Assembly (NCBI RefSeq): GCF_015500095.1
Contig: NZ_CP062983.1
Coordinates: forward strand, 4,216,001-4,280,000
Source: Phototrophicus methaneseepsis
GTDB lineage: Bacteria > Chloroflexota > Anaerolineae > Aggregatilineales > Phototrophicaceae
Length of the DNA stretch: 64,000 nt
Direction of reading: 5' to 3'
Shown here: piece after piece, positions 1-64,000 of the stretch
How the letters are laid out: the number at the start of each line of letters is the position of its first letter
Numbering within the stretch: the first letter of the stretch is position 1
The notes under the pieces: generated by a model
The model's input: only the letters and a program-made list of their open reading frames with translations
Told to the model about the DNA's origin: nothing
The model's database searches: none
Translations under genes and position numbers: made by a program

Positions 1-1
1 G

Positions 2-997
2 CGGCAAAAACTCTCTATGATCCTGGGTGGCATCGTCGACAGCGTGGTGGTGGTCGATATTGATCAGCGAATCGTCCTAATTAACCAATCGGCAATACGA
101 GCCCTTGGTTTGCTCATAGAGCGAGAATTAATCGGCCAAAAAGTTTCCGATATTCTCAGCCATTCTGGTTTTCTGCGCTTGTACCATACGGCCCTAGAGC
201 GTAATGAGCAGGTCAAGCAAGAGCTTGAGTTGCCAAATGGCCGCATCTACCACGCCGTCGTAGACGAGCATCCGAGCATCGGCCATATTATCGTGATGCA
301 AGATGTGACGCACTATAAAGAAACTGAGCAGCTCAAAAACGAACTCGTCGCTACGGTCTCTCATGACCTCAAGCAACCACTCAGCGTCATGCGTGGTTAC
401 CTGGACTTACTCCAAATGGCAAACACCTTCGACGAGAGCTCTCAGCGATATGTGAATCAACTCTTTACAGCGTTTCATCATATGCGCCATCTCATTGATG
501 ACATTCTCGACCTGGCCCGTATAGAGGCGGGCATCGAATTAGAGATGGCACCTGTGGAACTCAACACCATTTTGATACAGGCTGTTGTCTCGAACCGCCC
601 CACTGCTGAAAATAAGAGCATCGAACTGATCACTGATTTACCCCATCTCCCGCCCATACAAGCTGATGAAGGGCGCATCCGCCAGATCTTCAATAATCTG
701 ATTAGCAACGCTGTGAAGTACACGCCACCCGAAGGCTGGGTCAAAGTCTATGCGGAGATCAAAGCGGGTCAGATTCGTATCTTCATACAAGATAATGGGC
801 TTGGGATTAGCCCTGAAGACCAGGCACATATCTTCGAGCGCTTCTATCGCGTTAGACGACCGGAAACCGACAGCATCGAGGGAACAGGACTGGGTTTAGC
901 TATTGTCCGGTCCCTGGTAGAAGCACATAAAGGTGAAATCACCGTAACCAGCCGCCTCGGCGAAGGCTCCACATTCCGCGTGATACTGCCTATGTAA
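2..997 (+). CDS. Sensor histidine kinase (PAS-HisKA-HATPase), 5' partial
   Basis: Cytoplasmic part of a two-component sensor kinase. The frame is open to the left window edge, and the first ATG (17) falls inside a PAS-like domain, so the true start is upstream and the protein is truncated here. Numbering from that ATG, a PAS-like fold covers about residues 1-105. The HisKA H-box reads SHDLKQPLSVMRGY with the phospho-acceptor His near 116. The ATPase domain shows an N-box (NNLISNAVKYT), G1 (DNGLGI), F-box (FERFYR) and G2 (GTGLGLAIV), so all catalytic boxes are intact. No receiver domain follows. The signal and the partner regulator cannot be told from this window. Confidence 0.93.
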   Translation, partial: RQKLSMILGGIVDSVVVVDIDQRIVLINQSAIRALGLLIERELIGQKVSDILSHSGFLRLYHTALERNEQVKQELELPNGRIYHAVVDEHPSIGHIIVMQDVTHYKETEQLKNELVATVSHDLKQPLSVMRGYLDLLQMANTFDESSQRYVNQLFTAFHHMRHLIDDILDLARIEAGIELEMAPVELNTILIQAVVSNRPTAENKSIELITDLPHLPPIQADEGRIRQIFNNLISNAVKYTPPEGWVKVYAEIKAGQIRIFIQDNGLGISPEDQAHIFERFYRVRRPETDSIEGTGLGLAIVRSLVEAHKGEITVTSRLGEGSTFRVILPM

Positions 998-1007
998 TTT
1001 CAGACGA

Positions 1008-1036
1008 AAAAGGCCCTGCATAATGCAGGGCCTTTT
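1008..1036. terminator. Bidirectional intrinsic terminator
   Basis: A perfect 13-bp stem (1008-1020 with 1024-1036) closes a 3-nt loop. It has an A-run on one side and a T-run on the other, so it can stop transcription from both converging genes: the kinase ending at 997 and the permease ending at 1060. Confidence 0.9.
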
Positions 1037-1059
1037 GATATTAGATATTGCAGTACACT

Positions 1060-3543
1060 CTATAAGGGAGTGTTCTCGTCGTTGCCATTATCAGGCACAT
1101 CAGGCGACGACGGTGTCTCCGGGTCATCTTCCTCATCAGGCGCATGAGAGTGAATATGTATCGTACGAACATCCTTATGATCATCGCCAACGGTCACCAT
1201 CATATCAATATCAATATCCGGCGGTACAAGGCCAAAGTCCTGTAACACCCAGATTGTCGTAATGCGATCACTGAGGTTCGGCCACTGGTCTTTCGCCCAA
1301 CGATAGCGCTCTCGGCAGAACTGCCAGACTGCCTCCGGGATCTTCTCCCAGCGATAGGTTTGGTATTCTTCCCAGATTTGGTCATGGTCTGTCTTGGGGA
1401 ACAGAACATCGAGCATGGCTTGTTGCACAGTGGCTTCGTGACGACCTGTGTCCAAATTGACCCAATTTTTATGGTATTTATCAATGAATGTGAAAATACC
1501 GTAGTGGGAATAGTGCTCAATCGTGCTGAGGACCTCATCTCGCTGATCATAGGCATGCTGATAAATCTCTTCCAGATCAATACTGGGTTCTTCAACATGG
1601 TCATGGTCATGATCGTGGTCATGATGATGAAATAGTGACGGCGGGATAGCATAAGTATAGCTCACAAGGCGAATGAGTCGCTCTGGCTCAACATTGAATT
1701 TAACCAGTTCCCCGGCTTCAATCATCTCGCTGATTGCATTGGCAATGCCTCGCTGGCGGGCTTCATCGTAAGCACGCTGAACACCGCTGGCATAATGAGG
1801 CCGTAAAACGCCGGATCTGACAGGCGGCATACTCCGTTTGAGGGGTTCTCTGCGCAAACCACCATTCGCAATGAAAAGCTGCAACAGCGTCAGCACAGCG
1901 CCTGCAACGACGATGAGCAACAGCGCGTCGGTCTTCTGAGTGATGAGCACAATCCCCATGAAATAGCTGGCGATCATGCCGCGTAATCCGGCAAACTTCA
2001 GCGAGCGCGCTTCTGCAGAGCCGGGTTCAATGCCACGCTCAATCATCACTTCTTCACGGACGAAGAACACGGTCGTGCTCGTGATGATAAACGCACTGAC
2101 GAAACCGAACGCGTAGTAAGATTCTACAATGACCACTTCCCTGATGATGGGAATCAGGACAGCAGCAATCCCCCAGATCACAGCGATACCAATACGGTCA
2201 TCATTGAAGAAGCTCGGCAGGCGACCTAACCTTGCCGCATTGGCCGCGACGGCAGCACCGCCGACATAGCCACCACCCTGTGCAAGTAACAAAATAATCG
2301 CCAACAAAACGCCAGCAACTGTCAAGAAGCCTGTTCCTGTTGAACCAGATGCATTGCTCAGGGCACGTGCAAAGGCAATATCGTAAGCGATCTCATCAAT
2401 GAGTTCTTCTTCTGATAGGCCCTCCAAATCATCCGCAACGTGATCCTCAGCACGCTCTAGCGTACTCTGGGCCATCTCTGCGGACATATTCGCCACGCGG
2501 TTTGTCGCAGCAGACCGATCTTGATCCGTAACCACAATATCTTCAGGGTCAAGCCCGGTACCAAAGGTCTGCGCCGCCACAATTTCATATTCAATCAGCA
2601 GCGTGCTATATCCTTCTGTCGAAGGAATGTTCCAACGCTGTGCCGCTAACAACTGGAAGACACCCGTCCCGATTAAGAAGACAGCCGCAAGCGTCAGTGC
2701 CGTGTTGATCACTTTCCACTTCGGCTTAGCAGCATGCTTACCACTGGCAGGGATCACTTCATAGCCAGAGAAGCCCAGCATCGCACTACTCATACTGCGG
2801 AAAAATAGCTGGAAGACAACTGTCGGCCCCAGCGCGCTCAGGTCCTGTTGAGCGCGCACAACATGCTCAACGACGCCTGCGCCTTCCAGACGGTTGACAA
2901 TCCCATTCGTCAAAAAGGCCCATTCCGGGTTGCCAAGCGCAGCAGCACTTACGATGCTGAGCGCGAAAATCGTAAAGATGGTGAAGGCACCACCACCGAG
3001 GAGGAACAAGGGCACAGCACGCTTAGGCCCAAGCGCCACAAGGATCACCATGATGAAAAACGCATAGATTTCCGCAAGGACAATGCGGTAAGCCGCAAAT
3101 TCCGGGAAGATGAGCATCGTGACATCAGCCGCTGAAATCGAGCTAATGATGATTGTCAGCACAGCATCGAGAAAGAAAAGGCTCGTCCCGATCCAGGACA
3201 GCCAGCGCATACGCGGCGGACCAATCGCCTCCACAAGGGGGCCACTACCGCCGGCGTTAGGCCGCAAATAAGCCCCAGCCTTATAAGCAGGCACAATGCC
3301 AAAAAACAGGAAAATCGATAAAACGATAAAGGAGGCTATCGCAATCTCATGATAGCCATTTGCCCCATGGATTGCTAACAACGTTTGATAAGCAGCTACA
3401 CTGAAGGCGTCAGCAGCGATCTCAAAGATCAGCGCTAATACGCCTAACCCAGTGCCCCCCAATGCCAGGCCTTCAAACATCAAACGTTTGAGTTTGCTGT
3501 CAGCCTCAGCCCGCTCGACGGGATTGATATAGCTTTTGAACAT
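1060..3543 (-). CDS. APC-type amino acid permease-like protein with a His/Asp-rich cytosolic segment
   Basis: Predicted polytopic membrane protein of 827 aa, much longer than the usual 450-550 aa of amino acid-polyamine-organocation permeases. The first ~600 residues contain about a dozen hydrophobic segments and resemble APC transporters, but no substrate signature is recognisable. A long acidic hydrophilic insertion (about residues 330-420) interrupts the membrane region. The C-terminal ~230 residues are soluble. Near residues 637-650 lies an alternating His/Asp stretch (HHHDHDHDHDH) encoded by near-tandem 6-bp units, which looks like a metal-binding loop. An AAAGG Shine-Dalgarno lies 10 nt before the ATG. 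The substrate could be an amino acid or a metal complex; the sequence does not decide. Confidence 0.75.
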   Translation of the reverse strand: MFKSYINPVERAEADSKLKRLMFEGLALGGTGLGVLALIFEIAADAFSVAAYQTLLAIHGANGYHEIAIASFIVLSIFLFFGIVPAYKAGAYLRPNAGGSGPLVEAIGPPRMRWLSWIGTSLFFLDAVLTIIISSISAADVTMLIFPEFAAYRIVLAEIYAFFIMVILVALGPKRAVPLFLLGGGAFTIFTIFALSIVSAAALGNPEWAFLTNGIVNRLEGAGVVEHVVRAQQDLSALGPTVVFQLFFRSMSSAMLGFSGYEVIPASGKHAAKPKWKVINTALTLAAVFLIGTGVFQLLAAQRWNIPSTEGYSTLLIEYEIVAAQTFGTGLDPEDIVVTDQDRSAATNRVANMSAEMAQSTLERAEDHVADDLEGLSEEELIDEIAYDIAFARALSNASGSTGTGFLTVAGVLLAIILLLAQGGGYVGGAAVAANAARLGRLPSFFNDDRIGIAVIWGIAAVLIPIIREVVIVESYYAFGFVSAFIITSTTVFFVREEVMIERGIEPGSAEARSLKFAGLRGMIASYFMGIVLITQKTDALLLIVVAGAVLTLLQLFIANGGLRREPLKRSMPPVRSGVLRPHYASGVQRAYDEARQRGIANAISEMIEAGELVKFNVEPERLIRLVSYTYAIPPSLFHHHDHDHDHDHVEEPSIDLEEIYQHAYDQRDEVLSTIEHYSHYGIFTFIDKYHKNWVNLDTGRHEATVQQAMLDVLFPKTDHDQIWEEYQTYRWEKIPEAVWQFCRERYRWAKDQWPNLSDRITTIWVLQDFGLVPPDIDIDMMVTVGDDHKDVRTIHIHSHAPDEEDDPETPSSPDVPDNGNDENTPL

Positions 3544-3619
3544 GTTTCAGTAGCCTTTGCCCGATGTGTGTGATGGTCATTTTCAGGCCGCACAGGTCGT
3601 TTTGGCCGCCATAACAATT

Positions 3620-3646
3620 AAAAAAAGCACCCGATAGATAGTGCTT
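3620..3646 (-). terminator. Terminator-like hairpin at the 5' end of the permease transcript
   Basis: On the minus strand a 6-bp stem (AAGCAC/GTGCTT, loop of 10) is followed directly by a run of T. It begins at about the predicted start point of the adjacent promoter. It could be an early attenuator or a stabilising 5' hairpin. The stem is short, so its function is uncertain. Confidence 0.45.
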
Positions 3647-3653
3647 GGCAATT

Positions 3654-3682
3654 ACTATACACTGACTTTATCGCTTGTTCAA
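3654..3682 (-). promoter_or_regulatory. Sigma70-type promoter for the permease gene
   Basis: Minus strand: -35 TTGAAC (3682-3677), exactly 17 bp, -10 TATAGT (3659-3654). The predicted start is near 3647, leaving a leader of about 100 nt before the ATG at 3543. This is one of the best consensus matches I see in the window. Confidence 0.65.
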
Positions 3683-3896
3683 TAAAAATCGCTCGGAGTC
3701 AATGCACCCTCCTTGCCCTATAAGACCTCTCTTTAACACTTAATTGGCAGAACCTTGCAGAATGTACAGCCCTGGGTATGATCGAAATGTTAATCAAACA
3801 CCTATGAAACTTCGACTCATACCGCCGAGATGTTCATGCTAAAGTACACAAATGATTTGATTAATGAATGATCCACATGCCCTATAAAGGCGATTC
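3683..3896. other. Intergenic stretch between divergent genes, no gene seen
   Basis: Together with the promoter region above, this forms a 353-bp gap between the divergent permease and crotonase genes. It is AT-rich with short direct and inverted words and no credible ORF. A TATAAA at about 3881 lies just ahead of the crotonase start codon, but no well-spaced -35 accompanies it. Confidence 0.5.
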
Positions 3897-4694
3897 ATGA
3901 AGAATCTTCTCGATAATCCACAAACACTGCTCATTGATATCCAGGGCTATGTCGCCTATATCACACTACACCGCCCCCAGGCCAAAAACGCCATGAATTA
4001 CGCCATGATCGGTGAGTTGTTTGATGTGTTTACAGCCCTTAAAAGCAGGCCGGAAATCCGAGCAGTGGTCCTCAGCGGCGCAGAAGGCACATTTTGCGCC
4101 GGGGGTGATATTAAAGAGATGCGCACATCCCCTGTACCAGCCAGCGAAAGCGCCTGTAACCTGGATGCTATGTTGCAAGCTGTTAACGAAGCCCCGCAGA
4201 TCGTGATTGCAAAAATCGAGGGTGCGGCCCTTGGGGGTGGCCTAGGGTTGGTTTGTGTATCGGATGTCGCAATCAGCAGCGAAACAGCGCTATTTGGCTT
4301 GCCGGAAGTCCGGCTAGGGATAGCACCTTCTTTCATCTCGCCTTATGTGCTGGCGCGTATAGGCCTCACCCGCTCGCGCGAGTTGATGTTAACGGGGCGG
4401 CGCTTTAAGGGTGCGGAAGCGCTCAATTATGGTCTCGTGCATCAATGCTGCCCAGCCGATGAACTCGACAATGCGGTCGCTGCTGTGCTAGCAGATATTC
4501 AACAATGCGCGCCCGGAGCCATCGCCGCAATAAAAGCCCTCATCTTTGAAGTAGCCGATAAGCCCCCAGAGGTGACGCTTGCGTATCGGGCTGATTTACT
4601 CAATGCCCTGCGCGCCGGGGAAGAAGCCCAGGAAGGTATGCAATCCTTCTCCCAGAAGCGCCCGCCAAAGTGGTCCCTAAAGGACGAGAGCTGA
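3897..4694 (+). CDS. Enoyl-CoA hydratase/isomerase (crotonase) family protein
   Basis: Crotonase-fold enzyme of 265 aa, the usual size, expected to hydrate or isomerise an acyl-CoA in the cytoplasm. The oxyanion-hole motifs are present: AGGDIKEM (about residues 68-75) and GAALGGGLGL (109-118). The second catalytic Glu is retained in GLPEVRLG (E137). The first one (Glu144 of the rat enzyme) is replaced by Gly in the GGGLGLVCVSD segment. A single-Glu active site with the sequence GLPEVRLGIAPSFISPYV resembles methylglutaconyl-CoA hydratase (LiuC/AtuE-like) proteins; that assignment is inference. No other liu genes are adjacent. A weak AAGGCG precedes the ATG. Confidence 0.88.
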   Translation: MKNLLDNPQTLLIDIQGYVAYITLHRPQAKNAMNYAMIGELFDVFTALKSRPEIRAVVLSGAEGTFCAGGDIKEMRTSPVPASESACNLDAMLQAVNEAPQIVIAKIEGAALGGGLGLVCVSDVAISSETALFGLPEVRLGIAPSFISPYVLARIGLTRSRELMLTGRRFKGAEALNYGLVHQCCPADELDNAVAAVLADIQQCAPGAIAAIKALIFEVADKPPEVTLAYRADLLNALRAGEEAQEGMQSFSQKRPPKWSLKDES

Positions 4695-4758
4695 GGCTCT
4701 CGAAAAAAAGCCACAACATGCAGTAAAATAGCCTTGTTGTTAGCAAAGGGGAAATCCG

Positions 4759-5067
4759 ATGCCTACTTATGCCTATCGCTGTCTCGAATGTGGTACAGAG
4801 TTCGAAGCCACACATTCTATTAATGATGAGCCGCCGGAATGCCCATATTGCGAATCGGAAGATGTCGAACGCCGGATTACGCAAGCACCCACAATTGCGC
4901 AGGGCATGCTCACCCATGCGGGCGATGGTCGTAAAGCCACAAAAGAAGAACTTCAGGCCAAATGGCAGGAAGAAACGCCGAAGCTGCGTAAACAACTACG
5001 CGATAAACTTGGCGAAGATGCTGTAAAAGATTTACCCAGCCTCAACTTTGGGAGCGACGATGACTGA
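4759..5067 (+). CDS. FmdB-type zinc ribbon protein
   Basis: Small protein of 102 aa whose N-terminus is the FmdB/putative-regulatory zinc ribbon: a YRC-x2-C pair at about residues 8-11 and a second C-x2-C pair at about 28-31, which would bind one zinc. The C-terminal half is charged and probably helical. AAAGGGG is well placed before the ATG. The last 8 nt overlap the next methyltransferase gene, so the two are probably co-translated. The family's role is poorly defined. Confidence 0.88.
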   Translation: MPTYAYRCLECGTEFEATHSINDEPPECPYCESEDVERRITQAPTIAQGMLTHAGDGRKATKEELQAKWQEETPKLRKQLRDKLGEDAVKDLPSLNFGSDDD

Positions 5068-5839
5068 ATCGGTTAACTTTGATCGTGCCAGCGACTTTTA
5101 TGACGCGACACGGGCTTTCCCAGATTCTGTTATTGAGAAAATTGGGCCTTTTCTATCGGAATGTGCCGATTTTAAAGGCGATGAGGTTGTGCTGGAGGTG
5201 GGCATCGGCACAGGGCGTATTGCCCTGCCGTTAGCACCCCACGTCAGCCACATTTATGGCGCGGATATCAGCGCAGGCATGCTGAAGAAGTTGCTGCAAA
5301 AAAGAGGTGACGCTGCTGTATATCCGGCCATGAGCGATGCCCATGACCTACCCTACCCCTCACACAGCTTTGACGCCTGCGTCGTCACGCATGTCTTCCA
5401 CCTGGTGGCGAACCCACAGCGCGTCCTGGCGGAAATTGGCCGCACCCTAAAATCAGACGGTCTCCTGCTGCACACCTTCACAAAGCACTCTAAAGACCCG
5501 GATATGGAAGTCATCAATGAAGCATGGCGCAGCCACAGCGTCCCGACAGAGCGCCCCGTTAGCTGGGCGAATGTGACGGACATGTTCCCACAAGAAGGCT
5601 GGGAAAAAGTCGGTGAATATAAGCTGAACTATGAATATGAAACCTGCCCGCAGGAATATCTGGATAGGGTCGCCAAAAGACAGTGGTCTTCAACATGGCA
5701 TATGAGTGATGACGAACTGGCGGCAGGTGTTGCGGCGATCAATGCAGCGATTGATACGCACTTCGGCGGTGATGCCAATTATAAAGTGACGACAAACGAG
5801 GCTTACCAGGTCCACGTCTATAAGCCACCACGTCCATAA
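5060..5839 (+). CDS. Class I SAM-dependent methyltransferase
   Basis: Rossmann-fold methyltransferase (Methyltransf_11-like) of 259 aa. Motif I is VLEVGIGTGRIALPL, followed by an acidic residue ending strand 2 (YGADIS), then DAHDLPYPSHSFDAC as motif II/III. I chose the ATG at 5060 over an upstream in-frame TTG because GGAG at 5051-5054 is correctly spaced for it and it gives the usual short overlap with the FmdB gene. The substrate is unknown. A link to the zinc ribbon protein is suggested only by the overlap. Confidence 0.88.
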   Translation: MTESVNFDRASDFYDATRAFPDSVIEKIGPFLSECADFKGDEVVLEVGIGTGRIALPLAPHVSHIYGADISAGMLKKLLQKRGDAAVYPAMSDAHDLPYPSHSFDACVVTHVFHLVANPQRVLAEIGRTLKSDGLLLHTFTKHSKDPDMEVINEAWRSHSVPTERPVSWANVTDMFPQEGWEKVGEYKLNYEYETCPQEYLDRVAKRQWSSTWHMSDDELAAGVAAINAAIDTHFGGDANYKVTTNEAYQVHVYKPPRP

Positions 5840-5974
5840 GCCGCCGCAAAGTTAATCAGCAGACAAAGCAGCGTCTAAGATTGTTTGTAACGAGACCGTC
5901 TACAAAAGAGTGTTTGTAAAGTTCAGCACGCTGTGGATACAATAGGGCCTCACATATACCGATGGTCAGGCCCT

Positions 5975-6289
5975 ATGAGCAAGCGTTACATTGTTCGTAC
6001 GATTTATCTTGCGAATTTCTACCGTCCCTCTGCGGAACTCACGCAACAGCGCCGCAAAGATGACCCTTCACCAGAGGCATTGGTGGGCGCGATGCGTCGC
6101 ACAGAAATCGCCAATCAAGCGCTCGAAGACGAACTCAACGCCTTTGCAGAAAAAGGCTATGAACTCCACAGCGTATTACATCATCCTCAAGGGCGTGAAG
6201 GGGCTTTCGACCTGCTCATAACAGGCATCTTCTCGACAGATGCACCACCAGATGATGCCGATGAAACCAACGACAGCGGGGCTTTGTGA
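5975..6289 (+). CDS. Conserved-looking small protein of unknown function
   Basis: Soluble protein of 104 aa if translation starts at ATG 5975 (CAGG upstream); a GTG at 5933 would add 14 residues. The middle (ALEDELNAFAEKGYELHSVLHH) has the shape of the DUF4177-type 'LN..G.ELHSV' fold, but I am not certain of that family. The C-terminus is Asp-rich. The TGA stop overlaps the GTG start of the next gene by 4 nt, so the two form an operon. Confidence 0.6.
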   Translation: MSKRYIVRTIYLANFYRPSAELTQQRRKDDPSPEALVGAMRRTEIANQALEDELNAFAEKGYELHSVLHHPQGREGAFDLLITGIFSTDAPPDDADETNDSGAL

Positions 6290-6552
6290 GACTCACAGGG
6301 TTTGCTGTCTTACTGTGTTGCAGCCTACCGCTGCTGTTTATGGGCCTGCTGATGCTGGGTAATCCTGAAGTGCGCGGCTTTTTCTGGGATATGCTGGATA
6401 ATATCCGGCATTGGCTGCGTCTGCCGCCCCGTAAACGCTACCCAGAGCGTGTTCTCACACTCTTTGCCATCCTCTTGCTCATCTTCAGCGCCTCCTTTGC
6501 CGTCATCGCTCTTAATGGACAAAGCGTGACGCTCTTTCTCTCAGAACCATAA
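6286..6552 (+). CDS. Small two-TM membrane protein, unknown function
   Basis: Predicted inner-membrane protein of 88 aa with one hydrophobic helix at about residues 5-25 and a second at about 58-80. A basic loop (RLPPRKRYPERV) lies between them. GTG start in a GTGA overlap with the preceding gene. I recognise no family. The overlap argues that the reading frame is real. Confidence 0.6.
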   Translation: MRLTGFAVLLCCSLPLLFMGLLMLGNPEVRGFFWDMLDNIRHWLRLPPRKRYPERVLTLFAILLLIFSASFAVIALNGQSVTLFLSEP

Positions 6553-6572
6553 CAACCAGGATAAGATCAAGA

Positions 6573-6977
6573 ATGTGGGTACTTGCAAAGTGGGAGCCAA
6601 TGGCTGTCATCAATGATCCGAGCCGCGAGCAGATCAAAATAGCGATCCATGCGCTGGATAACCAGTCGCGCATCGGCGTTTCACTATTTCGTGCATCTGG
6701 CGACGATGGCGATGAGCGCATTGTGATTGTCGGAGGAACGCGCGTTAATGTGGAATATTGGCCCGCGGGTGCTGAAATGCCGACCCACCATTTACACGAT
6801 ATGCGTACCCTGCAAACCGCTGTGTTCGACATCAACTTTGGCGAGCAAGGCAGCTTGCGATACCCGGCGAATGAGACCGTGCAAAAGATCGTGGCTATAG
6901 AAGCGGTCCTGCACTTCTACGAATATGGTAGCATCGAGGATACGCTATGGACGCGCTATCCTGATGCCCTACCCTGA
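6573..6977 (+). CDS. Hypothetical protein (134 aa)
   Basis: Soluble alpha/beta-looking protein with no recognised motif. It starts at ATG 6573, preceded by an AGGATAAG Shine-Dalgarno; an internal ATG at 6603 is the alternative. It lies 20 nt downstream of the two-TM gene in the same orientation and is probably the last gene of that three-gene unit. It converges on the pseudouridine synthase gene. Confidence 0.6.
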   Translation: MWVLAKWEPMAVINDPSREQIKIAIHALDNQSRIGVSLFRASGDDGDERIVIVGGTRVNVEYWPAGAEMPTHHLHDMRTLQTAVFDINFGEQGSLRYPANETVQKIVAIEAVLHFYEYGSIEDTLWTRYPDALP

Positions 6978-6988
6978 CGTATGAAACC

Positions 6989-7576
6989 CTAGCGTTTGAG
7001 CTTACGGATGCTGCGCTGTAATGCATCGACTTCAGTCGTGCTCAAAGGCTGCCATTGCCCTGGCTCCAACCCCACTAGCGTCATATCCCCAACAGCCCAA
7101 CGCACGAGTCGCAGCGTCGGATGGCCGACAGCGGCGGTCATACGCCGGACCTGCCGATTACGACCTTCCGTCAGCGTCAGTTCAATCCACGCTGTGGGCA
7201 CATTTTTACGATAGCGAATCGGCACAGGGCGCGGTGGCAAATCTGGCTCAGCAATCAGACGGACCTGCGCAGGCCGCGTCAGACCCCCTTTAATTTCCAC
7301 CCCCTGGCGCAACTGCGCCAACGCGGATTCATCAGGAACGCGCTCGACCTGCGCCCAGTAGGTGCGCGGATGTTCATAACGTGGCTGCGTCAGACGAGCA
7401 TTCAGTGTGCCGTCATCAGTCAGGATGAGCAACCCCTCACTATCATAATCCAGACGTCCAGCCGCATAGACACCTTCCTGGGAGATATAATCCGCCAGCG
7501 TTGCGCGGCCTTCGGCATCTGTAAATTTCGTGAGCACCTGATAGGGCTTCCAAAAGCGCAGCACAGTCACAGGCAA
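6989..7576 (-). CDS. rluE: RluE-like rRNA pseudouridine synthase
   Basis: RsuA/RluB/RluE-class pseudouridine synthase of 195 aa that modifies a uridine in rRNA. The catalytic-Asp motif [14 protein letters not shown] sits near residue 42. The GRNRQVRRM motif is present near the C-terminus. There is no N-terminal S4 domain, which matches RluE (23S rRNA U2457 in E. coli) rather than RluB or RsuA. The start codon lies 1 nt after the purK stop, so it is translationally coupled as the last gene of the purU-purK operon. The exact target uridine is inferred from the architecture. Confidence 0.88.
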
Positions 7577-7577
7577 T

Positions 7578-8708
7578 CTATTCCTCTGTCGGCAGCAAGC
7601 GACTTAACGCCAGCCGCCCGACTTTTTCAGCACCATCGGCTTCGTAGCCCAAGGTTGTGATATGACCCAATATCCGCCCAGCATATGACGATTTGTAGCC
7701 ATAAATATGGATATGAGCGCCGCCTGTCTGCAAGCCATCTTGCAAGTTGAGTGCAGCAGTCCCCATCTGGTCAATAACATTGACGGTCGCTGTTGCCGGG
7801 GCAATCTGGTAGACATCCCCCAGGGGCCAGCCCATAACAGCCCGCACATGATTTTCAGCCTGGGATGTGATGATGCCCTCGTGCGTATAGTTCGCTACAG
7901 GATGCGGCCCATAAGCCACTTCACTCAGCATGACCAGGTTTTGTGGCAGCTCCACCATGAAGACAGACAGCACACCCATTGTCCCCATATGCTCAGCCAG
8001 GTCACGCGCCAGTTCAACGGCATGCACTGCCGTGGCTTCGTCAATGGGGGCCGGGCACATCACGGAGAAAATCTGCTCATGCTGACGGTTAACCTGTACG
8101 ACAGGATACGTGTAAATCTCACCATCAGCCGCACGCACCACAGTCACAGCCAATTCACGCACACCACTGATTGGCGCATCAACCAGCAATGGCTCTCCCT
8201 GCCAACGCGTCAGAACCGGCTCAATATCCTGTGCCCGTCTCACCCAGGCCCTGTCAAGGCCATCTGTATCTGCAAAGCGTTTTTTGAGGATCACAGGGAA
8301 CCCAAATTCCTGCGCAGCCTCTAATACATCTGTCCCAACACTCACACGATGAAAGCGCGGCAAATCATACCTCGCCTGCTGCCAGTGACGGCGCTGCTCC
8401 AAACGATCACTCAACCAACCATGGGTTGATGCATCTGGCGCCACCACTTTGCCACTTTGCATCAGATTACTGATTGTCGCTGTAGGCACACGCCCATCTA
8501 ATACCGTGATCACATCACAATTGGCCGCAAAAACACCGAGCAGCGCCTCATCGGTGTAGCTACCTACGAACGTCTGTGGCACGGCCTGGCAGGCAACGTC
8601 ATCATCTGATGTGGTGAATATCCTGACATTTAGCCCCAACTGCATAGCCGCCTGTGCGGTCAATTTTGCCAGTGGGCCACCACCCAATATCCCAATCGTT
8701 TTCGTCAT
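7578..8708 (-). CDS. purK: N5-carboxyaminoimidazole ribonucleotide synthase
   Basis: ATP-grasp enzyme of 376 aa that converts AIR, ATP and bicarbonate to N5-CAIR in de novo purine synthesis. N-terminal signature [17 protein letters not shown]. The central segment [17 protein letters not shown] carries the ATP-binding Lys. The PurK-type region reads [30 protein letters not shown], slightly divergent from the usual NExAPRPHNSGH (ASE, GPHP). No purE gene is adjacent. It sits between the ParB-like gene and rluE. Confidence 0.9.
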
Positions 8709-8743
8709 CGTTTTTCTAGATAGTCTTTCCGTTTTGCCTACCG

Positions 8744-9328
8744 TTAAGCATTTTCGTTAGCCGCTTCGTCAGCGACTTCATCAGCGACTTCGCTGACAGC
8801 TTCTTGCGAATGAAGCCTTGATACATTCGCATCTAAAAATAAGTGCCCCATCCGCCATGCAACAGAAACGCGATGGTGCCCATCTTCCACAAAATAAACA
8901 TCATCTACCAGGACAAGATCCGGCTGAGGTAAGCCAGCTCGATTTGCGATCATCCCAGCAGCCACACTGATCCAACGATTGCGTGTGCTGCGATTCATCG
9001 GATAGAACTCGCTATCGAACAAATCCGGGCGGCTGACTGTGCCCTGGATACTCGCCAGGCGTACGGTTTGTACGCCCATCATTTCACGATCCAGCACCTG
9101 ACGCCCCCTCAAGACTTCATCCAGAACGAGCAAACGACGCTTCCGTCCGATCAACAAGCCCAACAAACGCTTCATCTGCCCCACAAAGAACGCCCGATTG
9201 AACATCTCTAGTGCCAGTACATCCGGGTCATTCTGCGCGCGATGATCAAATGACATGCATATTGCCCCCATTTGGCCCATCACTAAACGTAGCCGATTGT
9301 AAGTGTTTGATGCCTGATTGCTACCCAT
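8744..9328 (-). CDS. ParB/sulfiredoxin-fold-like protein, unknown function
   Basis: Protein of 194 aa. The only recognisable element is near residues 138-165: VLVDDVYFVEDGHHRVSVA, the 'v.DGhHRv.a' signature of ParB/sulfiredoxin-like nucleotide-binding folds. The N-terminal half has no clear match. The C-terminus is a low-complexity acidic tail made of repeated EVADE/AANE units, encoded by short direct repeats. It has no HTH, so it is not a chromosome-partitioning ParB. It lies 32 nt after purU and 35 nt before purK in the same operon, yet the family has no known purine role. Confidence 0.65.
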   Translation of the reverse strand: MGSNQASNTYNRLRLVMGQMGAICMSFDHRAQNDPDVLALEMFNRAFFVGQMKRLLGLLIGRKRRLLVLDEVLRGRQVLDREMMGVQTVRLASIQGTVSRPDLFDSEFYPMNRSTRNRWISVAAGMIANRAGLPQPDLVLVDDVYFVEDGHHRVSVAWRMGHLFLDANVSRLHSQEAVSEVADEVADEAANENA

Positions 9329-9360
9329 AAAACGGGCATAAAACCAGCCATTACGAACAT

Positions 9361-10221
9361 TCAGGCGAAGACAACAGTCTTATTGTGGTAAACCAGCACT
9401 CGATGTTGCAGATGATAATAAACTGCCCGCGAGAGAACCGTCTTTTCCAGGTCTTGCCCCTTACGGATCATATCGCGCACGCTATCCTTATGCGTCACAC
9501 GGGCCACATCCTGCTCAATAATAGGGCCTGCGTCCAGGTCAGCAGTGACGTAGTGGCTGGTCGCTCCGATGATCTTAACACCGCGCGCGTATGCCTGATG
9601 ATAGGGTCGCGCGCCAATAAAAGCCGGCAAGAACGAATGATGAATGTTGATAATGCGGTTTTCGTAGTGCTGAATAAACGCGTCTGAAACGATCTGCATA
9701 TAGCGTGCCAATACGATGAAATCTGGCTGAATGCGATCTAGCAAATCCAATTGTGCTTGTTCAGCTTCTTTCTTATCCCCTTTCACAGAGATCATGTGAA
9801 AAGGAATATCAAACTGCTTCGCGACGGATTCCAGATCAGCGTGATTGCTAATGATCATCGGTATATCCACCGCGAACTCGCCCGATTGCCAGCGAGAGAG
9901 AATATCATATAGGGCATGAGCCTGCTTACTGACGAACAACACCATCTTCAAACGTTCATCGCTGAAGTGAAGCCGCCAATGCATTTGATAGCGATCCCCT
10001 ATTGGCTGGAAGGCCTGCGCGACAGCATCGCGCGATAGCTCAAAGCCCACCATATCCCACTCAACCCGCATGAAGAAAACATTCTCTTGCTGGTCAACAT
10101 GCTGGTCCAGGTGCAGGATATTCCCTTGATGCTGGAAGATAAATTGCGTGATTGCAGCCACTAAACCAGGCTGGTCAGGGCAAGAAACGAGCAAAATTGC
10201 TGAAGAAGGTTGGTCGACCAT
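9361..10221 (-). CDS. purU: Formyltetrahydrofolate deformylase
   Basis: Cytoplasmic enzyme of 286 aa that hydrolyses 10-formyl-THF to formate and THF, supplying formate for purine synthesis. An N-terminal ACT domain begins ILLVSCPDQPGLVAAIT (about residues 9-25). The C-terminal formyltransferase-type domain contains NIHHSFLPAF with the catalytic His, and GATSHYVTADLDAGPII with the catalytic Asp. Length is normal for PurU. First gene of a four-gene minus-strand operon with the ParB-like gene, purK and rluE. Confidence 0.93.
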   Translation of the reverse strand: MVDQPSSAILLVSCPDQPGLVAAITQFIFQHQGNILHLDQHVDQQENVFFMRVEWDMVGFELSRDAVAQAFQPIGDRYQMHWRLHFSDERLKMVLFVSKQAHALYDILSRWQSGEFAVDIPMIISNHADLESVAKQFDIPFHMISVKGDKKEAEQAQLDLLDRIQPDFIVLARYMQIVSDAFIQHYENRIINIHHSFLPAFIGARPYHQAYARGVKIIGATSHYVTADLDAGPIIEQDVARVTHKDSVRDMIRKGQDLEKTVLSRAVYYHLQHRVLVYHNKTVVFA

Positions 10222-10380
10222 ATGACGCGGCTCCCTGTCACATTACGCCAATAACATGAGCCATACAATACTCTGAATCAATCTATTCTCATATGGTCGA
10301 TACACATTGATAGCGAGCACAGAGCCGCATGGAGACGCCCTGTTACGCTTTGATACCAACGCTACCCAACAATCAGGGCC

Positions 10381-11082
10381 TTAGACCTGCTTCCACCAAA
10401 TGCCCGTACATTCCGGCAGGAGGACCTGATTTTTCTCGACAAGGCTATCCGCAAGGTCATCACCGAAGAAGAAGCGCGTTAATTCGTCGGCTTCGGCCAC
10501 GCTTTCAAATTGGTAATCAGTCCGTATCCAACGATGCTGAAAGCCCTGTTCGCCTTCCCACCATGCATAAAGTTCTGCCAGACCTTCCGTCGGCGGCTCC
10601 GGCGATTTACGGCCCGTACCGAGTGTTTCCAGCAGGATGAGCGTACCCCCTGGGCGAACAACACGCGCCATTTCTGAAAGCATGGCCCCAATGCGATCAC
10701 GCCAATCATCAGGGTACCATCCCACAGCATGCCCAAAGCTCCAGCCCTCTACAACCACATCGACGCTGTCATTTGCTAAGGGAATCGCCTCATTCTGCGC
10801 GACAGCCAGCGCCCAGTTATCCATACCTGTGAGTTCAAGCTGTTCTCGCGCGACCGCCAGCATAGCCGGGGCCATATCAAAGCCAATGACCTGGGCCACC
10901 TGGAAGCTCAACAAGCGCGTCACACGGCCTGTGCCAGCACCCAAATCAACAGCCGTTGCACCCGCCAGATCGTGAATCTCATTCAATGCTGAGAACAGGT
11001 TGCCATGCTGGTCTTCCCTGGCGACCATGCGATCATACAAATCGGCTTTATTTGCGTAGATATTCTTAAAATGATCTGTCAT
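10381..11082 (-). CDS. Class I SAM-dependent methyltransferase
   Basis: Methyltransferase of 233 aa with motif I AVDLGAGTGRVTRLL (about residues 39-53), an acidic residue after strand 2 (IGFDMAP), and a post-motif region ending in VRPGGTLILLETLG. It looks like Methyltransf_11/ubiE-type enzymes. The Shine-Dalgarno is weak. No adjacent gene indicates a substrate. The IS200 element lies immediately upstream and may have separated this gene from its original promoter. Confidence 0.85.
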   Translation of the reverse strand: MTDHFKNIYANKADLYDRMVAREDQHGNLFSALNEIHDLAGATAVDLGAGTGRVTRLLSFQVAQVIGFDMAPAMLAVAREQLELTGMDNWALAVAQNEAIPLANDSVDVVVEGWSFGHAVGWYPDDWRDRIGAMLSEMARVVRPGGTLILLETLGTGRKSPEPPTEGLAELYAWWEGEQGFQHRWIRTDYQFESVAEADELTRFFFGDDLADSLVEKNQVLLPECTGIWWKQV

Positions 11083-11192
11083 ACATTGCTCTGAGAGGTA
11101 TCGTCATAATCAAGATGAGGCTATTGTGCCCTATAAGCCCAAAGCTTGCTATGCCCATAACAGACATCAGATAGACATCCAATGTTCACAAG

Positions 11193-11222
11193 TCAAGACC
11201 ACCCGCATAGCGGGTGGCTTGA
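11193..11222 (-). repeat. IS200 right-end (RE) hairpin
   Basis: Imperfect palindrome: an 8-bp core (CCACCCGC/GCGGGTGG, 3-nt ATA loop) extended by 5 bp (TCAAG/CTTGA) after one bulged A. The core is identical to the hairpin on the other side of the transposase. Such subterminal hairpins are the TnpA recognition sites in IS200/IS605 elements. Confidence 0.75.
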
Positions 11223-11303
11223 TCCAGCCCTATAAGGGCTTGGCACTTGCTGCACCTCAAGGTGCTCTTTCACTGCGTTCAAGCCGATGCATCGATTACC
11301 TGG

Positions 11304-11750
11304 CTAACCCCTAAAGGGGTCGTCATGCTCTTTTGTGCTGATCCGATCCATCATTTGATCGTGTTTCTCTTGCTCACGCACGTACTTTGCGATCGTCGCT
11401 TCATTCAGTCCTACTGTGCTTACGTAGTAGCCTCGCGCCCAGAAATGCCGATTCCCGAACTTGTATTTTAGATTCGCATGGCGGTCAAAGATCATCGTGG
11501 CACTCTTGCCTTTCAGATAGCCCATGATAACCGACACGCTATATTTGGGTGGGATCGATACTAACAGATGGATGTGATCGATTCGGGCGTTTCCCTCTAT
11601 GATCTCCACGCCTTTCCACTTGCACAAATCCTTCAATATCTCCACAATACTGGCTTTGTACTGGTTGTAGATTACTTTCCGTCGGTACTTGGGCGTGAAC
11701 ACGATGTGATACTTACACATCCATTTCGTGTGTGCTAGACTTTTGCTCAT
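11304..11750 (-). CDS. tnpA: IS200/IS605-family Y1 HUH transposase
   Basis: Single-strand transposase of 148 aa that cuts and rejoins the element ends as single-stranded DNA. The HUH motif reads DHIHLL (His 59 and His 61). The catalytic Tyr is in the C-terminal helix IAKYVREQ (about Tyr 123). All active-site residues are present and the length is normal, so it is probably functional. I chose ATG 11750 over the GTG at 11759 because GGAG is 8 nt upstream of the ATG. The last codons form a CCCC-TAAA-GGGG mini-hairpin. Confidence 0.93.
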   Translation of the reverse strand: MSKSLAHTKWMCKYHIVFTPKYRRKVIYNQYKASIVEILKDLCKWKGVEIIEGNARIDHIHLLVSIPPKYSVSVIMGYLKGKSATMIFDRHANLKYKFGNRHFWARGYYVSTVGLNEATIAKYVREQEKHDQMMDRISTKEHDDPFRG

Positions 11751-11837
11751 GGATTTCACTCCTCGTTATAGAGTTGGCGGCTTGAACACTGCCATCCTAA
11801 CGGGAGTGATTTTCTTTTCCTATAAGGCTTTTCTTCT

Positions 11838-11856
11838 CCACCCGCATAGCGGGTGG
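11838..11856 (-). repeat. IS200 left-end (LE) hairpin
   Basis: Perfect 8-bp palindrome with ATA loop, identical to the core of the RE hairpin and about 90 nt upstream of the tnpA start. In known IS200 elements the LE structure serves in end recognition and can also damp tnpA expression. Confidence 0.72.
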
Positions 11857-11902
11857 TTTTCTGTTTCGTGCCTTCGGCACTCAACTCACTGAAGTGCCTA
11901 AC

Positions 11903-11935
11903 AAAAAGGACGCGTCCATGTGGCGCGTCCTTTTT
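11903..11935 (-). terminator. Intrinsic terminator of the phosphohexomutase gene
   Basis: A 12-bp stem (11903-11914 with 11924-11935) with a 9-nt loop, followed on the minus strand by T residues. It lies 20 nt past the stop codon at 11956 and between that gene and the IS element, so it should shield tnpA from read-through. Confidence 0.85.
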
Positions 11936-11955
11936 TGATGGTCATCGAGCGACTG

Positions 11956-13374
11956 CTAGCTGCTGAATTGTTCAATCTGGGCAATGAGCTTGGACTGATC
12001 AACTTCAGGATGTTTGTCGAGCTGTTCTTTGAAAATCTTCATGTATTTAACGAGATCTTCTTTGGAGTATGACTCAAAACGCAGGGTGATTGCTGGCTGC
12101 GTATTACTGGCACGGACCATACCCCAGCCATTATCGAAGGCAGCACGCACACCATCAAGCGTGACGACTTCGTACTTTTCGCTGAACACTTCTACCATCT
12201 CATCAATCATACCGAATTTGAGATTATCCGGCGCAGAGAGGATAATTTCCGGCGTCGCATAAAGCTTGGGGAATTCGTCAAAGATTTCCGAAACCGATTT
12301 ATCGGACTTGGAGAAGATCGAAAGGGCCTTCAAGGCGACCAGGGGCGCATCATCGAAGCCATAGTAATTTTCGCCGATGAAAAGGTGCCCACTGACTTCA
12401 CCACCCAGCGGCGAGCCAATCTCATGCATCTTGAGCTTCATCAGGCTATGGCCCGTCTTCCACATCACGGGCACACCGCCATACTGCTTGATCATATCCG
12501 GCAGAGCCTGCGAGGCTTTGACATCGAAGACGATGCTAGCACCTGGCTGACGTGAGAGCAAATCACGCGCCAGAACAGCCAGCAGCTTATCCGCCGCAAT
12601 ATGATGCCCATGCTCATCAATGAACCCGGCGCGATCACTATCGCCATCAAATGCCAGACCACAATCAGCGCCAACTTCAATCACTTTGGCTTCAAGGTCT
12701 TTGGTCATTTCAGGGTCTTCAGGGTTGGGCAGGTGGTTCGGGAAGGTACCATCCGGCTCACAGAATAAGCACACCACTTCCACGCCCAATTTTTCAAGCA
12801 CCTGGGGAATGTAACCACCAATCAGACCATTACCCGCGTCAACGACGACCTTCAGCTTGCGGTCCATCGTCACCATGGTGCTGATCTTATCCATGTGCTT
12901 GTTGATCATGTCATAATCTTTTTCGAGCTGGCCTTCGCCCGTAGCGAATGCATCCGTCTCGATGATCTCAAGCAGCGCCTGAATACGATCGCCGGAGAGT
13001 GCCAGCGGGCCATAAGCCATCTTGATACCATTATATTCTGTGGTCAGGTGGCTACCCGTGATCTGCACGCCCGCACCATTTTCGCCATAAGTAGCTGAGG
13101 CAAAATAAACGGTCGGGGTGATGACTTCGCCAATATCTGTGACGTTCATCCCCGTAGAAAGCAGACCCTGGATCATCGCTTCGCGTATGGGAGCGGAGGT
13201 CACACGGTTGTCGCTGCCTACAAATACCCGCTCGGTATTGAACGTCTTGGGCAAATAAGTACCCAACGCCTGCCCGACCAAACGAGCCAACTCCGGTGAG
13301 AGTTGCGGATTTTCTCCAATGGCTACGCCACGAATATCATATTTTCGAAAAATAGAATGATCTACTTGCGTCAT
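11956..13374 (-). CDS. Phosphomannomutase/phosphoglucomutase
   Basis: Alpha-D-phosphohexomutase of 472 aa that interconverts hexose 1- and 6-phosphates for sugar-nucleotide and glycan synthesis. The metal-binding loop DGDSDRAG and the sugar-binding GEVSGH are intact. The active-site Ser loop reads QITGSHLTTEYNG instead of the usual TASHNPxxxNG: the phospho-Ser, the His and the NG are kept, but the HNP is HLT. The N-terminus FRKYDIRG is typical. It overlaps the next upstream gene by 4 nt (ATGA). Substrate preference between mannose and glucose is not decided by sequence alone. Confidence 0.9.
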   Translation of the reverse strand: MTQVDHSIFRKYDIRGVAIGENPQLSPELARLVGQALGTYLPKTFNTERVFVGSDNRVTSAPIREAMIQGLLSTGMNVTDIGEVITPTVYFASATYGENGAGVQITGSHLTTEYNGIKMAYGPLALSGDRIQALLEIIETDAFATGEGQLEKDYDMINKHMDKISTMVTMDRKLKVVVDAGNGLIGGYIPQVLEKLGVEVVCLFCEPDGTFPNHLPNPEDPEMTKDLEAKVIEVGADCGLAFDGDSDRAGFIDEHGHHIAADKLLAVLARDLLSRQPGASIVFDVKASQALPDMIKQYGGVPVMWKTGHSLMKLKMHEIGSPLGGEVSGHLFIGENYYGFDDAPLVALKALSIFSKSDKSVSEIFDEFPKLYATPEIILSAPDNLKFGMIDEMVEVFSEKYEVVTLDGVRAAFDNGWGMVRASNTQPAITLRFESYSKEDLVKYMKIFKEQLDKHPEVDQSKLIAQIEQFSS

Positions 13375-13985
13375 CGTTTCTCCTCGTGATTGTTGTTATC
13401 GGAGGTGCGCTTAAAATGCGCTGTGAACAAATCCATAGCGTTATGATACAGGGATTGGCACGCTTCTCGCAACGTTGCACCGCGCCCACCCTTATAGATC
13501 GTATACTGGCACGCCAATAAACGCGCCTGCACCCGCATATAGGATAACTCCGATGGTTGATAAACGAAAACGAGATGCCAATCATCCTGATAAAGGCGCT
13601 GGCTAATCGTCACGAGGCTATCCAATGCGTTGAAGCTGCGTTCATCAAGCCAGATATCAGCAGCATAGCTGGCAGGGCTGTGCAATCTATCCTGGGGTGT
13701 ATTGAAGAGACGGTGATTGGCTTCTACAGTGCGCCACAGGCTAATCATGGCTTCGCTCAATGAGGGGCTATTGTGGACAACTTCCGTCTGATTACCCCAT
13801 TGCACAGTCGCGGACCATTTTATAGTGCCATCACCTTCTGAAGTAAGCGCAAGCCGCAGTAGGGCATCCGGGCTGTGTGCTTCAGCAAGATAACCAATAA
13901 TTGCTAACCATGCATCCCAACCATAGCGCGGACGCTCCGAAGCTGGCGTCCGAATAATCGTTTCTTCTTCGCGGTGTTGCACCAT
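13371..13985 (-). CDS. Hypothetical protein (204 aa)
   Basis: Soluble protein without a recognised domain: Trp-rich N-terminal half, helical C-terminal half, no signal peptide or membrane helix. It is co-transcribed with the phosphohexomutase through an ATGA overlap and lies 17 nt after the esterase gene, so it belongs to a three-gene minus-strand operon. I cannot assign a function. Confidence 0.6.
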   Translation of the reverse strand: MVQHREEETIIRTPASERPRYGWDAWLAIIGYLAEAHSPDALLRLALTSEGDGTIKWSATVQWGNQTEVVHNSPSLSEAMISLWRTVEANHRLFNTPQDRLHSPASYAADIWLDERSFNALDSLVTISQRLYQDDWHLVFVYQPSELSYMRVQARLLACQYTIYKGGRGATLREACQSLYHNAMDLFTAHFKRTSDNNNHEEKR

Positions 13986-14002
13986 GGCTTGTACATCCTA
14001 AT

Positions 14003-15166
14003 CTAATCATCTTTATACAATGCCCAAGCCAAGAATCGCTCCAGATGATAGTCCGTCATTTGTGCACCAGGCCCACCGAGGATGCCATCAAAGCCGTGCT
14101 GCCCCCAGGGCACGCTCAGCAAGACAGATGGCACGTGGACATCGTCTAAAGCCTCACGCAGGACCTGCGAATGCAAGATCGGCACTACGCTGTCTTTTCG
14201 TCCGTGTATCAGCATCGTTGGCGGGCAACTTTCATGCAGATGCGATGTCACTGCCGCATCGGAATACCGTTCTGGCATTTCATGCGGTAAGCCCCCCATC
14301 AACTGCACACCCACCGAACCAGGGTCCAGCGGCCATAAGCGCAAATCAATGGGCGAATAATAGGCAACGACTGCTTTTATGCCCAGTTCCGGCGCGGCAC
14401 GGTAAGCAGCATGCAAAGCCAGGAAGCCACCCGCAGAGCGCCCTAACAGTGCAATGCGGCTTGCGTCTACGCCATATTCCTCGGCATGCTCAACGACCCA
14501 TTCTAATGCAGCCGCCACATCCTCATATTGAGCAGGCCAATGGGCCTCTTGCGAAAACCGATATTGAATATCGAAGAAGGCGTAACCCTGCTCCGTCAGC
14601 CGCTGATACATATTGTTAAAGTACTGCCCCTTATTGCCAGATCGCCAGCTACCCCCATGGATCGTAATAATGGCGGGGTAACCTGTCTCGCGCAGTGGGG
14701 CCGTCTTCGGACGATAGACATCAAGCTTTAGAATACGCGTCTCTGTTTCTCGGAATACGACATCTGGAATAATCTCAGCTTGCGTCATATTAAGACTAAG
14801 AGAAGGCAAGCGCGTAATCGATAAAGGTTCTGATTGTAAATAAGGCCTAACATCTGGGGCAATCTCATCCAGGTAGCGCACACCCAGGCCGATCCGCATC
14901 GCCTCATCATTTTCCCTGAAGCCGCGCCAGAACTGGCGATAAGGCCGCATGGTCAGCCAGATACCCAACCCGGCCAGCACAATCGTCCTACGACGATTCG
15001 GTTTAAGAGCCAAACCCATCGCGCCAGCGATGGCTGCAACCCAGCCCGCTTCAGAAGCGGCCATCTGGGGTGCCCATTGACGGAATGACATAGGCGGTAA
15101 GGCAATAATGAGGCCAACCATAAAAGAGAAGAAGCTGAGTATGGATGCAAAAATTCGTCGCAGCAC
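14003..15166 (-). CDS. Membrane-anchored alpha/beta hydrolase (BD-FAE/HSL-like esterase)
   Basis: Esterase of 387 aa. Two N-terminal hydrophobic segments (about residues 5-25 and 40-75) anchor it in the membrane, and the hydrolase domain occupies about residues 125-385. The oxyanion motif is HGGSWRSGNKG, the nucleophile elbow is GRSAGGF, the acid is in HGRKDSVVP and the His in GQHGFD, so the triad is complete. The HGG motif places it with carboxylesterase/feruloyl-esterase-like BD-FAE enzymes. The natural ester is unknown. First gene of an operon with the 204-aa protein and the phosphohexomutase. Confidence 0.85.
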   Translation of the reverse strand: MLRRIFASILSFFSFMVGLIIALPPMSFRQWAPQMAASEAGWVAAIAGAMGLALKPNRRRTIVLAGLGIWLTMRPYRQFWRGFRENDEAMRIGLGVRYLDEIAPDVRPYLQSEPLSITRLPSLSLNMTQAEIIPDVVFRETETRILKLDVYRPKTAPLRETGYPAIITIHGGSWRSGNKGQYFNNMYQRLTEQGYAFFDIQYRFSQEAHWPAQYEDVAAALEWVVEHAEEYGVDASRIALLGRSAGGFLALHAAYRAAPELGIKAVVAYYSPIDLRLWPLDPGSVGVQLMGGLPHEMPERYSDAAVTSHLHESCPPTMLIHGRKDSVVPILHSQVLREALDDVHVPSVLLSVPWGQHGFDGILGGPGAQMTDYHLERFLAWALYKDD

Positions 15167-15257
15167 AATCCGTCCTTCTGTCTACGTCGTGCGGATGACT
15201 AGGATAATAGAAGCACTCTATTCAACCACATCATAAATAAATGTCGTCAGGCATAAA

Positions 15258-15284
15258 GGCCTGATGTTAAGATGACATCAGACC
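15258..15284 (-). terminator. Probable terminator of the Clp-like gene
   Basis: A 10-bp stem (one G-T pair) with a 7-nt loop, 17 nt past the stop codon at 15301. Only three T residues follow on the minus strand, so it may be inefficient. Confidence 0.5.
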
Positions 15285-15300
15285 CTATTTTTAGGATTGC

Positions 15301-17553
15301 CTATTCCATGCTGATCTCTTCGCCATCGACAGTAGCCGCAAACTTAAGCCCACCACCCTTTTTACGCGCACTGCTAATGCGCACTTCGGTACCAGCAGCC
15401 GGGTTCGCGCGTAGGAGAAAATCAGCCAGTGGTTCGCGCACATTACGCCGAATAATGCGCTTGAGGGGACGCGCACCATATTCAGGTTCATCATTCAAGG
15501 ACAGTAAATAATCAATTGCACCATCCGTGAAGGAGAGAGTCAGGCCGCGTTCCTCGGCCATGCGCGTTTCTTTCTTGAGCTCCAACTGCATGATGAGTGC
15601 CAGCGTATCTGCATCTAGCGCGTTGAACATCACAACTTCGTCCAAACGGTTGATAAATTCTGGCCGCAGATAGTCGCGGACCTCATCCATTACAGATTCT
15701 TTGATCTCATCATTGAGATAGGGCACAGAGAGATGCTCAGAGCCGATATTGCTGGTCATGATGATGACGGATTCGCTAAAGCGAGTCGTCACACCGCGAC
15801 CATCCGTCAAACGGCCTTCCTCAATCACCTGCAAGAGAATATCAAGCACACGGGGGTGCGCTTTTTCAATTTCATCGAACAGGATGATGATATATGGCTG
15901 TTGGCGAACACGCTCTGTAAGCTGGCCGCCCTCTTCACTGCCGACATACCCGGTTGGCGAGCCAATCAGACGGTTGATACTGCTCTCGTCCTTGAATTCA
16001 GACATATCGAGCGGCAGCATGGCATCTTCACTACCAAACATGAAGTCCGCCAGAACACGAGCCAATTCTGTCTTACCGACGCCTGTCGGGCCCAGGAACA
16101 GGAACGCGCCAATCGGGCGGCGTGGATCTTTCAGGCCGACGCGCGCGGTCTTAATCGCACGGCTGACGACCATCACAGCTTCATCCTGGCCTTTGATGCG
16201 TTCGTTTAAGTGTTCTACCATACTGGCATAACGCAGGCGTTCATCTTCGCCCAGTTTACTGACAGGGACGCCGGTCATCTGGCTAGCGGCCAATGTCACA
16301 TCTTCTACATCGAGATTGCCATCATTTGCCATCTCCGGCTTAAAGGCGAGATGCTGCTGACGACTCATGCTGACCATTGCGGCTGTCCGGTGCAATAAAT
16401 GCTCCGCGCTCCGTGGGAGCGGCGTAGCTGCCAAATACCGCTTAGCGAGGTTTGTCGCTAATTGCAAAGCATCTTCCTGGATTTTGATGTCGTAATCGGC
16501 TTCCAGGTGCGGCTTCATGATCTTGAGCATCTCGACGGTTTCTTCCGCAGAGGGCTCCGGCACGCGGATGACCTGGCTATTTTCTGTAATTGCACTCACC
16601 AGCGAAAGGCGCTGCTGATATTCCTGGTCCGTTGTTGAGGCGATAATGACCGGGTTATCATCTAAGAACGCTTTCTGGATCAACGGCGTTGCTTTAGAGA
16701 ACTCCGCTTTGATGGGGCCCCCAAAAAAGCGATGGAGATGCGGCACAAACAAGATGCCGTTGCGGGCCTTACTCATGCCTGCGCGGACGGCCTGCTGCTC
16801 GTTATCGAGCAAAGCCGTTTCGTCGATCTGGACGAGGCTCGCCAGTCCTGCCGGGCCTTTACCCTCAGACATAAGCAATGCGAGGCTGTACGCCAGCGTC
16901 CGCTTGCCCACACCATCTGGGCCAATGAGGATAATATGGCGGTTAACAGACTGCGTGAGGATATTAATCATCTCGCGCAGCAGGTCCTCGCGGAAGTAAA
17001 CAGCGCGCATATTGCCCCGGCGGGCCGTCGCCACAAAATCCTGCGTGGTGCCGCTAGAGCGTTTAACGGGTAGTACCTGGCTGCTATCGCTGACGATATC
17101 CCGCAGCGCCTTGGGCGTAATGCCCACCTGACGCAGCAAGCCACTGGTACTCATTGAGCTTTCCGAGAGCACGGTCAAAGCGTGATCTGTATCAATGCGC
17201 ACTTCATGCATTGAATTCGCCACGCTCAACGCATCATCAAGCATGATGATCGTCTGACGGCTGAGCGGCACTTTTTTATTGCCTTTGGCGATAAAGTCGA
17301 GATTGCCATCCTGGTCGCGGCGGCTCTGAATTGCAAGTTCAACCTGGCGCTCCAGTTGTTCCAGGTCCACGCCGCGGGTATTTTTGAAGACATTGAGCAA
17401 ACGCGCGGCAGCTGTCTCTTGATGGCGTATCAGCGCAAGCAGCAGCAATTCCGGCATAATCGCCTGCTGCTGATAATCTTTGCGCATAACAGCAGCATCA
17501 TTGAGGACCGCATCCATATCTTTAGACAGCAAATCCGGATTGAGCGTTGTCAT
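15301..17553 (-). CDS. Clp/Hsp100 AAA+ ATPase with degenerate first ATPase module
   Basis: Hsp100-type unfoldase of 750 aa. A Clp_N domain covers about residues 1-155. The first AAA module keeps Walker A (GPDGVGKRT, 211-219), but its Walker B is GILFVPHLH (266-274), without the Asp-Glu pair. The second module is complete: Walker A GPTGVGKT (488-495), Walker B ILFDE (557-561), and sensor 2 GARPLKR. There is no coiled-coil M-domain as in ClpB or ClpC, and the segment after TSNIGS is short with no LGF/IGF loop for ClpP docking. It is therefore neither a standard ClpB nor a ClpP partner; ClpA/C-like in general build. Normal start with ATG; apparently monocistronic. Confidence 0.88.
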   Translation of the reverse strand: MTTLNPDLLSKDMDAVLNDAAVMRKDYQQQAIMPELLLLALIRHQETAAARLLNVFKNTRGVDLEQLERQVELAIQSRRDQDGNLDFIAKGNKKVPLSRQTIIMLDDALSVANSMHEVRIDTDHALTVLSESSMSTSGLLRQVGITPKALRDIVSDSSQVLPVKRSSGTTQDFVATARRGNMRAVYFREDLLREMINILTQSVNRHIILIGPDGVGKRTLAYSLALLMSEGKGPAGLASLVQIDETALLDNEQQAVRAGMSKARNGILFVPHLHRFFGGPIKAEFSKATPLIQKAFLDDNPVIIASTTDQEYQQRLSLVSAITENSQVIRVPEPSAEETVEMLKIMKPHLEADYDIKIQEDALQLATNLAKRYLAATPLPRSAEHLLHRTAAMVSMSRQQHLAFKPEMANDGNLDVEDVTLAASQMTGVPVSKLGEDERLRYASMVEHLNERIKGQDEAVMVVSRAIKTARVGLKDPRRPIGAFLFLGPTGVGKTELARVLADFMFGSEDAMLPLDMSEFKDESSINRLIGSPTGYVGSEEGGQLTERVRQQPYIIILFDEIEKAHPRVLDILLQVIEEGRLTDGRGVTTRFSESVIIMTSNIGSEHLSVPYLNDEIKESVMDEVRDYLRPEFINRLDEVVMFNALDADTLALIMQLELKKETRMAEERGLTLSFTDGAIDYLLSLNDEPEYGARPLKRIIRRNVREPLADFLLRANPAAGTEVRISSARKKGGGLKFAATVDGEEISME

Positions 17554-17716
17554 AGCAGTATGTTGTCCTGATTTTGGTTCATCACATGAATAAGTTAACC
17601 TGAAAAGTCAGCCGACACAACCCGCTGTCACGTCCAGATAGAGCGCTCTTACGCACATCTTACGTTCTGGCTGAAATCTGGTTGAAATATTAATTGAAAT
17701 TTGGCCTTATACACCT

Positions 17717-19375
17717 TTATGGCGAAATAGCCATATCAATCACAACCTGCCCCTTCGCAGGTAATGCGCCCGATAGAATGGCACATAACGGTTCGTAAGC
17801 AGCAAATAACGGGCTGTAAGTCATCACATAACCGCGTACTTCCGGGATGACTTGCCAATCCTCTGGCGCGTGCATAGCAACCACAATCGTCTTCTCCGGC
17901 GGCAGCCCATTGACTAATTCCAGCAAGGGCGCGTTCTCTGCCAGGTTACGCGTAAAGATCACCACTTGTGACGCACCAGCCGCCGCACCACGCGCCCAGG
18001 CACTTTCATCCGCTGAGGGCGTATCGGAATACCCCATAGGCTGATAAGGTGCATATTGTGCACAGGCCCGCCATAGAGATGGCTGCGACGCCGGGTAAAT
18101 CAACAGCGCGTTTTGCTGCAGCGGGAGCTGATCGGCCCCGTAAGCAACCGCGATGCCTTCCTCAAACATCGCCGTAACAACCTCTGCATGGGCTGCCAGG
18201 TTTACGGCCTCATCAGCCATATACACGTCAACAGGAGCCCAATCGAGGACGCCCATCTGCTGCTTAGCCTGCAAGATGCGCCGGACAGATGACGTAATGC
18301 GAGCTGCTTCAATCTCACCAGCCTCTACTGCCGCGATGACACCTTCTATGGCTTGCGCTTGGAATTCCAGGCTGACGTGTGCCCCTGTCAAGATCAAGTC
18401 GTTACCCGCCATAACAGCCATCAAGGCTGCTTCTTGCGGCGAATGGTTGATATCAATGGCATCCATATCCATTGCATCCGTCATAATCAGCCCTTGATAC
18501 GCCATTTCATCTCGCAAGACGCCCGTCACCACACGCTCGGATAAGGACGCGGGTACCAGTGACTCAGGTTCCAGAGCCGGGTACCAGATGTGTGCTGTCA
18601 TAATAGCGCCAACGCCACCCTGGGCCAGGCCAACAAAGGGAGCCATCTCGACCTGATGCAAGCGCGCCGCATCATAATCCACAACAGGCAGCGTCACATG
18701 CGAATCCGCAGAAGTATCACCATGCCCTGGGAAATGCTTCGCAACAGCCAGCACGCCACCCGATTGCATCCCCTGGGCAAAAGCCGTGACAATCGGCGTG
18801 ACCTGCTCCGCACGAGCACCAAATGACCGCCTGCCAATGATTGGATTATCCGGGTTGGTATAAAGATCGGCAACCGGGGCCAGGTTCATATTCAGGCCAA
18901 CAGCACGCATTTCTTCAGCATATGCTTCCCCCACCTTATACGCGAGTTCTGGGTTTTGCGTTGCAGTGAGCAGCATTGGTACAGGCCAACGGGTAAAACC
19001 GTCCTCCAGATGGGCAATGATGCCGCCTTCCTGGTCGACAGCAACAAAGAGCGGTATGCCACCAGCCTGGGTTATTGCGGCCTGCATATCGTTCGAAAGT
19101 TGGGCCACCTGCTGCGGATTACCCAGGTTCGACGGCAGCAATGCCACCATACCAGGCTGATACGTCTGCAAAAAATCACGAGATGGCTCGTTGAGCGGGT
19201 TGCCATAAAACGTCGCCACGAACATCTGGGCCACCTGCTGGCGCAAGCTCATCTGCGCGATGATCGACTCGATAGCTGGATCCGTCGTTTCATCAGCACG
19301 ACTCGGCATAACCAGCAAAGCCAGCATTCCGAACATAGCCCAGAGCAAAAAGCAATTGCGTCTATGCTGTCTCAT
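17717..19375 (-). CDS. Secreted GH3 beta-N-acetylhexosaminidase-like glycosidase
   Basis: Glycoside hydrolase family 3 enzyme of 552 aa, NagZ-like, expected to remove N-acetylglucosamine from peptidoglycan fragments outside the cytoplasm. A signal peptide (MRQHRRN, then hydrophobic, cleavage near PSRADE) precedes the barrel. Hallmarks are VDQEGGI, the KHFPGHGDTSADSH loop (NagZ-type His/Asp acid-base dyad) and TDAMDM with the nucleophile Asp. A C-terminal domain of about 170 aa, beyond the single barrel of Proteobacterial NagZ, resembles the Ig/flavodoxin-like second domain of Gram-positive forms. I chose ATG 19375 because AGGAA lies 7 nt upstream; it overlaps the preceding gene by 14 nt. Last gene of a four-gene operon. 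Confidence 0.9.
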   Translation of the reverse strand: MRQHRRNCFLLWAMFGMLALLVMPSRADETTDPAIESIIAQMSLRQQVAQMFVATFYGNPLNEPSRDFLQTYQPGMVALLPSNLGNPQQVAQLSNDMQAAITQAGGIPLFVAVDQEGGIIAHLEDGFTRWPVPMLLTATQNPELAYKVGEAYAEEMRAVGLNMNLAPVADLYTNPDNPIIGRRSFGARAEQVTPIVTAFAQGMQSGGVLAVAKHFPGHGDTSADSHVTLPVVDYDAARLHQVEMAPFVGLAQGGVGAIMTAHIWYPALEPESLVPASLSERVVTGVLRDEMAYQGLIMTDAMDMDAIDINHSPQEAALMAVMAGNDLILTGAHVSLEFQAQAIEGVIAAVEAGEIEAARITSSVRRILQAKQQMGVLDWAPVDVYMADEAVNLAAHAEVVTAMFEEGIAVAYGADQLPLQQNALLIYPASQPSLWRACAQYAPYQPMGYSDTPSADESAWARGAAAGASQVVIFTRNLAENAPLLELVNGLPPEKTIVVAMHAPEDWQVIPEVRGYVMTYSPLFAAYEPLCAILSGALPAKGQVVIDMAISP

Positions 19376-19868
19376 GCAAATATTCCTGAACAAAAGCAAT
19401 GAAGCCATCGCGTTCATACGGTTCATAGCTAGAACCAGCCAACCAGATAGAGCACTGCGGGGCAATATGATATAGATCGCGCAGCAGGACAAACAAAGCC
19501 AGCAAACTCATGGCATCCCATTCACCGCGCACAAAGCTGATATTCATCGCATGGGGGCCATCAACAAATAAGCCCAGGGTGGGCAATAGCGGCAGATCCA
19601 GCCAAAGGCCGCCGCCAATACGCCCCCCTGATAAGGCCCGTGCTGTCATTAAAGGGGACGGCGTCACCACACGAATGTTGGTATTCTTCATGACGAACTG
19701 CGTCGTCAACTCTCGTGAGCCATGCAACAGATGCAAAATACAGGCATCCATCGTAGAAGCGGTCATATTCCCCAGCACGATTTCCGGCGCTTCTTCGCTG
19801 TAACCCATAAAATAGGGTGCAGCTTCAGCCCAGACATCGAGTAGTCTCATGGCATGGTCATCTGCCAT
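19362..19868 (-). CDS. Hypothetical protein (168 aa)
   Basis: Mostly hydrophobic but without a clear transmembrane segment; likely a compact soluble alpha/beta domain. No recognised motif. The start at 19868 is favoured by a strong GGGGGAG 5 nt upstream, although ATG 19850 would give a neat ATGA overlap. It sits third in the esterase-CapA/GH3 operon, overlapping its neighbours on both sides, so it probably acts with them at the envelope. Confidence 0.6.
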   Translation of the reverse strand: MADDHAMRLLDVWAEAAPYFMGYSEEAPEIVLGNMTASTMDACILHLLHGSRELTTQFVMKNTNIRVVTPSPLMTARALSGGRIGGGLWLDLPLLPTLGLFVDGPHAMNISFVRGEWDAMSLLALFVLLRDLYHIAPQCSIWLAGSSYEPYERDGFIAFVQEYLHETA

Positions 19869-20416
19869 GTGGCTCCCCCATCCTCAGTCATAACTTGATA
19901 ACTGCCTTCCGGCGCAAATACATCTACAGAACCTTCGCCAGAAGCCACAAACGAAACAGCCTGGATGTGCTCCGGCGGCGTACAGCCAAATTCAGGGCGC
20001 GGCTCATCACAGATTTCCCACAAGTGCCAGCTTTCGCCCTCATCAGCTGATACCGTCATGCCCTTCTCATTCCATACCCAGAGCACTTGTGCCGCACTGC
20101 CGATATTCTCATCGCAGCGCATCGTCATGGTCGGCTGAGAAACACCCATCTGCATAACGACCGTAGATTCACCCTCCGGCACTGGCTGGTACGTAAATAT
20201 CTGATCTTCATAATAGACGCTGGAAACAGTTTTCGGCTGAACAGTCAGGGTCATCACACCCCCATTCGCCAGATCAGCCGTACAAGACCAGGCCTCGCCC
20301 GCATTCTCTGTACGCAGGCCAATCACTGCCACACCAATCATCAACAGCAACGGAACAATGGTAATGATGACGAGGACAATACGCCCACTAATCCCAGACG
20401 ATGAATTTTCTGCCAT
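19847..20416 (-). CDS. Membrane-anchored extracytoplasmic protein, unknown function
   Basis: Protein of 189 aa with a short cytoplasmic N-terminus, one hydrophobic helix (about residues 13-33), and an exported remainder rich in beta-prone segments. Three Cys residues in the exported part may form disulfides. Two segments (SADEGESWHLW and TEDGGATWQM) match the Asp-box (S/T-x-D-x-G-x-x-W) of BNR/sialidase-type propellers, although the domain is too short for a propeller. It starts 5 nt after the esterase-CapA fusion gene. Function unknown. Confidence 0.65.
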   Translation of the reverse strand: MAENSSSGISGRIVLVIITIVPLLLMIGVAVIGLRTENAGEAWSCTADLANGGVMTLTVQPKTVSSVYYEDQIFTYQPVPEGESTVVMQMGVSQPTMTMRCDENIGSAAQVLWVWNEKGMTVSADEGESWHLWEICDEPRPEFGCTPPEHIQAVSFVASGEGSVDVFAPEGSYQVMTEDGGATWQMTMP

Positions 20417-20421
20417 GAAAT

Positions 20422-22713
20422 TTAAAAACCATTCTGTTGGCGGAACATGAAGTACAAGAATGCTTCGCGCTCATCAGGCGTCATTAAACGCGGACGAGCT
20501 TGCTCCTCAATCAACCCTGGGAACAATTCTACCGCCTGTAAGCGTCCCCCGTAAACATAGATGGTATCCATAAAGAACCGGCTATTCCCCCAGAACGGCT
20601 GATCAAAGAACAGATTCCCTAATCCGTAGTGTATCAGAGATCGGTCACCACGCTGCGTCTGGTAGAACTCAAATGTCTGGGGTTTGTGCGCCGCTGTGCC
20701 GATGACGACATCCGCGCCTAAATCGGCCAATTTTCGGAAGTCAAGATACTGCTGATCCAATGGCAGATAATCTTCGACCTCTTGATACTGTACGGAAACA
20801 ATGACTGTTTCCACTTCTTCGGCCAGCGCTGGCAAAGCTTCTTCCAGCCAATGCCAGTCACACAGAGCCGCACCAGGACGAAGTCCCCCTAACATCGACG
20901 GATCTTCATTGACGAGCGCATAATATGGCCCTGGGAAGTTACAGGCCAGCATAGCGACATTTTCACCGGGTAAAATCAGCGGGGCTTGTGCCTGGGCGAC
21001 CGTCAGGCCGCCGCCAATTGTGGCCATGCCCTGCGACACATAATAATCATAAGTCTCGGCATAAGCATTATAACCATAGTCATTGTTATGATTGCCCGTC
21101 AGCTCGACCACATCGACATCAAGCAGCGGCAGCAGGTCAAAATGAGATGGTTTGCTGCAAAAACTGGTCGGCCCACCCAGGACAGGTTCATTTGTCTGCG
21201 GGCAGGTTGGATACATACTGACTTCGTTACTGGTATGGAAAAAATCGCTGCGTTTGACGTAATCCTCAATGCCACTGGCTGCCCATTCAACGCCATTCTG
21301 GTCCAACATCGTGGTGGTATAACGCGTCAGTGCCGTCACGCCAGAAAGCGTCACACGTTGGAGCAGCGCCGGGTCATAGTTGCCGTTCGCGGCCTGTTTC
21401 GCCAATGGGTATTGCTCAAGCATATCGACAACAGGCACATCATCCACCCATAGCAGCCGCATATCCATAGCTATACGATCCATTGGCAGCAAGGTGAATG
21501 CATTGTAGTCACGCCACAGCGCGTTGCGCAAATCACTCGGCTCCACCAGACGAACCTCCGGCGAGAGGTTGAAGCCAGCAGCTTGCATCGCTGCCGCTGT
21601 CTCTGTGTCTAGTATCAGCGCTGGCAGCGCCTCCCCCTGAGCGACTCTTCCGGCTGTCTCCATGGACAAGCTCGTCATCAAACTAGGGAATGCCACCACA
21701 GGGAAATAAACCTGCCATGTTCCAGATGTGGCAGCCTGCGATGTCACCTGAGTACTTTCCAGAGTAGCTGTTGGCATTGGCACAGGTTGAGATGCCGTAG
21801 GTTGCGGCACAGTCGCCTGGGCTGTGATTTGCATAGGAGCTATGGGCGTATTGGTCGCGAAAGCGCCTATACCAGGGGGCGTGGCTGTCGGTTGTGGTGG
21901 TGTGGATGGCTCCAACCAATCCGCCGCGTAAAATGCCAGATAATCAGCAACGTAGAGGGACCAATACGTATTGTAATGCTGCCCTTCTGGCTGCACGATG
22001 TATTGATAATCCGCCCCGGCTTCTGCCATGCGCTCCGCCATCAGATCAAGGCCGGGATAGGCAAAATCATCCTTCCCGCGATCAATCCAGAAGCGCATAC
22101 CCGTCAGATCGACAGTCGTTATCAGGTCCAGCGGGTTATCCGTTTCCGGCGCGTGACCAGGGTCAAAATATGCGCTGTGCCCACCAATGACAGGGAACAT
22201 ATCCGGGTGTTTGAGGCCGATGTTATAGGCCCAGAACCCCCCACGAGAAATCCCCCCAATAGCACGGCGGCCATCCAGCCGATAGGTCGCTTCTACCTGG
22301 GGCAGCAATTCCGTCATGAAGATATTGCCCCACGAGAGCGCATCAAACCAGTTGCGATTGGCGATGAGATTACCAAATGGCAGTACGACGACCATTGGCG
22401 GCAGCGTGCCATCAGCGATACCCGCGTTCAATACATCCTCAATGCCAAGGCGGATCCAATGCCCATCATCTTCGTTGGAGCCGTGCATCAGGTAAAGCAC
22501 AGGGTAAGCCGCTTCTGATTGTTCATAACATGGCGGCGTATAAACTGTGTAATACATCGTCTGGCCTAAAAGACCGCTGGGATACGTTTCGCGCGTCGTT
22601 GTACCCGCCTTTTCCGGGCATATATCCTGAGCCGAAACAGGCAAAAAAACAGGTGCAGAAGCCACCATACCCGCGAATAGCAACAAGCAAATGAAAATCC
22701 GGCGTTTGATCAT
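20422..22713 (-). CDS. Secreted esterase D-like / CapA-like two-domain protein
   Basis: Exported fusion of 763 aa. A signal peptide ends near SAQD (residue 30). Residues about 35-270 form an esterase D-type alpha/beta hydrolase (HGSNEDDGHW oxyanion region, nucleophile Ser156 in GISRGG, Asp near 212-215, His247). A Pro/Thr/Gln-rich linker spans about 270-330. Residues about 335-760 resemble CapA/PgsA metallophosphatase-like proteins, with GNHNNDYG (541-548), GTAAHKPQ (672-679) and YGLGNLFFDQ. The first CapA metal motif (GDxxxxR) reads GVTALTR, so that Asp is missing. I chose ATG 22713, downstream of a terminator and beside a signal peptide, but ATG 22737 is possible. First gene of the envelope operon. 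Confidence 0.82.
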   Translation of the reverse strand: MIKRRIFICLLLFAGMVASAPVFLPVSAQDICPEKAGTTTRETYPSGLLGQTMYYTVYTPPCYEQSEAAYPVLYLMHGSNEDDGHWIRLGIEDVLNAGIADGTLPPMVVVLPFGNLIANRNWFDALSWGNIFMTELLPQVEATYRLDGRRAIGGISRGGFWAYNIGLKHPDMFPVIGGHSAYFDPGHAPETDNPLDLITTVDLTGMRFWIDRGKDDFAYPGLDLMAERMAEAGADYQYIVQPEGQHYNTYWSLYVADYLAFYAADWLEPSTPPQPTATPPGIGAFATNTPIAPMQITAQATVPQPTASQPVPMPTATLESTQVTSQAATSGTWQVYFPVVAFPSLMTSLSMETAGRVAQGEALPALILDTETAAAMQAAGFNLSPEVRLVEPSDLRNALWRDYNAFTLLPMDRIAMDMRLLWVDDVPVVDMLEQYPLAKQAANGNYDPALLQRVTLSGVTALTRYTTTMLDQNGVEWAASGIEDYVKRSDFFHTSNEVSMYPTCPQTNEPVLGGPTSFCSKPSHFDLLPLLDVDVVELTGNHNNDYGYNAYAETYDYYVSQGMATIGGGLTVAQAQAPLILPGENVAMLACNFPGPYYALVNEDPSMLGGLRPGAALCDWHWLEEALPALAEEVETVIVSVQYQEVEDYLPLDQQYLDFRKLADLGADVVIGTAAHKPQTFEFYQTQRGDRSLIHYGLGNLFFDQPFWGNSRFFMDTIYVYGGRLQAVELFPGLIEEQARPRLMTPDEREAFLYFMFRQQNGF

Positions 22714-22744
22714 CAATTGGACCGTCACCCTCACCATGCCAATC

Positions 22745-22770
22745 AAAAAGGGCCCCATTATATGGAGCCC
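22745..22770 (-). terminator. Intrinsic terminator of the response regulator gene
   Basis: A 7-bp GC-rich stem (one G-T pair, 7-nt loop) followed by five T on the minus strand, 44 nt past the regulator's stop. Its position also rules out translation starts upstream of it for the next gene. Confidence 0.8.
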
Positions 22771-22813
22771 ATCTTATCAGAAACGGTCAGGCTGCGTTAG
22801 CGCCTGCAACCAC

Positions 22814-23686
22814 CTAATCGCCTGCGGCGCGCTCGCTTAGGCGATAGCCAATGCCACGCACGTTGACGATCAAATCTGTACCCTGTCCTGCTGATTTCAG
22901 CTTACGGCGCAAGTTACTGACGTGTGGACGGATCACCTCACGCGCTTCACTCTCATCGACTGTATAACCACGCACCTCGCGCACGAGTTCATGACAAGGC
23001 ACAACCCGGCCACGATGGGCTGCAAGGTACAACAGCAAGTCAAATTCTGTAGGCGTCAAATCAATCGGCTTGTCATCAACCGAAATCTGGTACCGTCCCG
23101 GGTATACCGTCAGAGGGCCAAGCTTCATGGTGCTGCCGTTTGTATCCGGCATGGACTGGCGATAATCAATTTCATCGCGGTCAACCGTCGGCGTTGCGCT
23201 GAGCGCGGCGTTCGAAGCTTCGATATCGGCGCGCGTCAGTTCAAACACATCGGATTTAATCGTATCCAGCAAACGCCGACGGCGCTTAAGGTTGCGCGCA
23301 CGCTCAATACCGCGTGCGACACTCTGGCGAATATCCTGGCTTGAACTGGGCTTAATCAGGTAATCATGCGCACCCAGACGAAGCGCTTCGACAGCCGTCC
23401 CGAGGCTGGCATAGCCCGTCATCAAGATCACAATGGCATCTGGCGATGCTTCTTTAACCCGGCGAAGCAGCTCTACACCGTCAATTCCCTGCATACGGAT
23501 GTCGGTCAGAACCACATCGAATTCCTGGCTGGTGAGTAGTTCCAGGGCTTCTTCACCGCTGGCAGATTCACTCACCATATAACCAACACGCTGCAGCGTT
23601 TTGCTGACAGAGTATCGGTTTGCCCCTTCATCATCTACGACCAAGACATTGGCAGTAGGCTGATTTGAAACCATATGTCTTTCCAT
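22814..23686 (-). CDS. Response regulator, receiver plus winged-helix DNA-binding domain
   Basis: DNA-binding two-component regulator of 290 aa, longer than the usual OmpR type (about 230). The receiver domain (about residues 12-130) has the VVDDE acidic pair, phospho-acceptor Asp in LTDIRMQ, the Thr in MTGYAS and Lys in YLIKPSS. A spacer of roughly 65 residues, partly basic (KRRRR), leads to a C-terminal winged helix (about 195-285: LTPTEFDLLLYL ... RPHVSNLRRKL ... VRGIGYRL). No kinase gene is adjacent, so it is an orphan here. A 7-bp hairpin (23716-23733) lies upstream of the gene. Confidence 0.92.
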   Translation of the reverse strand: MERHMVSNQPTANVLVVDDEGANRYSVSKTLQRVGYMVSESASGEEALELLTSQEFDVVLTDIRMQGIDGVELLRRVKEASPDAIVILMTGYASLGTAVEALRLGAHDYLIKPSSSQDIRQSVARGIERARNLKRRRRLLDTIKSDVFELTRADIEASNAALSATPTVDRDEIDYRQSMPDTNGSTMKLGPLTVYPGRYQISVDDKPIDLTPTEFDLLLYLAAHRGRVVPCHELVREVRGYTVDESEAREVIRPHVSNLRRKLKSAGQGTDLIVNVRGIGYRLSERAAGD

Positions 23687-23715
23687 TATAAGAGTCCCGA
23701 ATTTATTGTAGCCTT

Positions 23716-23733
23716 ATCCTTTCTTAAGGATAG
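23716..23733. other. Small perfect hairpin upstream of the response regulator
   Basis: TATCCTT and AAGGATA flank a TCTT loop. It lies about 30 nt upstream of the regulator's ATG, between tilS and that gene. There is no T-run, so it is more likely an operator or mRNA structure than a terminator. Confidence 0.35.
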
Positions 23734-23811
23734 CTTATTTAGAGTTGCGAGGCAAGTTTTTTTCGTCGCTAATGAAGTATGAACCTCAATAATTAATCCT
23801 TTTTTATCCTT

Positions 23812-25227
23812 TTACAGCTCTTTTTCTAACCATATCCATACGGTTTTGTGATGAATTTCCGTATCGGCTTGCATTGCTAAGTAATACCACCCATCTGGCA
23901 GCAAGGCTGCGACAATTCTTTCCTTAATACTTCCGCTAAGTGCCAGCAGAGGCAGCCGATCACGCACATGTTGAGGGACTTTGCGGTCAATTAACCACTT
24001 TTTGAGCTTGCGATGCTTGCCAAATAATCCTGGGGGCTGAACAACATCCCCTGGACGCCTCACACGTAATATCAGCTCCATACCTTCTGGCAGCGCAACA
24101 GCGAACCCGGTTGGATGAGGCTCCGTTGACGTATGCAGGCCAATCCCTGGTGCAATAGGGGTTCGCCCATTTACAACCACCTCAATGACATCATGGGCCA
24201 TCTGCACATAATCGCCTAACGGCAGCGCCATATCGCCATGCTCAAAAAATAATGACGCATATCCAACGCGCATCCGCCAGCCCTGGCTAAACTCGCTCAC
24301 CTGCCCGACCTGGCCGCGATTGGCAACATCAACGGCTGCTAGAATGCGCTCGTGGCTGAGATCACTATCCGGGGCCAACTGCCCAACGGCAAACAAGATC
24401 GCACGGCGCTGCATCGCCGGATGCCAGGTTGTGAACGAACTTAATGCAATCGCTATACGGTCCCCTGTACGCTGGCAGTGAGGCTGTATATCGCGCTCGA
24501 ACTGCGCCTGGAGATAAGCCTCATCGACAGTCGCAGATTCAGCCAATTGAGAGAGCGCCTGAGCAACCTGGGGATTCAGCACCCGCAGTTGCGGCATAAT
24601 CAGGTGACGGACAGCATTGCGTGTATAAGTTGTATCCGCATTGGTAGTATCCTGACGCGGCACAAGTTGATGCTGTCTGCAATAAGCTTCTAGTTCAGCA
24701 CGGGATACGCTCAGCAATGGACGCAGCAGGGTTATTCCCGTGTGGCCTGGCACCTGACTTATGGTCTGCATGCCACGCAGACCGCGTAAGCCCGATCCAC
24801 GCATAATATGTAGTAATATACTCTCTGCTTGATCATCAGCGTGGTGTGCCGTGACAACAGCGCCCTGGCCGACTTTTTGCACCACAGAAGCGAGAAAATC
24901 GTATCGTAACATGCGTGCTGCCAGTTCAATACTCAGGTGATGCTCAGCAGCATAGCCTGGAACATCGGCTGTATGCTGCGTGACGGGTAAGCCAAGCTGC
25001 TGGGCCGTCTGCACGACAAAAGCGGCATCATCGGCCCCGGCTTGCCCGCGCAAGCCATGATCCAGGGTGGCGACATGGTATTGAATAGAAGACGTCTCGC
25101 CTAATTTTGCACAAATATGCAGCAGAGCGAGCGAATCCAGGCCGCCTGACACCGCCAAGACATAGATAACGTCAGGTGAACGGCGCTTGTATTGTTCTAA
25201 AACGTTGAGTACAGTTTGCGGGATCAT
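23812..25227 (-). CDS. tilS: tRNA(Ile)-lysidine synthase
   Basis: Enzyme of 471 aa that converts C34 of tRNA-Ile(CAU) to lysidine, using ATP and lysine. The N-type PP-loop SGGLDS is at about residues 27-32. HHADDQAES and GLRGM...RPLL follow as in TilS. The C-terminal substrate-binding domain has RRPGD and GKHRKLKKWLIDRKVP. Full length. I chose ATG 25227 because the N-terminus then matches the family; ATG 25239 and a TTG at 25257 are in frame, and no clear Shine-Dalgarno decides between them. Divergent from mreB. Confidence 0.93.
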   Translation of the reverse strand: MIPQTVLNVLEQYKRRSPDVIYVLAVSGGLDSLALLHICAKLGETSSIQYHVATLDHGLRGQAGADDAAFVVQTAQQLGLPVTQHTADVPGYAAEHHLSIELAARMLRYDFLASVVQKVGQGAVVTAHHADDQAESILLHIMRGSGLRGLRGMQTISQVPGHTGITLLRPLLSVSRAELEAYCRQHQLVPRQDTTNADTTYTRNAVRHLIMPQLRVLNPQVAQALSQLAESATVDEAYLQAQFERDIQPHCQRTGDRIAIALSSFTTWHPAMQRRAILFAVGQLAPDSDLSHERILAAVDVANRGQVGQVSEFSQGWRMRVGYASLFFEHGDMALPLGDYVQMAHDVIEVVVNGRTPIAPGIGLHTSTEPHPTGFAVALPEGMELILRVRRPGDVVQPPGLFGKHRKLKKWLIDRKVPQHVRDRLPLLALSGSIKERIVAALLPDGWYYLAMQADTEIHHKTVWIWLEKEL

Positions 25228-25290
25228 AATGAATATCATCGTTGCTGGTGCGCGCAACCGTGTTTATAAAACACCCGCCATAGGGCTACA

Positions 25291-25320
25291 TCGACTGATG
25301 TACAGCGACTGTGTTATAAT
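25291..25320 (+). promoter_or_regulatory. Promoter of the mre operon
   Basis: A perfect -10 TATAAT (25315-25320) is preceded, with an 18-bp spacer, by TCGACT (25291-25296, four of six matches to TTGACA). The predicted start is near 25327, giving a leader of about 27 nt with AGGAG at 25343-25347 before the GTG start of mreB. Confidence 0.65.
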
Positions 25321-25353
25321 CTGGCGCGGGTTGACGCCGCCTAGGAGTTCAAT

Positions 25354-26415
25354 GTGCTAAGTCCACTCGATTATTTTTTTGGCTTATTTTCACTAGACAT
25401 CGGCATCGACCTCGGCACCGCCTATACCCTGGTTTATGTGCGGGGTAAGGGGATTGTCATCAATGAGCCTTCATTTGTGGCCTTGAATAGGCGCACGCGT
25501 GAACCCATTGAGGTTGGTGCACGCGCCAAAGAGATGTGGAGCAAGAACCCCAAAGACATCCTCATTGTACGGCCATTACGAGATGGTGTCATCAGCGAAT
25601 ACGACATCACCGCCCGTATGCTGGATTATCTCATCCGCAAGGCACACGAGCAAAGTTGGGTACCGATCCCACGCCCGCGCGTCGTTGTTGGCATCCCAAC
25701 AGGCGTTACAGAAGTTGAAAAGCGCGCTGTTATCGAAGCCACAATTGATGCAGGCGCACGTGAAGCACGGTTAATCGAAGAACCTGTCGCGGCGGCTGTG
25801 GGTGCGGGCCTCCCTGTGTTAGAAACACGTGGCAGCATGATCGTTGATATTGGCGGTGGCACGACAGAAGTCGCGCTCTTCTCGCTTGGTGGCGTCGTGA
25901 TCAGCCGTTCAATCCGTGTCGCAGGCGATGAAATGGACGAAGACATCGTCCAGTATATGCGTAACAAGCATAATCTGCTTATCGGCGAGCCTACTGCTGA
26001 AAAAGTCAAAATGGAAATTGGCTCCGCCTTCCCGCTGCCCCAAGAGCTCACGTATAACGTTAAAGGTCGCAACCTGACCACAGGCCTACCGGATGCTGTC
26101 GAAGTCAGTTCGATTGAAATTCGGGAAGCAATCAGCGGCTCTGTGAACATCCTGATCGATACGGTAAAGGATGCCCTTGATGATACGCCGCCGGAACTGG
26201 TAGCGGATCTTATGGAAAGTGGTATTTGTATCGCAGGTGGTGGCGCTTTGTTGAAGGGTATCGCTTCGCGCATTAGCCAGGAAGTCAACATTCGCGCCTA
26301 CATTGCTGACGACCCGATGACATGCGTTGCCCGTGGCGCTGGGCGCATTCTGGAAGATTATAATAACCTGAGCCGGTTGCTCGTCGGCCCAGAGCGAGGC
26401 AGCACACACCATTAG
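25354..26415 (+). CDS. mreB: Rod shape-determining actin-like protein MreB
   Basis: Actin-fold ATPase of 353 aa that polymerises under the membrane and guides lateral wall synthesis. Phosphate-1 motif IGIDLGTAYTLVYV, phosphate-2 MIVDIGGGTTEVAL, and adenosine motif GICIAGGGALLKG are all present. GTG start, set by AGGAG 7 nt upstream; an out-of-frame ATG overlaps it but stops at once. The length and motifs are canonical. It heads the mreBCD-PBP2-min-rodA block. Confidence 0.97.
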   Translation: MLSPLDYFFGLFSLDIGIDLGTAYTLVYVRGKGIVINEPSFVALNRRTREPIEVGARAKEMWSKNPKDILIVRPLRDGVISEYDITARMLDYLIRKAHEQSWVPIPRPRVVVGIPTGVTEVEKRAVIEATIDAGAREARLIEEPVAAAVGAGLPVLETRGSMIVDIGGGTTEVALFSLGGVVISRSIRVAGDEMDEDIVQYMRNKHNLLIGEPTAEKVKMEIGSAFPLPQELTYNVKGRNLTTGLPDAVEVSSIEIREAISGSVNILIDTVKDALDDTPPELVADLMESGICIAGGGALLKGIASRISQEVNIRAYIADDPMTCVARGAGRILEDYNNLSRLLVGPERGSTHH

Positions 26416-26561
26416 AAACGAAATCCCGTCAGCAACTGGCAGAGACTTTCATCAATGGACTAATCTGACGTAAGCACTACGCCTTGAATTGACTATCAGC
26501 GGTATCCCGTGCCACTGCTATAATGGGCACGAATCTGTCGATACATGTCGGAGTTGGTGCG

Positions 26562-27425
26562 ATGCGTCGTCGCTGGCGTTCCAATCCAATCTTCATACTT
26601 TTCATCAGCTTGATTGCCTGCGCTTTGCTCATTGGTCTGAGCGCATCAGGTCTATCACGCCCATTCGAAGGCATTGCCGCAGCGCCTTTGAATTTCCTCA
26701 CGGGTATCTTCAACCGTGTGACGCTGACGATCAACAATGCCCTTGGAGAAAGCTCCGATGTGCGCGCAATGCGCGAACGCATTTATGAGCTTGAAGAACA
26801 ACTTGCCATCATCCAGGCGGATAATATCCAACTGCGCGAAATCTCAAATGACTATGAGCGACTCTCGGACTTGCTCTCATATACGTCCGCTGCGCAGAAT
26901 CAGGAATTCGTCACCGCAGAAGTACTGGGGCTAGATCCACAAGCCAGTGTGCGCAGTATCATCATCAATCAAGGCACACGCAGCGGCCTCGAAGTCGGTA
27001 TGCCTGTCGTCACTCAGTTGGGGCTAGTAGGCCGCATCATTGATGTGAGCGCCAACGCGGCCAACGTCCAGCTCGTCACGGATTCTAACAGCGCTATCAG
27101 TGGTCGGCTTGAAAATTCCCGCGCGGAAGGCAGCGTCGTTGGGCGCGGCCTCATCAATGGCACACTGGAGATGGAACATATCCAGGTTGATACAGAAATT
27201 ACAGAAGGTGAACTCGTCGTCACATCTGGCCTGGGCGGTAATCTGCCAGCAGATCTCGTCATCGGCCAGGTAACGAGTTACCGTGACTTTGAATTTGAGC
27301 TTTCCCAAACAGCCCAGTTGCGCAGCTTGATCGACTTCAATACGTTAGAATTCGTGCTGGTTATCACCAACTTCGAACCAGCAGATATATCCGTCTTCGA
27401 AGAAGAAACGGATGTGGCACCTTAG
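26562..27425 (+). CDS. mreC: Rod shape-determining protein MreC
   Basis: Bitopic protein of 287 aa: a single N-terminal membrane helix (about residues 8-30), a coiled coil (about 60-105) and the extracytoplasmic MreC beta domain with GTRSGLEVGMPVV and GLVGRI motifs. It connects MreB to PBP2/RodA. I chose ATG 26562, preceded by GGAG, over the upstream in-frame ATG 26523. It ends 2 nt before mreD. Confidence 0.93.
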   Translation: MRRRWRSNPIFILFISLIACALLIGLSASGLSRPFEGIAAAPLNFLTGIFNRVTLTINNALGESSDVRAMRERIYELEEQLAIIQADNIQLREISNDYERLSDLLSYTSAAQNQEFVTAEVLGLDPQASVRSIIINQGTRSGLEVGMPVVTQLGLVGRIIDVSANAANVQLVTDSNSAISGRLENSRAEGSVVGRGLINGTLEMEHIQVDTEITEGELVVTSGLGGNLPADLVIGQVTSYRDFEFELSQTAQLRSLIDFNTLEFVLVITNFEPADISVFEEETDVAP

Positions 27426-27427
27426 TT

Positions 27428-27931
27428 ATGGGTTATTATCTGAGTCTGCCGATTCTGATCATTGCGGCGGCGTTGCAATCCAGCGTGATGCCTCAACTAC
27501 GCATCGCAGGTGGCGCGCCAGATCTGGTGCTCCTGTTAGTCCTCCTGTGGGCGATCCATGCTCCCTTGAACGAAGCCATCTTCTGGGCTTTCTTAGGAGG
27601 GCTTTCGCAGGATTTGCTCTCTGTGATGCCGTTAGGGTCTTCTGTGATAGGCATGCTGATTATGATCTTCTTCATCAAGCGGCTGAGTCTCCAGCTATAT
27701 CGTGTGAACATCGTACTTGTGGCAGGTTATGTGCTGCTGGGGACGATTGTGCAGACGATCATCACGCAGATTATCCTGTTTTTGATGGGGCTAGGGCTTT
27801 CTATAGGAGATGCATTCCAGTATGTGCTGATGCCGACTCTGTTTTATCAGTTGGTATTTCTGGTACCTGTTTATCTTGTGATACGGGGTATTCAACGCGC
27901 CATCTATCCTCGCCCAGGCAGCCGCCTGTGA
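27428..27931 (+). CDS. mreD: Rod shape-determining protein MreD
   Basis: Integral membrane protein of 167 aa with five predicted helices, size and hydropathy typical of MreD. The AFLGGLSQDLLS segment in the middle is a family feature. Position directly after mreC settles the assignment despite weak sequence conservation in the family. Confidence 0.88.
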   Translation: MGYYLSLPILIIAAALQSSVMPQLRIAGGAPDLVLLLVLLWAIHAPLNEAIFWAFLGGLSQDLLSVMPLGSSVIGMLIMIFFIKRLSLQLYRVNIVLVAGYVLLGTIVQTIITQIILFLMGLGLSIGDAFQYVLMPTLFYQLVFLVPVYLVIRGIQRAIYPRPGSRL

Positions 27932-28106
27932 GCAATATAGAGCAAAATTTTCACTGTTCAGGCTATCGCGAACATGCGGTACCATGCAAAATATCTGCGC
28001 CAGAAAGCACAGCGGTGCACAAAATGGCACCAGCACATTGTGCTAAGCCGCGCATAGAGCGTCAAAAGCGATGGTTGTTGACTGTCGCATGTATTGGAGC
28101 AACCCG

Positions 28107-30503
28107 ATGAAACGGCTTTTGCCCTTCCAGGGCTGGCGGCTGTATTTCTTCCAGGGCATCGTGATCGCGCTGTTCCTGGTATTTAGTTTACGGCTCTACC
28201 AATTGCAATTCATCGATTATGAAACCTACGAAGCGGATGCCAACGAGAACCGCCTCAGCGCGCTGCCGCTTTCGACAAGTCGAGGCGTCATCCGTGATCG
28301 TGATGGCACCCGCCTCGCATTTAATGTGCCGGCTTATAACGTCACGATTGTGCCGGCGGAACTGCCTAGCGACGAAGATACAGTGCTGGAAATCTACAAC
28401 AAGCTATCTGCCCTGGTTGGCGTCCCACCAACTGCGGAAATCGCCCGCAGCGAAGGCAATGACGTCATCTCCATTGAAGAAATGGTGCAGACAGGCGAAG
28501 GCTTCCGTCCATTTAGCCCCGTGACGATTGCCACTGACGTACCCCGACGCGTCATGATTGAAATTCTAGAAGACCGCATCTTCATGCCGGGTGTTGATAT
28601 CCAGACGGTCAGTGTGCGTGAATATCCTACAGGCGCGACAACAGCCCACATCATCGGCTATATGGGCCCTATCGCAGAAGATGAAGCGGCAGAACTCCGT
28701 GAACAGGGTTACGATCCCGCTTATGACCGCATTGGCTACGAAGGCATCGAAAGATACCTGCAAAGTGAATTGGCTGGTGCCCGTGGTGAAGAACTGCGCG
28801 AAGTCGATGTTGCGGGCGAAGTGATTAACGTCATCGAACGGCGCGAATCAGAGCCTGGGCAGAGCGTCCGACTGACTATCGACACCGATTTACAGGCCGC
28901 TGCTGAAACAGCTCTTCTGCGTATGCTGCAATACCGGAACGAAAATCCGCAGGGGTGGAAGGGCCTGAGTAACCAGGGTGTCGTCGTGGCATTGAACCCG
29001 CAAACCGGGGAAGTCCTCGCGCTGGTAAGCTGGCCGACCTTCGATAATACACGTTTTGCGCGTTCCATTGACTATGAATACTACCTGGACATCACAGCGG
29101 ACCCGGCCCGCCCTCTCGTCAACAATGCGATTAAGGGCCTTTACCCGCCAGGGTCTGTTTTTAAGCTGATTACAGCGGCAGGCGTCGCGGAAGAAAACGT
29201 CATCGACCCGATGCAAAACCTGCGTGACGAAGGCTCCTTGCTGCTAGAAAATCGCTATGCTCCCAACGATCCGGCGGCGGCGCAGCGTTTCGTCTGCTGG
29301 TTACCCGGCGGGCATGGATCTGTCAACTTGATCGAATCTATCGCCTGGAGCTGCGACGTCTACTTCTATCAGGTCGGTGGTGGCAACTCCAACATTTCAG
29401 AATCCGTGTTAAAGAGCGGTGGTCTGGGCATTGATGGCCTGTTCCGCTATGCCACAGCGACAGGCATTGGCTCTGAATTGGGGATTGAGCTTCCCTTCGA
29501 AAATCCAGGCCGTATGCCAGACCCGGATTGGAAACGTCGTAACTACGGTCAGGCATGGTCTACCGGCGACACATACAATGCGGCGTTCGGCCAGGGTTAT
29601 GTTACAGTGACGCCGCTTCAGTTGGCTTCGCAGGTAGCATCGCTCATCAATGGCGGCACGCTCTACCAGCCAACGCTAATCCGCGAATTCCTGGATGAAG
29701 AAGGGAACGTCCTCAACCCCTTCGAACCGATGGTTTTACGAAGCGTCAATCTGGATAATGTCCCTGCTAATGAGCCACTGACCCTGCTCATGGTGGAAGA
29801 TATGCTCTTAAAGGGGCCTTCCAGCCTATCGTGTATCTGTGAATCCACAAGCGACTTTTACGACCCTGCCCGGTGTGATCCTGAAGGCTACCGGAACACC
29901 GTCAATGTCGGCGACACCTTCGCCCCTGTCGAGCGAGAATATAAGGTGCATATCCCTTATAACTATAACTTCACAAGTGCTGTATGCCAGCCTGTGCGCT
30001 TCCCGCCGACAATCAGCCCTTATGACCCGGCTTTCGTGAGCACGGAATCACTGGGTTATGTGCGTCAGGGGACCCTGGAAGCCGTCTACGGAGAAGGTGG
30101 TACAGCTTCAGCGGCGGCATTAGATTATACAATCGTCGCAGGTAAAACGGGCACAGCCGAGTACTGTGATGATATTGCGCGCCCACTTGGCTATTGTGTT
30201 CAGGGTTCCTGGCCTGCGCATGCGTGGTATGCAGGTTATGCGCCCTTCGAAGACCCTGAAATTCTCATCGTCGCCTTTGTCTATAATGGGGGTGAAGGGT
30301 CTAGCGTGGCGCTGCCAGTTGTGAGAGAAACAATGGACGCTTACTTCCAGCTCAAAAATAATGCCGCTGCAGGGCAAGACCGAGAGATTGATCTGGGCGA
30401 CCTGATTACGCCAACAGATACAACGAATACAACAACAGGACCTACAGAAACCACATCAGATACATCATCTATCGATACTGCGCCGACTGATACCGCACCC
30501 TAG
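28107..30503 (+). CDS. mrdA: Penicillin-binding protein 2 (elongation transpeptidase)
   Basis: Class B PBP of 798 aa that cross-links peptidoglycan in the elongasome. One membrane helix (about residues 12-32), pedestal domain with SRGVIRDRDG and TTAHIIGYMG, then the transpeptidase: SxxK at S350-K353 (PGSVFK), SxD at S415-D417 (SCD), and KTGT near 680. It is longer than E. coli PBP2 (633 aa) through insertions in the transpeptidase region and a Thr/Asp-rich C-terminal tail of about 35 residues. ATG 28107 is set by GGAG 7 nt upstream. The gene is about 175 nt after mreD. Confidence 0.94.
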   Translation: MKRLLPFQGWRLYFFQGIVIALFLVFSLRLYQLQFIDYETYEADANENRLSALPLSTSRGVIRDRDGTRLAFNVPAYNVTIVPAELPSDEDTVLEIYNKLSALVGVPPTAEIARSEGNDVISIEEMVQTGEGFRPFSPVTIATDVPRRVMIEILEDRIFMPGVDIQTVSVREYPTGATTAHIIGYMGPIAEDEAAELREQGYDPAYDRIGYEGIERYLQSELAGARGEELREVDVAGEVINVIERRESEPGQSVRLTIDTDLQAAAETALLRMLQYRNENPQGWKGLSNQGVVVALNPQTGEVLALVSWPTFDNTRFARSIDYEYYLDITADPARPLVNNAIKGLYPPGSVFKLITAAGVAEENVIDPMQNLRDEGSLLLENRYAPNDPAAAQRFVCWLPGGHGSVNLIESIAWSCDVYFYQVGGGNSNISESVLKSGGLGIDGLFRYATATGIGSELGIELPFENPGRMPDPDWKRRNYGQAWSTGDTYNAAFGQGYVTVTPLQLASQVASLINGGTLYQPTLIREFLDEEGNVLNPFEPMVLRSVNLDNVPANEPLTLLMVEDMLLKGPSSLSCICESTSDFYDPARCDPEGYRNTVNVGDTFAPVEREYKVHIPYNYNFTSAVCQPVRFPPTISPYDPAFVSTESLGYVRQGTLEAVYGEGGTASAAALDYTIVAGKTGTAEYCDDIARPLGYCVQGSWPAHAWYAGYAPFEDPEILIVAFVYNGGEGSSVALPVVRETMDAYFQLKNNAAAGQDREIDLGDLITPTDTTNTTTGPTETTSDTSSIDTAPTDTAP

Positions 30504-30516
30504 GACACCGCCCTAT

Positions 30517-31680
30517 ATGGTCATCTCAGAAACACAAACTCCCCGTACACAGCTTATCCTTTACTGGATACCGCCGCTGGTCGCAGGGCTAGCGGCCTTC
30601 CTGCTGTTGGTCACCCTTGGTGGCACCCCCATTATCCGCTCCGGGGGGTTAGCCCTGGTCATCGTCGGGGTCAGCCTGGGGTTACGCCGTATGGGCGCGG
30701 TACTTTCTATCATTGGTGGTATGACGCTGCTTTTCATACCGGCTTTCTGGGTGCAGAGTGGTGGGCCAGAAGGCGACCTGGCGACGATTGTCATTGCGCT
30801 GATCGTCGCCGCTGTTGCCGTCCTGGCTGGTATCGTCGTCGTGCGCCGCCCGGCCTTGGGCCTGGGGATTGGCGTTATCGTCTTTGCAGGGTTGTTCTTC
30901 AGCCAGATTGGCACCCCCCAGAGCTTGCGTCTAACGGGCTTTGTCGTCGGTTGGTTGTTGTTCCTGATGATCGATATGCTGCTCATCACAAACCCCCACC
31001 CTGGCGATAGTGCACCGCTTATCATGCGTATCCGGGGTATGGAAACCAGCCATGCTCGCGACGATGGCTCTCATAGTGCCCAGCCCTATCACACATTGGG
31101 CATGCTGATGCTCTTCACAGTCGGCATCTTAAACGACCCCCTGCTTGTTTTACTGGCCCCCGCTATTATCCTCAGCCTGACCCTGACACGAACACGCCTT
31201 GCCCGCTGGTATTGGGTTATCTTGTTCGTCGTCATCCTGATTGCCGTCCGCAGCTTTTTAATTGAATATATCGATATGCGCTCTTATTGGTTCGTCTTTG
31301 ACCAGTGGCGACAAGCTTCTCGCTGGTTCAATGTGGTCAACACGATTATCGACCAGTTTTCTATCGTTGGCGTCGTGCTGAGCGTCCTGGGCATCTCTCG
31401 TTTGGCACGCTGGTACCCACCGCTTGGCGTGGTGACGATGTTTGGTTATGGGGCTTTTGCCTTCTTCGGGTTGGTTTATATTGGGCCAAATCGTGCCATC
31501 TTGCTCATGCCCATGTTCATCATCCAGATCACCTGGATGACATATGCTGTTTTCGCAATAGGCGAATGGGCCAAGAAGAGCCTACCCGCCTATACGCCTT
31601 ACCAGAGCTGGGTGATTTATGCGGCTTATGGACTGCTCCCACTGAATATGCTTGCACAAATCCTGAATGTGGTAAACTGA
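30517..31680 (+). CDS. Polytopic membrane protein, unknown function
   Basis: Protein of 387 aa with about ten predicted transmembrane helices and short loops, except for a soluble loop near residues 165-190. I recognise no transporter, polymerase or SEDS motif. It starts 13 nt after the PBP2 stop, inside the cell-shape block, so a role in envelope synthesis is plausible but unproven. Confidence 0.7.
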   Translation: MVISETQTPRTQLILYWIPPLVAGLAAFLLLVTLGGTPIIRSGGLALVIVGVSLGLRRMGAVLSIIGGMTLLFIPAFWVQSGGPEGDLATIVIALIVAAVAVLAGIVVVRRPALGLGIGVIVFAGLFFSQIGTPQSLRLTGFVVGWLLFLMIDMLLITNPHPGDSAPLIMRIRGMETSHARDDGSHSAQPYHTLGMLMLFTVGILNDPLLVLLAPAIILSLTLTRTRLARWYWVILFVVILIAVRSFLIEYIDMRSYWFVFDQWRQASRWFNVVNTIIDQFSIVGVVLSVLGISRLARWYPPLGVVTMFGYGAFAFFGLVYIGPNRAILLMPMFIIQITWMTYAVFAIGEWAKKSLPAYTPYQSWVIYAAYGLLPLNMLAQILNVVN

Positions 31681-31804
31681 CAGTTACTATTACAACAAAT
31701 TTTCAAGTCTGAATAGCACGACACCAAAAAAGAAGTATATTTATAGATAACAGCGTCGTAACATTGGCCGTACGCGGCTGCGGGCTGGCAAGTGAGGAAG
31801 AACT

Positions 31805-32536
31805 TTGAGCATCATGACAAATAATGATCAAATCGCCATCAAAGGCAATAAAGAAGGCCTACTCATCATGCTCAGCCCAACGGAAGAGTGGCTTGGAATT
31901 ACGCAGGACCTCGCGCAGAAGCTGGATGAACAGAGCAGCTTTTTTAGTGGGGCAAAAGTCACAGTTGATGTAGGGGCACGCCCTGTCCCTAAGTATGAAC
32001 TCAGTTCGCTGAAGGCTTTGCTAGAACGCCGTGGTATGCTGCTTTCACTTGTACGCAGCGAAAGCGCCACCACCCTGGCTTCTGCTCAGGCGCTTGATGT
32101 CCGTACACAGGCGATTGATACCACGTTCATGGATGATGATACCCTGCCCACACGGGACCGAGATGATACGGATACGGGCGACACACCTATCGATTCAGAA
32201 GAAGCCGGGACCCAGGGTGTCATGGTCAAGAGGACCTTACGCTCTGGACGGACAATCCACAGTAAAGGTCATGTCATCGTATTTGGCGATGTCAACCCAG
32301 GGGCTAAGATCGTCGCCGCCGGGGATATTATCATATGGGGCAAACTGCGCGGGACTGTCCATGCCGGGGCGGAAGGTGATGATAGCGTCGTCATCTGCGC
32401 GTTGGATATGAACCCAAATCAATTGCGCATCGCCGGGCATATTGTGACTTCGCCGAAAGATCATAATCGTCAGGTCATGCCAGAAGTCGCTTTTGTGCGC
32501 AATAATCAAATCGTTGTAGAAGCCTGGACCACATAA
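31805..32536 (+). CDS. minC: Septum site-determining protein MinC
   Basis: Inhibitor of FtsZ assembly, 243 aa. The C-terminal beta-helix domain (about residues 140-235) is clear: TLRSGRTIHSKGHVIVFGDV, VNPGAKIVAAGDIIIWG, LRGTVHAGAEGD. The N-terminal ~100 residues fit the variable MinC_N domain, separated by an acidic Asp/Thr-rich linker. The TTG at 31805 is favoured by GAGGAAG just upstream; ATG 31814 is the alternative. Followed by minD and minE. Confidence 0.92.
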   Translation: MSIMTNNDQIAIKGNKEGLLIMLSPTEEWLGITQDLAQKLDEQSSFFSGAKVTVDVGARPVPKYELSSLKALLERRGMLLSLVRSESATTLASAQALDVRTQAIDTTFMDDDTLPTRDRDDTDTGDTPIDSEEAGTQGVMVKRTLRSGRTIHSKGHVIVFGDVNPGAKIVAAGDIIIWGKLRGTVHAGAEGDDSVVICALDMNPNQLRIAGHIVTSPKDHNRQVMPEVAFVRNNQIVVEAWTT

Positions 32537-32613
32537 TGGCCAGCAGCAGTCAATAAGCCGATCATGCGTCATAAGCCATGATCCGGACGTGATCACCTAG
32601 AAAGGGAAGTCGT

Positions 32614-33408
32614 ATGGGGGCACGCGTCATTACAGTTACATCCGGTAAAGGAGGCGTCGGTAAGACGACGACCACCGCCAATATTAGCGTCGCACTTGCG
32701 CGCCTGGGGCAGCGCGTGGTGATGCTGGATGCCGATATTGGCCTGCGCAATCTGGATGTCGTCATGGGCCTGGAAAATCGCATCGTGTATGACATTGTCG
32801 ATGTGGTCGAAGGACGCTGCAATCTGCGTCAGGCGCTCATTAAACATAAGCAGTTTCCAAGCCTGAACCTGATCCCTGCCGCACAAACACGGGATAAAAC
32901 AGCCATTAGCCCGGCGGATATGCTCGATATCGTCAACAAGCTGCGCCAAGAATTCGACTTCATCATCATTGATTCCCCGGCTGGGATTGAACGCGGCTTC
33001 CGCAACGCCGTCGCACCAGCGGATGAAGTCCTCATCGTGACGAACCCAGAAGTTTCCGCAGTACGCGATGCCGACCGCATCATTGGCTTACTAGAGGCTG
33101 AAAATAAAAAACCCGGTAAGCTCATCATCAACCGCCTAAAGCCGGAAATGGTCAAAAAAGGCGAGATGCTCTCCGCAGAAGATGTCACCGATATTCTAGC
33201 CTTAGAGATCATCGGCATTGTACCGGAAGACGAGCACGTCATCCCCGCCTCCAACAGCGGGATACCTGTGACGCTCAACGAAGATTCTAAAGCGGGAACC
33301 GCATTCCGCAATATTGCACGCCGCCTACTGGGTGAAAATGTTCCGCTGCTAGAGCTGGAGCCACAGTCGGGCTTTTTCCGCAGGCTATCGCGGTTATTTG
33401 GTAGTTGA
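32614..33408 (+). CDS. minD: Septum site-determining ATPase MinD
   Basis: ParA/MinD-type ATPase of 264 aa that recruits MinC to the membrane. Deviant Walker A SGKGGVGKTT (residues about 10-19) and DADIGLRNLD are canonical. DSPAGIERGF is Walker B. The C-terminal end (GFFRRLSRLFGS) is an amphipathic membrane-targeting helix. It is preceded by AAAGGGA. Confidence 0.97.
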   Translation: MGARVITVTSGKGGVGKTTTTANISVALARLGQRVVMLDADIGLRNLDVVMGLENRIVYDIVDVVEGRCNLRQALIKHKQFPSLNLIPAAQTRDKTAISPADMLDIVNKLRQEFDFIIIDSPAGIERGFRNAVAPADEVLIVTNPEVSAVRDADRIIGLLEAENKKPGKLIINRLKPEMVKKGEMLSAEDVTDILALEIIGIVPEDEHVIPASNSGIPVTLNEDSKAGTAFRNIARRLLGENVPLLELEPQSGFFRRLSRLFGS

Positions 33409-33471
33409 TCATCAGCAAGATCATCCGATAGGACCGTGCACGTCAGCAGATTGACCGGGGGTTTAAGGACC

Positions 33472-33903
33472 ATGTCTAACTTATTTGAGCGCATGTTCGG
33501 CAAGGGTAACAAACAGGGTACAGGCGCGACTGCCAAATCGCGCTTGCAGTTTGTGCTGGTACACGATCGCATCAATCTGCCGCCTGAACGCATGGCGGAG
33601 ATGAAAGCTGAAATCCTTGCAGTGATCTCTAAATATGTGTCCTTTGACCATAACATGGTTGATATCTCCCTGGAACAGCGTGACCGTGCCAGCGCCCTTG
33701 TCGCAGATATTCCTTTTAAAAAGGCGAAGGAAATCCTCGGCTATGGCGACGACGAGGAACTCGAAGACGCGCTGCCATCGACAGCGACACAGGCATCGCC
33801 CCAGGATGCGCTCGACACAGGCTGGGAACATACGCCGCTAGAAGAACCAACATTTGTTGATGATGCGACATTCCCGGATGATGACACCCAAGAGCATCGC
33901 TAA
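33472..33903 (+). CDS. minE: Cell division topological specificity factor MinE
   Basis: Protein of 143 aa. The first ~85 residues are MinE: an N-terminal membrane-binding helix (MSNLFERMFG), then the MinD-contact segment RLQFVLVHDRINLPPERMAEMKAEI and the KYV..D...V.I topological domain. About 50 extra C-terminal residues are acidic and low in complexity. ATG 33472 is chosen because AAGGA is upstream; GTG 33436 would add 12 residues. Confidence 0.92.
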   Translation: MSNLFERMFGKGNKQGTGATAKSRLQFVLVHDRINLPPERMAEMKAEILAVISKYVSFDHNMVDISLEQRDRASALVADIPFKKAKEILGYGDDEELEDALPSTATQASPQDALDTGWEHTPLEEPTFVDDATFPDDDTQEHR

Positions 33904-34021
33904 CCTACGGAACAGCGCCCTAAACTGACTGGCAACCTGCGCTGTGGGAATTGTCTCTTATCACATGACCTTGACGAGGGTATAATCTCGCCGCTTTGTC
34001 GTCAGTGTGATTGCTGAACCT

Positions 34022-35149
34022 ATGAACCAGGAAACAAATATCTTTCAGCGCTTTGACTATAGCTTGTTCGCTGCGACGATGTTGCTTATCGTCTTCGGCA
34101 TTTTGATGATTGCCAGTGCCACCCAAGGTGCTGTCGACCCCGATCTCATCAGCCGCGTACCCGATCAAATCAATTTTGCGATTATCAGCGTCGTCGCCGT
34201 CTTTTTGCTGACGGTCATCGACTATCGTATGCTTGGCGGTTTACACATATGGCTGTACGTGATCATGATCATCTTGCTGTTGATGGTCGAATTCCTGGGT
34301 GTGGAAGGTGACGCAGGCGCGCAGCGCTGGATTAACCTGGGTATCCGCATCCAGCCCTCGGAAATTGGCAAAATTATCATCATCGTCACGCTCTCCAATT
34401 TCTATGCCAATAACTACACCAAAATGGAGAGCTTCGGCACAGTTATCAAGTCGCTCATCCATCTTGCCGTCCCCACCGCCCTTATCTTCTTACAACCAGA
34501 CCTGGGTACGACAATCGTCTTTGGTGTGATCTGGTTTGCTATCAGTTGGGGTGCTGGCATCCGCCTGAGGCACGTTGCACTATTAGGTACAGTAGTGGCT
34601 ATTGTGGTCCCCCTGGGCTTTAGCAAATTAGAAGACTATCAGGTTGCCCGTTTTACGACGTTTATCTGTATCGCGATTGATGGCTGCCAGAATGATGAAG
34701 CGGTACAGGAAGCTCGATATAACATCGACCAGGCTATTATTTCAATTGGTTCTGGCGGCTTATTCGGTAAAGGCTACACAGTCGGCTCACAGAATGCAGG
34801 CCGCTTCTTGCGTGTGCGCCATACGGATTTCATCTTCAGCGTAATTGCGCATGAATTCGGCTTTGCGGGTGCTGTTGCAACCATGTGCCTGCTCGGCTTC
34901 GTCGTGTTCCGAATATTAAAAGGCGCGCGCTATGCGTCCGATCCACTCGGCAGTTTGATCTGTTACGGCGTCGCGGGGATGATCTTCTTCCAAACGGTAG
35001 TATCCATCGGCATGAACCTCAGTTTGATGCCCGTTACTGGCCTGACACTGCCCTTCGTCAGCTCTGGCGGTACCTCCCTGCTCTTCACCATGATTGGTAT
35101 TGGGCTGGTCCAGAGCGTGATTGTACGCCGTAAGCGCCTGCAAATTTAA
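34022..35149 (+). CDS. rodA: RodA-type SEDS peptidoglycan glycosyltransferase
   Basis: Multi-pass membrane glycosyltransferase of 375 aa, with ten predicted helices, that polymerises lipid II together with PBP2. Family motifs: SEIGKI, LQPDLGT, SIGSGGLFGKGY, HTDFIFSVIAHEFGF and PVTGLTLPFVSSGG. Its place beside mreBCD and PBP2 favours RodA over FtsW. The GTG at 34007 is an alternative start; no clear Shine-Dalgarno decides. Confidence 0.93.
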   Translation: MNQETNIFQRFDYSLFAATMLLIVFGILMIASATQGAVDPDLISRVPDQINFAIISVVAVFLLTVIDYRMLGGLHIWLYVIMIILLLMVEFLGVEGDAGAQRWINLGIRIQPSEIGKIIIIVTLSNFYANNYTKMESFGTVIKSLIHLAVPTALIFLQPDLGTTIVFGVIWFAISWGAGIRLRHVALLGTVVAIVVPLGFSKLEDYQVARFTTFICIAIDGCQNDEAVQEARYNIDQAIISIGSGGLFGKGYTVGSQNAGRFLRVRHTDFIFSVIAHEFGFAGAVATMCLLGFVVFRILKGARYASDPLGSLICYGVAGMIFFQTVVSIGMNLSLMPVTGLTLPFVSSGGTSLLFTMIGIGLVQSVIVRRKRLQI

Positions 35150-35243
35150 GGAACCCACACAAACCTGACCCTTCATGAACCATCACAGCATCGCTACAAT
35201 ACGATGATATGCTGTATATCATCCTCAATAAAGGAGACTTTTT

Positions 35244-36734
35244 GTGAGCGACAAGCCTGTTCGCACACGTTTTGCCCCTAGCCCAACCGGGCCGATGCAC
35301 ATTGGCAACTTACGCCAGGCCGTCTTTGGCTGGTTGTATGCACGTCATAATGGGGGCCAATTCATCCTGCGCATTGAAGATACAGACCAGAAACGTTTCG
35401 TCGAAGGCTCGCTCGAATATATTACCGGTGCGCTGCGCTGGTTGGGCGCAGATTATGACGAAGGCCCTGATGTGGATGGTCCGTATGGGCCCTATATTCA
35501 GTCAGAACGCCTGGAACTCTATCAGAAGTGGGCTAACTGGCTGGTGGAGAATGATCTCGCCTATAAGTGTTTTTGCACTTCTGAGCGCCTGGAAAAAGTC
35601 AATGCAGAGAAGCGGGCACGCCACGAACCGCCCGGTTATGATCGCCACTGCCGCACCCTGACGCCGGAAGAAATCGCAGCCAAGGAAGCAGAAGGCCTAC
35701 CCTATGTCATCCGCTTTAAGATGCCGCTGGAAGGCACCACAACAGGCCATGACATCATCCTGGGCGATGTTGAATTCCCGAATGATTCGTTGCAGGATGC
35801 CGTTATCCTGAAAAGTGATGGCTTCCCAACGTATCATCTGGCGCATATCGTCGATGACCATCTTATGGAAATCAGTCATGTGACGCGCGGCAACGAATGG
35901 TTGCCCTCTTTCCCGCTACATATCAATATCTGGCAGGCATTCGGCTGGGAAATGCCCCAGTTTGCCCATCTACCGTTGATCCTGAACCCTAATGGCAAGG
36001 GCAAGCTCAGCAAGCGTAAAGAAGCCTTCAACGACAGCGGCCAGAAAGTGCTCATTAAGGTGAGCGAATATATCGACGCAGGTTACCTGCCAGAAGCTGT
36101 CATGAACTTCCTGGCAAACATTGGTTGGAACTTCGGTGATGATAAAGAGATTTTCACTGTCGAAGAAGCGATAGAGCGCTTTGACCTGAAAGACGTCAAT
36201 CCAGCTAACGCCGCCTTCCCGGTCGAAAAACTCGATTGGCTGAATGGGCATTACATCCGTGAAAAGGACCCATCAGATCTGGCGCAACTGTTGGTGCCTG
36301 TTGTCGCAAAAGCAGGCCTGAATGCAGACCCGGAACTCGTCGCTAAGGTGACGCCTGTCTCTCAAACGCGCATCAAGACGCTGAACGAGTTCATTGATCT
36401 GGCGGGCTTCTTCTTCGAGGATTGGACCCAGTTCGAAGCACCGGACGCTGATATGCTCATCCAGAAAAAGATGGATGCTGCTGGCACCAAACGCTGCCTG
36501 GAAGCCTCCATCGCTTGCTTAGCATCTATTGACAACTTTGAACATAGCGCCCTCTACGAAACGTTCAAGGAACTGGCACAGGAACTCGATGTTAAAAACG
36601 GCCAGTTATTTGGCACGTTGCGCGTCGCCCTGACGGGCCAAACCATCTCAACGCCGACCTTCGAAACGATGGAAATTCTCGGCAAAGATGAGACGCTGCG
36701 TCGGCTAGAATTAGCGCTGAAGAAGTTCGACTAA
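35244..36734 (+). CDS. gltX: Glutamyl-tRNA synthetase
   Basis: Class I aminoacyl-tRNA synthetase of 496 aa. The HIGH motif is PSPTGPMHIGN (about residues 10-20) and the KMSKS-type motif is KLSKRK. The C-terminal anticodon-binding domain is present. It starts with GTG after AAAGGAG. It is followed by a tRNA-Gln gene; whether the enzyme is discriminating, or also charges tRNA-Gln for the amidotransferase route, cannot be read from the sequence with certainty. Confidence 0.96.
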   Translation: MSDKPVRTRFAPSPTGPMHIGNLRQAVFGWLYARHNGGQFILRIEDTDQKRFVEGSLEYITGALRWLGADYDEGPDVDGPYGPYIQSERLELYQKWANWLVENDLAYKCFCTSERLEKVNAEKRARHEPPGYDRHCRTLTPEEIAAKEAEGLPYVIRFKMPLEGTTTGHDIILGDVEFPNDSLQDAVILKSDGFPTYHLAHIVDDHLMEISHVTRGNEWLPSFPLHINIWQAFGWEMPQFAHLPLILNPNGKGKLSKRKEAFNDSGQKVLIKVSEYIDAGYLPEAVMNFLANIGWNFGDDKEIFTVEEAIERFDLKDVNPANAAFPVEKLDWLNGHYIREKDPSDLAQLLVPVVAKAGLNADPELVAKVTPVSQTRIKTLNEFIDLAGFFFEDWTQFEAPDADMLIQKKMDAAGTKRCLEASIACLASIDNFEHSALYETFKELAQELDVKNGQLFGTLRVALTGQTISTPTFETMEILGKDETLRRLELALKKFD

Positions 36735-36800
36735 ATTAGGGATTTCGTGGTGTTTGGGGCTTGAAAATAGCCCCACGCCATGATATTTTTAATGCCTCAT

Positions 36801-36872
36801 TGGGGGATAGTTTAATTGGCAAAACTACGGATTCTGGTTCCGTCATTCTTGGTTCGAGTCCAGGTCCCCCAG
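36801..36872 (+). tRNA. tRNA-Gln (anticodon CTG)
   Basis: A full cloverleaf: 7-bp acceptor stem (TGGGGGA/TCCCCCA), D arm, anticodon stem ACGGA/TCCGT with loop TTCTGGT (anticodon CTG), T arm with TTCGAGT loop, discriminator G73. CCA is not fully encoded (CA follows). It is closely similar in plan to bacterial tRNA-Gln. Confidence 0.93.
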
Positions 36873-36879
36873 CAAAAGC

Positions 36880-36905
36880 GCCGCGTCCATACGCGGCTTT
36901 TTTTT
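36880..36905 (+). terminator. Terminator of the tRNA-Gln gene
   Basis: A 7-bp GC-rich stem (36880-36886 with 36891-36897), 4-nt loop, followed by eight T. It begins 7 nt past the tRNA's 3' end. Confidence 0.92.
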
Positions 36906-37035
36906 GCCTTCGTATCGTGGCACCACCCGTTATCAATATCACGTTGCCAATAGGTTGCCCACAATAAGTAGAACTGGTGTGTTTGCCGTGTGTAGCGTTA
37001 CAATACGCCCTACTCAGGCCAGAGCCACATCGCAA

Positions 37036-37278
37036 ATGGAGATCACGACCTTGCCAGATGAGAAGAAACCGTCAAACTATCGGACGCTGTACCAGGCTTT
37101 GCTTGCTGGCGGTGTATTAGCTGCGATTGGCATTGTCCTTTTCCTGGTGATTTACGCCGTGCTCAATGAGGTTGACCCAGCAACACGGTTATTCACAGCT
37201 TTATGCGCTCCACCAGTGGCTATTGCCATCCTAACGGGCCTATTTGTGCTGATGATCAACCGCAGCAGAAGTGAGTAG
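37036..37278 (+). CDS. Small two-TM membrane protein, unknown function
   Basis: Protein of 80 aa with hydrophobic helices at about residues 20-43 and 52-73, short charged ends. The longer in-frame reading from 36904 would begin inside the T-run of the tRNA terminator, so ATG 37036 is preferred. No recognised family. Confidence 0.5.
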   Translation: MEITTLPDEKKPSNYRTLYQALLAGGVLAAIGIVLFLVIYAVLNEVDPATRLFTALCAPPVAIAILTGLFVLMINRSRSE

Positions 37279-37301
37279 CCTGGCACATCATCCTCTATAA
37301 C

Positions 37302-37772
37302 CTAGTTCGCAACTGAAAGCAGGACAAGGTCCGCCCACTGGTTGAAGTAAAAATCATTGGTGTTATAGAGCAATCGGGTCCGCAATGGCAACCTCAGCCA
37401 TAGATAGGCAATACGTCGGCGTTCTTCCCGGCTCGTCCGCTGGCTAAGCTGTGCATACCAACGCGGGAACAACCGGAATACCGTATTGTATTGGCGCAAC
37501 AAGTCTCGGTTCGTGAATAAGGTATGGAAGATCACCAGGCTGACGACCACGATGACAATTTTTAGCAAAGATGATTCAACAAAGATGATGAGGTGATAAG
37601 ATAAGAAGATAAAAGCCCAGATAATCAGGGCCATCATGGGGCTGTAGACGGATTCTTCACCGTATTTTTCAAAACTGCTCAAGATAGGGTCTTTGTAAAG
37701 CCCAATCACCACAAGCACAGATCTGAGCAGGATAACCAGTAAAATACCTGACCCAATAAAAACAGATGTCAT
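37302..37772 (-). CDS. Membrane protein of unknown function (156 aa)
   Basis: Three or four hydrophobic segments occupy the first ~95 residues; the C-terminal ~60 are Arg-rich and soluble. ATG 37772 is favoured over 37853 because GGAG lies 8 nt upstream. No family recognised. It converges on the two-TM gene. Confidence 0.55.
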   Translation of the reverse strand: MTSVFIGSGILLVILLRSVLVVIGLYKDPILSSFEKYGEESVYSPMMALIIWAFIFLSYHLIIFVESSLLKIVIVVVSLVIFHTLFTNRDLLRQYNTVFRLFPRWYAQLSQRTSREERRRIAYLWLRLPLRTRLLYNTNDFYFNQWADLVLLSVAN

Positions 37773-37997
37773 ATTTTTAACTCCATAGCAGCCACCAGGG
37801 TTCATGGCCTTAAAAGACAAAATAACGACGAACTTGATTGATAACACCATCATATGCCAAAGTCACATAGATTACCCAGGCAAAACACGTTACAATGACA
37901 ATAAGTAGTGTTCATATAAATCTACAAATGTCTAAAAAGATCACATACACAAGCAAACGCCCTGAGCTATGCCATCTACTATATCGCGCGATTTGCT

Positions 37998-38028
37998 TTG
38001 CACGATCCATGTTCAAGTGTGCTAAAAT
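37998..38028 (+). promoter_or_regulatory. Possible promoter for the AlbA/RecG-like gene
   Basis: TTGCAC (37998-38003) and TAAAAT (38023-38028) are separated by 19 bp, slightly long. The region between 37854 and 38082 holds no gene. Confidence 0.3.
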
Positions 38029-38082
38029 AGTCCATTCAGTCTTTGAGTCACACACTCAATTCATCACAATGGCATCATCATC

Positions 38083-39801
38083 ATGCTAAACAACACATTC
38101 ATTCGAGGCGGTGCTGGTCCACGTCTAGCCTTCATGGAAAAGGCCGATCCGCAACAGTTAGCGGAAACACTCGTCGCCCTGGCTAATACAGAAGGCGGGA
38201 CGATTCTCATTGGCCTGACGCCGGAAGGTAAACAGGGTCAGCATACAATACGTCCAGACGACGTTCAACAGGCTATGAAGGCTGCTGATGATCTCTATAA
38301 TCCGCCTGTCGTTGTCGACAAGTGGGAAGAAGCAGAGATTAGTGCTTCGCGCCTACCTATTGACGACGAAGACGAGCTCGCCACAGAGGACAAAGCCAAG
38401 TCTAACGGTAAAGTCGAGAGCCAGGCAACTGCTAAAAACAGCGACGACAGCAAAGCCGATAGTAAAGCCGACGATAAAACCGATAGCGATAAAACTGCTG
38501 ACGCTAAAGCCAACGACGCTAAAGCCGAGCAGGAAGGCGCTAAAGCCGCCACTGCTGCAGACAATACCAAAAATAAAGCTGAGAGCAAAACCGAGGACAA
38601 GTCCGATTCAAAAGCAGACGCCAGCAATACAGATGGCGACGATAAAAAAGCTGCTGATGACGAGGACGTTGAAGACACCTCCAGTGACAAGTTCACTGTA
38701 TATGCCATCCGCGTACCACGCAGCATCGAGCTGCATGCGATGGGCGATGGCCGCGTCCTCATCCGCTCTGGCGCACGAAACCGCCCTCTAGGTGGGCAGG
38801 AAATCCTGCGTTTGGCGAGCGCCAAAAGTACCGGGGCCTTTGAATCAGAAATTGTGCCCGGTGCCACGCGCGATGACTTCAGCCGCAAGATGATCGACGA
38901 ATATCTGGAAAAGCGCGCAGAACGTACCAAGCGTCCTTATAACGGTAAGGTCGATGACCTGCTGACAGAAATTGGCGCCATCACGTCCGACGGTCAACCC
39001 ACGGTCACAGGCGTGCTCCTTTTCTGTGAATATCCGCAGCAGTGGCTGCCACAAAGCAGCGTCGTCTTCGCCAAGTTCGTGGGCACAACACCTCGTGGCG
39101 AAAGCGGATTAGCCGGGTATACGCGCCGCGAAGAACTCACCGGGCCACTACCGCGCTTGATCGAAGCATCCTGGAATTTGATCTGGAGCGAAATGGCCGT
39201 TAGTGCCGTGGTGAAGGGCCTGGAACGCGAAGAAAAGACAGAATACCCGCAATTTGCCGTGCGTGAGGCCATCGTCAATGCCATTTGCCACCGTGACTAT
39301 CGTCTGCGTGGGCGGCGTGTCGAACTGCGCATGTATTCGGATCGCCTGGAAGTGATTTCCCCAGGGGGTCTGCCGGGTTTCATCACCATTGAAAATATCA
39401 AAGATGAGCACTTCAGCCGCAATCCGCGCATTGTGAATGGCCTTTTCCAGTGGGGTTACATTGAAGAACTTGGCCTGGGTATTGACCGTATGATCGAGGT
39501 CATGGAACAGGCTGGTCATCGTCCGCCAACGTTTGACGCACGTCCTTACAGCTTCGCGGTGACGCTGCTCAATGAACGCGAAAAGCCCAAGCCACCGGAA
39601 TGGGTCCGCAACACCAACCACCGGCAGGCTCGTGCACTTCAGTACATCCGTGAGCAAGGGTCTATCACCAACCGTGAATATCGTGGTCTATGCGAAGGCG
39701 TCTCCGCAGAAACGCTGCGTCTGGACCTGGTGGATATGGTCGAAAAAGGTATCCTGATCAAGGTGGGTTCCAAAAAGGGAACACACTATATCCTGAAGTA
39801 G
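38083..39801 (+). CDS. AlbA_2/Schlafen- and RecG-like ATP-binding regulator with charged repeat linker
   Basis: Protein of 572 aa. The N-terminal AlbA_2-type DNA-binding domain (LVALANTEGGTILIGLTPEG) is split: about 110 residues of Lys/Asp/Ala/Ser low-complexity sequence (roughly residues 100-210) interrupt it before the domain resumes with DKFTVYAIRVPRS and LIRSGARNRP. The HATPase_c_4-type domain follows (VREAIVNAICHRDYR, SPGGLPGFITIENI, NPRIVNGLFQWGYIEELGLGIDRM), then a C-terminal winged-helix-like segment. Related proteins are annotated as transcriptional regulators or 'RecG-like' but have no helicase motifs. No recognisable Shine-Dalgarno; cellular role unknown. Confidence 0.82.
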   Translation: MLNNTFIRGGAGPRLAFMEKADPQQLAETLVALANTEGGTILIGLTPEGKQGQHTIRPDDVQQAMKAADDLYNPPVVVDKWEEAEISASRLPIDDEDELATEDKAKSNGKVESQATAKNSDDSKADSKADDKTDSDKTADAKANDAKAEQEGAKAATAADNTKNKAESKTEDKSDSKADASNTDGDDKKAADDEDVEDTSSDKFTVYAIRVPRSIELHAMGDGRVLIRSGARNRPLGGQEILRLASAKSTGAFESEIVPGATRDDFSRKMIDEYLEKRAERTKRPYNGKVDDLLTEIGAITSDGQPTVTGVLLFCEYPQQWLPQSSVVFAKFVGTTPRGESGLAGYTRREELTGPLPRLIEASWNLIWSEMAVSAVVKGLEREEKTEYPQFAVREAIVNAICHRDYRLRGRRVELRMYSDRLEVISPGGLPGFITIENIKDEHFSRNPRIVNGLFQWGYIEELGLGIDRMIEVMEQAGHRPPTFDARPYSFAVTLLNEREKPKPPEWVRNTNHRQARALQYIREQGSITNREYRGLCEGVSAETLRLDLVDMVEKGILIKVGSKKGTHYILK

Positions 39802-39854
39802 ACGCCACGCCGAGCACAATAGACATCAAATGACACTGTGAGCCGCATACACAT

Positions 39855-41858
39855 ATGACGTTTCCCTTTGCCATCACACTCTTCGGCCTGAGCGGGGCCT
39901 GTTTTGTTGTGATGGCATGCGCCTTTTTACAGAGCACAAACACGACATCTATACGGCAAGGGCTGCTTGCTGCAATCGCATTGTGTACAGCCCTCTCGCT
40001 CGTCCTGCGGGCGATCAATGCCCCGGTGATGCAATCACCGCCCCTGCTATGGGGACTGCTCATCCTGGCGAGCACGCTCTTCGGCGCCCTCGTACTGTAT
40101 GACCTCGCCTTCGCTTATCCGGCGCGATTACGCGCCTGGGTAGCACTGTCTGTGATTATCCTGGCGATCTTTGCGATAGTCGGCTTTTTCAGCCCATCCA
40201 TATGGGCAGGCTGGGGCTTATGGGGAGCTAGCACGTTATCTATACCTGGATTACTTGCCCTGAGTGGCATCGTGATACAGGCCGTTATATGGCTAACCCT
40301 GCTATTATTGCGACTCCATCAGTCACCATTACCACAGATCACCGACCGCATCGGCTTATGGGCCATTGCTTCCGGCCTGTGGATCGTCGCAATGGTGCTG
40401 ATCGCCCATGGAACGGGCTTCCTGGGCGTGATAGGCGGTGCAGCCGCGATAGGTGCACTAGCACTAGCGACGTATACCATCCTGCATTATCGACCTATAT
40501 TTCTGCTCGGATGGCTGGCCCAAACACGGCCACAGCCTGCCCTTCCCTTCAAGCGCATCCAGAATTTACTGGGCAACGTCACAACACCGGGGGATGCCAT
40601 ACGCGCTGTCTGTGACGACTTAGAAGCTTATCTAGGCCTTGAAGCCATCCAGATACAACAGCCGATGGTACCGGAGGCCAGCGCAGCATTGCAAAGCATC
40701 GCGCTGGATATCGAGGCACAGCCCATCGAACTCGATGTCTCTTCCACACTGTGGCAGGCATTCAGGCAGCAGCAAGCCGTTGAACTATATGATCTGAATT
40801 ATCACCCTGCGTTTGCAGAAGTGCCTATTCAGGATAAAGTGGCCTTTGCCAAAACGCAGATGGCATTGTTTATACCGTTGCATATCAATGGGCGGTGTGC
40901 CCTGATTATGGCCCTGCGCAAAAAGCCCATATCACGCCCCCTCACAGCGGCAGAAATTCAGGCTGCACAGGTAGGCATGTATCAACTGAGCGCTTACCTG
41001 ACGTCCCAACCGATGCAAGAAACGATTCTCTCGCTGGATCAATCCTTGCTGCGTGCCAAGAGCGAACTCAATAAGCTAGAAGCGATTAAGAGCGATTTTA
41101 TCACCATCGCCAGCCATGAGCTGCGCACACCACTGGCCCAATTACGCGGCTATATCGACATCGTAGAGAGTATCGCCAGCGACTCCAATATTGATAAATC
41201 CCAAAGCGAGCGCATCTTCAATAACTTAAGGCGTTCCACCAACCGCCTGGAAGATCTCATCAGCGCAATGCTCGATACAAGCCAGCTCGAAGTCGGCGAG
41301 ATGCCCTTTAAATTCGTCTCTGCCCAACCAGAGACGCTTATCAAGCTGGTGACGGACCCGCTCAAAGAGCCTGTGGCTGAACGCCGCCTCACGCTGGCTA
41401 TCGAGGATATGAGTGCCTTACCGCCCATCCGTGCCGATATGCCCCGGTTGGTGCAGGCCATGCGGAACGTCATCACCAATGCGATTAAATACACGCCGGA
41501 TCAGGGCCAGATTACAATCAGTGCCTATCTACCCAACGATGCCCCGGAAGCTGTACGCTTTGCCATAGAAGACACAGGCATCGGCATCGACCCGGCACAG
41601 ATAGACCTCATCTTCGATAAATTCTATCGTGGCTTTGATACGCAGCTGCATTCCACAGGAACGTATAAGTTTATGGGGGCAGGTCCTGGCCTGGGCCTGA
41701 CGATTGCCAGAGGCATTATCCAGGCACATGGGGGCAAGATCAACGCAAAGAGCGAGGCACGCAATCTTGATACGTGCCCCGGCTCAACATTCTATATTGA
41801 TCTACCGATTGAAGAAGAATCCAGTGCGGAGACAGTCGGCACACGTCCGAATGAGTAA
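39855..41858 (+). CDS. Membrane sensor histidine kinase with 7-TM N-terminus and GAF-like domain
   Basis: Kinase of 667 aa. Six to seven hydrophobic helices fill the first ~215 residues, like the 7TM sensory module of some kinases. A GAF-like domain follows (about 235-380). The HisKA H-box is ASHELRTPLAQLRGY (about 415-430), with N-box RNVITNAIKYTP, G1 DTGIGID, F-box FDKFYRG and G2 GPGLGLTIA. Every catalytic box is intact. No response regulator gene adjoins, so the partner is unknown. It ends 20 nt before the converging puuD-like gene. Confidence 0.92.
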   Translation: MTFPFAITLFGLSGACFVVMACAFLQSTNTTSIRQGLLAAIALCTALSLVLRAINAPVMQSPPLLWGLLILASTLFGALVLYDLAFAYPARLRAWVALSVIILAIFAIVGFFSPSIWAGWGLWGASTLSIPGLLALSGIVIQAVIWLTLLLLRLHQSPLPQITDRIGLWAIASGLWIVAMVLIAHGTGFLGVIGGAAAIGALALATYTILHYRPIFLLGWLAQTRPQPALPFKRIQNLLGNVTTPGDAIRAVCDDLEAYLGLEAIQIQQPMVPEASAALQSIALDIEAQPIELDVSSTLWQAFRQQQAVELYDLNYHPAFAEVPIQDKVAFAKTQMALFIPLHINGRCALIMALRKKPISRPLTAAEIQAAQVGMYQLSAYLTSQPMQETILSLDQSLLRAKSELNKLEAIKSDFITIASHELRTPLAQLRGYIDIVESIASDSNIDKSQSERIFNNLRRSTNRLEDLISAMLDTSQLEVGEMPFKFVSAQPETLIKLVTDPLKEPVAERRLTLAIEDMSALPPIRADMPRLVQAMRNVITNAIKYTPDQGQITISAYLPNDAPEAVRFAIEDTGIGIDPAQIDLIFDKFYRGFDTQLHSTGTYKFMGAGPGLGLTIARGIIQAHGGKINAKSEARNLDTCPGSTFYIDLPIEEESSAETVGTRPNE

Positions 41859-41878
41859 GCCCCACTCAAAAGCAGGTG

Positions 41879-42616
41879 CTAGCGTACGCCAATATGGGTA
41901 CGTGCCGCCTCAACAAATGCCTGGAAGAGGCGCTTCATACGCGGGTCCGTGGTGATATCTTCCGGGTGCCACTGTACAGCCAGCGCAAAGTGCTTATCCG
42001 GGATTTCCATCCCTTCGATGACACCATCATCTGCATGTGCCGTCACGCGCACACTGGGCGCAGGCTGCTGAATGCATTGATGATGAATACTATTCACCCT
42101 GACGCGCACATCGCCCATAATCTGCGCCAACAGCGTATCTGGCTCGATGATCACATCGTGCATCAATTGGCTGCGCGGCTCATCTGGCGGCTGAATATCA
42201 TGACGATTTTGTGTCTGGAAGAAAGAGGGAATATCTTGATACAGCGTGCCACCCAGCGCAACATTCATCACCTGGCAACCACGACAAATACCTAAAATGG
42301 GCTTGTCGTCTTCGACAGCCCATTTCGTTAACAGGATTTCTGCAATGTCGCGCTCAGGGTCAATCCGCTTGACAGTCTCGTGGCGCTCTGCGCCATAATT
42401 CACCGGGTCAACATCATCCCCACCCGGCAAGAGGACGCCATCGAGACGCATATACAAATCGCGCAAATCGTCTTCTGGCAGCCAATCCGGCACAAAAACC
42501 GGTAAGCCACCTGCTTGATGAACAACGAGCGCATTTTGTGAATACGACACATCATACAGCCAACCGGTCTTTGGGAAGGTCCAACGATAGGCTGTAACGC
42601 CAATGACTGGTTTCAT
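41879..42616 (-). CDS. Class I glutamine amidotransferase-like gamma-glutamyl hydrolase (PuuD/C26 type)
   Basis: Enzyme of 245 aa, peptidase C26 family, expected to hydrolyse gamma-glutamyl bonds such as gamma-glutamyl-GABA. The nucleophile Cys is in LGICRGCQVMN, with GG near LPGGDDVDP; the His-x-Glu pair is in VQWHPED. The N-terminus PVIGVTAYRW also fits. Whether the substrate is gamma-Glu-GABA or another compound is not decided; no putrescine genes are adjacent. Confidence 0.88.
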   Translation of the reverse strand: MKPVIGVTAYRWTFPKTGWLYDVSYSQNALVVHQAGGLPVFVPDWLPEDDLRDLYMRLDGVLLPGGDDVDPVNYGAERHETVKRIDPERDIAEILLTKWAVEDDKPILGICRGCQVMNVALGGTLYQDIPSFFQTQNRHDIQPPDEPRSQLMHDVIIEPDTLLAQIMGDVRVRVNSIHHQCIQQPAPSVRVTAHADDGVIEGMEIPDKHFALAVQWHPEDITTDPRMKRLFQAFVEAARTHIGVR

Positions 42617-42696
42617 GGTTGCCCCTGCTCGCAGCAGTTTAAATTCGCCCTAACAAAGCAAAATCGCTCTTGCTTGCTGCTCTTGCTAATGAAGGA

Positions 42697-43041
42697 TTAG
42701 CGACGGCGTTCCTTAAGGCGGGCAGCCTTACCACGGCGGTCACGCAGGTAGTACAGTTGTGCACGACGTACTTTAGCGCGACGCGTAATTTCGATTTTTT
42801 CAACGCGCGGGCTGTTGAGCAGGAAAGTACGCTCAACGCCAATGCCATGGCTGGCAATACGGCGCACGGTGAAGTTGGCTTCGTTGCCGCCCTTACGGGA
42901 ACGGATGACGACGCCCTGGAAAATCTGGATACGTTCGCGGTTGCCTTCAACAATGCGCACGTGCACTTTAACAGTATCGCCGGGTTCGACCTGCGGATGA
43001 CCCGGGTCCTTGGCTTGTACAGCCTGGAGTAATTCGTTCAC
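42697..43041 (-). CDS. rplS: Ribosomal protein L19
   Basis: 50S subunit protein of 114 aa at the 30S-50S interface. [20 protein letters not shown] and [12 protein letters not shown] are nearly invariant in the family; [17 protein letters not shown] and the basic C-terminus also match. GTG start with AAAGG upstream. Not accompanied by trmD, rimM or rpsP, its usual neighbours. Confidence 0.97.
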
Positions 43042-43183
43042 AGTCGGTAGCCTTTCACCAAAACACGCGCAGCAATATCGACAGCGCGTGTATCTTTGCG
43101 GTCTTTGAGAACAGAAATTATATCATGCTGGCAAAGTCAGCGACAAGGGCGCACCTCACGCTGAACCGAGCAATCACAGCCGA

Positions 43184-43714
43184 TTAGCGCCCCAGAATAT
43201 GGGCAACGCGCAGCAAACCAGCTACGGTCTTGCTATCTTCAATATCCCCTTTTTCAATCAAGCGTAGTGATTCGGCGTAAGGCATACGGATTAATTCAAT
43301 GAATTCATCCTCATCCTGATCCAACGGGGATTCTGTTAAATCCGTAGCGTAATAGAGGTGTATATATTCTGTCGTGTAACCTGGCGCAGCGTATATCCCC
43401 CCAATGGGTTGGATCTGCCCCGGATGATAGCCTGTTTCTTCGCGCATCTCGCGCACAGCAGCCAGATCAGGCTGTTCGCCCGGTTCCAGCGTCCCGGCGG
43501 GAATTTCCAGCAAGCTTTTGTTGGCCGCAATGCGGAACTGGCGCACCAGTAACACATTGTTCTCTGCATCAATCGGCACAATCGCCACTGCGCCGGGATG
43601 CTGTACCACTTCGCGCAAGGCGGTCGCGTTATCTGGCAGTTGTACGGTCAACTTATCTACTTTGACCAGTTTGCCATCGTATACACGTGTGCTGCCGAGG
43701 ATTTTTTCGTCCAT
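43184..43714 (-). CDS. NUDIX hydrolase, ADP-ribose pyrophosphatase type
   Basis: Protein of 176 aa that should hydrolyse ADP-ribose or a related nucleoside diphosphate. The Nudix box starts at GTLEPGEQPDLAAVRE and continues MREETGY with the catalytic Glu residues. The LPDNATALREVVQHPGAVAIVP segment upstream fits NudF-type enzymes. ATG 43714 is chosen because GGGAG is 5 nt upstream, excluding the longer reading to 43750. Confidence 0.93.
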   Translation of the reverse strand: MDEKILGSTRVYDGKLVKVDKLTVQLPDNATALREVVQHPGAVAIVPIDAENNVLLVRQFRIAANKSLLEIPAGTLEPGEQPDLAAVREMREETGYHPGQIQPIGGIYAAPGYTTEYIHLYYATDLTESPLDQDEDEFIELIRMPYAESLRLIEKGDIEDSKTVAGLLRVAHILGR

Positions 43715-43800
43715 GAGTCTCCCTTCCCTTTGGAGCATGCGCCTTATCACGAGCCTGTTGCTGCGACAATCGCATCATGTGACAGTTGCATAAAATATAA

Positions 43801-43827
43801 AAAGGACGGTTGATTTTACCGTCCTTT
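43801..43827 (-). terminator. Intrinsic terminator of the LysM gene
   Basis: A perfect 10-bp stem with a 7-nt loop and five T after it on the minus strand, 22 nt beyond the stop codon at 43849. Confidence 0.88.
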
Positions 43828-43848
43828 AGAAAGCGATTCTATCCAGAT

Positions 43849-44718
43849 TTACGAAGATGGAATGACCAGTTGGTCGCCTATGATGATGATGCTGGGATTC
43901 GCAATGCCGTTTGCATTAGCGATGCTCTGCATCGGCACCCCACACTGGAGAGAAATCTGGAACAGGGTATCGTACTGCTGAACAACATACGTCCCGGCAC
44001 AAGTCGAGGTCCCCGTACCCGGGTTTGTCACCACACCACCGGGGTTCTGTGTATTGAGACCAGCGCTGGTCGTCGGCGGCGGCACGTTACCTGTTGTGCC
44101 ACAACCCGGGATCGTCAGGCGCTGATTCACGGTGATGAGCTGAATATTGCTGATACCGTTCGCGGCGGCAATCTGATCAATTGTCACGCCATAGCGTATA
44201 GACAACCGGAACAGGTTATCACCAGCGACGACCTGATGCACACAGCTACCACCGGGAACAGGGGTCACGCCAACAGGTGCGCCCGTCGGCGTTGGCGTCA
44301 GAGGTGCGAGCGTTGGCTCGCCAAAGCCAGCCGCAATCGCTGTCTGGGTCAGGCTATATTCATGTGTCTGGGTGATTTCTGCGACAATGGCAGTCGCTGA
44401 AAGCTGCCAACCATCGGTTGTATCCGACTGAGCAATCGACGTGGTGAGAGGCTCCGCAACCAGGTCCACTGAATCCGAAGCTTCTGGTGTGATTGTATCA
44501 AATAAAGCGGATTCAGCATCGACACCAATCGTTGCAGACCCTTCTGCTTCTGGCGTAAGCGTCGGACTCGGCGTTGACGTTGGCGTCAGAGTTGGTGGAA
44601 TGCTGCTCGCAACGGCAGTTGGCGCGGCGGAATCGCCTGTCCCCTGGTAGCAACCAACCATCGCTACCATCAACGCCAAACAACCCACCAAGAGTTGCCA
44701 AGTTTTTGAGAATGTCAT
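43849..44718 (-). CDS. LysM-repeat lipoprotein
   Basis: Exported protein of 289 aa. The signal peptide ends in a lipobox with Cys23 (AMVGC), so it should be lipid-anchored. A Thr/Pro-rich linker follows (TPTSTPSPTLTP), then variable sequence to about 150. Two LysM domains (about 158-205: VVAGDNLFRLSIRYGV; about 240-288: VVQQYDTLFQISLQCGV) would bind N-acetylglucosamine-containing wall polymers. No catalytic domain. Likely a wall-binding or adaptor protein. Confidence 0.9.
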   Translation of the reverse strand: MTFSKTWQLLVGCLALMVAMVGCYQGTGDSAAPTAVASSIPPTLTPTSTPSPTLTPEAEGSATIGVDAESALFDTITPEASDSVDLVAEPLTTSIAQSDTTDGWQLSATAIVAEITQTHEYSLTQTAIAAGFGEPTLAPLTPTPTGAPVGVTPVPGGSCVHQVVAGDNLFRLSIRYGVTIDQIAAANGISNIQLITVNQRLTIPGCGTTGNVPPPTTSAGLNTQNPGGVVTNPGTGTSTCAGTYVVQQYDTLFQISLQCGVPMQSIANANGIANPSIIIIGDQLVIPSS

Positions 44719-44982
44719 ATGCTGTGCGCTTTCTCCGGGTCGTCTATGCGTTTGTCACTCCGCAATAGATATCAATAACATGACGCAAAGAACATCAGTC
44801 TGTAATGCTCATTTTTGTGCGATTGAACACGATCATTATACGTGCTTTCCGCACAGCCTGCCAAAAAATATGGTTATCGCTTAGCAAGGATTTATGAACG
44901 AGAGCTGCCCACGCCTTGCAGGTACGATCAAGTTCAGCCTATCATTTTTATGATTGCTCACGCCTCGGGCTTAGCAACCTGG

Positions 44983-46077
44983 TTAGCAAACCTTGAATGA
45001 GATATTGACTTCAAGGCCGCTGTCTGGCTCTGAGTGAAAATGTATAGACCCCTTACAAAGGCGCACAATATCCTTCACAATAGCCAACCCCATCCCCAGG
45101 CCCTGCTGCTCATATTCAGAGCGATTGAACTGCTTATATAGCTGGATCTGGGCAATTTCTTCAGGGGTCATACCCCGCCCATAATCGCGCACGACCACAC
45201 AATAACCCGTGTCATCATGCGCAGAGTAAATTTCAACAGGTTGCCCGACTTCTGAGAATTTAAGCGCGTTATCAACAAGTTCATGAATGACTTTATTCAG
45301 GTTTTCTGTTGCGATCATCACACAACTTGCTGGTTGGAAATCGACCTTGAGGTCTTGCATACGATCTGCTTTGCTGAATAACCGCGTCACATACTCTTCA
45401 ATGACTTTATGCGGATACAACGTATGCTGATCCCCGAATGAACGTATGCCAGCTTCACTTTGTAAGGCAAGCTGTAAACGAATGTAGTAGAGATAATTTT
45501 CATTTAAATGCAGCAGACGATCCGCAGCGGTCCCGATGTGTTGTGCCCAAGCGATAATCTGGTCTGGCTTGAGGTGGTTTGCTTCCATTTCTAGCATGTC
45601 TGCAAAGCCAATGATGGTGTTGAGTGGGGTCCGCAGCTCGTGCGGCAGCGCTGTTACAATCGTCTCTCGCAATTCCTTGACGTGTTCTTCCGCAGCATGG
45701 TTGAGGTCCCGCCGTTTACGCAACTGTGTTGTGATACTTTCAAGAAGTTCATCAACAGCAAATGGCTTGGTGATAAAATCATCTGCACCCAGGTTCATGC
45801 CCATCCGGCGATCATCGCGCCCAGTTTTGGCCGTCATGAAAATAAACGGGATCGTCGATGTTTCGGAATCATGCCGCAGCGTCTTCAGAACATCAAAACC
45901 ATCCATACCAGGCATCATGATGTCACAAACGATGAGATCCGGCTTATGGAGCTTGGCAAGCTTCACGCCTTCTTCGCCGGATTCTGCACCGTAGGCATCA
46001 TAACCCTCTAGCTCGAGGGTATCCACAACATCGTGCAGAAGGTCACGTGTATCGTCGATAATGAGCAGTTTGTCCAT
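44983..46077 (-). CDS. Receiver-histidine kinase hybrid
   Basis: Protein of 364 aa in which a receiver domain precedes a kinase core. REC about residues 1-125: IIDDT, phospho-acceptor Asp in CDIMMPGMDG, MTAKTG, TKPF. HisKA H-box LPHELRTPLNTIIGF (His near 148). ATPase boxes: HELVDNALKFS, DYGRGM and GLGMGLAIV. No membrane helices, so it is cytoplasmic and probably relays phosphate from another kinase. About 260 nt of gene-free sequence separates it from the LysM gene. Confidence 0.93.
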   Translation of the reverse strand: MDKLLIIDDTRDLLHDVVDTLELEGYDAYGAESGEEGVKLAKLHKPDLIVCDIMMPGMDGFDVLKTLRHDSETSTIPFIFMTAKTGRDDRRMGMNLGADDFITKPFAVDELLESITTQLRKRRDLNHAAEEHVKELRETIVTALPHELRTPLNTIIGFADMLEMEANHLKPDQIIAWAQHIGTAADRLLHLNENYLYYIRLQLALQSEAGIRSFGDQHTLYPHKVIEEYVTRLFSKADRMQDLKVDFQPASCVMIATENLNKVIHELVDNALKFSEVGQPVEIYSAHDDTGYCVVVRDYGRGMTPEEIAQIQLYKQFNRSEYEQQGLGMGLAIVKDIVRLCKGSIHFHSEPDSGLEVNISFKVC

Positions 46078-46117
46078 TAAGTGCCTTCACCAAAACTATT
46101 TCATAATGCTTTATAGT

Positions 46118-46996
46118 TTATTGTACGCCAGAATTCATGGCAACAAGTACAAGGATTACGATACCCACCAGGATTCGGTAAATCCCAAAGGGAATAAAGT
46201 TATTCCGTGCCACATAGCGCAAAAGCCAAGCTATCGACGCGCCCGCGACAATACCGGAAATAACAGCACCCAATATGAGTAATCCCAGATCATTGCCACT
46301 GATTTCGTCCAGGCTGCGCAGAAGTGTGTAGATTGTTGCAGCGCCAAGCGTTGGCAAAGCCAGATAAAATGAAAACTGCGTGGCGACTTCTCGGCTTAAA
46401 CCGCTGAGCATGCCACCAATAATCGACATCCCAGAACGAGACATCCCCGGAATGAGTGCCAAGAGCTGCCACAGACCAATCATCAAAGACTGGCGCAAGG
46501 TGACGGATTTCAAATCGTCTGTTCGTTCAGCAGCCGTATCGCCAGCGACAGTCCCCTCACTGGAAGCACCCGCCACGGCCCGTTTTGCCACTTGGCGAGG
46601 CATAATCCACTGTTCAATCACGATGAACATAATACCGCCGACGATCAGCGCCAGGGCGACAACTTCTGGGCGGAATAACAATTCCTCAATCATATCGTCA
46701 AATAGTAAACCGATGACCGCTGCCGGGACGAAAGCGACAAAGATACCAAGCCAGAGCTGCTGCACGCTGCTATCACGGGTAATCGTACGCGCCTGCCGCC
46801 ATAGATCCGGCCAGTAGTAAACGATGACCGCAACAACGGCACCAATCTGGATGAAAATCTCAAAAACCCCATTGAGACTTTCCCGCAGTTGCAAGAAATT
46901 CCCCACGACGATCAAGTGCCCCGTTGAGGACACCGGAAGAAATTCCGTTAAGCCTTCGACAATACCGAGGATGACGACCTTAATCCATTCTTCCAC
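46118..46996 (-). CDS. uppP: Undecaprenyl-diphosphatase
   Basis: Integral membrane enzyme (BacA/UppP) of 292 aa that recycles undecaprenyl diphosphate to the monophosphate carrier for peptidoglycan. The catalytic EGLTEFLPVSSTGH motif is near residues 14-27, and the second motif GMSRSGMSIIGGM near 185-198. A hydrophilic loop of about 40 aa (residues ~140-175) is a little longer than usual. Eight hydrophobic helices. Confidence 0.95.
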   Translation of the reverse strand: MEEWIKVVILGIVEGLTEFLPVSSTGHLIVVGNFLQLRESLNGVFEIFIQIGAVVAVIVYYWPDLWRQARTITRDSSVQQLWLGIFVAFVPAAVIGLLFDDMIEELLFRPEVVALALIVGGIMFIVIEQWIMPRQVAKRAVAGASSEGTVAGDTAAERTDDLKSVTLRQSLMIGLWQLLALIPGMSRSGMSIIGGMLSGLSREVATQFSFYLALPTLGAATIYTLLRSLDEISGNDLGLLILGAVISGIVAGASIAWLLRYVARNNFIPFGIYRILVGIVILVLVAMNSGVQ

Positions 46997-47401
46997 GCAG
47001 TTACCCTATCCCTGATGATTGAATATGTTGAACATCATGATTCAATAAATCATGAATCCCTAAAAATGGCCTTACAAAGCCGGCGAAATGTGCTCTATCA
47101 GCATGAAACCAGGCACCGCGCTAACCAGACAAAGGATATGGGTCAGGCTAGCCGGCCAAGCCTTTGTTCACAAAATTGATAATGTGGTGTAGACAACAGA
47201 ATGCATCATATCGGGGTGCTCTGGCAGTGTCAATCTATCAATCTATAACAATAAAAGACGTATGGGATGCGTATAGGTCGCGTAAAGAAGATCAACCAAA
47301 TCGATCTCATGAAACAACTGGTCTGAAGGACATGTTCACATCATCATTTGTCCGTTAATATGGGTCGAATTTGCTAGCGTCTGATCCTTAACCGAGTGAC
47401 T
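46997..47401. other. Divergent intergenic region between uppP and the MFS gene
   Basis: About 400 bp without a convincing gene. A 64-codon open frame (47164-47358) has no Shine-Dalgarno or recognisable product. A perfect 7-bp inverted repeat, CATGATT-caata-AATCATG (47036-47054), overlaps a larger set of GATTCA/TGAATC words about 50 nt upstream of uppP. This may be an operator. Confidence 0.5.
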
Positions 47402-48691
47402 ATGAAAAACTACTGGAATTTATTGAAGAATAATCCCCAACTGACCAAATTATGGTTAGCACAAGTTATCAGCCTGTTGGGGGATTGGTTTAATACGGTC
47501 GTGCTTTCCACCCTGGTTGCTGAGTTTACAGAAGGCTCCGGGTTGGCAGTGAGTATCTTCCTGATGTCGCGCTTTTTACCGCCCCTGCTGGTCAGTCCAT
47601 TTGCAGGCGTGCTGGTTGATCGCCTCAATCGAAAACATCTCTTAATCTGGAGCAACATCCTCAGAGCGCTGATTGTTCCCCTGTTCCTATTAGCTACCGG
47701 GCCGGAACATCTGTGGCTTATCTACGCTGTTACGATTGCACAGTTCACCCTCTCAGCCATCTTCGAGCCTGGGCAATCAGCCATTATCCCCGCGCTTACC
47801 CAGCCGGATAAACTCGTAGAAGCCAATACCCTCACCAGCGTAACATGGTCCGTGATGCTGGCACTCGGTGCCGCGCTCGGTGGTGGGTTTGCTTTCCTAT
47901 TTGGTCCGCAGGCCGCCCTCCTCGCAGATGCGGCAACATTCGCGATTGCAAGCGGTCTTATTATGTGGATCGATTATGATCCTGAACGTGGGCGAAAAAT
48001 CCAGAAGGCGCTCGAAGGGCAAACAGCGCCCGAACCTGAAGAGGAAGACACCACATTCATGGAAGGCGTCCGTTATGCGCTTCGTACGCCCCAGATGCTG
48101 GCCGCGCTATTCGTCAAATTCGGCCAGAGCATCGGCAATGTCGATACACTCATTACCATTGCCGCAACGCAAATTTTCATCATTGGCAATGGGGGCGAAG
48201 TCTCACTCGGCTTACTTTACAGCGCCTTCGGCCTGGGGTCCTTCATTGGCCCGATGCTGACCAATACACGGAATGACGGTACTGTGCCTCGTATGCGCCG
48301 CTTGATCATTATTGGTTTTGCAGCGATTGTGGTTGGGTGGCTCCTATGGGGCTTTTCAAGCATGTTTATCATGGTGCTGATCGCTGTCTTCATTCGCGGC
48401 CTGGGAGGCTCCATCAACTGGACCTACAGCGTCATCATGATCCAGAAGACAGCCCCGGATGCCAAACTAGGACGCATGTTTGCTCTGGATTTCGCGGGCT
48501 TTCAGGTAGCGACCGTCGTCACAACGCTCATTCATGGCTGGCTGATTGATCAGGTTCCGCTTGAGCATCTTAACTGGGTGATCATCGGCACCGGGCTTGT
48601 CGCCGTTCTGCCCCTACTGGCCTGGATATGGATTGTCAACACTCTGGAAAAACGTGAAGCAACCCCTTCATTCGCTATAGTTGGAGACTAA
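47402..48691 (+). CDS. MFS exporter (DHA3/EntS-like)
   Basis: Major facilitator protein of 429 aa with twelve predicted helices. LGDWFNTVVLSTLV opens helix 1, and the A-motif-like loop is GVLVDRLNRKHLL. The NTLTSVTWSVMLALGAALGG segment is common in DHA3-type exporters. The central cytosolic loop is acidic (EPEEEDTTF). ATG 47402 is chosen; GTG 47396 is in frame just before it. The substrate is unknown. It ends 3 nt before the B3/4 gene. Confidence 0.88.
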   Translation: MKNYWNLLKNNPQLTKLWLAQVISLLGDWFNTVVLSTLVAEFTEGSGLAVSIFLMSRFLPPLLVSPFAGVLVDRLNRKHLLIWSNILRALIVPLFLLATGPEHLWLIYAVTIAQFTLSAIFEPGQSAIIPALTQPDKLVEANTLTSVTWSVMLALGAALGGGFAFLFGPQAALLADAATFAIASGLIMWIDYDPERGRKIQKALEGQTAPEPEEEDTTFMEGVRYALRTPQMLAALFVKFGQSIGNVDTLITIAATQIFIIGNGGEVSLGLLYSAFGLGSFIGPMLTNTRNDGTVPRMRRLIIIGFAAIVVGWLLWGFSSMFIMVLIAVFIRGLGGSINWTYSVIMIQKTAPDAKLGRMFALDFAGFQVATVVTTLIHGWLIDQVPLEHLNWVIIGTGLVAVLPLLAWIWIVNTLEKREATPSFAIVGD

Positions 48692-48694
48692 ACG

Positions 48695-49402
48695 ATGCCA
48701 GGATTCCAATACAGCCAGGTCATTGCGAGGGATTTCCCACAAGTTGTGGGTGGGGTTATCTACGCAACAGGATTAAGCAATGGACCAAGCTCAACGGCCC
48801 TACTCGCTCAATATCACCAGGAGCAGCAAGCAACACTTGAGCGCATTGGCGATACGCCGCTTAGCGAACGCCCTAGCCTTGCCGCATGGCGAGCAGCCTT
48901 TCGCCAGTTCAATGTGGACCCGACCAAATACCGTAACGCTGCGGAGGCCCTCCTGCGCCGCCTGACCAAGAAAGGCGATATCCCCAGCATCAATATGCTG
49001 GTTGATATAGGTAATATGGTCGCTATTCGTTATGCTCTGCCCATCGCCATGATCGATATCGGCGCTCTACAGGACAGCATTACCGTGCACTATAGTGATG
49101 GTACAGAATCCTTCATCGACCTGGGCAGTGATGAGCCTGTACAACCTGAAGCCGGAGAAGTCATCTTCACCGATGCCGCAAATACAGTCTATGCTCGGCG
49201 CTGGTGCTGGCGGCAGAGTGCCCACAGTGCCGCCCGTTCCAACACACAGGACATCCTCATCACGATAGAAGCCCAACATGAATATGGTCGCCAGGATGTT
49301 GAAGCCGCCTTGATAGACATCCGTGATTTACTCGCCCAACACACCACAGCAACGACACAATTTGCCATACTAGACAGCCAAATTACCCAAACCCCATGGT
49401 AA
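48695..49402 (+). CDS. B3/B4 tRNA-binding-domain protein
   Basis: Protein of 235 aa matching the stand-alone B3/4 domain found in phenylalanyl-tRNA synthetase beta and in free-standing proteins. Typical segments: FRQFNVDPTKYRNAAEALLRR, then GDIPSINMLVDIGNMVAIRYALPI and the DxGSDEP-x-x-GEV turn. The family has suspected roles in aminoacyl-tRNA editing or amino acid binding, but no settled function. ATG 48695 follows TGGAG, 3 nt after the MFS stop. It directly precedes the lysine leader region. Confidence 0.85.
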   Translation: MPGFQYSQVIARDFPQVVGGVIYATGLSNGPSSTALLAQYHQEQQATLERIGDTPLSERPSLAAWRAAFRQFNVDPTKYRNAAEALLRRLTKKGDIPSINMLVDIGNMVAIRYALPIAMIDIGALQDSITVHYSDGTESFIDLGSDEPVQPEAGEVIFTDAANTVYARRWCWRQSAHSAARSNTQDILITIEAQHEYGRQDVEAALIDIRDLLAQHTTATTQFAILDSQITQTPW

Positions 49403-49455
49403 ACTATACAATCTGCACAAACAAAATCGGCTATATTTTATGATAGCAATTCCCG

Positions 49456-49483
49456 ATGACAGTGTTTAGACTATTGGCATAGT
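49456..49483 (+). promoter_or_regulatory. Possible promoter of the lysine operon
   Basis: ATGACA (49456-49461), 16 bp, CATAGT (49478-49483). Matches are moderate, but the predicted start near 49490 would place leader peptide 1 about 30 nt into the transcript, as expected for an attenuator. Confidence 0.35.
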
Positions 49484-49520
49484 CAAATTTCCGGGCATTG
49501 CGTGCCCAGAGGAAATAACA

Positions 49521-49565
49521 ATGCTCGTAGCAATCAGCAAGAAGGCAAAGAAGACGAACCACTAA
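49521..49565 (+). CDS. Lys-rich leader peptide 1 of the lysine operon
   Basis: A 14-aa open frame, MLVAISKKAKKTNH, with AGAGGAAA positioned 5-6 nt before its ATG. Lys codons are at positions 7, 8, 10 and 11 (49539-49553), 4 of 14 residues. It is followed by a competing pair of RNA structures and an intrinsic terminator. This arrangement (Lys-codon cluster, stop, terminator, lysine operon) is that of a ribosome-mediated attenuator sensing charged tRNA-Lys. Confidence 0.78.
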   Translation: MLVAISKKAKKTNH

Positions 49566-49568
49566 CCC

Positions 49569-49624
49569 GTGGGCGTTTTGCTTTCTCGCTAGCCGAGCAA
49601 AAACAGACAAGCAGACCCGCCCAC
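49569..49624 (+). promoter_or_regulatory. Antiterminator structure 1
   Basis: GTGGGCG (49569-49575), 3 nt after the leader stop codon, is perfectly complementary to CGCCCAC (49618-49624), which overlaps the 5' arm and loop of the terminator. A nested hairpin (TTTTG...CAAAA with CTCG/CGAG inside, 49576-49602) brings the arms together. A ribosome stalled on the Lys codons leaves 49569-49575 free; one at the stop codon covers it. Confidence 0.7.
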
Positions 49625-49638
49625 ACGGCGGGTTTTTT
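49615..49638 (+). terminator. Attenuator terminator 1 of the lysine operon
   Basis: CCCGCC (49616-49621), 5-nt loop, GGCGGG (49627-49632), then six T; one extra A-T pair closes the base. It stands between leader peptide 1 and leader peptide 2, with no full-length gene before it apart from the B3/4 gene 210 bp upstream. Confidence 0.85.
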
Positions 49639-49683
49639 GTTTGTCAGATACAGTCAACATAAAGATACATGTAGGGAATCATC

Positions 49684-49752
49684 ATGCAGCACTTATTCAT
49701 CGACACCAAAAAGCAGAAGAAGGCAAAGAAGCCAGACAGACGTCCTGGATAA
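49684..49752 (+). CDS. Lys-rich leader peptide 2 of the lysine operon
   Basis: A 22-aa open frame with TAGGGA upstream of its ATG. Lys codons at positions 9, 10, 12, 13, 15 and 16 (49708-49731) give KKQKKAKK; two Arg codons follow at positions 19-20, then Pro-Gly-stop. Bases 49717-49731 are identical to 49539-49553 in leader 1, pointing to duplication. It is followed by its own antiterminator and terminator. Confidence 0.8.
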   Translation: MQHLFIDTKKQKKAKKPDRRPG

Positions 49753-49795
49753 TTGTGCTGCGCGAAATTCGCTTGCCCAAGCCGCCATCCAGGAC
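49742..49795 (+). promoter_or_regulatory. Antiterminator structure 2
   Basis: GTCCTGGAT (49742-49750), covering the last leader codons, is a perfect 9-nt complement of ATCCAGGAC (49787-49795) at the top of the terminator's 5' arm. A ribosome paused in the Lys block would leave the first segment free to pair and so block the terminator. A ribosome on the Arg codons or at the stop would mask it. Confidence 0.72.
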
Positions 49796-49816
49796 ACCTG
49801 CGATGGCGGCTTTTTT
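49779..49816 (+). terminator. Attenuator terminator 2 of the lysine operon
   Basis: An 11-bp stem (49779-49789 with 49802-49812), topped by a further CAGG/CCTG pairing, followed by T residues to 49816. It ends 57 nt before lysW. Very stable by inspection. Confidence 0.9.
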
Positions 49817-49873
49817 GTTGGACAAACACGCTGAACGACTGTAAACCCAATTCATCAAGAGAGGCTACACAAA

Positions 49874-50047
49874 ATGGAACGCACAGTAACTTGTATTGAA
49901 TGCGATGGCGAAGTCAGCATCCCCGCGGATGCCATGGAAAACGAATTGATCGTCTGCCCGGAATGCGGCACCGAACTGGAAATTGTCAGCCTGGACCCGC
50001 TTCAAGTCGAGCTGGCGCCAGAAGTTGAAGAAGATTGGGGCGAATAA
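49874..50047 (+). CDS. lysW: LysW amino-group carrier protein
   Basis: Small acidic zinc-ribbon protein of 57 aa that carries aminoadipate and its derivatives on its C-terminal Glu. Two CxxC pairs (Cys7/Cys10 and Cys28/Cys31) would bind zinc, and the C-terminus is exactly EDWGE, the hallmark on which LysX acts. ATG with GAGAGG upstream. First structural gene of the lysine operon, 2 nt before lysX. Confidence 0.96.
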   Translation: MERTVTCIECDGEVSIPADAMENELIVCPECGTELEIVSLDPLQVELAPEVEEDWGE

Positions 50048-50049
50048 TC

Positions 50050-50928
50050 ATGCAGATCGCAGTCCTCGTTACACACATTCGCGCTGAAGAAAAACTGCTG
50101 ATCAATGCTTTTGCAGAAGCAGGTATCGAGCCAGATATCATTCTGGACCGCGACATCAATATCAATCTGACGGCGGGCGCTCAGCAGCAAGCCCCCTCAG
50201 GCCGCCCCTGGGCAGATTACGATCTGGTCCTGGAGCGCTGCGTGAGCACATCGCGCGGCCTGTACCTGCTGGCAATTCTCAATCGGTGGGGCATTCATAC
50301 CATCAACACCTATGAGACAGCCGCCATCTGTGCCGACAAATTGCAGACGACCCTCGCGCTGGCAGATGCAAACGTCGCACAACCTGCTTCGCGCGTTGCC
50401 TTCACACCAGAAACAGCACTCCAGGCTATTGAGCGCGTCGGCTATCCGGCGGTCCTTAAACCCACAACAGGGTCCTGGGGGCGCTTACTGGCCCGCGTCA
50501 ACGATAGCGATAGCGCAGAGGCCATCATCGAGCATCGCCAGACACTCGGTGATTACAATCACCATACATACTACGTGCAATCTTATGTCAACAAACCCGG
50601 TCGTGACATTCGCGCTTTCGTCATCGGTGGGCGTACGATCTGCGCCATCTATCGCAGCTCCGAGCATTGGATCACCAACACAGCACGAGGCGGCAGCGCC
50701 ACCAACTGCCCTATCACGCCAGAATTAGATGACATTTGCCAGCGCGCGGCTACAGCCGTCGGCGGCGGTATCCTGGCTATTGATGTGCTAGAAGACGCCA
50801 ATGGCGAACTGCTCATCAATGAAATCAACCACACCATGGAGTTCCGTAATAGCAGTATGCCGACAGGCGTTGACATCCCGGCGGAAATTGTCCGTTACGC
50901 TCTGGCCCAAATCGAGGTGTTGGCATGA
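50050..50928 (+). CDS. lysX: Alpha-aminoadipate--LysW ligase
   Basis: ATP-grasp ligase of 292 aa (RimK-like) that joins the amino group of alpha-aminoadipate to the gamma-carboxyl of the LysW C-terminal Glu. GYPAVLKPTTGSWGRL carries the ATP-binding Lys; NTARGGSA and LLINEINHTMEFRNS are family motifs, the latter with metal ligands. An in-frame TTG at 50035 is ignored in favour of ATG 50050. Specificity for aminoadipate rather than glutamate is inferred from the adjoining homocitrate synthase and homoaconitase genes. It overlaps lysY by 4 nt. Confidence 0.94.
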   Translation: MQIAVLVTHIRAEEKLLINAFAEAGIEPDIILDRDININLTAGAQQQAPSGRPWADYDLVLERCVSTSRGLYLLAILNRWGIHTINTYETAAICADKLQTTLALADANVAQPASRVAFTPETALQAIERVGYPAVLKPTTGSWGRLLARVNDSDSAEAIIEHRQTLGDYNHHTYYVQSYVNKPGRDIRAFVIGGRTICAIYRSSEHWITNTARGGSATNCPITPELDDICQRAATAVGGGILAIDVLEDANGELLINEINHTMEFRNSSMPTGVDIPAEIVRYALAQIEVLA

Positions 50929-51950
50929 TACAAGCTGGTATTGTCGGTGGCAGTGGCTACACAGGCGGCGAACTCCTGCGTCTGCTGCACTTCCATCCAC
51001 AAGTTGAGGTGACACAGATCACCAGCCGGGAGTACACGGGGCGTTACGTCCACACAGTACATCCCAATATGCGCGGCGTCTCTCGCCTCCAATTCATCCA
51101 CCCGGATGCATTGGAGCCATGTGATGTGCTCTTCTTGGCGCTGCCCCATGGCACCACCGCCCGCAATATCGAGCATTATGCCTCGCTAGCCCCCCGCATC
51201 ATAGACCTATCGGCAGATTTCCGGCTGCGAGACACAGCCACTTATGAGCATTGGTATGGTCAGCCGCACCCGGCACCAGAGTGGATTGATCGCTTCGTCT
51301 ATGGCCTGCCAGAGTTCAACCGCGAGGCCCTGCGCGGCGCGAATTATGCCAGCGGCGTCGGCTGCAATGCCACAACGATGAATTTAGCCCTGCGCCCCCT
51401 GGCAGAAGCCCATTTATTAGAGCGTGTCAGTGCGGAACTCAAAGTTGGCTCATCAGAAGGTGGCAACAGCGCCAACGCAGGCAGCCATCATCCCGTTCGC
51501 AGCGGAGCAGTGCGAACCTATAAAGCCACTGGGCATCGCCATATGGCAGAGGTCCAGATGATGCTTGGGGAAGATGTCCCCGTGAGATTCAGCGTGACGG
51601 CCATTGAAATGGTCCGCGGCGTGCATTTGCTGGCCCACTGCGACCTGACAGAACCCATGACAGAAAAGGACGTCTGGCGGCTTTATCGCGCAAGTTATAA
51701 CGATGAGCCTTTTGTGCGACTGGTGCGAGAACGTAATGGCTTGCATCGTCTGCCGGAGCCACGCATCGTCGCTGGCACCAACTATTGTGACATCGGCTTT
51801 GAACTAGATGACGATGGCCGCCATCTGGTGCTCATCGCCGCACTAGATAACCTGGGCAAAGGGGCCGCTGGCAGCGCCGTCCAGTGCATGAACCTCATGC
51901 ACGGCTTTGACGAGTGCGATGGCTTGCAATTCCCTGGCCTGTATCCCTAA
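50925..51950 (+). CDS. lysY: LysW-aminoadipate semialdehyde dehydrogenase (phosphate reductase)
   Basis: NADPH-dependent reductase of 341 aa, ArgC-related, that reduces the LysW-bound acyl phosphate to the semialdehyde. Nucleotide-binding GIVGGSGYTGGELLRLL at the N-terminus; the catalytic Cys is in SGVGCNATTMNLAL. ATGA overlap with lysX, so the two are translationally coupled. Confidence 0.94.
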   Translation: MIQAGIVGGSGYTGGELLRLLHFHPQVEVTQITSREYTGRYVHTVHPNMRGVSRLQFIHPDALEPCDVLFLALPHGTTARNIEHYASLAPRIIDLSADFRLRDTATYEHWYGQPHPAPEWIDRFVYGLPEFNREALRGANYASGVGCNATTMNLALRPLAEAHLLERVSAELKVGSSEGGNSANAGSHHPVRSGAVRTYKATGHRHMAEVQMMLGEDVPVRFSVTAIEMVRGVHLLAHCDLTEPMTEKDVWRLYRASYNDEPFVRLVRERNGLHRLPEPRIVAGTNYCDIGFELDDDGRHLVLIAALDNLGKGAAGSAVQCMNLMHGFDECDGLQFPGLYP

Positions 51951-51968
51951 TTCCTTGAGGAGCGCATC

Positions 51969-52799
51969 ATGAACCCAACGACACAAACAAACACCGCCAT
52001 TGAAAATATTCTCGTCGTCAAGCTGGGTGGTGGCGCGGGCCTCGATATTGAAGCCGCCTGCGCAGATTTAGCCCAGCTTGCCCAAACACGGCCTGTCGTC
52101 GTTGTCCACGGCGTCAGCGAAGCCATGGCCCAACTGTGCGAAGAGCGCGGCGTCCCGGTAGAGACATTAACCTCGCCCAGCGGCCATAGTTCGCGCTATA
52201 CGCCGCCTGCCACCCGCGATTTATTCGTGGAGGCTGCGCAGGGCGTCAACGATACGATTGTGCATGAATTACGCAGCCATGGGATTTATGCCATCGGTCT
52301 GACGCAAGAAATCGCCATCCAGGGCGAACGCAAAGCTGCAATCCGCGCTGTCGTCAGTGGGCGCATCCGCGTGGTGCGCGATGATTACAGCGGCAGTATT
52401 ACCGGCGTCAACGCAGGGCCAATCTGGGAAGCGCTCAGCGCAGGACGCGTAGCCGTGTTGCCGCCCCTGGCAGCCAGCGAAGATGGCTTGCTCAATATTG
52501 ATGGAGACCGTGCTGCGGCAGCACTTGCGGGGGCGTTGGGGGCCACCGACTTGGTCATTCTCAGCAATGTAGCTGGCCTGATGCGTGACCATACCAACAC
52601 CGATACGCTCATTCAGCAGGTCACGGGCAGCGATATGGACCGCGCGATGAACTACGCCCAGGGCCGCATGAAACGCAAAGTCCTGGGGGCACAAGAAGCT
52701 TTAGAAAATGGCGTGCGTCGCGTCACCATTGGCGATGGCCGCACACAATCACCCATTGCAAACGCGCTCAACGGCGCAGGAACGGTATTCACACGATGA
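51969..52799 (+). CDS. lysZ: LysW-aminoadipate kinase
   Basis: Amino acid kinase of 276 aa, ArgB-related, that phosphorylates the side-chain carboxyl of LysW-bound aminoadipate. VVKLGGGAGLD at the N-terminus; the ATP site includes NIDGDRAAAALAGALGATDLVILSNVAGLM and the GRMKRKVLGA segment. TGAGGAG precedes the ATG at 51969. It overlaps lysJ by 4 nt. Confidence 0.94.
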   Translation: MNPTTQTNTAIENILVVKLGGGAGLDIEAACADLAQLAQTRPVVVVHGVSEAMAQLCEERGVPVETLTSPSGHSSRYTPPATRDLFVEAAQGVNDTIVHELRSHGIYAIGLTQEIAIQGERKAAIRAVVSGRIRVVRDDYSGSITGVNAGPIWEALSAGRVAVLPPLAASEDGLLNIDGDRAAAALAGALGATDLVILSNVAGLMRDHTNTDTLIQQVTGSDMDRAMNYAQGRMKRKVLGAQEALENGVRRVTIGDGRTQSPIANALNGAGTVFTR

Positions 52800-53992
52800 T
52801 CGACACACACGAAAACACCGCACTCCAAGACATCGTCGCCCTGGAAGAAGCACACACATCCGGCGTGTATCCAAAACGCCCACTGGCGATTATACGCGGC
52901 CAGGGCTGCACCGTATGGGATGCGGACGGACAAACCTACTTAGACGCAACCAGCGGCCAGGGTGTCGCGTTGCTAGGGCACAGTCACCCGGCGGTCGCAG
53001 AAGCGATCAGCCAGCAAGCCCAGACGCTCATCACCTGCCCGGAAATTTTCTACAATGATCAGCGTGCTGCACTGTATGAACAACTGAGCAGTGTGCTCCC
53101 TGATGAATTAGACCGCTACTTCCTATGTAACAGCGGTGCGGAAGCCATTGAAGGCGCGCTTAAAGTCGCCCGCCTGCTGACGAACCGTACCGGCATCGTT
53201 GCGACGATGCGCGGCTTCCACGGTCGTACACTTGGCGCGCTCTCGCTGACGTGGAGCAAAACCTACCGTGAGCCTTTCGCGCCGTGGCAGCCGGAAGTCA
53301 ACCATATTGTCTTCAATAATATCGAAGCGGCATCCGATGCCATCACAGAAAATACTGCCGCCGTCGTTGTAGAAGTCGTCCAGGGCGAAGGCGGCGTCTA
53401 CCCTGCTGATGCTGATTACCTGCAAGCCCTGCGCCAGCTCTGCACAGAACGTGGTGCCCTGCTCATCATTGACGAAATACAAACTGGCTTTGGCCGCACT
53501 GGGCGCTGGTTCGCCTTTGAACATGCCGGCATCGTACCGGACGTTATTGCTATGGGTAAAGGCATCGCGGGCGGGGTTCCAATGGGCGCTGTCGCTTGGC
53601 GCGGTGAACTCGGCACCCTGGCGAAAGGCGCGCATGGCAGCACATTCGGCGGAAATCCATTAGCCAGCGCCGCCGCCGTCGCAGCTATGGGTGCCATGCG
53701 CGATCAAAATCTGCCACAGCGCAGCGCGGAGTTGGGTGCCTGGCTGCTGGAAGAGTTAAATAGCAGAGATTTACCCGGTGTACGGGAGATACGCGGCCTC
53801 GGTTTGATGATCGGCATTGACCTGCGCATCCGCGTGACGCCCGTCCTCCAAGCTCTGCAAGATCATGGTGTATTGGCGCTGCCCGCTGGTAAAACGGTCC
53901 TGCGCCTATTACCGCCACTGATCATCACACAGGATGAACTGCTGCGCATCGTTGAGGCCATCCAACTCGCTTTACAGGAGGCGACCGCATGA
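52796..53992 (+). CDS. lysJ: LysW-lysine aminotransferase
   Basis: PLP-dependent class III aminotransferase of 398 aa, ArgD-related, that aminates the LysW-bound semialdehyde to LysW-lysine. PLP-binding features: NSGAEAIEGALKVAR, the DEIQTGFGRTG motif and the Schiff-base Lys in AMGKGIAGG. Starts in an ATGA overlap with lysZ and ends in an ATGATG overlap with lysK. Confidence 0.94.
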   Translation: MIDTHENTALQDIVALEEAHTSGVYPKRPLAIIRGQGCTVWDADGQTYLDATSGQGVALLGHSHPAVAEAISQQAQTLITCPEIFYNDQRAALYEQLSSVLPDELDRYFLCNSGAEAIEGALKVARLLTNRTGIVATMRGFHGRTLGALSLTWSKTYREPFAPWQPEVNHIVFNNIEAASDAITENTAAVVVEVVQGEGGVYPADADYLQALRQLCTERGALLIIDEIQTGFGRTGRWFAFEHAGIVPDVIAMGKGIAGGVPMGAVAWRGELGTLAKGAHGSTFGGNPLASAAAVAAMGAMRDQNLPQRSAELGAWLLEELNSRDLPGVREIRGLGLMIGIDLRIRVTPVLQALQDHGVLALPAGKTVLRLLPPLIITQDELLRIVEAIQLALQEATA

Positions 53993-55053
53993 TGCCGCTG
54001 CAAACCTCAACAATCACAGACGAAGCTGCCGAGACCTTGCTGCATAACCTGGTCGCAACGCCAAGCCAATCCACACAGGAGAGCGCCGCTACCAGCTACC
54101 TCACCCATTGGATGAATCAGCATAGTTATGATGAGGCCTTCGTTGATGAAGCAGGTAACGCGATCGGCATTATTGGCAGTGGCAGCCGTGATGTGATCCT
54201 GCTGGGGCATATTGATACGTTCAGTGGCAATCCACCCGTACACGTCAATGGCCGCAATCTATATGGGCGCGGTAGTGTCGATGCCAAAGGGCCCCTGGCA
54301 ACGTTCGCCGCAGCGGCCCGCCGTGCCAAATTAGCCGAAGACGTCCGCGTAATCGTCATCGGGGCTGTGGAAGAAGAAGCCGCCAGCAGCAAAGGCGCTC
54401 GTTATGCCGCGACCCAGTATCAGCCTGAGTTTTGCATCATTGGGGAGCCTTCTCAATGGGACCGCATGACGTTGGGCTATAAGGGCCGCTTGCTGATTGA
54501 CTGGCGTTGGGAAGGCGCACTCGCACACAGTGCAGGCGATGTTGCCAGCGCCCCGGAACAGGGATTTGCTTATTGGCGGCGCGTAGTTGACTATACGAAT
54601 ACTTTCAATGGGGATGAAACGCGCATTTTTGGCCGCCTGGACGCGACACTACAGGCCATCAACAGCGGCATCCATGGCGCACATGGTTGGTGCGATGTCA
54701 CTGTGGGCTTTCGCCTGCCACCTTCGGCAGACCCGCATGCCATCGCCGCAGATTTAGAAGACGACAATGCCACGACCCGTGCCTATGGGCATGAAGTCGC
54801 CTTTTTAGCAGATCGTGACACATCCCTTGCGAGAGCTTTCCGGGGTGCAATCCGAGCCAACGGGGGAACGCCCCGTTTTGTCCACAAAACAGGTACCAGC
54901 GATATGAATATCGTCGGCCCGTTGTGGAACTGCCCAATCCTGGCTTACGGGCCCGGAGATTCCGCACTCGACCATACACCGGACGAGCACATCAATTTTG
55001 ACGAATATCTGCGTGCGATTGACGTGTTAGTCGCCGCCCTGGAACGCCTTTAG
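53989..55053 (+). CDS. lysK: LysW-lysine hydrolase
   Basis: M20-family metallopeptidase of 354 aa that releases lysine from LysW. Metal ligands and catalytic residues: GHIDTF, GRGSVDAKGPL (bridging Asp), and EEEAASSKGA (catalytic Glu pair); a His ligand lies near the C-terminus (LDHTPDEHI). The start could be either of two adjacent ATGs (53989 or 53992). Confidence 0.93.
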   Translation: MMPLQTSTITDEAAETLLHNLVATPSQSTQESAATSYLTHWMNQHSYDEAFVDEAGNAIGIIGSGSRDVILLGHIDTFSGNPPVHVNGRNLYGRGSVDAKGPLATFAAAARRAKLAEDVRVIVIGAVEEEAASSKGARYAATQYQPEFCIIGEPSQWDRMTLGYKGRLLIDWRWEGALAHSAGDVASAPEQGFAYWRRVVDYTNTFNGDETRIFGRLDATLQAINSGIHGAHGWCDVTVGFRLPPSADPHAIAADLEDDNATTRAYGHEVAFLADRDTSLARAFRGAIRANGGTPRFVHKTGTSDMNIVGPLWNCPILAYGPGDSALDHTPDEHINFDEYLRAIDVLVAALERL

Positions 55054-55066
55054 GAGCGAGTTCATC

Positions 55067-56221
55067 ATGCCTTTGCATAACTTCCATATTATCGAAAGTA
55101 CCTTGCGAGAGGGTGAGCAGTTCAGCACAGCCACCTTCACCACCGCCCAAAAAATTGAAATCGCCACCCTGCTGGATCAATTCGGCGTAGAAATGCTGGA
55201 GATGACCTCTCCCTGCGCTTCACCCCGTAGCGAAGCCGACATCCGTGCAGTCCTGGCGGAAAATCTTAATCTACGCGTCCTGACCCACGTCCGCTGCACG
55301 CGCGAAGATGCTCAGCGCGCCATTGATACCGGCGTTCATGGTGTCGATATCGTGATTGGCACCTCCCCCCAATTGATGACGCACAGCCACGGCAAAGACA
55401 TCCGCCAGATTATCGACCTGGCCGCTGATGTACTCTCTTTCGTACGGGAACAAAGCCCGGATATTATCCTGCGCTTTAGCACGGAAGATAGCTTTCGCAG
55501 TAGTGAGGCCGACCTGATGCGCGTTTACCTGGCTATTGCGGATCTGGGACTTGTCAACCGCCTGGGTATCGCCGATACCGTCGGAGTCGCCATGCCAAGC
55601 CAGGTCTGGCGGCTGGTGAACCAGCTTGTACGTATGACGGGGCTGGATATTGAGTTCCACGGTCATAATGACAGCGGATGTGCCATCGCTAACGCGGCCG
55701 CCGCGCTTGAAGCTGGGGCTACGCACGTCGACACAACCGTTTTAGGCCTGGGTGAGCGTAACGGCATCACGCCGCTGGGTGGTTTGATTGCACGCTTGTA
55801 CACGCTCAACCGCGATTACGTCAGCCGCTACAATTTACCTCTGCTGCCACAAATCGACCGTCTCATCGCAGATATTTGCCAATTGGACATTCCATTTAGC
55901 AACTACATTACGGGTTCAAGCGCGTTTACGCATAAAGCAGGCATCCACGCCAAAGGCGTCCTGGCAGACCCGGAGACTTATGAAGCAATCAATCCAGGGG
56001 ACTTCGGCTTGACGCGTGAGATCAGCATCGGCCATCACCTAACGGGCTGGAATGCTGTGCGCAACCGGGCGCAATCGCTTGGCCTCAACCTCGATGATCA
56101 GACGCTGCGCGCCATCACACAGACCATTAAACAGCAGGCTGATGATAACGCACTCACACCGCAAGAGATTGACGACCTGCTGATGGAAGCCAGCTTGCAA
56201 ACAGCCGGAGGCCTTGCATGA
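55067..56221 (+). CDS. lysS: Homocitrate synthase
   Basis: DRE-TIM metallolyase of 384 aa that condenses 2-oxoglutarate and acetyl-CoA, the entry step of the aminoadipate pathway. The catalytic ESTLREGEQ is at residues ~9-17, the metal site EFHGHNDSG supplies the HxH, and [12 protein letters not shown] is typical of homocitrate and isopropylmalate synthases. The context with lysT/U and LysW genes favours homocitrate synthase. There is no separate ~100-aa LeuA regulatory domain, so feedback control would have to occur within the catalytic fold as in Thermus-type enzymes. AGGAG precedes the ATG. Confidence 0.9.
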
Positions 56222-57504
56222 GTGGCCTTACCTTTGTCGAAAAAGCGCTAGCACGTGCTGCTGGCGTCGCAGAAGCCCACGCGGGCGATGTGCTGGACGT
56301 CACGCCGGATCTCATCTTCAGCCATGATAACAGCGCGGCAATCCGGCGCATATTCCTTGAAACAGGCTTTGAACGGATTGCACGGCCAGACCGCATTGCG
56401 ATCACACTCGACCACGCGGCCCCGGCCCCAACCACACAGCACGCTCAGAACCATGCGGAAATCCGCGCCTGGGTACGGGAACAGAGCATCGCTCATTTCT
56501 TTGAAGTTGGGCGTGGCATCTGCCATCAGGTCATCAGTGAAGAAGCTTTAATCCTACCGGGCGAAGTGATCCTCGGTGCGGATAGCCACAGCACACATTT
56601 TGGCTGGTTAGGGGCCTTCGGCATGGGGGTTGGTCGTACAGAAATGGCCGCCCTATGGGCGACAGGCCAGCTCTGGCTGCAAGTGCCGGAATCCATGCGC
56701 ATCACTTTGACGGGTCAATTCCAACCAGGCGTGACCACCAAAGACCTGGCCCTCTACATCCTGGGACGCTGGGGCGCTGACGGAGGCCAATACCGCGCCC
56801 TTGAATTTACAGGCGACGCGATCCGCACCCTATCGCTGGATCAACGTGCATCGCTGCCAAATATGATGGCTGAATTCGGTGCTATGAGCGCTTATATGCA
56901 CCCGGACCAAGCCATCTTCGATTATCTCGCATCCAACCAGCAGCGCGATTATACGCCCCTCTATCCAGATGACGATGCCATTTACAGTGATGACCACACC
57001 ATAGATCTCTCATCACTGGAGCCACAAATTGCCCTGCCACATAACCCTGATAACGTCGTAACGCTCTCAGAAGTCTTGGGGCGTCCGGTACAGCAGGCAT
57101 TCATCGGCACCTGCACCAATGGCCGCTATGAAGACCTCGCTGCGGCGGCAGAAGTCCTGCGCGGTCAGCACGTCGTCGTACGGACCATCATCATACCTGC
57201 CAGCCGCGACGTGCTCTTGCGCGCCACAGAAACAGGCGTCCTGCAAACACTTATCGAAGCAGGAGCCACCATCAACACACCGGGGTGCGGCCCCTGTATG
57301 GGCAATCATCTGGGCATCCCAGCACCAGAAGAGGCCACCATCAGCACAGGTAACCGCAACTTCCGGGGGCGCATGGGCACGCGCGAATCCGATATTTACC
57401 TGGCGAATCCAGCCGTTGTAGCCGCCAGTGCCATCACCGGGCAGATTACTGCACCACAAACAATCCTGAACAACAATGCCAATCTGCAAGGAGCCAGCTT
57501 ATGA
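56218..57504 (+). CDS. lysT: Homoaconitase large subunit
   Basis: Iron-sulfur dehydratase large subunit of 428 aa (LeuC/LysT family) that acts with LysU on homocitrate and homoaconitate. Cluster ligands: [10 protein letters not shown] (one Cys) and TPGCGPCMG (two Cys). The [11 protein letters not shown] motif is present. ATGA overlap with the synthase and again with lysU. LeuC is the alternative by sequence, but context supports LysT. Confidence 0.9.
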
Positions 57505-57995
57505 GCACCCATCGTGTCTGGGTTTATGGCGATCATGTCAATACAGATGTGATCTTCCCCGGTAAATTCACATATACACTCAAAGACCCGCAAGCAATGG
57601 CTGACGTCGCCTTACAAGACCTGGACCCGACCTTTGCGTCAGAGGTCCAGGAAGGTGATGTTATTGTAGCCGGGCGCAATTGGGGGTGTGGCAGCAGCCG
57701 CGAACAAGCTGTGACGGCGCTCAAATATAATGGCATCCGCATCATTATCGCGGAGTCTTTTGGCGGCCTGTACTTCCGCAATTGCATCAACCAGGGCGTC
57801 CACCCCATTGTCTGCCCTGGGCTGGTAGCACACCTCCAGACAGGGGATACCATCGAGATTGATCTGGAAGAAAACGCCATCATCGCTGGCAATACGGTCT
57901 ATCGTATCCCCTCACTCTCCTCCACAGTACAGGCAATCCTCCAGGCAGGTGGGCTGGTGCCCATGTTACAGCGCAGGACAGGGCGACTTGCTTAA
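57501..57995 (+). CDS. lysU: Homoaconitase small subunit
   Basis: Swivelling domain subunit of 164 aa (LeuD/LysU family). The substrate-determining loop is at [18 protein letters not shown], and the conserved [13 protein letters not shown] follows near residue 55. Last gene of the operon; about 230 nt of non-coding sequence precede the next gene and no clear terminator follows. Confidence 0.9.
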
Positions 57996-58080
57996 TTTTA
58001 CAACTTCAGTCTAATACTAGACACATAATCAATTCTGTAACCGTAAAATGAGTCCCAGATTGGAAATCCGAAACGTTTTA

Positions 58081-58106
58081 GTCTGTATCCTTGCAAATAT
58101 ACAGAC
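58081..58106. promoter_or_regulatory. Operator-like inverted repeat 1 upstream of the sugar ABC operon
   Basis: Perfect 8-bp inverted repeat GTCTGTAT ... ATACAGAC (58081-58088 and 58099-58106) with a 10-bp spacer. Its centre is 32 bp from that of the next inverted repeat. Confidence 0.5.
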
Positions 58107-58115
58107 AGATTCGTA

Positions 58116-58135
58116 CAATGTATACAAATACATTG
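58116..58135. promoter_or_regulatory. Operator-like inverted repeat 2 upstream of the sugar ABC operon
   Basis: Perfect 8-bp inverted repeat CAATGTAT-acaa-ATACATTG, 95 bp before the binding-protein gene. Sugar operons are often controlled by LacI- or GntR-type dimers that bind such sites. No regulator gene lies nearby. Confidence 0.55.
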
Positions 58136-58229
58136 GAGACACAGCTTTTGTGCCAGAAAATGTACTTATAGCGTGTTTAGCGCTGAGAAAAACCTTTTAC
58201 TGCACTATTGGATTACATAGGAGAACTTT

Positions 58230-59591
58230 ATGATGAAGAAGTATTTGTCACTTCTCGTTGTGGCACTGCTCCTGTTGGCAGTGATGCCAGCAAGTGCACA
58301 AGATTTGATTTTCGAAGTCGGCGAAGGCGACTTTAGTTGGGATAGCTACCAAGAATTTGCCGACGCTTACGACTTCAGCGGCCAGGAAGTTGAAATCTTT
58401 GGCCCCTGGATCGGTGAAGACCAGGAATTGGTCGAGAGCGTGATCGCTTACTTCGAAGATGCAACCGGCGCAACCGTCAACTACGCGGGTTCCGACAGCT
58501 TCGAACAGCAGATTATTATCGATGTTGAAGCCGGTAGCCCGCCCAACATCGCCATCTTCCCGCAGCCAGGTCTGGCAGCAAACGTCGCTGCTGACGGTGG
58601 TCTGGTCTCCCTAGGCGATGAAACACGCCAATGGGTCCTGGATAACTATGCTGCTGGTCAGTCCTGGGTTGACCTGGGTACCTACGCCAATGCAGAAGGC
58701 GAAGATGACTTCTATGGTTTCTTCTACAAAGTCGACCTGAAGAGCATCGTCTGGTACGTGCCGGATAACTTCACCGATGCTGGTTACGAAGTCCCGGAAA
58801 CAATGGAAGACCTGATCGCACTGAGCGAACAGATCGTTGCTGACGGTGGCACCCCCTGGTGCATCGGCCTGGGTAGCGGTGACGCCACCGGTTGGCCTGC
58901 AACAGACTGGGTCGAAGACCTGATGCTGCGCCTGTATCCCCCGGAAACATACGATGCATGGGTCACCAATGAACTGGCCTTCAACAGCCCAGAAGTTGTT
59001 GACGCAATTGAGACCTTCGGCATGTTCTCCAAGAACGACGAATGGGTCAATGGTGGCGCCGCTGCTGCTGCTTCCACCGACTTCCGTGATGCTCCGGCTG
59101 GCCTGTTCACAGTCCCGCCACAGTGCTACCTGCACCGTCAGGCGAGCTTCATCACATCCTTCTTCCCTGAAGATGTGGAACTGGGCACGGACGTAGACTT
59201 CTTCTACTTCCCGTCATATGCAGAAAAAGACCTGGGTAACCCGGTCCTCGGCGCTGGTACCCTGTGGGCAATCACAGAAGACAGTGACGTTGCACGTGGC
59301 TTCCTGGAATTCCTGAAGACCCCGATTTCCAACGAAATCTGGATGGCTCAGAGTGGTTTCCTCAGCCCGCACACTGGTGTGAACTTGGATACCTATGCCA
59401 ATGACACGCTCCGCGGCCAGGGTGAAATTCTGCTGAACGCAACAACCTTCCGCTTCGACGGCTCCGACCTGATGCCAGGTGCCATTGGCGCTGGTGCATT
59501 CTGGACCGCAATGGTGGACTTCGTCAGCGGCGCTGACGCTCAGGAAGTTGCCGACCAGGTCCAGGCAGCATGGGACGCTATTAGCGAATAG
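58230..59591 (+). CDS. Sugar ABC transporter substrate-binding protein (alpha-glucoside type)
   Basis: Extracytoplasmic solute-binding protein of 453 aa (family 1, AglE-like). A classic signal peptide ends at ASAQD (about residue 23). There is no lipobox Cys, so anchoring must be by other means if it exists. The mature protein is acidic and rich in aromatic residues, as in sugar binders. Strong TAGGAG 7 nt before the tandem ATGs. Codon choice looks more uniform than in neighbours, consistent with high expression. It heads a three-gene operon with two permeases. Confidence 0.9.
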   Translation: MMKKYLSLLVVALLLLAVMPASAQDLIFEVGEGDFSWDSYQEFADAYDFSGQEVEIFGPWIGEDQELVESVIAYFEDATGATVNYAGSDSFEQQIIIDVEAGSPPNIAIFPQPGLAANVAADGGLVSLGDETRQWVLDNYAAGQSWVDLGTYANAEGEDDFYGFFYKVDLKSIVWYVPDNFTDAGYEVPETMEDLIALSEQIVADGGTPWCIGLGSGDATGWPATDWVEDLMLRLYPPETYDAWVTNELAFNSPEVVDAIETFGMFSKNDEWVNGGAAAAASTDFRDAPAGLFTVPPQCYLHRQASFITSFFPEDVELGTDVDFFYFPSYAEKDLGNPVLGAGTLWAITEDSDVARGFLEFLKTPISNEIWMAQSGFLSPHTGVNLDTYANDTLRGQGEILLNATTFRFDGSDLMPGAIGAGAFWTAMVDFVSGADAQEVADQVQAAWDAISE

Positions 59592-59710
59592 TAACCCAAC
59601 GCTGTTAGACTGTACGTAGACAATGTGGGTGGCCTGTGTGTCACCCCATTGTTTATCTGGTGGTGCCGTCACCATCATTAGATAGAAACTTATAGGCACA
59701 GGTTATCATT

Positions 59711-60739
59711 ATGGACCTTAATTTTGAGAATGTCATCAATGCGGTGATCGCTATTGTGATCGGCGTTGGGGCATTGATCATCTACTTCTTCGGCTCCAAC
59801 TGGCTGCTGGATAACATCTTCAGAGATGTTGTCAGAGAAGATGGACATGTCGAAAAGAGTAGAGAAAGCATCCGTGAGGCTATCCGCCCCTGGTTGTTTG
59901 TGGGGCCAGCTATCATCTTGCTAGGCCTTTACCTGGTATACCCGGCCATCCAAACAGTGATTCTCAGCTTCTTCGACGAAAACGGCAACGAATTCGTCGG
60001 TTTACGCAATTATCAGTGGGCCATCAATGATGGTGAGTTCCGTCAGGCGGTTACCAACAATATTCTCTGGCTCGTTATCGTACCGGCGGCAAGCACCGCA
60101 ATTGGTCTTTTGGTCGCCGTATTGGCGGATCGCGTCCGGTGGGGCAATATTGCCAAATCGCTCGTCTTCACGCCGATGGCGATCTCCTTCGTGGGTGCCA
60201 GCGTGATCTGGAAGTTCGTCTATGATTATCGTGGACCCAACAACCCCCAGATCGGCGTGCTCAACGGTATCGTGCAAGCCCTGGGTGGCGAGCCACAAGC
60301 CTGGATCACGATCACGCCATTTCTTAACAGCTTCTTGTTGATGATCATCCTCATCTGGATTCAAACCGGTTTTGCGATGGTCGTCCTTTCCGCAGCGTTA
60401 CGTGGCGTCCCTGAAGAGACACTTGAAGCAGCACGTATTGACGGCGCAAATGAAATCCGTATTTTCTTCAACATCATGGTGCCACAAATCATGGGTACCA
60501 TCCTCGTTGTGTGGACAACCATCACCATTACAGTGCTTAAAGTCTTCGACATTGTGCTGGCTATGACGAACGGCCAATGGGATACAGAAGTACTGGCAAA
60601 CTATATGTATGACTGGATGTTCCGAGGTGGTGGTGATTTCGGACGTGGTAGCGCGATTGCATCCGTCATTATGATTGCGGTCATTCCAATTCTTATCTGG
60701 AATGTTCGTCGCTTCCAACAAGAGGAGGCTATGCGATGA
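59711..60739 (+). CDS. Sugar ABC transporter permease 1 (AglF/MalF-like)
   Basis: Membrane permease of 342 aa. An N-terminal helix (about 10-30), a charged cytosolic stretch, then six more helices with the MetI-type domain. The EAA loop reads EAARIDGANEIRIFFNIMVPQIMG and would dock the ATPase. The TTTTxLKVFDIV-like segment near the end matches AglF proteins. It overlaps the next permease by 4 nt (ATGA). Confidence 0.92.
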   Translation: MDLNFENVINAVIAIVIGVGALIIYFFGSNWLLDNIFRDVVREDGHVEKSRESIREAIRPWLFVGPAIILLGLYLVYPAIQTVILSFFDENGNEFVGLRNYQWAINDGEFRQAVTNNILWLVIVPAASTAIGLLVAVLADRVRWGNIAKSLVFTPMAISFVGASVIWKFVYDYRGPNNPQIGVLNGIVQALGGEPQAWITITPFLNSFLLMIILIWIQTGFAMVVLSAALRGVPEETLEAARIDGANEIRIFFNIMVPQIMGTILVVWTTITITVLKVFDIVLAMTNGQWDTEVLANYMYDWMFRGGGDFGRGSAIASVIMIAVIPILIWNVRRFQQEEAMR

Positions 60740-61902
60740 GTACCAGAATCCCCTTGCTGAACATGTCAATCGGCGCGTTTTTAGCACGTGTCCTGCTGCT
60801 CATCATTGTTGTCATCTGGACAGTACCGACCTTCGGCTTGCTGATTAGTTCCTTCCGCGATAAAGATCAACTGGCTATTTCAGGCTGGTGGAATGCCCTA
60901 CAAAACGTGCAGGAAAACCAGGCAGGTCGTACCGGTGTCGCAACGGCCCAACAAGAATTAGACGGCCAATTTGTCATTAGTGGCAACGTCTTCTCCGAAG
61001 GCAGCACGCAGTCTGTTGCGTCCTTCGGCGGTGGTTTTGTACCCGGTGAGATTACAGATTATGAGCCAGGTACCGTCGTTGAGCTAGAAGATGGCACAAC
61101 GTTCAGGCTGGATGCAGATGGCACTTATGAATATGCCTCAACAGAGCCCTTCGAGCTTGACCGTGGCCTGCGCTTTTTCTATGTCGCCAATATCCCGCCT
61201 TACTTCTCGCTGGATAACTACGAAGAAGTGCTGACTTCTGAAGGGTTTGCGCAGTCCTTCATCAACACCTTCACGGTGACGATCCCGGCGACGATCATTC
61301 CAATCGTTGTTGCAGCCTTCGCCGCTTATGCCTTTGCATGGATGGAATTCCCTGGGCGTCGATTCCTGTTTGTGATCGTCGTTGGCTTGCTGGTTGTCCC
61401 GCTGCAGATGTCGCTGATCCCGCTGCTGCGTTTTTATAACACCGTGGGTGCAACCTTCGATTTCGCTGCGAAGTCTTACCCGGGTATCTGGCTGGCACAT
61501 ACTGGCTTCGGTTTACCGCTGGCTGTCTACCTGCTGCGTAACTATATTGGCGGCTTACCGCGTGAACTCATCGAATCAGCGAAGATTGATGGTGCCTCTC
61601 ACTTCCAGATCTTTACCCGCCTGGTCTTGCCGTTATCCGTGCCAGCGCTGGCATCTTTCGGCATCTTCCAGTTCTTATGGGTCTGGAATGATCTGCTCGT
61701 CGCCCTGGTCTTCCTCGGTAAACAAGCAGACCAGATCGTGATGACGTCCAAGCTGAGGGAACTGCTTGGCTCCAGAGGCGATAACTGGGAAGTATTGACC
61801 AGTAGCGCCTTCGTCTCGATCCTCGTACCGTTGATCGTCTTCTACAGCCTACAGCGTTACTTTGTACGCGGTCTGCTGGCTGGTTCGGTCAAGGGTGGCT
61901 AA
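60736..61902 (+). CDS. Sugar ABC transporter permease 2 (AglG-like, with large external loop)
   Basis: Permease of 388 aa, about 100 aa longer than MalG. The extra length is an external soluble insertion (about residues 40-145, Gly/Glu/Thr-rich) between the first and second helices, a feature of AglG/GgtD-type permeases. EAA loop: ESAKIDGASHFQIFTRLVLP. No ATPase gene follows; an MsmK/AglK-type ATPase elsewhere must energise the system. Confidence 0.92.
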   Translation: MSTRIPLLNMSIGAFLARVLLLIIVVIWTVPTFGLLISSFRDKDQLAISGWWNALQNVQENQAGRTGVATAQQELDGQFVISGNVFSEGSTQSVASFGGGFVPGEITDYEPGTVVELEDGTTFRLDADGTYEYASTEPFELDRGLRFFYVANIPPYFSLDNYEEVLTSEGFAQSFINTFTVTIPATIIPIVVAAFAAYAFAWMEFPGRRFLFVIVVGLLVVPLQMSLIPLLRFYNTVGATFDFAAKSYPGIWLAHTGFGLPLAVYLLRNYIGGLPRELIESAKIDGASHFQIFTRLVLPLSVPALASFGIFQFLWVWNDLLVALVFLGKQADQIVMTSKLRELLGSRGDNWEVLTSSAFVSILVPLIVFYSLQRYFVRGLLAGSVKGG

Positions 61903-61941
61903 TGCCCTCATTTAGATACCTATCTAACTAAGATAGCTGCG

Positions 61942-61968
61942 AAAATAGCCTCCTTATGAGGCTATTTT
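61942..61968 (+). terminator. Terminator of the sugar ABC operon
   Basis: A perfect 11-bp stem with a 5-nt loop; its 3' arm ends in a T-run. It lies 40 nt past the second permease, which confirms that no ATPase belongs to this transcript. Confidence 0.9.
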
Positions 61969-62141
61969 TATCCCTCCCTATATCCTCATCAAGTCCAGTA
62001 TTCGTGTATTTACATGTCGAATACTGGACTTGGTATGGTATCGATCTATAAAGAAAAATAACAAACGCTATAATGAATAGAAATATTTATACAATGGGTC
62101 TATAAATGGCCTTGATATTAGATTTAGTGGAATGGAACATC

Positions 62142-63893
62142 ATGAAATCCCGAATGTTATTTATCTCAGGCTTACTCCTGGTCCTGCTCGGCAGTTTGCT
62201 GGCCTGGAACGCCAACACCGATGGCGGCACCATCGAAATCAAAGATGTGCGCTTTATGGGTACAAACGGCACCCAGATGAGCGCCCTACTCTACATTCCC
62301 CCCAATGCCACCGCAGAGACACCTGCACCAGCCATCCTGGCAATCCATGGTTACATCAACTCCCGCGAGACACAGGCAGGTTATGCCATCGAATTCGCAC
62401 GGCGTGGTTATGTCGTTCTCGCTTTAGATCAAACCGGCCACGGCTATTCTGATCCGCCTGCATTTGGCAACGGGTTCGGTGGGCCAGATGGGCTTGCCTA
62501 TCTGCGCACACTCGATATTGTCGATACGGATAATATCGGCCTCGAAGGGCACTCTATGGGCGGTTGGGCCTCTGTCATCGCTGCCGGGGTCTACCCGGAT
62601 GATTACAAGGCCATCATGCTACAAGGCTCATCAACGGGCACATTTGGCGCGCCAGATGGCACCGCTGAATTCCCCCGGAACCTTGGCGTTGTCTTCAGCA
62701 CATGGGATGAATTCTCCGAATTGATGTGGAACTCCCCCACGGGCACAGGCGTCACCGAGACTGAAAAATTACAAACAGCCTTCGGCACGGATGAAGAAGT
62801 CGTCGTTGGGCAGATGTACGGGTCCATTGAAGACGGCACAGCTCGTCAGCTTTATCAGCCGACCACAACCCATCCTGGCGATCATCTCAATAGCGAAGCC
62901 ATTGGCGATGCGGTTGAATGGATGAGCATGACCCTGGAAGGCGGCAATGGCCTTGATCCAAGCAACCAGATCTGGCAAATGAACGAAATTGGTCGCCTCA
63001 TTGCCCTAGTCGGTATGGTATTGGCCATGCTTGGCTTTGGCCGGATGCTGCTCTCTACACCGTACTTCATCGACCTCGTTCGTCCGATCCCAGCCGCAAA
63101 AACCATGACAGGGCCCGCCAAATGGGTTGGCTATCTGCTGACTATCTTCATCCCCATTGTGACGTATTTCTGGCTGCAAAATCTACCGACACAGCTTGGG
63201 ATGAGCGCCAGCGCCTTCTTCCCGCAGAATATCACAACGGGTATTATGTTCTGGGCAGTCGGTAACGGCATTATCTCGCTCATCCTGTTCCTGCTCTGGC
63301 ACTTCACCTCAAACCGCAGCAGCAACGCCACGATTGAAAATTATGCTCTCGGTGGTGGGATTAGCGTGATCTTTAAATCGTTCGTACTCGCCCTTTCTAT
63401 CTTCGCCTTTGGGTACTTCCTGCTAGTACTGGCGGGGATGATCTTCACCGTTGACTTCCGCTTCTGGGTCGTCGCCATAAAGCAAATGAGCGGCTTGCAG
63501 TTCCGTATCTTCTTGCAGTACCTGCCCTTCTTCACCTTCTTCTTCCTGGTATTGGGGCTGGCATTGCATGGGCAACTGCGCCCGACGCGCAGCGACGGTA
63601 GCCCTGTCGGCCTGGGTTATGAAATGCTGGCCTATGTGGGTTTGCTGGTGCTGGGCTTCTTCGTCCTGCTGGCTGTACAGTACATCCCGCTGATGACTGG
63701 CAGCCCACTGCCATTCGGAGAATCCCTCCTGACCGTCGTCGCATTCCAGTTCATCCCACTGCTGACAATTGTCGGTGCGTTTATGGCATGGTTCTTCCGT
63801 AAGACAGGCACACTGTATACGGGGGCCTTCCTCAGTGCTATGTTCATTACGTGGGTCATCGTAGCAGGCCAGGCAACACACTTCGCCTTCTAA
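62142..63893 (+). CDS. Alpha/beta hydrolase fused to a polytopic membrane domain
   Basis: Protein of 583 aa. After an N-terminal membrane helix or signal anchor (about residues 5-25), an external alpha/beta hydrolase covers about 30-275: AIHGYINSRE oxyanion region, nucleophile Ser in GLEGHSMGGW, and a His candidate in THPGDHLNS. The remaining ~300 residues contain about eight hydrophobic helices. I recognise no transporter family in that half. ATG 62142 follows GGAA; ATG 62106 would add 12 residues and lacks a Shine-Dalgarno. Monocistronic, ended by a strong terminator. Confidence 0.8.
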   Translation: MKSRMLFISGLLLVLLGSLLAWNANTDGGTIEIKDVRFMGTNGTQMSALLYIPPNATAETPAPAILAIHGYINSRETQAGYAIEFARRGYVVLALDQTGHGYSDPPAFGNGFGGPDGLAYLRTLDIVDTDNIGLEGHSMGGWASVIAAGVYPDDYKAIMLQGSSTGTFGAPDGTAEFPRNLGVVFSTWDEFSELMWNSPTGTGVTETEKLQTAFGTDEEVVVGQMYGSIEDGTARQLYQPTTTHPGDHLNSEAIGDAVEWMSMTLEGGNGLDPSNQIWQMNEIGRLIALVGMVLAMLGFGRMLLSTPYFIDLVRPIPAAKTMTGPAKWVGYLLTIFIPIVTYFWLQNLPTQLGMSASAFFPQNITTGIMFWAVGNGIISLILFLLWHFTSNRSSNATIENYALGGGISVIFKSFVLALSIFAFGYFLLVLAGMIFTVDFRFWVVAIKQMSGLQFRIFLQYLPFFTFFFLVLGLALHGQLRPTRSDGSPVGLGYEMLAYVGLLVLGFFVLLAVQYIPLMTGSPLPFGESLLTVVAFQFIPLLTIVGAFMAWFFRKTGTLYTGAFLSAMFITWVIVAGQATHFAF

Positions 63894-63913
63894 TATGCTC
63901 GTCGTATACTATC

Positions 63914-63948
63914 AAAAAGGCCCTATCCGATATGGATAGGGCCTTTTT
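63914..63948. terminator. Bidirectional intrinsic terminator
   Basis: A perfect 15-bp stem with a 5-nt loop and A/T runs on the two sides (63914-63928 with 63934-63948). It lies between the hydrolase and an apparent converging frame at the window edge. Confidence 0.93.
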
Positions 63949-63972
63949 TCATGTGAGATTGTATAGTAGCGA

Positions 63973-64000
63973 TTAGACGGCTTCCAGCTTAGCGGATTTA
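63973..64000 (-). CDS. Possible 3' end of a gene running off the window
   Basis: On the minus strand an open frame enters from the right edge and ends in KSAKLEAV-stop at 63973, 25 nt from a bidirectional terminator. Nine codons are too few for identification; only the terminator suggests that it is real. Confidence 0.3.

Follow-up and report, generated by a model that had tools for sequence, protein, structure and literature searches.

Two predicted tRNA-Lys-reading attenuators in series before the LysW-type lysine operon of Phototrophicus methaneseepsis, and their counterparts in relatives

The whole LysW-type lysine operon of Phototrophicus methaneseepsis is very probably gated by two ribosome-mediated transcription attenuators that stand in series and both read the charging of tRNA-Lys. 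The operon lies in a 64,000-nt stretch of contig NZ_CP062983.1 (the window; positions are counted from its first letter), and the source genome is a single contig of 5.63 Mb. An initial annotation had read the leader as two serial tRNA-Lys checkpoints, and this reading is supported by the anatomy of the leader, its conservation and covariation in relatives, the modelled geometry of the ribosome, the operon context and the repetition of the arrangement where the operon is split.

Between the end of the upstream gene (49402) and lysW (49874), the elements follow one another in the order leader 1, antiterminator strand 1, terminator 1, leader 2, antiterminator strand 2, terminator 2. The features are:

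49456 to 49483, plus strand: promoter-like site ATGACA-16-CATAGT with TG before the -10 (consensus match 9/12), candidate start of the leader transcript
49508 to 49513, plus strand: SD-like AGAGGA of leader 1, from the sequence
49521 to 49565, plus strand: leader ORF 1, MLVAISKKAKKTNH and stop, type I; 14 codons with 4 Lys, all AAG; Lys cluster conserved
49569 to 49575, plus strand: antiterminator strand 1, GTGGGCG; perfect complement of 49618-49624, with covariation
49614 to 49638, plus strand: intrinsic terminator 1 (hairpin 49614-49634, U-run 49633-49638), from folding and sequence
49673 to 49677, plus strand: SD-like AGGGA of leader 2, a weak SD, from the sequence
49684 to 49752, plus strand: leader ORF 2, MQHLFIDTKKQKKAKKPDRRPG and stop, type II; 22 codons with 6 Lys, 5 of them AAG; conserved
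49742 to 49750, plus strand: antiterminator strand 2, GTCCTGGAT, spanning the final codons and stop of leader 2; cognate test
49779 to 49816, plus strand: intrinsic terminator 2 (hairpin 49779-49812, U-run 49811-49816), from folding; stem kept, with some compensatory changes

The promoter scan was a consensus match only and carries no weight as evidence of function. Recomputation found both annotated Lys-rich mini-ORFs (4 Lys in 14 codons; 6 Lys in 22), each with its SD-like site, in place, and sequence and folding agreed on an intrinsic terminator after each. The perfect 7- and 9-nt complementarity to the terminator 5' arm or loop was likewise exact: strand 1 pairs with CGCCCAC at 49618-49624 and strand 2 with ATCCAGGAC at 49787-49795, and in the window sequence neither helix extends further. 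Because helix 2 crosses the lower stem of terminator 2, the two could form together only as a pseudoknot. Terminator 2 folds as a strong hairpin (z about -4); a consensus terminator scanner reported terminator 1 and missed terminator 2, presumably because an interrupted stem falls outside its stem and loop rules. About 40 nt separate U-run 1 from leader 2. The leader contains two of the features of a leader-peptide attenuator, a Lys-codon ORF with an SD-like site, whose translation is predicted, and a terminator before the first gene. Immediately 5' of the leader 1 SD, a small hairpin (GGGCA-ttgcg-TGCCC, 49493-49508) was seen by eye. The gene before the leader (48695-49402, 235 aa) is co-directional with the operon and has a weak match, far below the model cut-off, to the phenylalanyl-tRNA synthetase beta chain.

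Profile matches downstream of both attenuators gave the following genes:

49874 to 50047, plus strand: lysW, carrier protein and first operon gene (TIGR01206, above cut-off)
50065 to 50928, plus strand: lysX (TIGR02144, above cut-off)
50925 to 51950, plus strand: lysY, ArgC-like reductase (TIGR01850, argC, above cut-off; named lysY by its place in the operon)
51969 to 52799, plus strand: lysZ, [LysW]-aminoadipate kinase (NF010659, above cut-off)
52796 to 53992, plus strand: lysJ, aminotransferase (best match NF042418, LysJ, below its cut-off; TIGR00707 above cut-off)
53989 to 55053, plus strand: lysK, [LysW]-lysine hydrolase (NF003367, above cut-off)
55067 to 56221, plus strand: homocitrate synthase, hcs (TIGR02146, above cut-off)
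56218 to 57504, plus strand: homoaconitase large subunit, hacA family (TIGR01343, above cut-off)
57501 to 57995, plus strand: homoaconitase small subunit, hacB/leuD family (TIGR02087, above cut-off)

The annotated LysW operon is borne out by these matches: the gene set is that of LysW-type lysine synthesis, and lysWXYZJK-hcs-hacAB covers the greater part of the alpha-aminoadipate pathway of lysine synthesis. Elsewhere in the genome, an additional kinase gene, ArgB-like (32% identity), belongs to a separate argC-argB-argD-argJ-like cluster (L294, 2721-6956; names from translations), and no terminator-like hairpin was found in about 900 nt upstream of the first gene of that cluster. The lysW operon is therefore probably for lysine alone, and the LysW-type genes downstream, together with the separate arg cluster, make lysine the sensible signal.

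We propose that transcription would begin 5' of leader 1. When lysine is plentiful, a ribosome translating the leader would reach the leader stop and cover the antiterminator strand, and the terminator would form. With charged tRNA-Lys scarce, it would stall in the AAG cluster and leave the strand free to capture the terminator 5' arm or loop, so that polymerase could pass. After U-run 1, leader 2 would repeat the test, so the operon would be made only when both gates are open. Lysine limitation should then raise read-through, and two gates should sharpen the response, as their read-through probabilities would multiply.

The ribosome was taken to cover 13 nt, counted from where its A-site codon begins. 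A study of Salmonella mgtCBR gives a footprint of 12-15 nt from the P site, close to the 13-nt value used here (PMC3641672). By coordinates, a ribosome with stop codon 1 in its A site covers exactly to 49575, the last base of strand 1, and one stalled on the final Lys codon of leader 2 stops short of 49742, where strand 2 begins. The initial annotation had proposed folding the RNA with and without a ribosome at the leader stop. In our model the stalled ribosome freed the strand and the ribosome at the stop masked it. The modelled probability of terminator 1 was 0.00 with the ribosome stalled at the last Lys codon, 0.93 at the first Lys codon, 0.94 at the stop and 0.97 with no ribosome; the number of terminator nucleotides captured before the 3' arm emerged was 8.9, 8.9, 1.6 and 1.4, respectively. 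For terminator 2 the equilibrium value was 0.94-0.97 in every ribosome state, and the nucleotides captured upstream before the 3' arm emerged numbered 13.1 with a stall at the last or first Lys codon, 3.5 at the stop and 10.4 with no ribosome. Because terminator 2 wins at equilibrium in all states, attenuator 2 would have to act kinetically, with the antiterminator forming first.

The same comparison was made for 82 representative units. A stall at the last Lys codon gave at least 4 nt more capture than a ribosome at the stop in 69 of them, a gain of 0 to 4 nt in a further 12, and a loss of 2.1 nt in one, this sole and slight reversal being the downstream unit of L021; with a stall at the first Lys codon, one of the 82 was reversed by at least 4 nt. 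The mean equilibrium terminator value fell only from 0.94 to 0.74, with a drop of at least 0.3 in 23 units and such a rise in none. Part of the gain at the last Lys codon is the mere exposure of more RNA; the gain was 8.1 nt for a unit's own segments vs 4.2 nt for segments swapped in from other genera and 4.2 nt for shuffled ones, the own segments being better in 75/82 and 73/82 cases, respectively.

We scanned both strands of the window for GC-rich hairpins of -9 kcal/mol or lower before a T run, and for leaders that end no more than 115 nt upstream and have at least 4 Lys within 7 codons. Terminator-like hairpins numbered 25 on the plus and 47 on the minus strand. Exactly two of them had a Lys leader, those described here, and the scan showed no further Lys-leader attenuator pair in the window. 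In 500 dinucleotide shuffles of 49403-49873, a Lys leader with a terminator never arose. The complementarity taken alone is a modest signal (shuffled spacers reached 7 nt in 68/2000 and 9 nt in 4/2000). A reading of the leaders as chance ORFs was rejected on the 0/500 shuffles and on the restriction of the hits in the window to these two.

The two-checkpoint reading had been staked beforehand on Lys-rich frames being conserved in relatives. We found Lys clusters, terminators and co-varying antiterminators retained by a large part of the order and by some of the wider class. LysX was present in 87/98 genomes of the family, 120/154 of the order and 275/396 of the class sample. The order loci comprise 119 of the 120 LysX genomes (G064 was left out), all with a lysW-like frame upstream of lysX; beyond the order, 40 new class loci from 23 families were taken, which represent only part of the LysX-positive class genomes. 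An attenuator was scored where at least 3 Lys in 7 codons occurred with a terminator. Among the 159 lysX-linked loci, 35 had no attenuator, 74 had one and 50 had two, so that at least one was present in 124. The window's family, f1, had 33 tandem, 51 single and 2 empty loci among 86; 14 of its 22 genera had a tandem locus, and genus g17 had a single attenuator in all 34 loci. Elsewhere in the order, tandem pairs occurred in f3 (9/11), f8 (2/7) and f7 (1/11, with eight f7 loci having none), and in 0/4 loci of f2. The 40 class loci included 5 tandem (f21, f35, f37 and f39), 10 single and 25 without, where L140, L141, L145 and L165, having no lysW by pattern, were scored zero; L031 and L145 end at a contig edge. 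The automatic criterion erred in L011 (scored single despite two units), L010 (one of two leaders seen) and L110 (terminator misassigned). More pairs (e.g. L203, L214, L215 and L236) were present among 49 separately scanned genome loci, L201-L249, kept outside the 159; L170-L200, largely duplicates of loci already counted, were left out. Relatives that keep, lose or repeat the predicted double gate indicate that it is real.

The two positions are occupied by different types of unit. In the upstream unit, type I, the leader is short and closes shortly after KKAKK, and the antiterminator strand either follows the stop or spans it. In f1 the downstream unit, type II, has a leader of the form KKxxKKP..SG and stop, with the strand TCTGGAT within its last codons. 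With one unit per genus (28 each; each further class family counted as one group), the median spacing from stop to terminator was 46 nt upstream vs 29 nt downstream, and the hairpin energy was -16.6 vs -24.5 kcal/mol. In the ribosome-free fold of attenuator 1 the antiterminator strand was covered by leader codons, so an untranslated leader should terminate. Type II strands were more often free in such folds in f1, with a slight difference when all 28 were compared with 28 (p 0.04). Since spacing, hairpin energy and strand exposure differ between the types, the upstream and downstream units look like two designs for one input, not one recent duplication.

Pairing between antiterminator and terminator was specific to each unit. 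The duplex energy of cognate vs swapped partners was -17.3 vs -12.2 kcal/mol for the upstream copy and -20.5 vs -15.3 kcal/mol for the downstream copy (28 genera or family groups each), and -18.2 vs -13.8 kcal/mol for single units (26 groups), an advantage of 4.5-5.2 kcal/mol; none of 2000 permutations reached the real cognate mean in any of the three sets. The initial annotation had also proposed aligning the leader across relatives for covariation, and this gave compensatory changes at 6 of 8 pairs in 23 leaders. From a MAFFT alignment of all 23 type I segments, made without structural guidance, RNAalifold picked the antiterminator helix, with changes on both sides in 3 of its 4 pairs. This helix was also recovered from a 14-row subset (both-side changes at 3/6 pairs), with a slightly unfavourable covariation term (+0.2). 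Over 8 helix pairs in the 23 rows, 84.8% of cells were paired vs 75.6% in shuffles (0/500 as high), 23 cells had both sides changed vs 8.6 (0/500), and the 6 pairs with both sides changed compared with 3.8 (5/500). The covariation score was 0.402 vs 0.221 in shuffles (0/500) and at most 0.132 when the helix was slid by 1 to 3 columns; the two outermost pairs were broken in 9/23 and 8/23 rows. The mutual exclusivity of antiterminator and terminator is thus kept by compensatory change. By eye, GTGGGCG pairs with CGCCCAC in L002, GTTCGGGC with GCCCGAAC in L020, GAGTGCGGGC with GCCCGCACTC in L028, and ATGGGC with GCCCAT in L019. In a type II alignment (9 of 17 segments), the structure that RNAalifold picked was the terminator rather than the antiterminator. 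By eye, the type II strand TCTGGAT of L027 and L008 resembles the terminator 5' arm and does not complement it; it could compete for the 3' arm, as an inverted variant of the switch, although in L008 the model still finds capture.

A second gated operon was found within the family. The 98 family genomes were searched with a covariance model for each type of unit, R1 for type II and R2 for type I, which had matches in 34 and 82 genomes, respectively. In five genomes (G022, G009, G027, G024 and G008) both models matched together at a second locus, directly before hcs-hacA and away from lysW. These tandem loci are L295-L299; the type I unit of G024 is truncated by the contig end, and the contig of G027 ends within hacA. 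In G078 and G081 one type I unit stands before hcs; with the single loci L300 and L301, seven genomes in all have Lys attenuators of its own before an hcs that starts an operon. Some of the hcs-locus leaders have only 3 Lys. Among 20 other hcs starts, nine followed immediately on frames that by eye resemble lysJ or lysK, three, from g19, had a terminator preceded by a leader with just 2 Lys (KAEKR), and eight, from f7, which mostly has no lysW attenuators either, had no Lys-rich leader with terminator near the gene. The identity between lysW- and hcs-locus attenuators was 75-88% for every pair, in a gap-permissive alignment that is uninformative on copying. A type I match in the source genome (5,597,182-5,597,275, E 0.006) and type II matches in G008:C61 and G075:C22 had no Lys-rich leader with terminator and were treated as chance. 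The remaining extra matches were cross-matches between the unit models or antisense, at places already counted.

Against the serial arrangement stands the reading that a second promoter lies between the terminators, so that attenuator 2 is the sole control of a second transcript and the gates are parallel. We consider this improbable. The gap it would have to occupy is short: from U-run 1 to start codon 2 the median over the 50 tandem loci is 27 nt, no more than 40 nt in 37 of them and down to 12 nt (one value, -73 in L110, stems from the misassigned terminator). Furthermore, the consensus scan of the window showed no plus-strand promoter-like site between the terminators, though such a scan is blind to unusual promoters, and a promoter could overlap terminator 1. 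The lower average strength of terminator 1 relative to terminator 2, given above, would fit a parallel arrangement.

It would be similarly surprising if the two serial attenuators sensed different things, with leader 2, for example, reading arginine as well as lysine. Two Arg codons do occur near the end of the window's leader 2 (DRRPG), and L084, L085, L101 and L112-L117 have WRR-like endings. However, these codons lie in or beside the antiterminator strand and are explicable by pairing (by eye GGCGATT/AATCGCC and TCTGGA/TCCAGA), most listed f1 type II leaders have no Arg run, and the arg cluster is separate, with no attenuator-like hairpin before it. Arginine sensing was rejected on the pairing and on the separate cluster.

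It is very unlikely that the leaders encode small basic proteins, or are ORFs that arose by chance, with hairpins that serve merely to terminate the upstream gene twice. Two strong terminators could indeed shield lysW from the gene ending at 49402, but the peptides vary outside the Lys cluster and the pairing nucleotides co-vary, the modelled ribosome geometry fits attenuation, and the pairs recur where hcs starts an operon of its own; double insulation was rejected on these grounds. Sensing by a riboswitch or T-box in place of a translated leader has a negligible probability and was rejected for the window, even though T-boxes do precede lysW in Ktedonobacteria, since no Rfam family reached its cut-off in the window except a distant tRNA, there was no match to RF00230 or to an Rfam lysine family, and the eight matches up to E 5 in 49400-49880 were far below cut-off, none being a T-box or lysine riboswitch.

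The T-boxes of Ktedonobacteria (group set by record titles; Tengunoibacter, Dictyobacter, Ktedonobacter, Ktedonospora, Thermogemmatispora and one MAG were sampled) were unexpectedly doubled as well. The Rfam T-box model matched twice upstream of lysW in 10 of 11 loci (L210, L213, L218, L226, L228, L230, L243, L244, L247 and L249); the eleventh, L245, had one weak match, and its record holds only 530 bases before lysX. Two of the 20 matches were above the curated cut-off and the other 18 had E 1e-10 or better. AAG was found by eye at the specifier in 20/20, at the position as model-aligned in L230. In this other class of the same phylum, the matches point to what is a similar double gate by another mechanism. 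An uncultured Thermomicrobiaceae MAG (L239, 867-1122) has one T-box, GAAGAAGGCC (AAG), upstream of lysX, and no lysW by pattern.

AAG also dominates the leaders, with 102/117 Lys codons in upstream, 103/117 in downstream and 83/106 in single units. In the window leaders (49539-49731) the share is 9/10 vs 14/58 in 13 window genes (Fisher p 1.3e-4). Among the 45 tRNA matches of the genome, tRNA-Lys(CUU) and tRNA-Lys(UUU) are represented by a single gene each. Either an earlier drop in the charging of the CUU tRNA or better pairing of AAG within the leader hairpin may account for the preference.

The his, trp, leu and thr leader attenuators have a run of regulatory codons, an antiterminator and terminator that exclude each other, and a strand masked by the ribosome at the stop. 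The units of the window share this design; those attenuators are usually single, whereas here there are two. The three Rfam leader models that matched in the window stayed far below cut-off (Phe_leader 18.9 vs 55, Trp_leader 17.3 vs 41, Thr_leader 16.5 vs 55). A leader-peptide attenuator of the Thermus thermophilus lysine cluster was reportedly described by Tsubouchi et al. in about 2005. It is reported to be a single attenuator whose leader ORF likewise carries Lys codons and precedes lysine genes of the LysW type; the window has two in series, and some relatives have a second set before hcs. For Salmonella mgtCBR, tandem attenuators that serve different signals have been described, and their authors regard the case as singular (PMC3641672). 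There too, a single leader combines two attenuators with two short ORFs, and one of the attenuators reads charged tRNA, but mgtM reads ATP and mgtP proline, and the hairpins are unlike intrinsic terminators, whereas both window units have Lys leaders and intrinsic terminators (PMC3641672). The Lys clusters in both leaders, in the window and in tandem relatives, argue against two signals of the mgtCBR type, insofar as they predict the input. Tandem T-boxes and other contiguous riboswitches are known and, like the window, place two like sensors in series before one operon (PMC12452182). T-boxes bind tRNA directly and need no ribosome, whereas the window units are predicted to be ribosome-dependent.

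Among the literature matches listed, two attenuators for the same amino acid in series are unreported, an absence of little weight as coverage was mostly open-access, and so is leader-peptide attenuation of lysine synthesis in Chloroflexota. Leader attenuation and two-signal tandem attenuators are thus known; what appears to be new, as judged from sequence, is a series of same-signal attenuators that is conserved and repeated on a second operon.

If so, leader-peptide attenuation of lysine synthesis would extend to many Chloroflexota, and the phylum would offer a conserved natural case of two serial attenuators with the same predicted input, in which what serial attenuation buys (leak, sharpness, noise) becomes testable. 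Related genera with zero, one or two gates, some with a second pair before hcs, make a ready comparative series. The tandem T-boxes before lysW in another class suggest that the double gate itself has been selected. More broadly, we regard it as an evenly balanced question whether the Chloroflexota LysW operon has been selected for two serial tRNA-Lys gates, reached independently by leader attenuators and by T-boxes with an AAG specifier; on that proposal the doubling, with its very low leak and multiplied, near-quadratic response, and not the chemistry of the sensor, would be what is conserved, and both solutions favour AAG.
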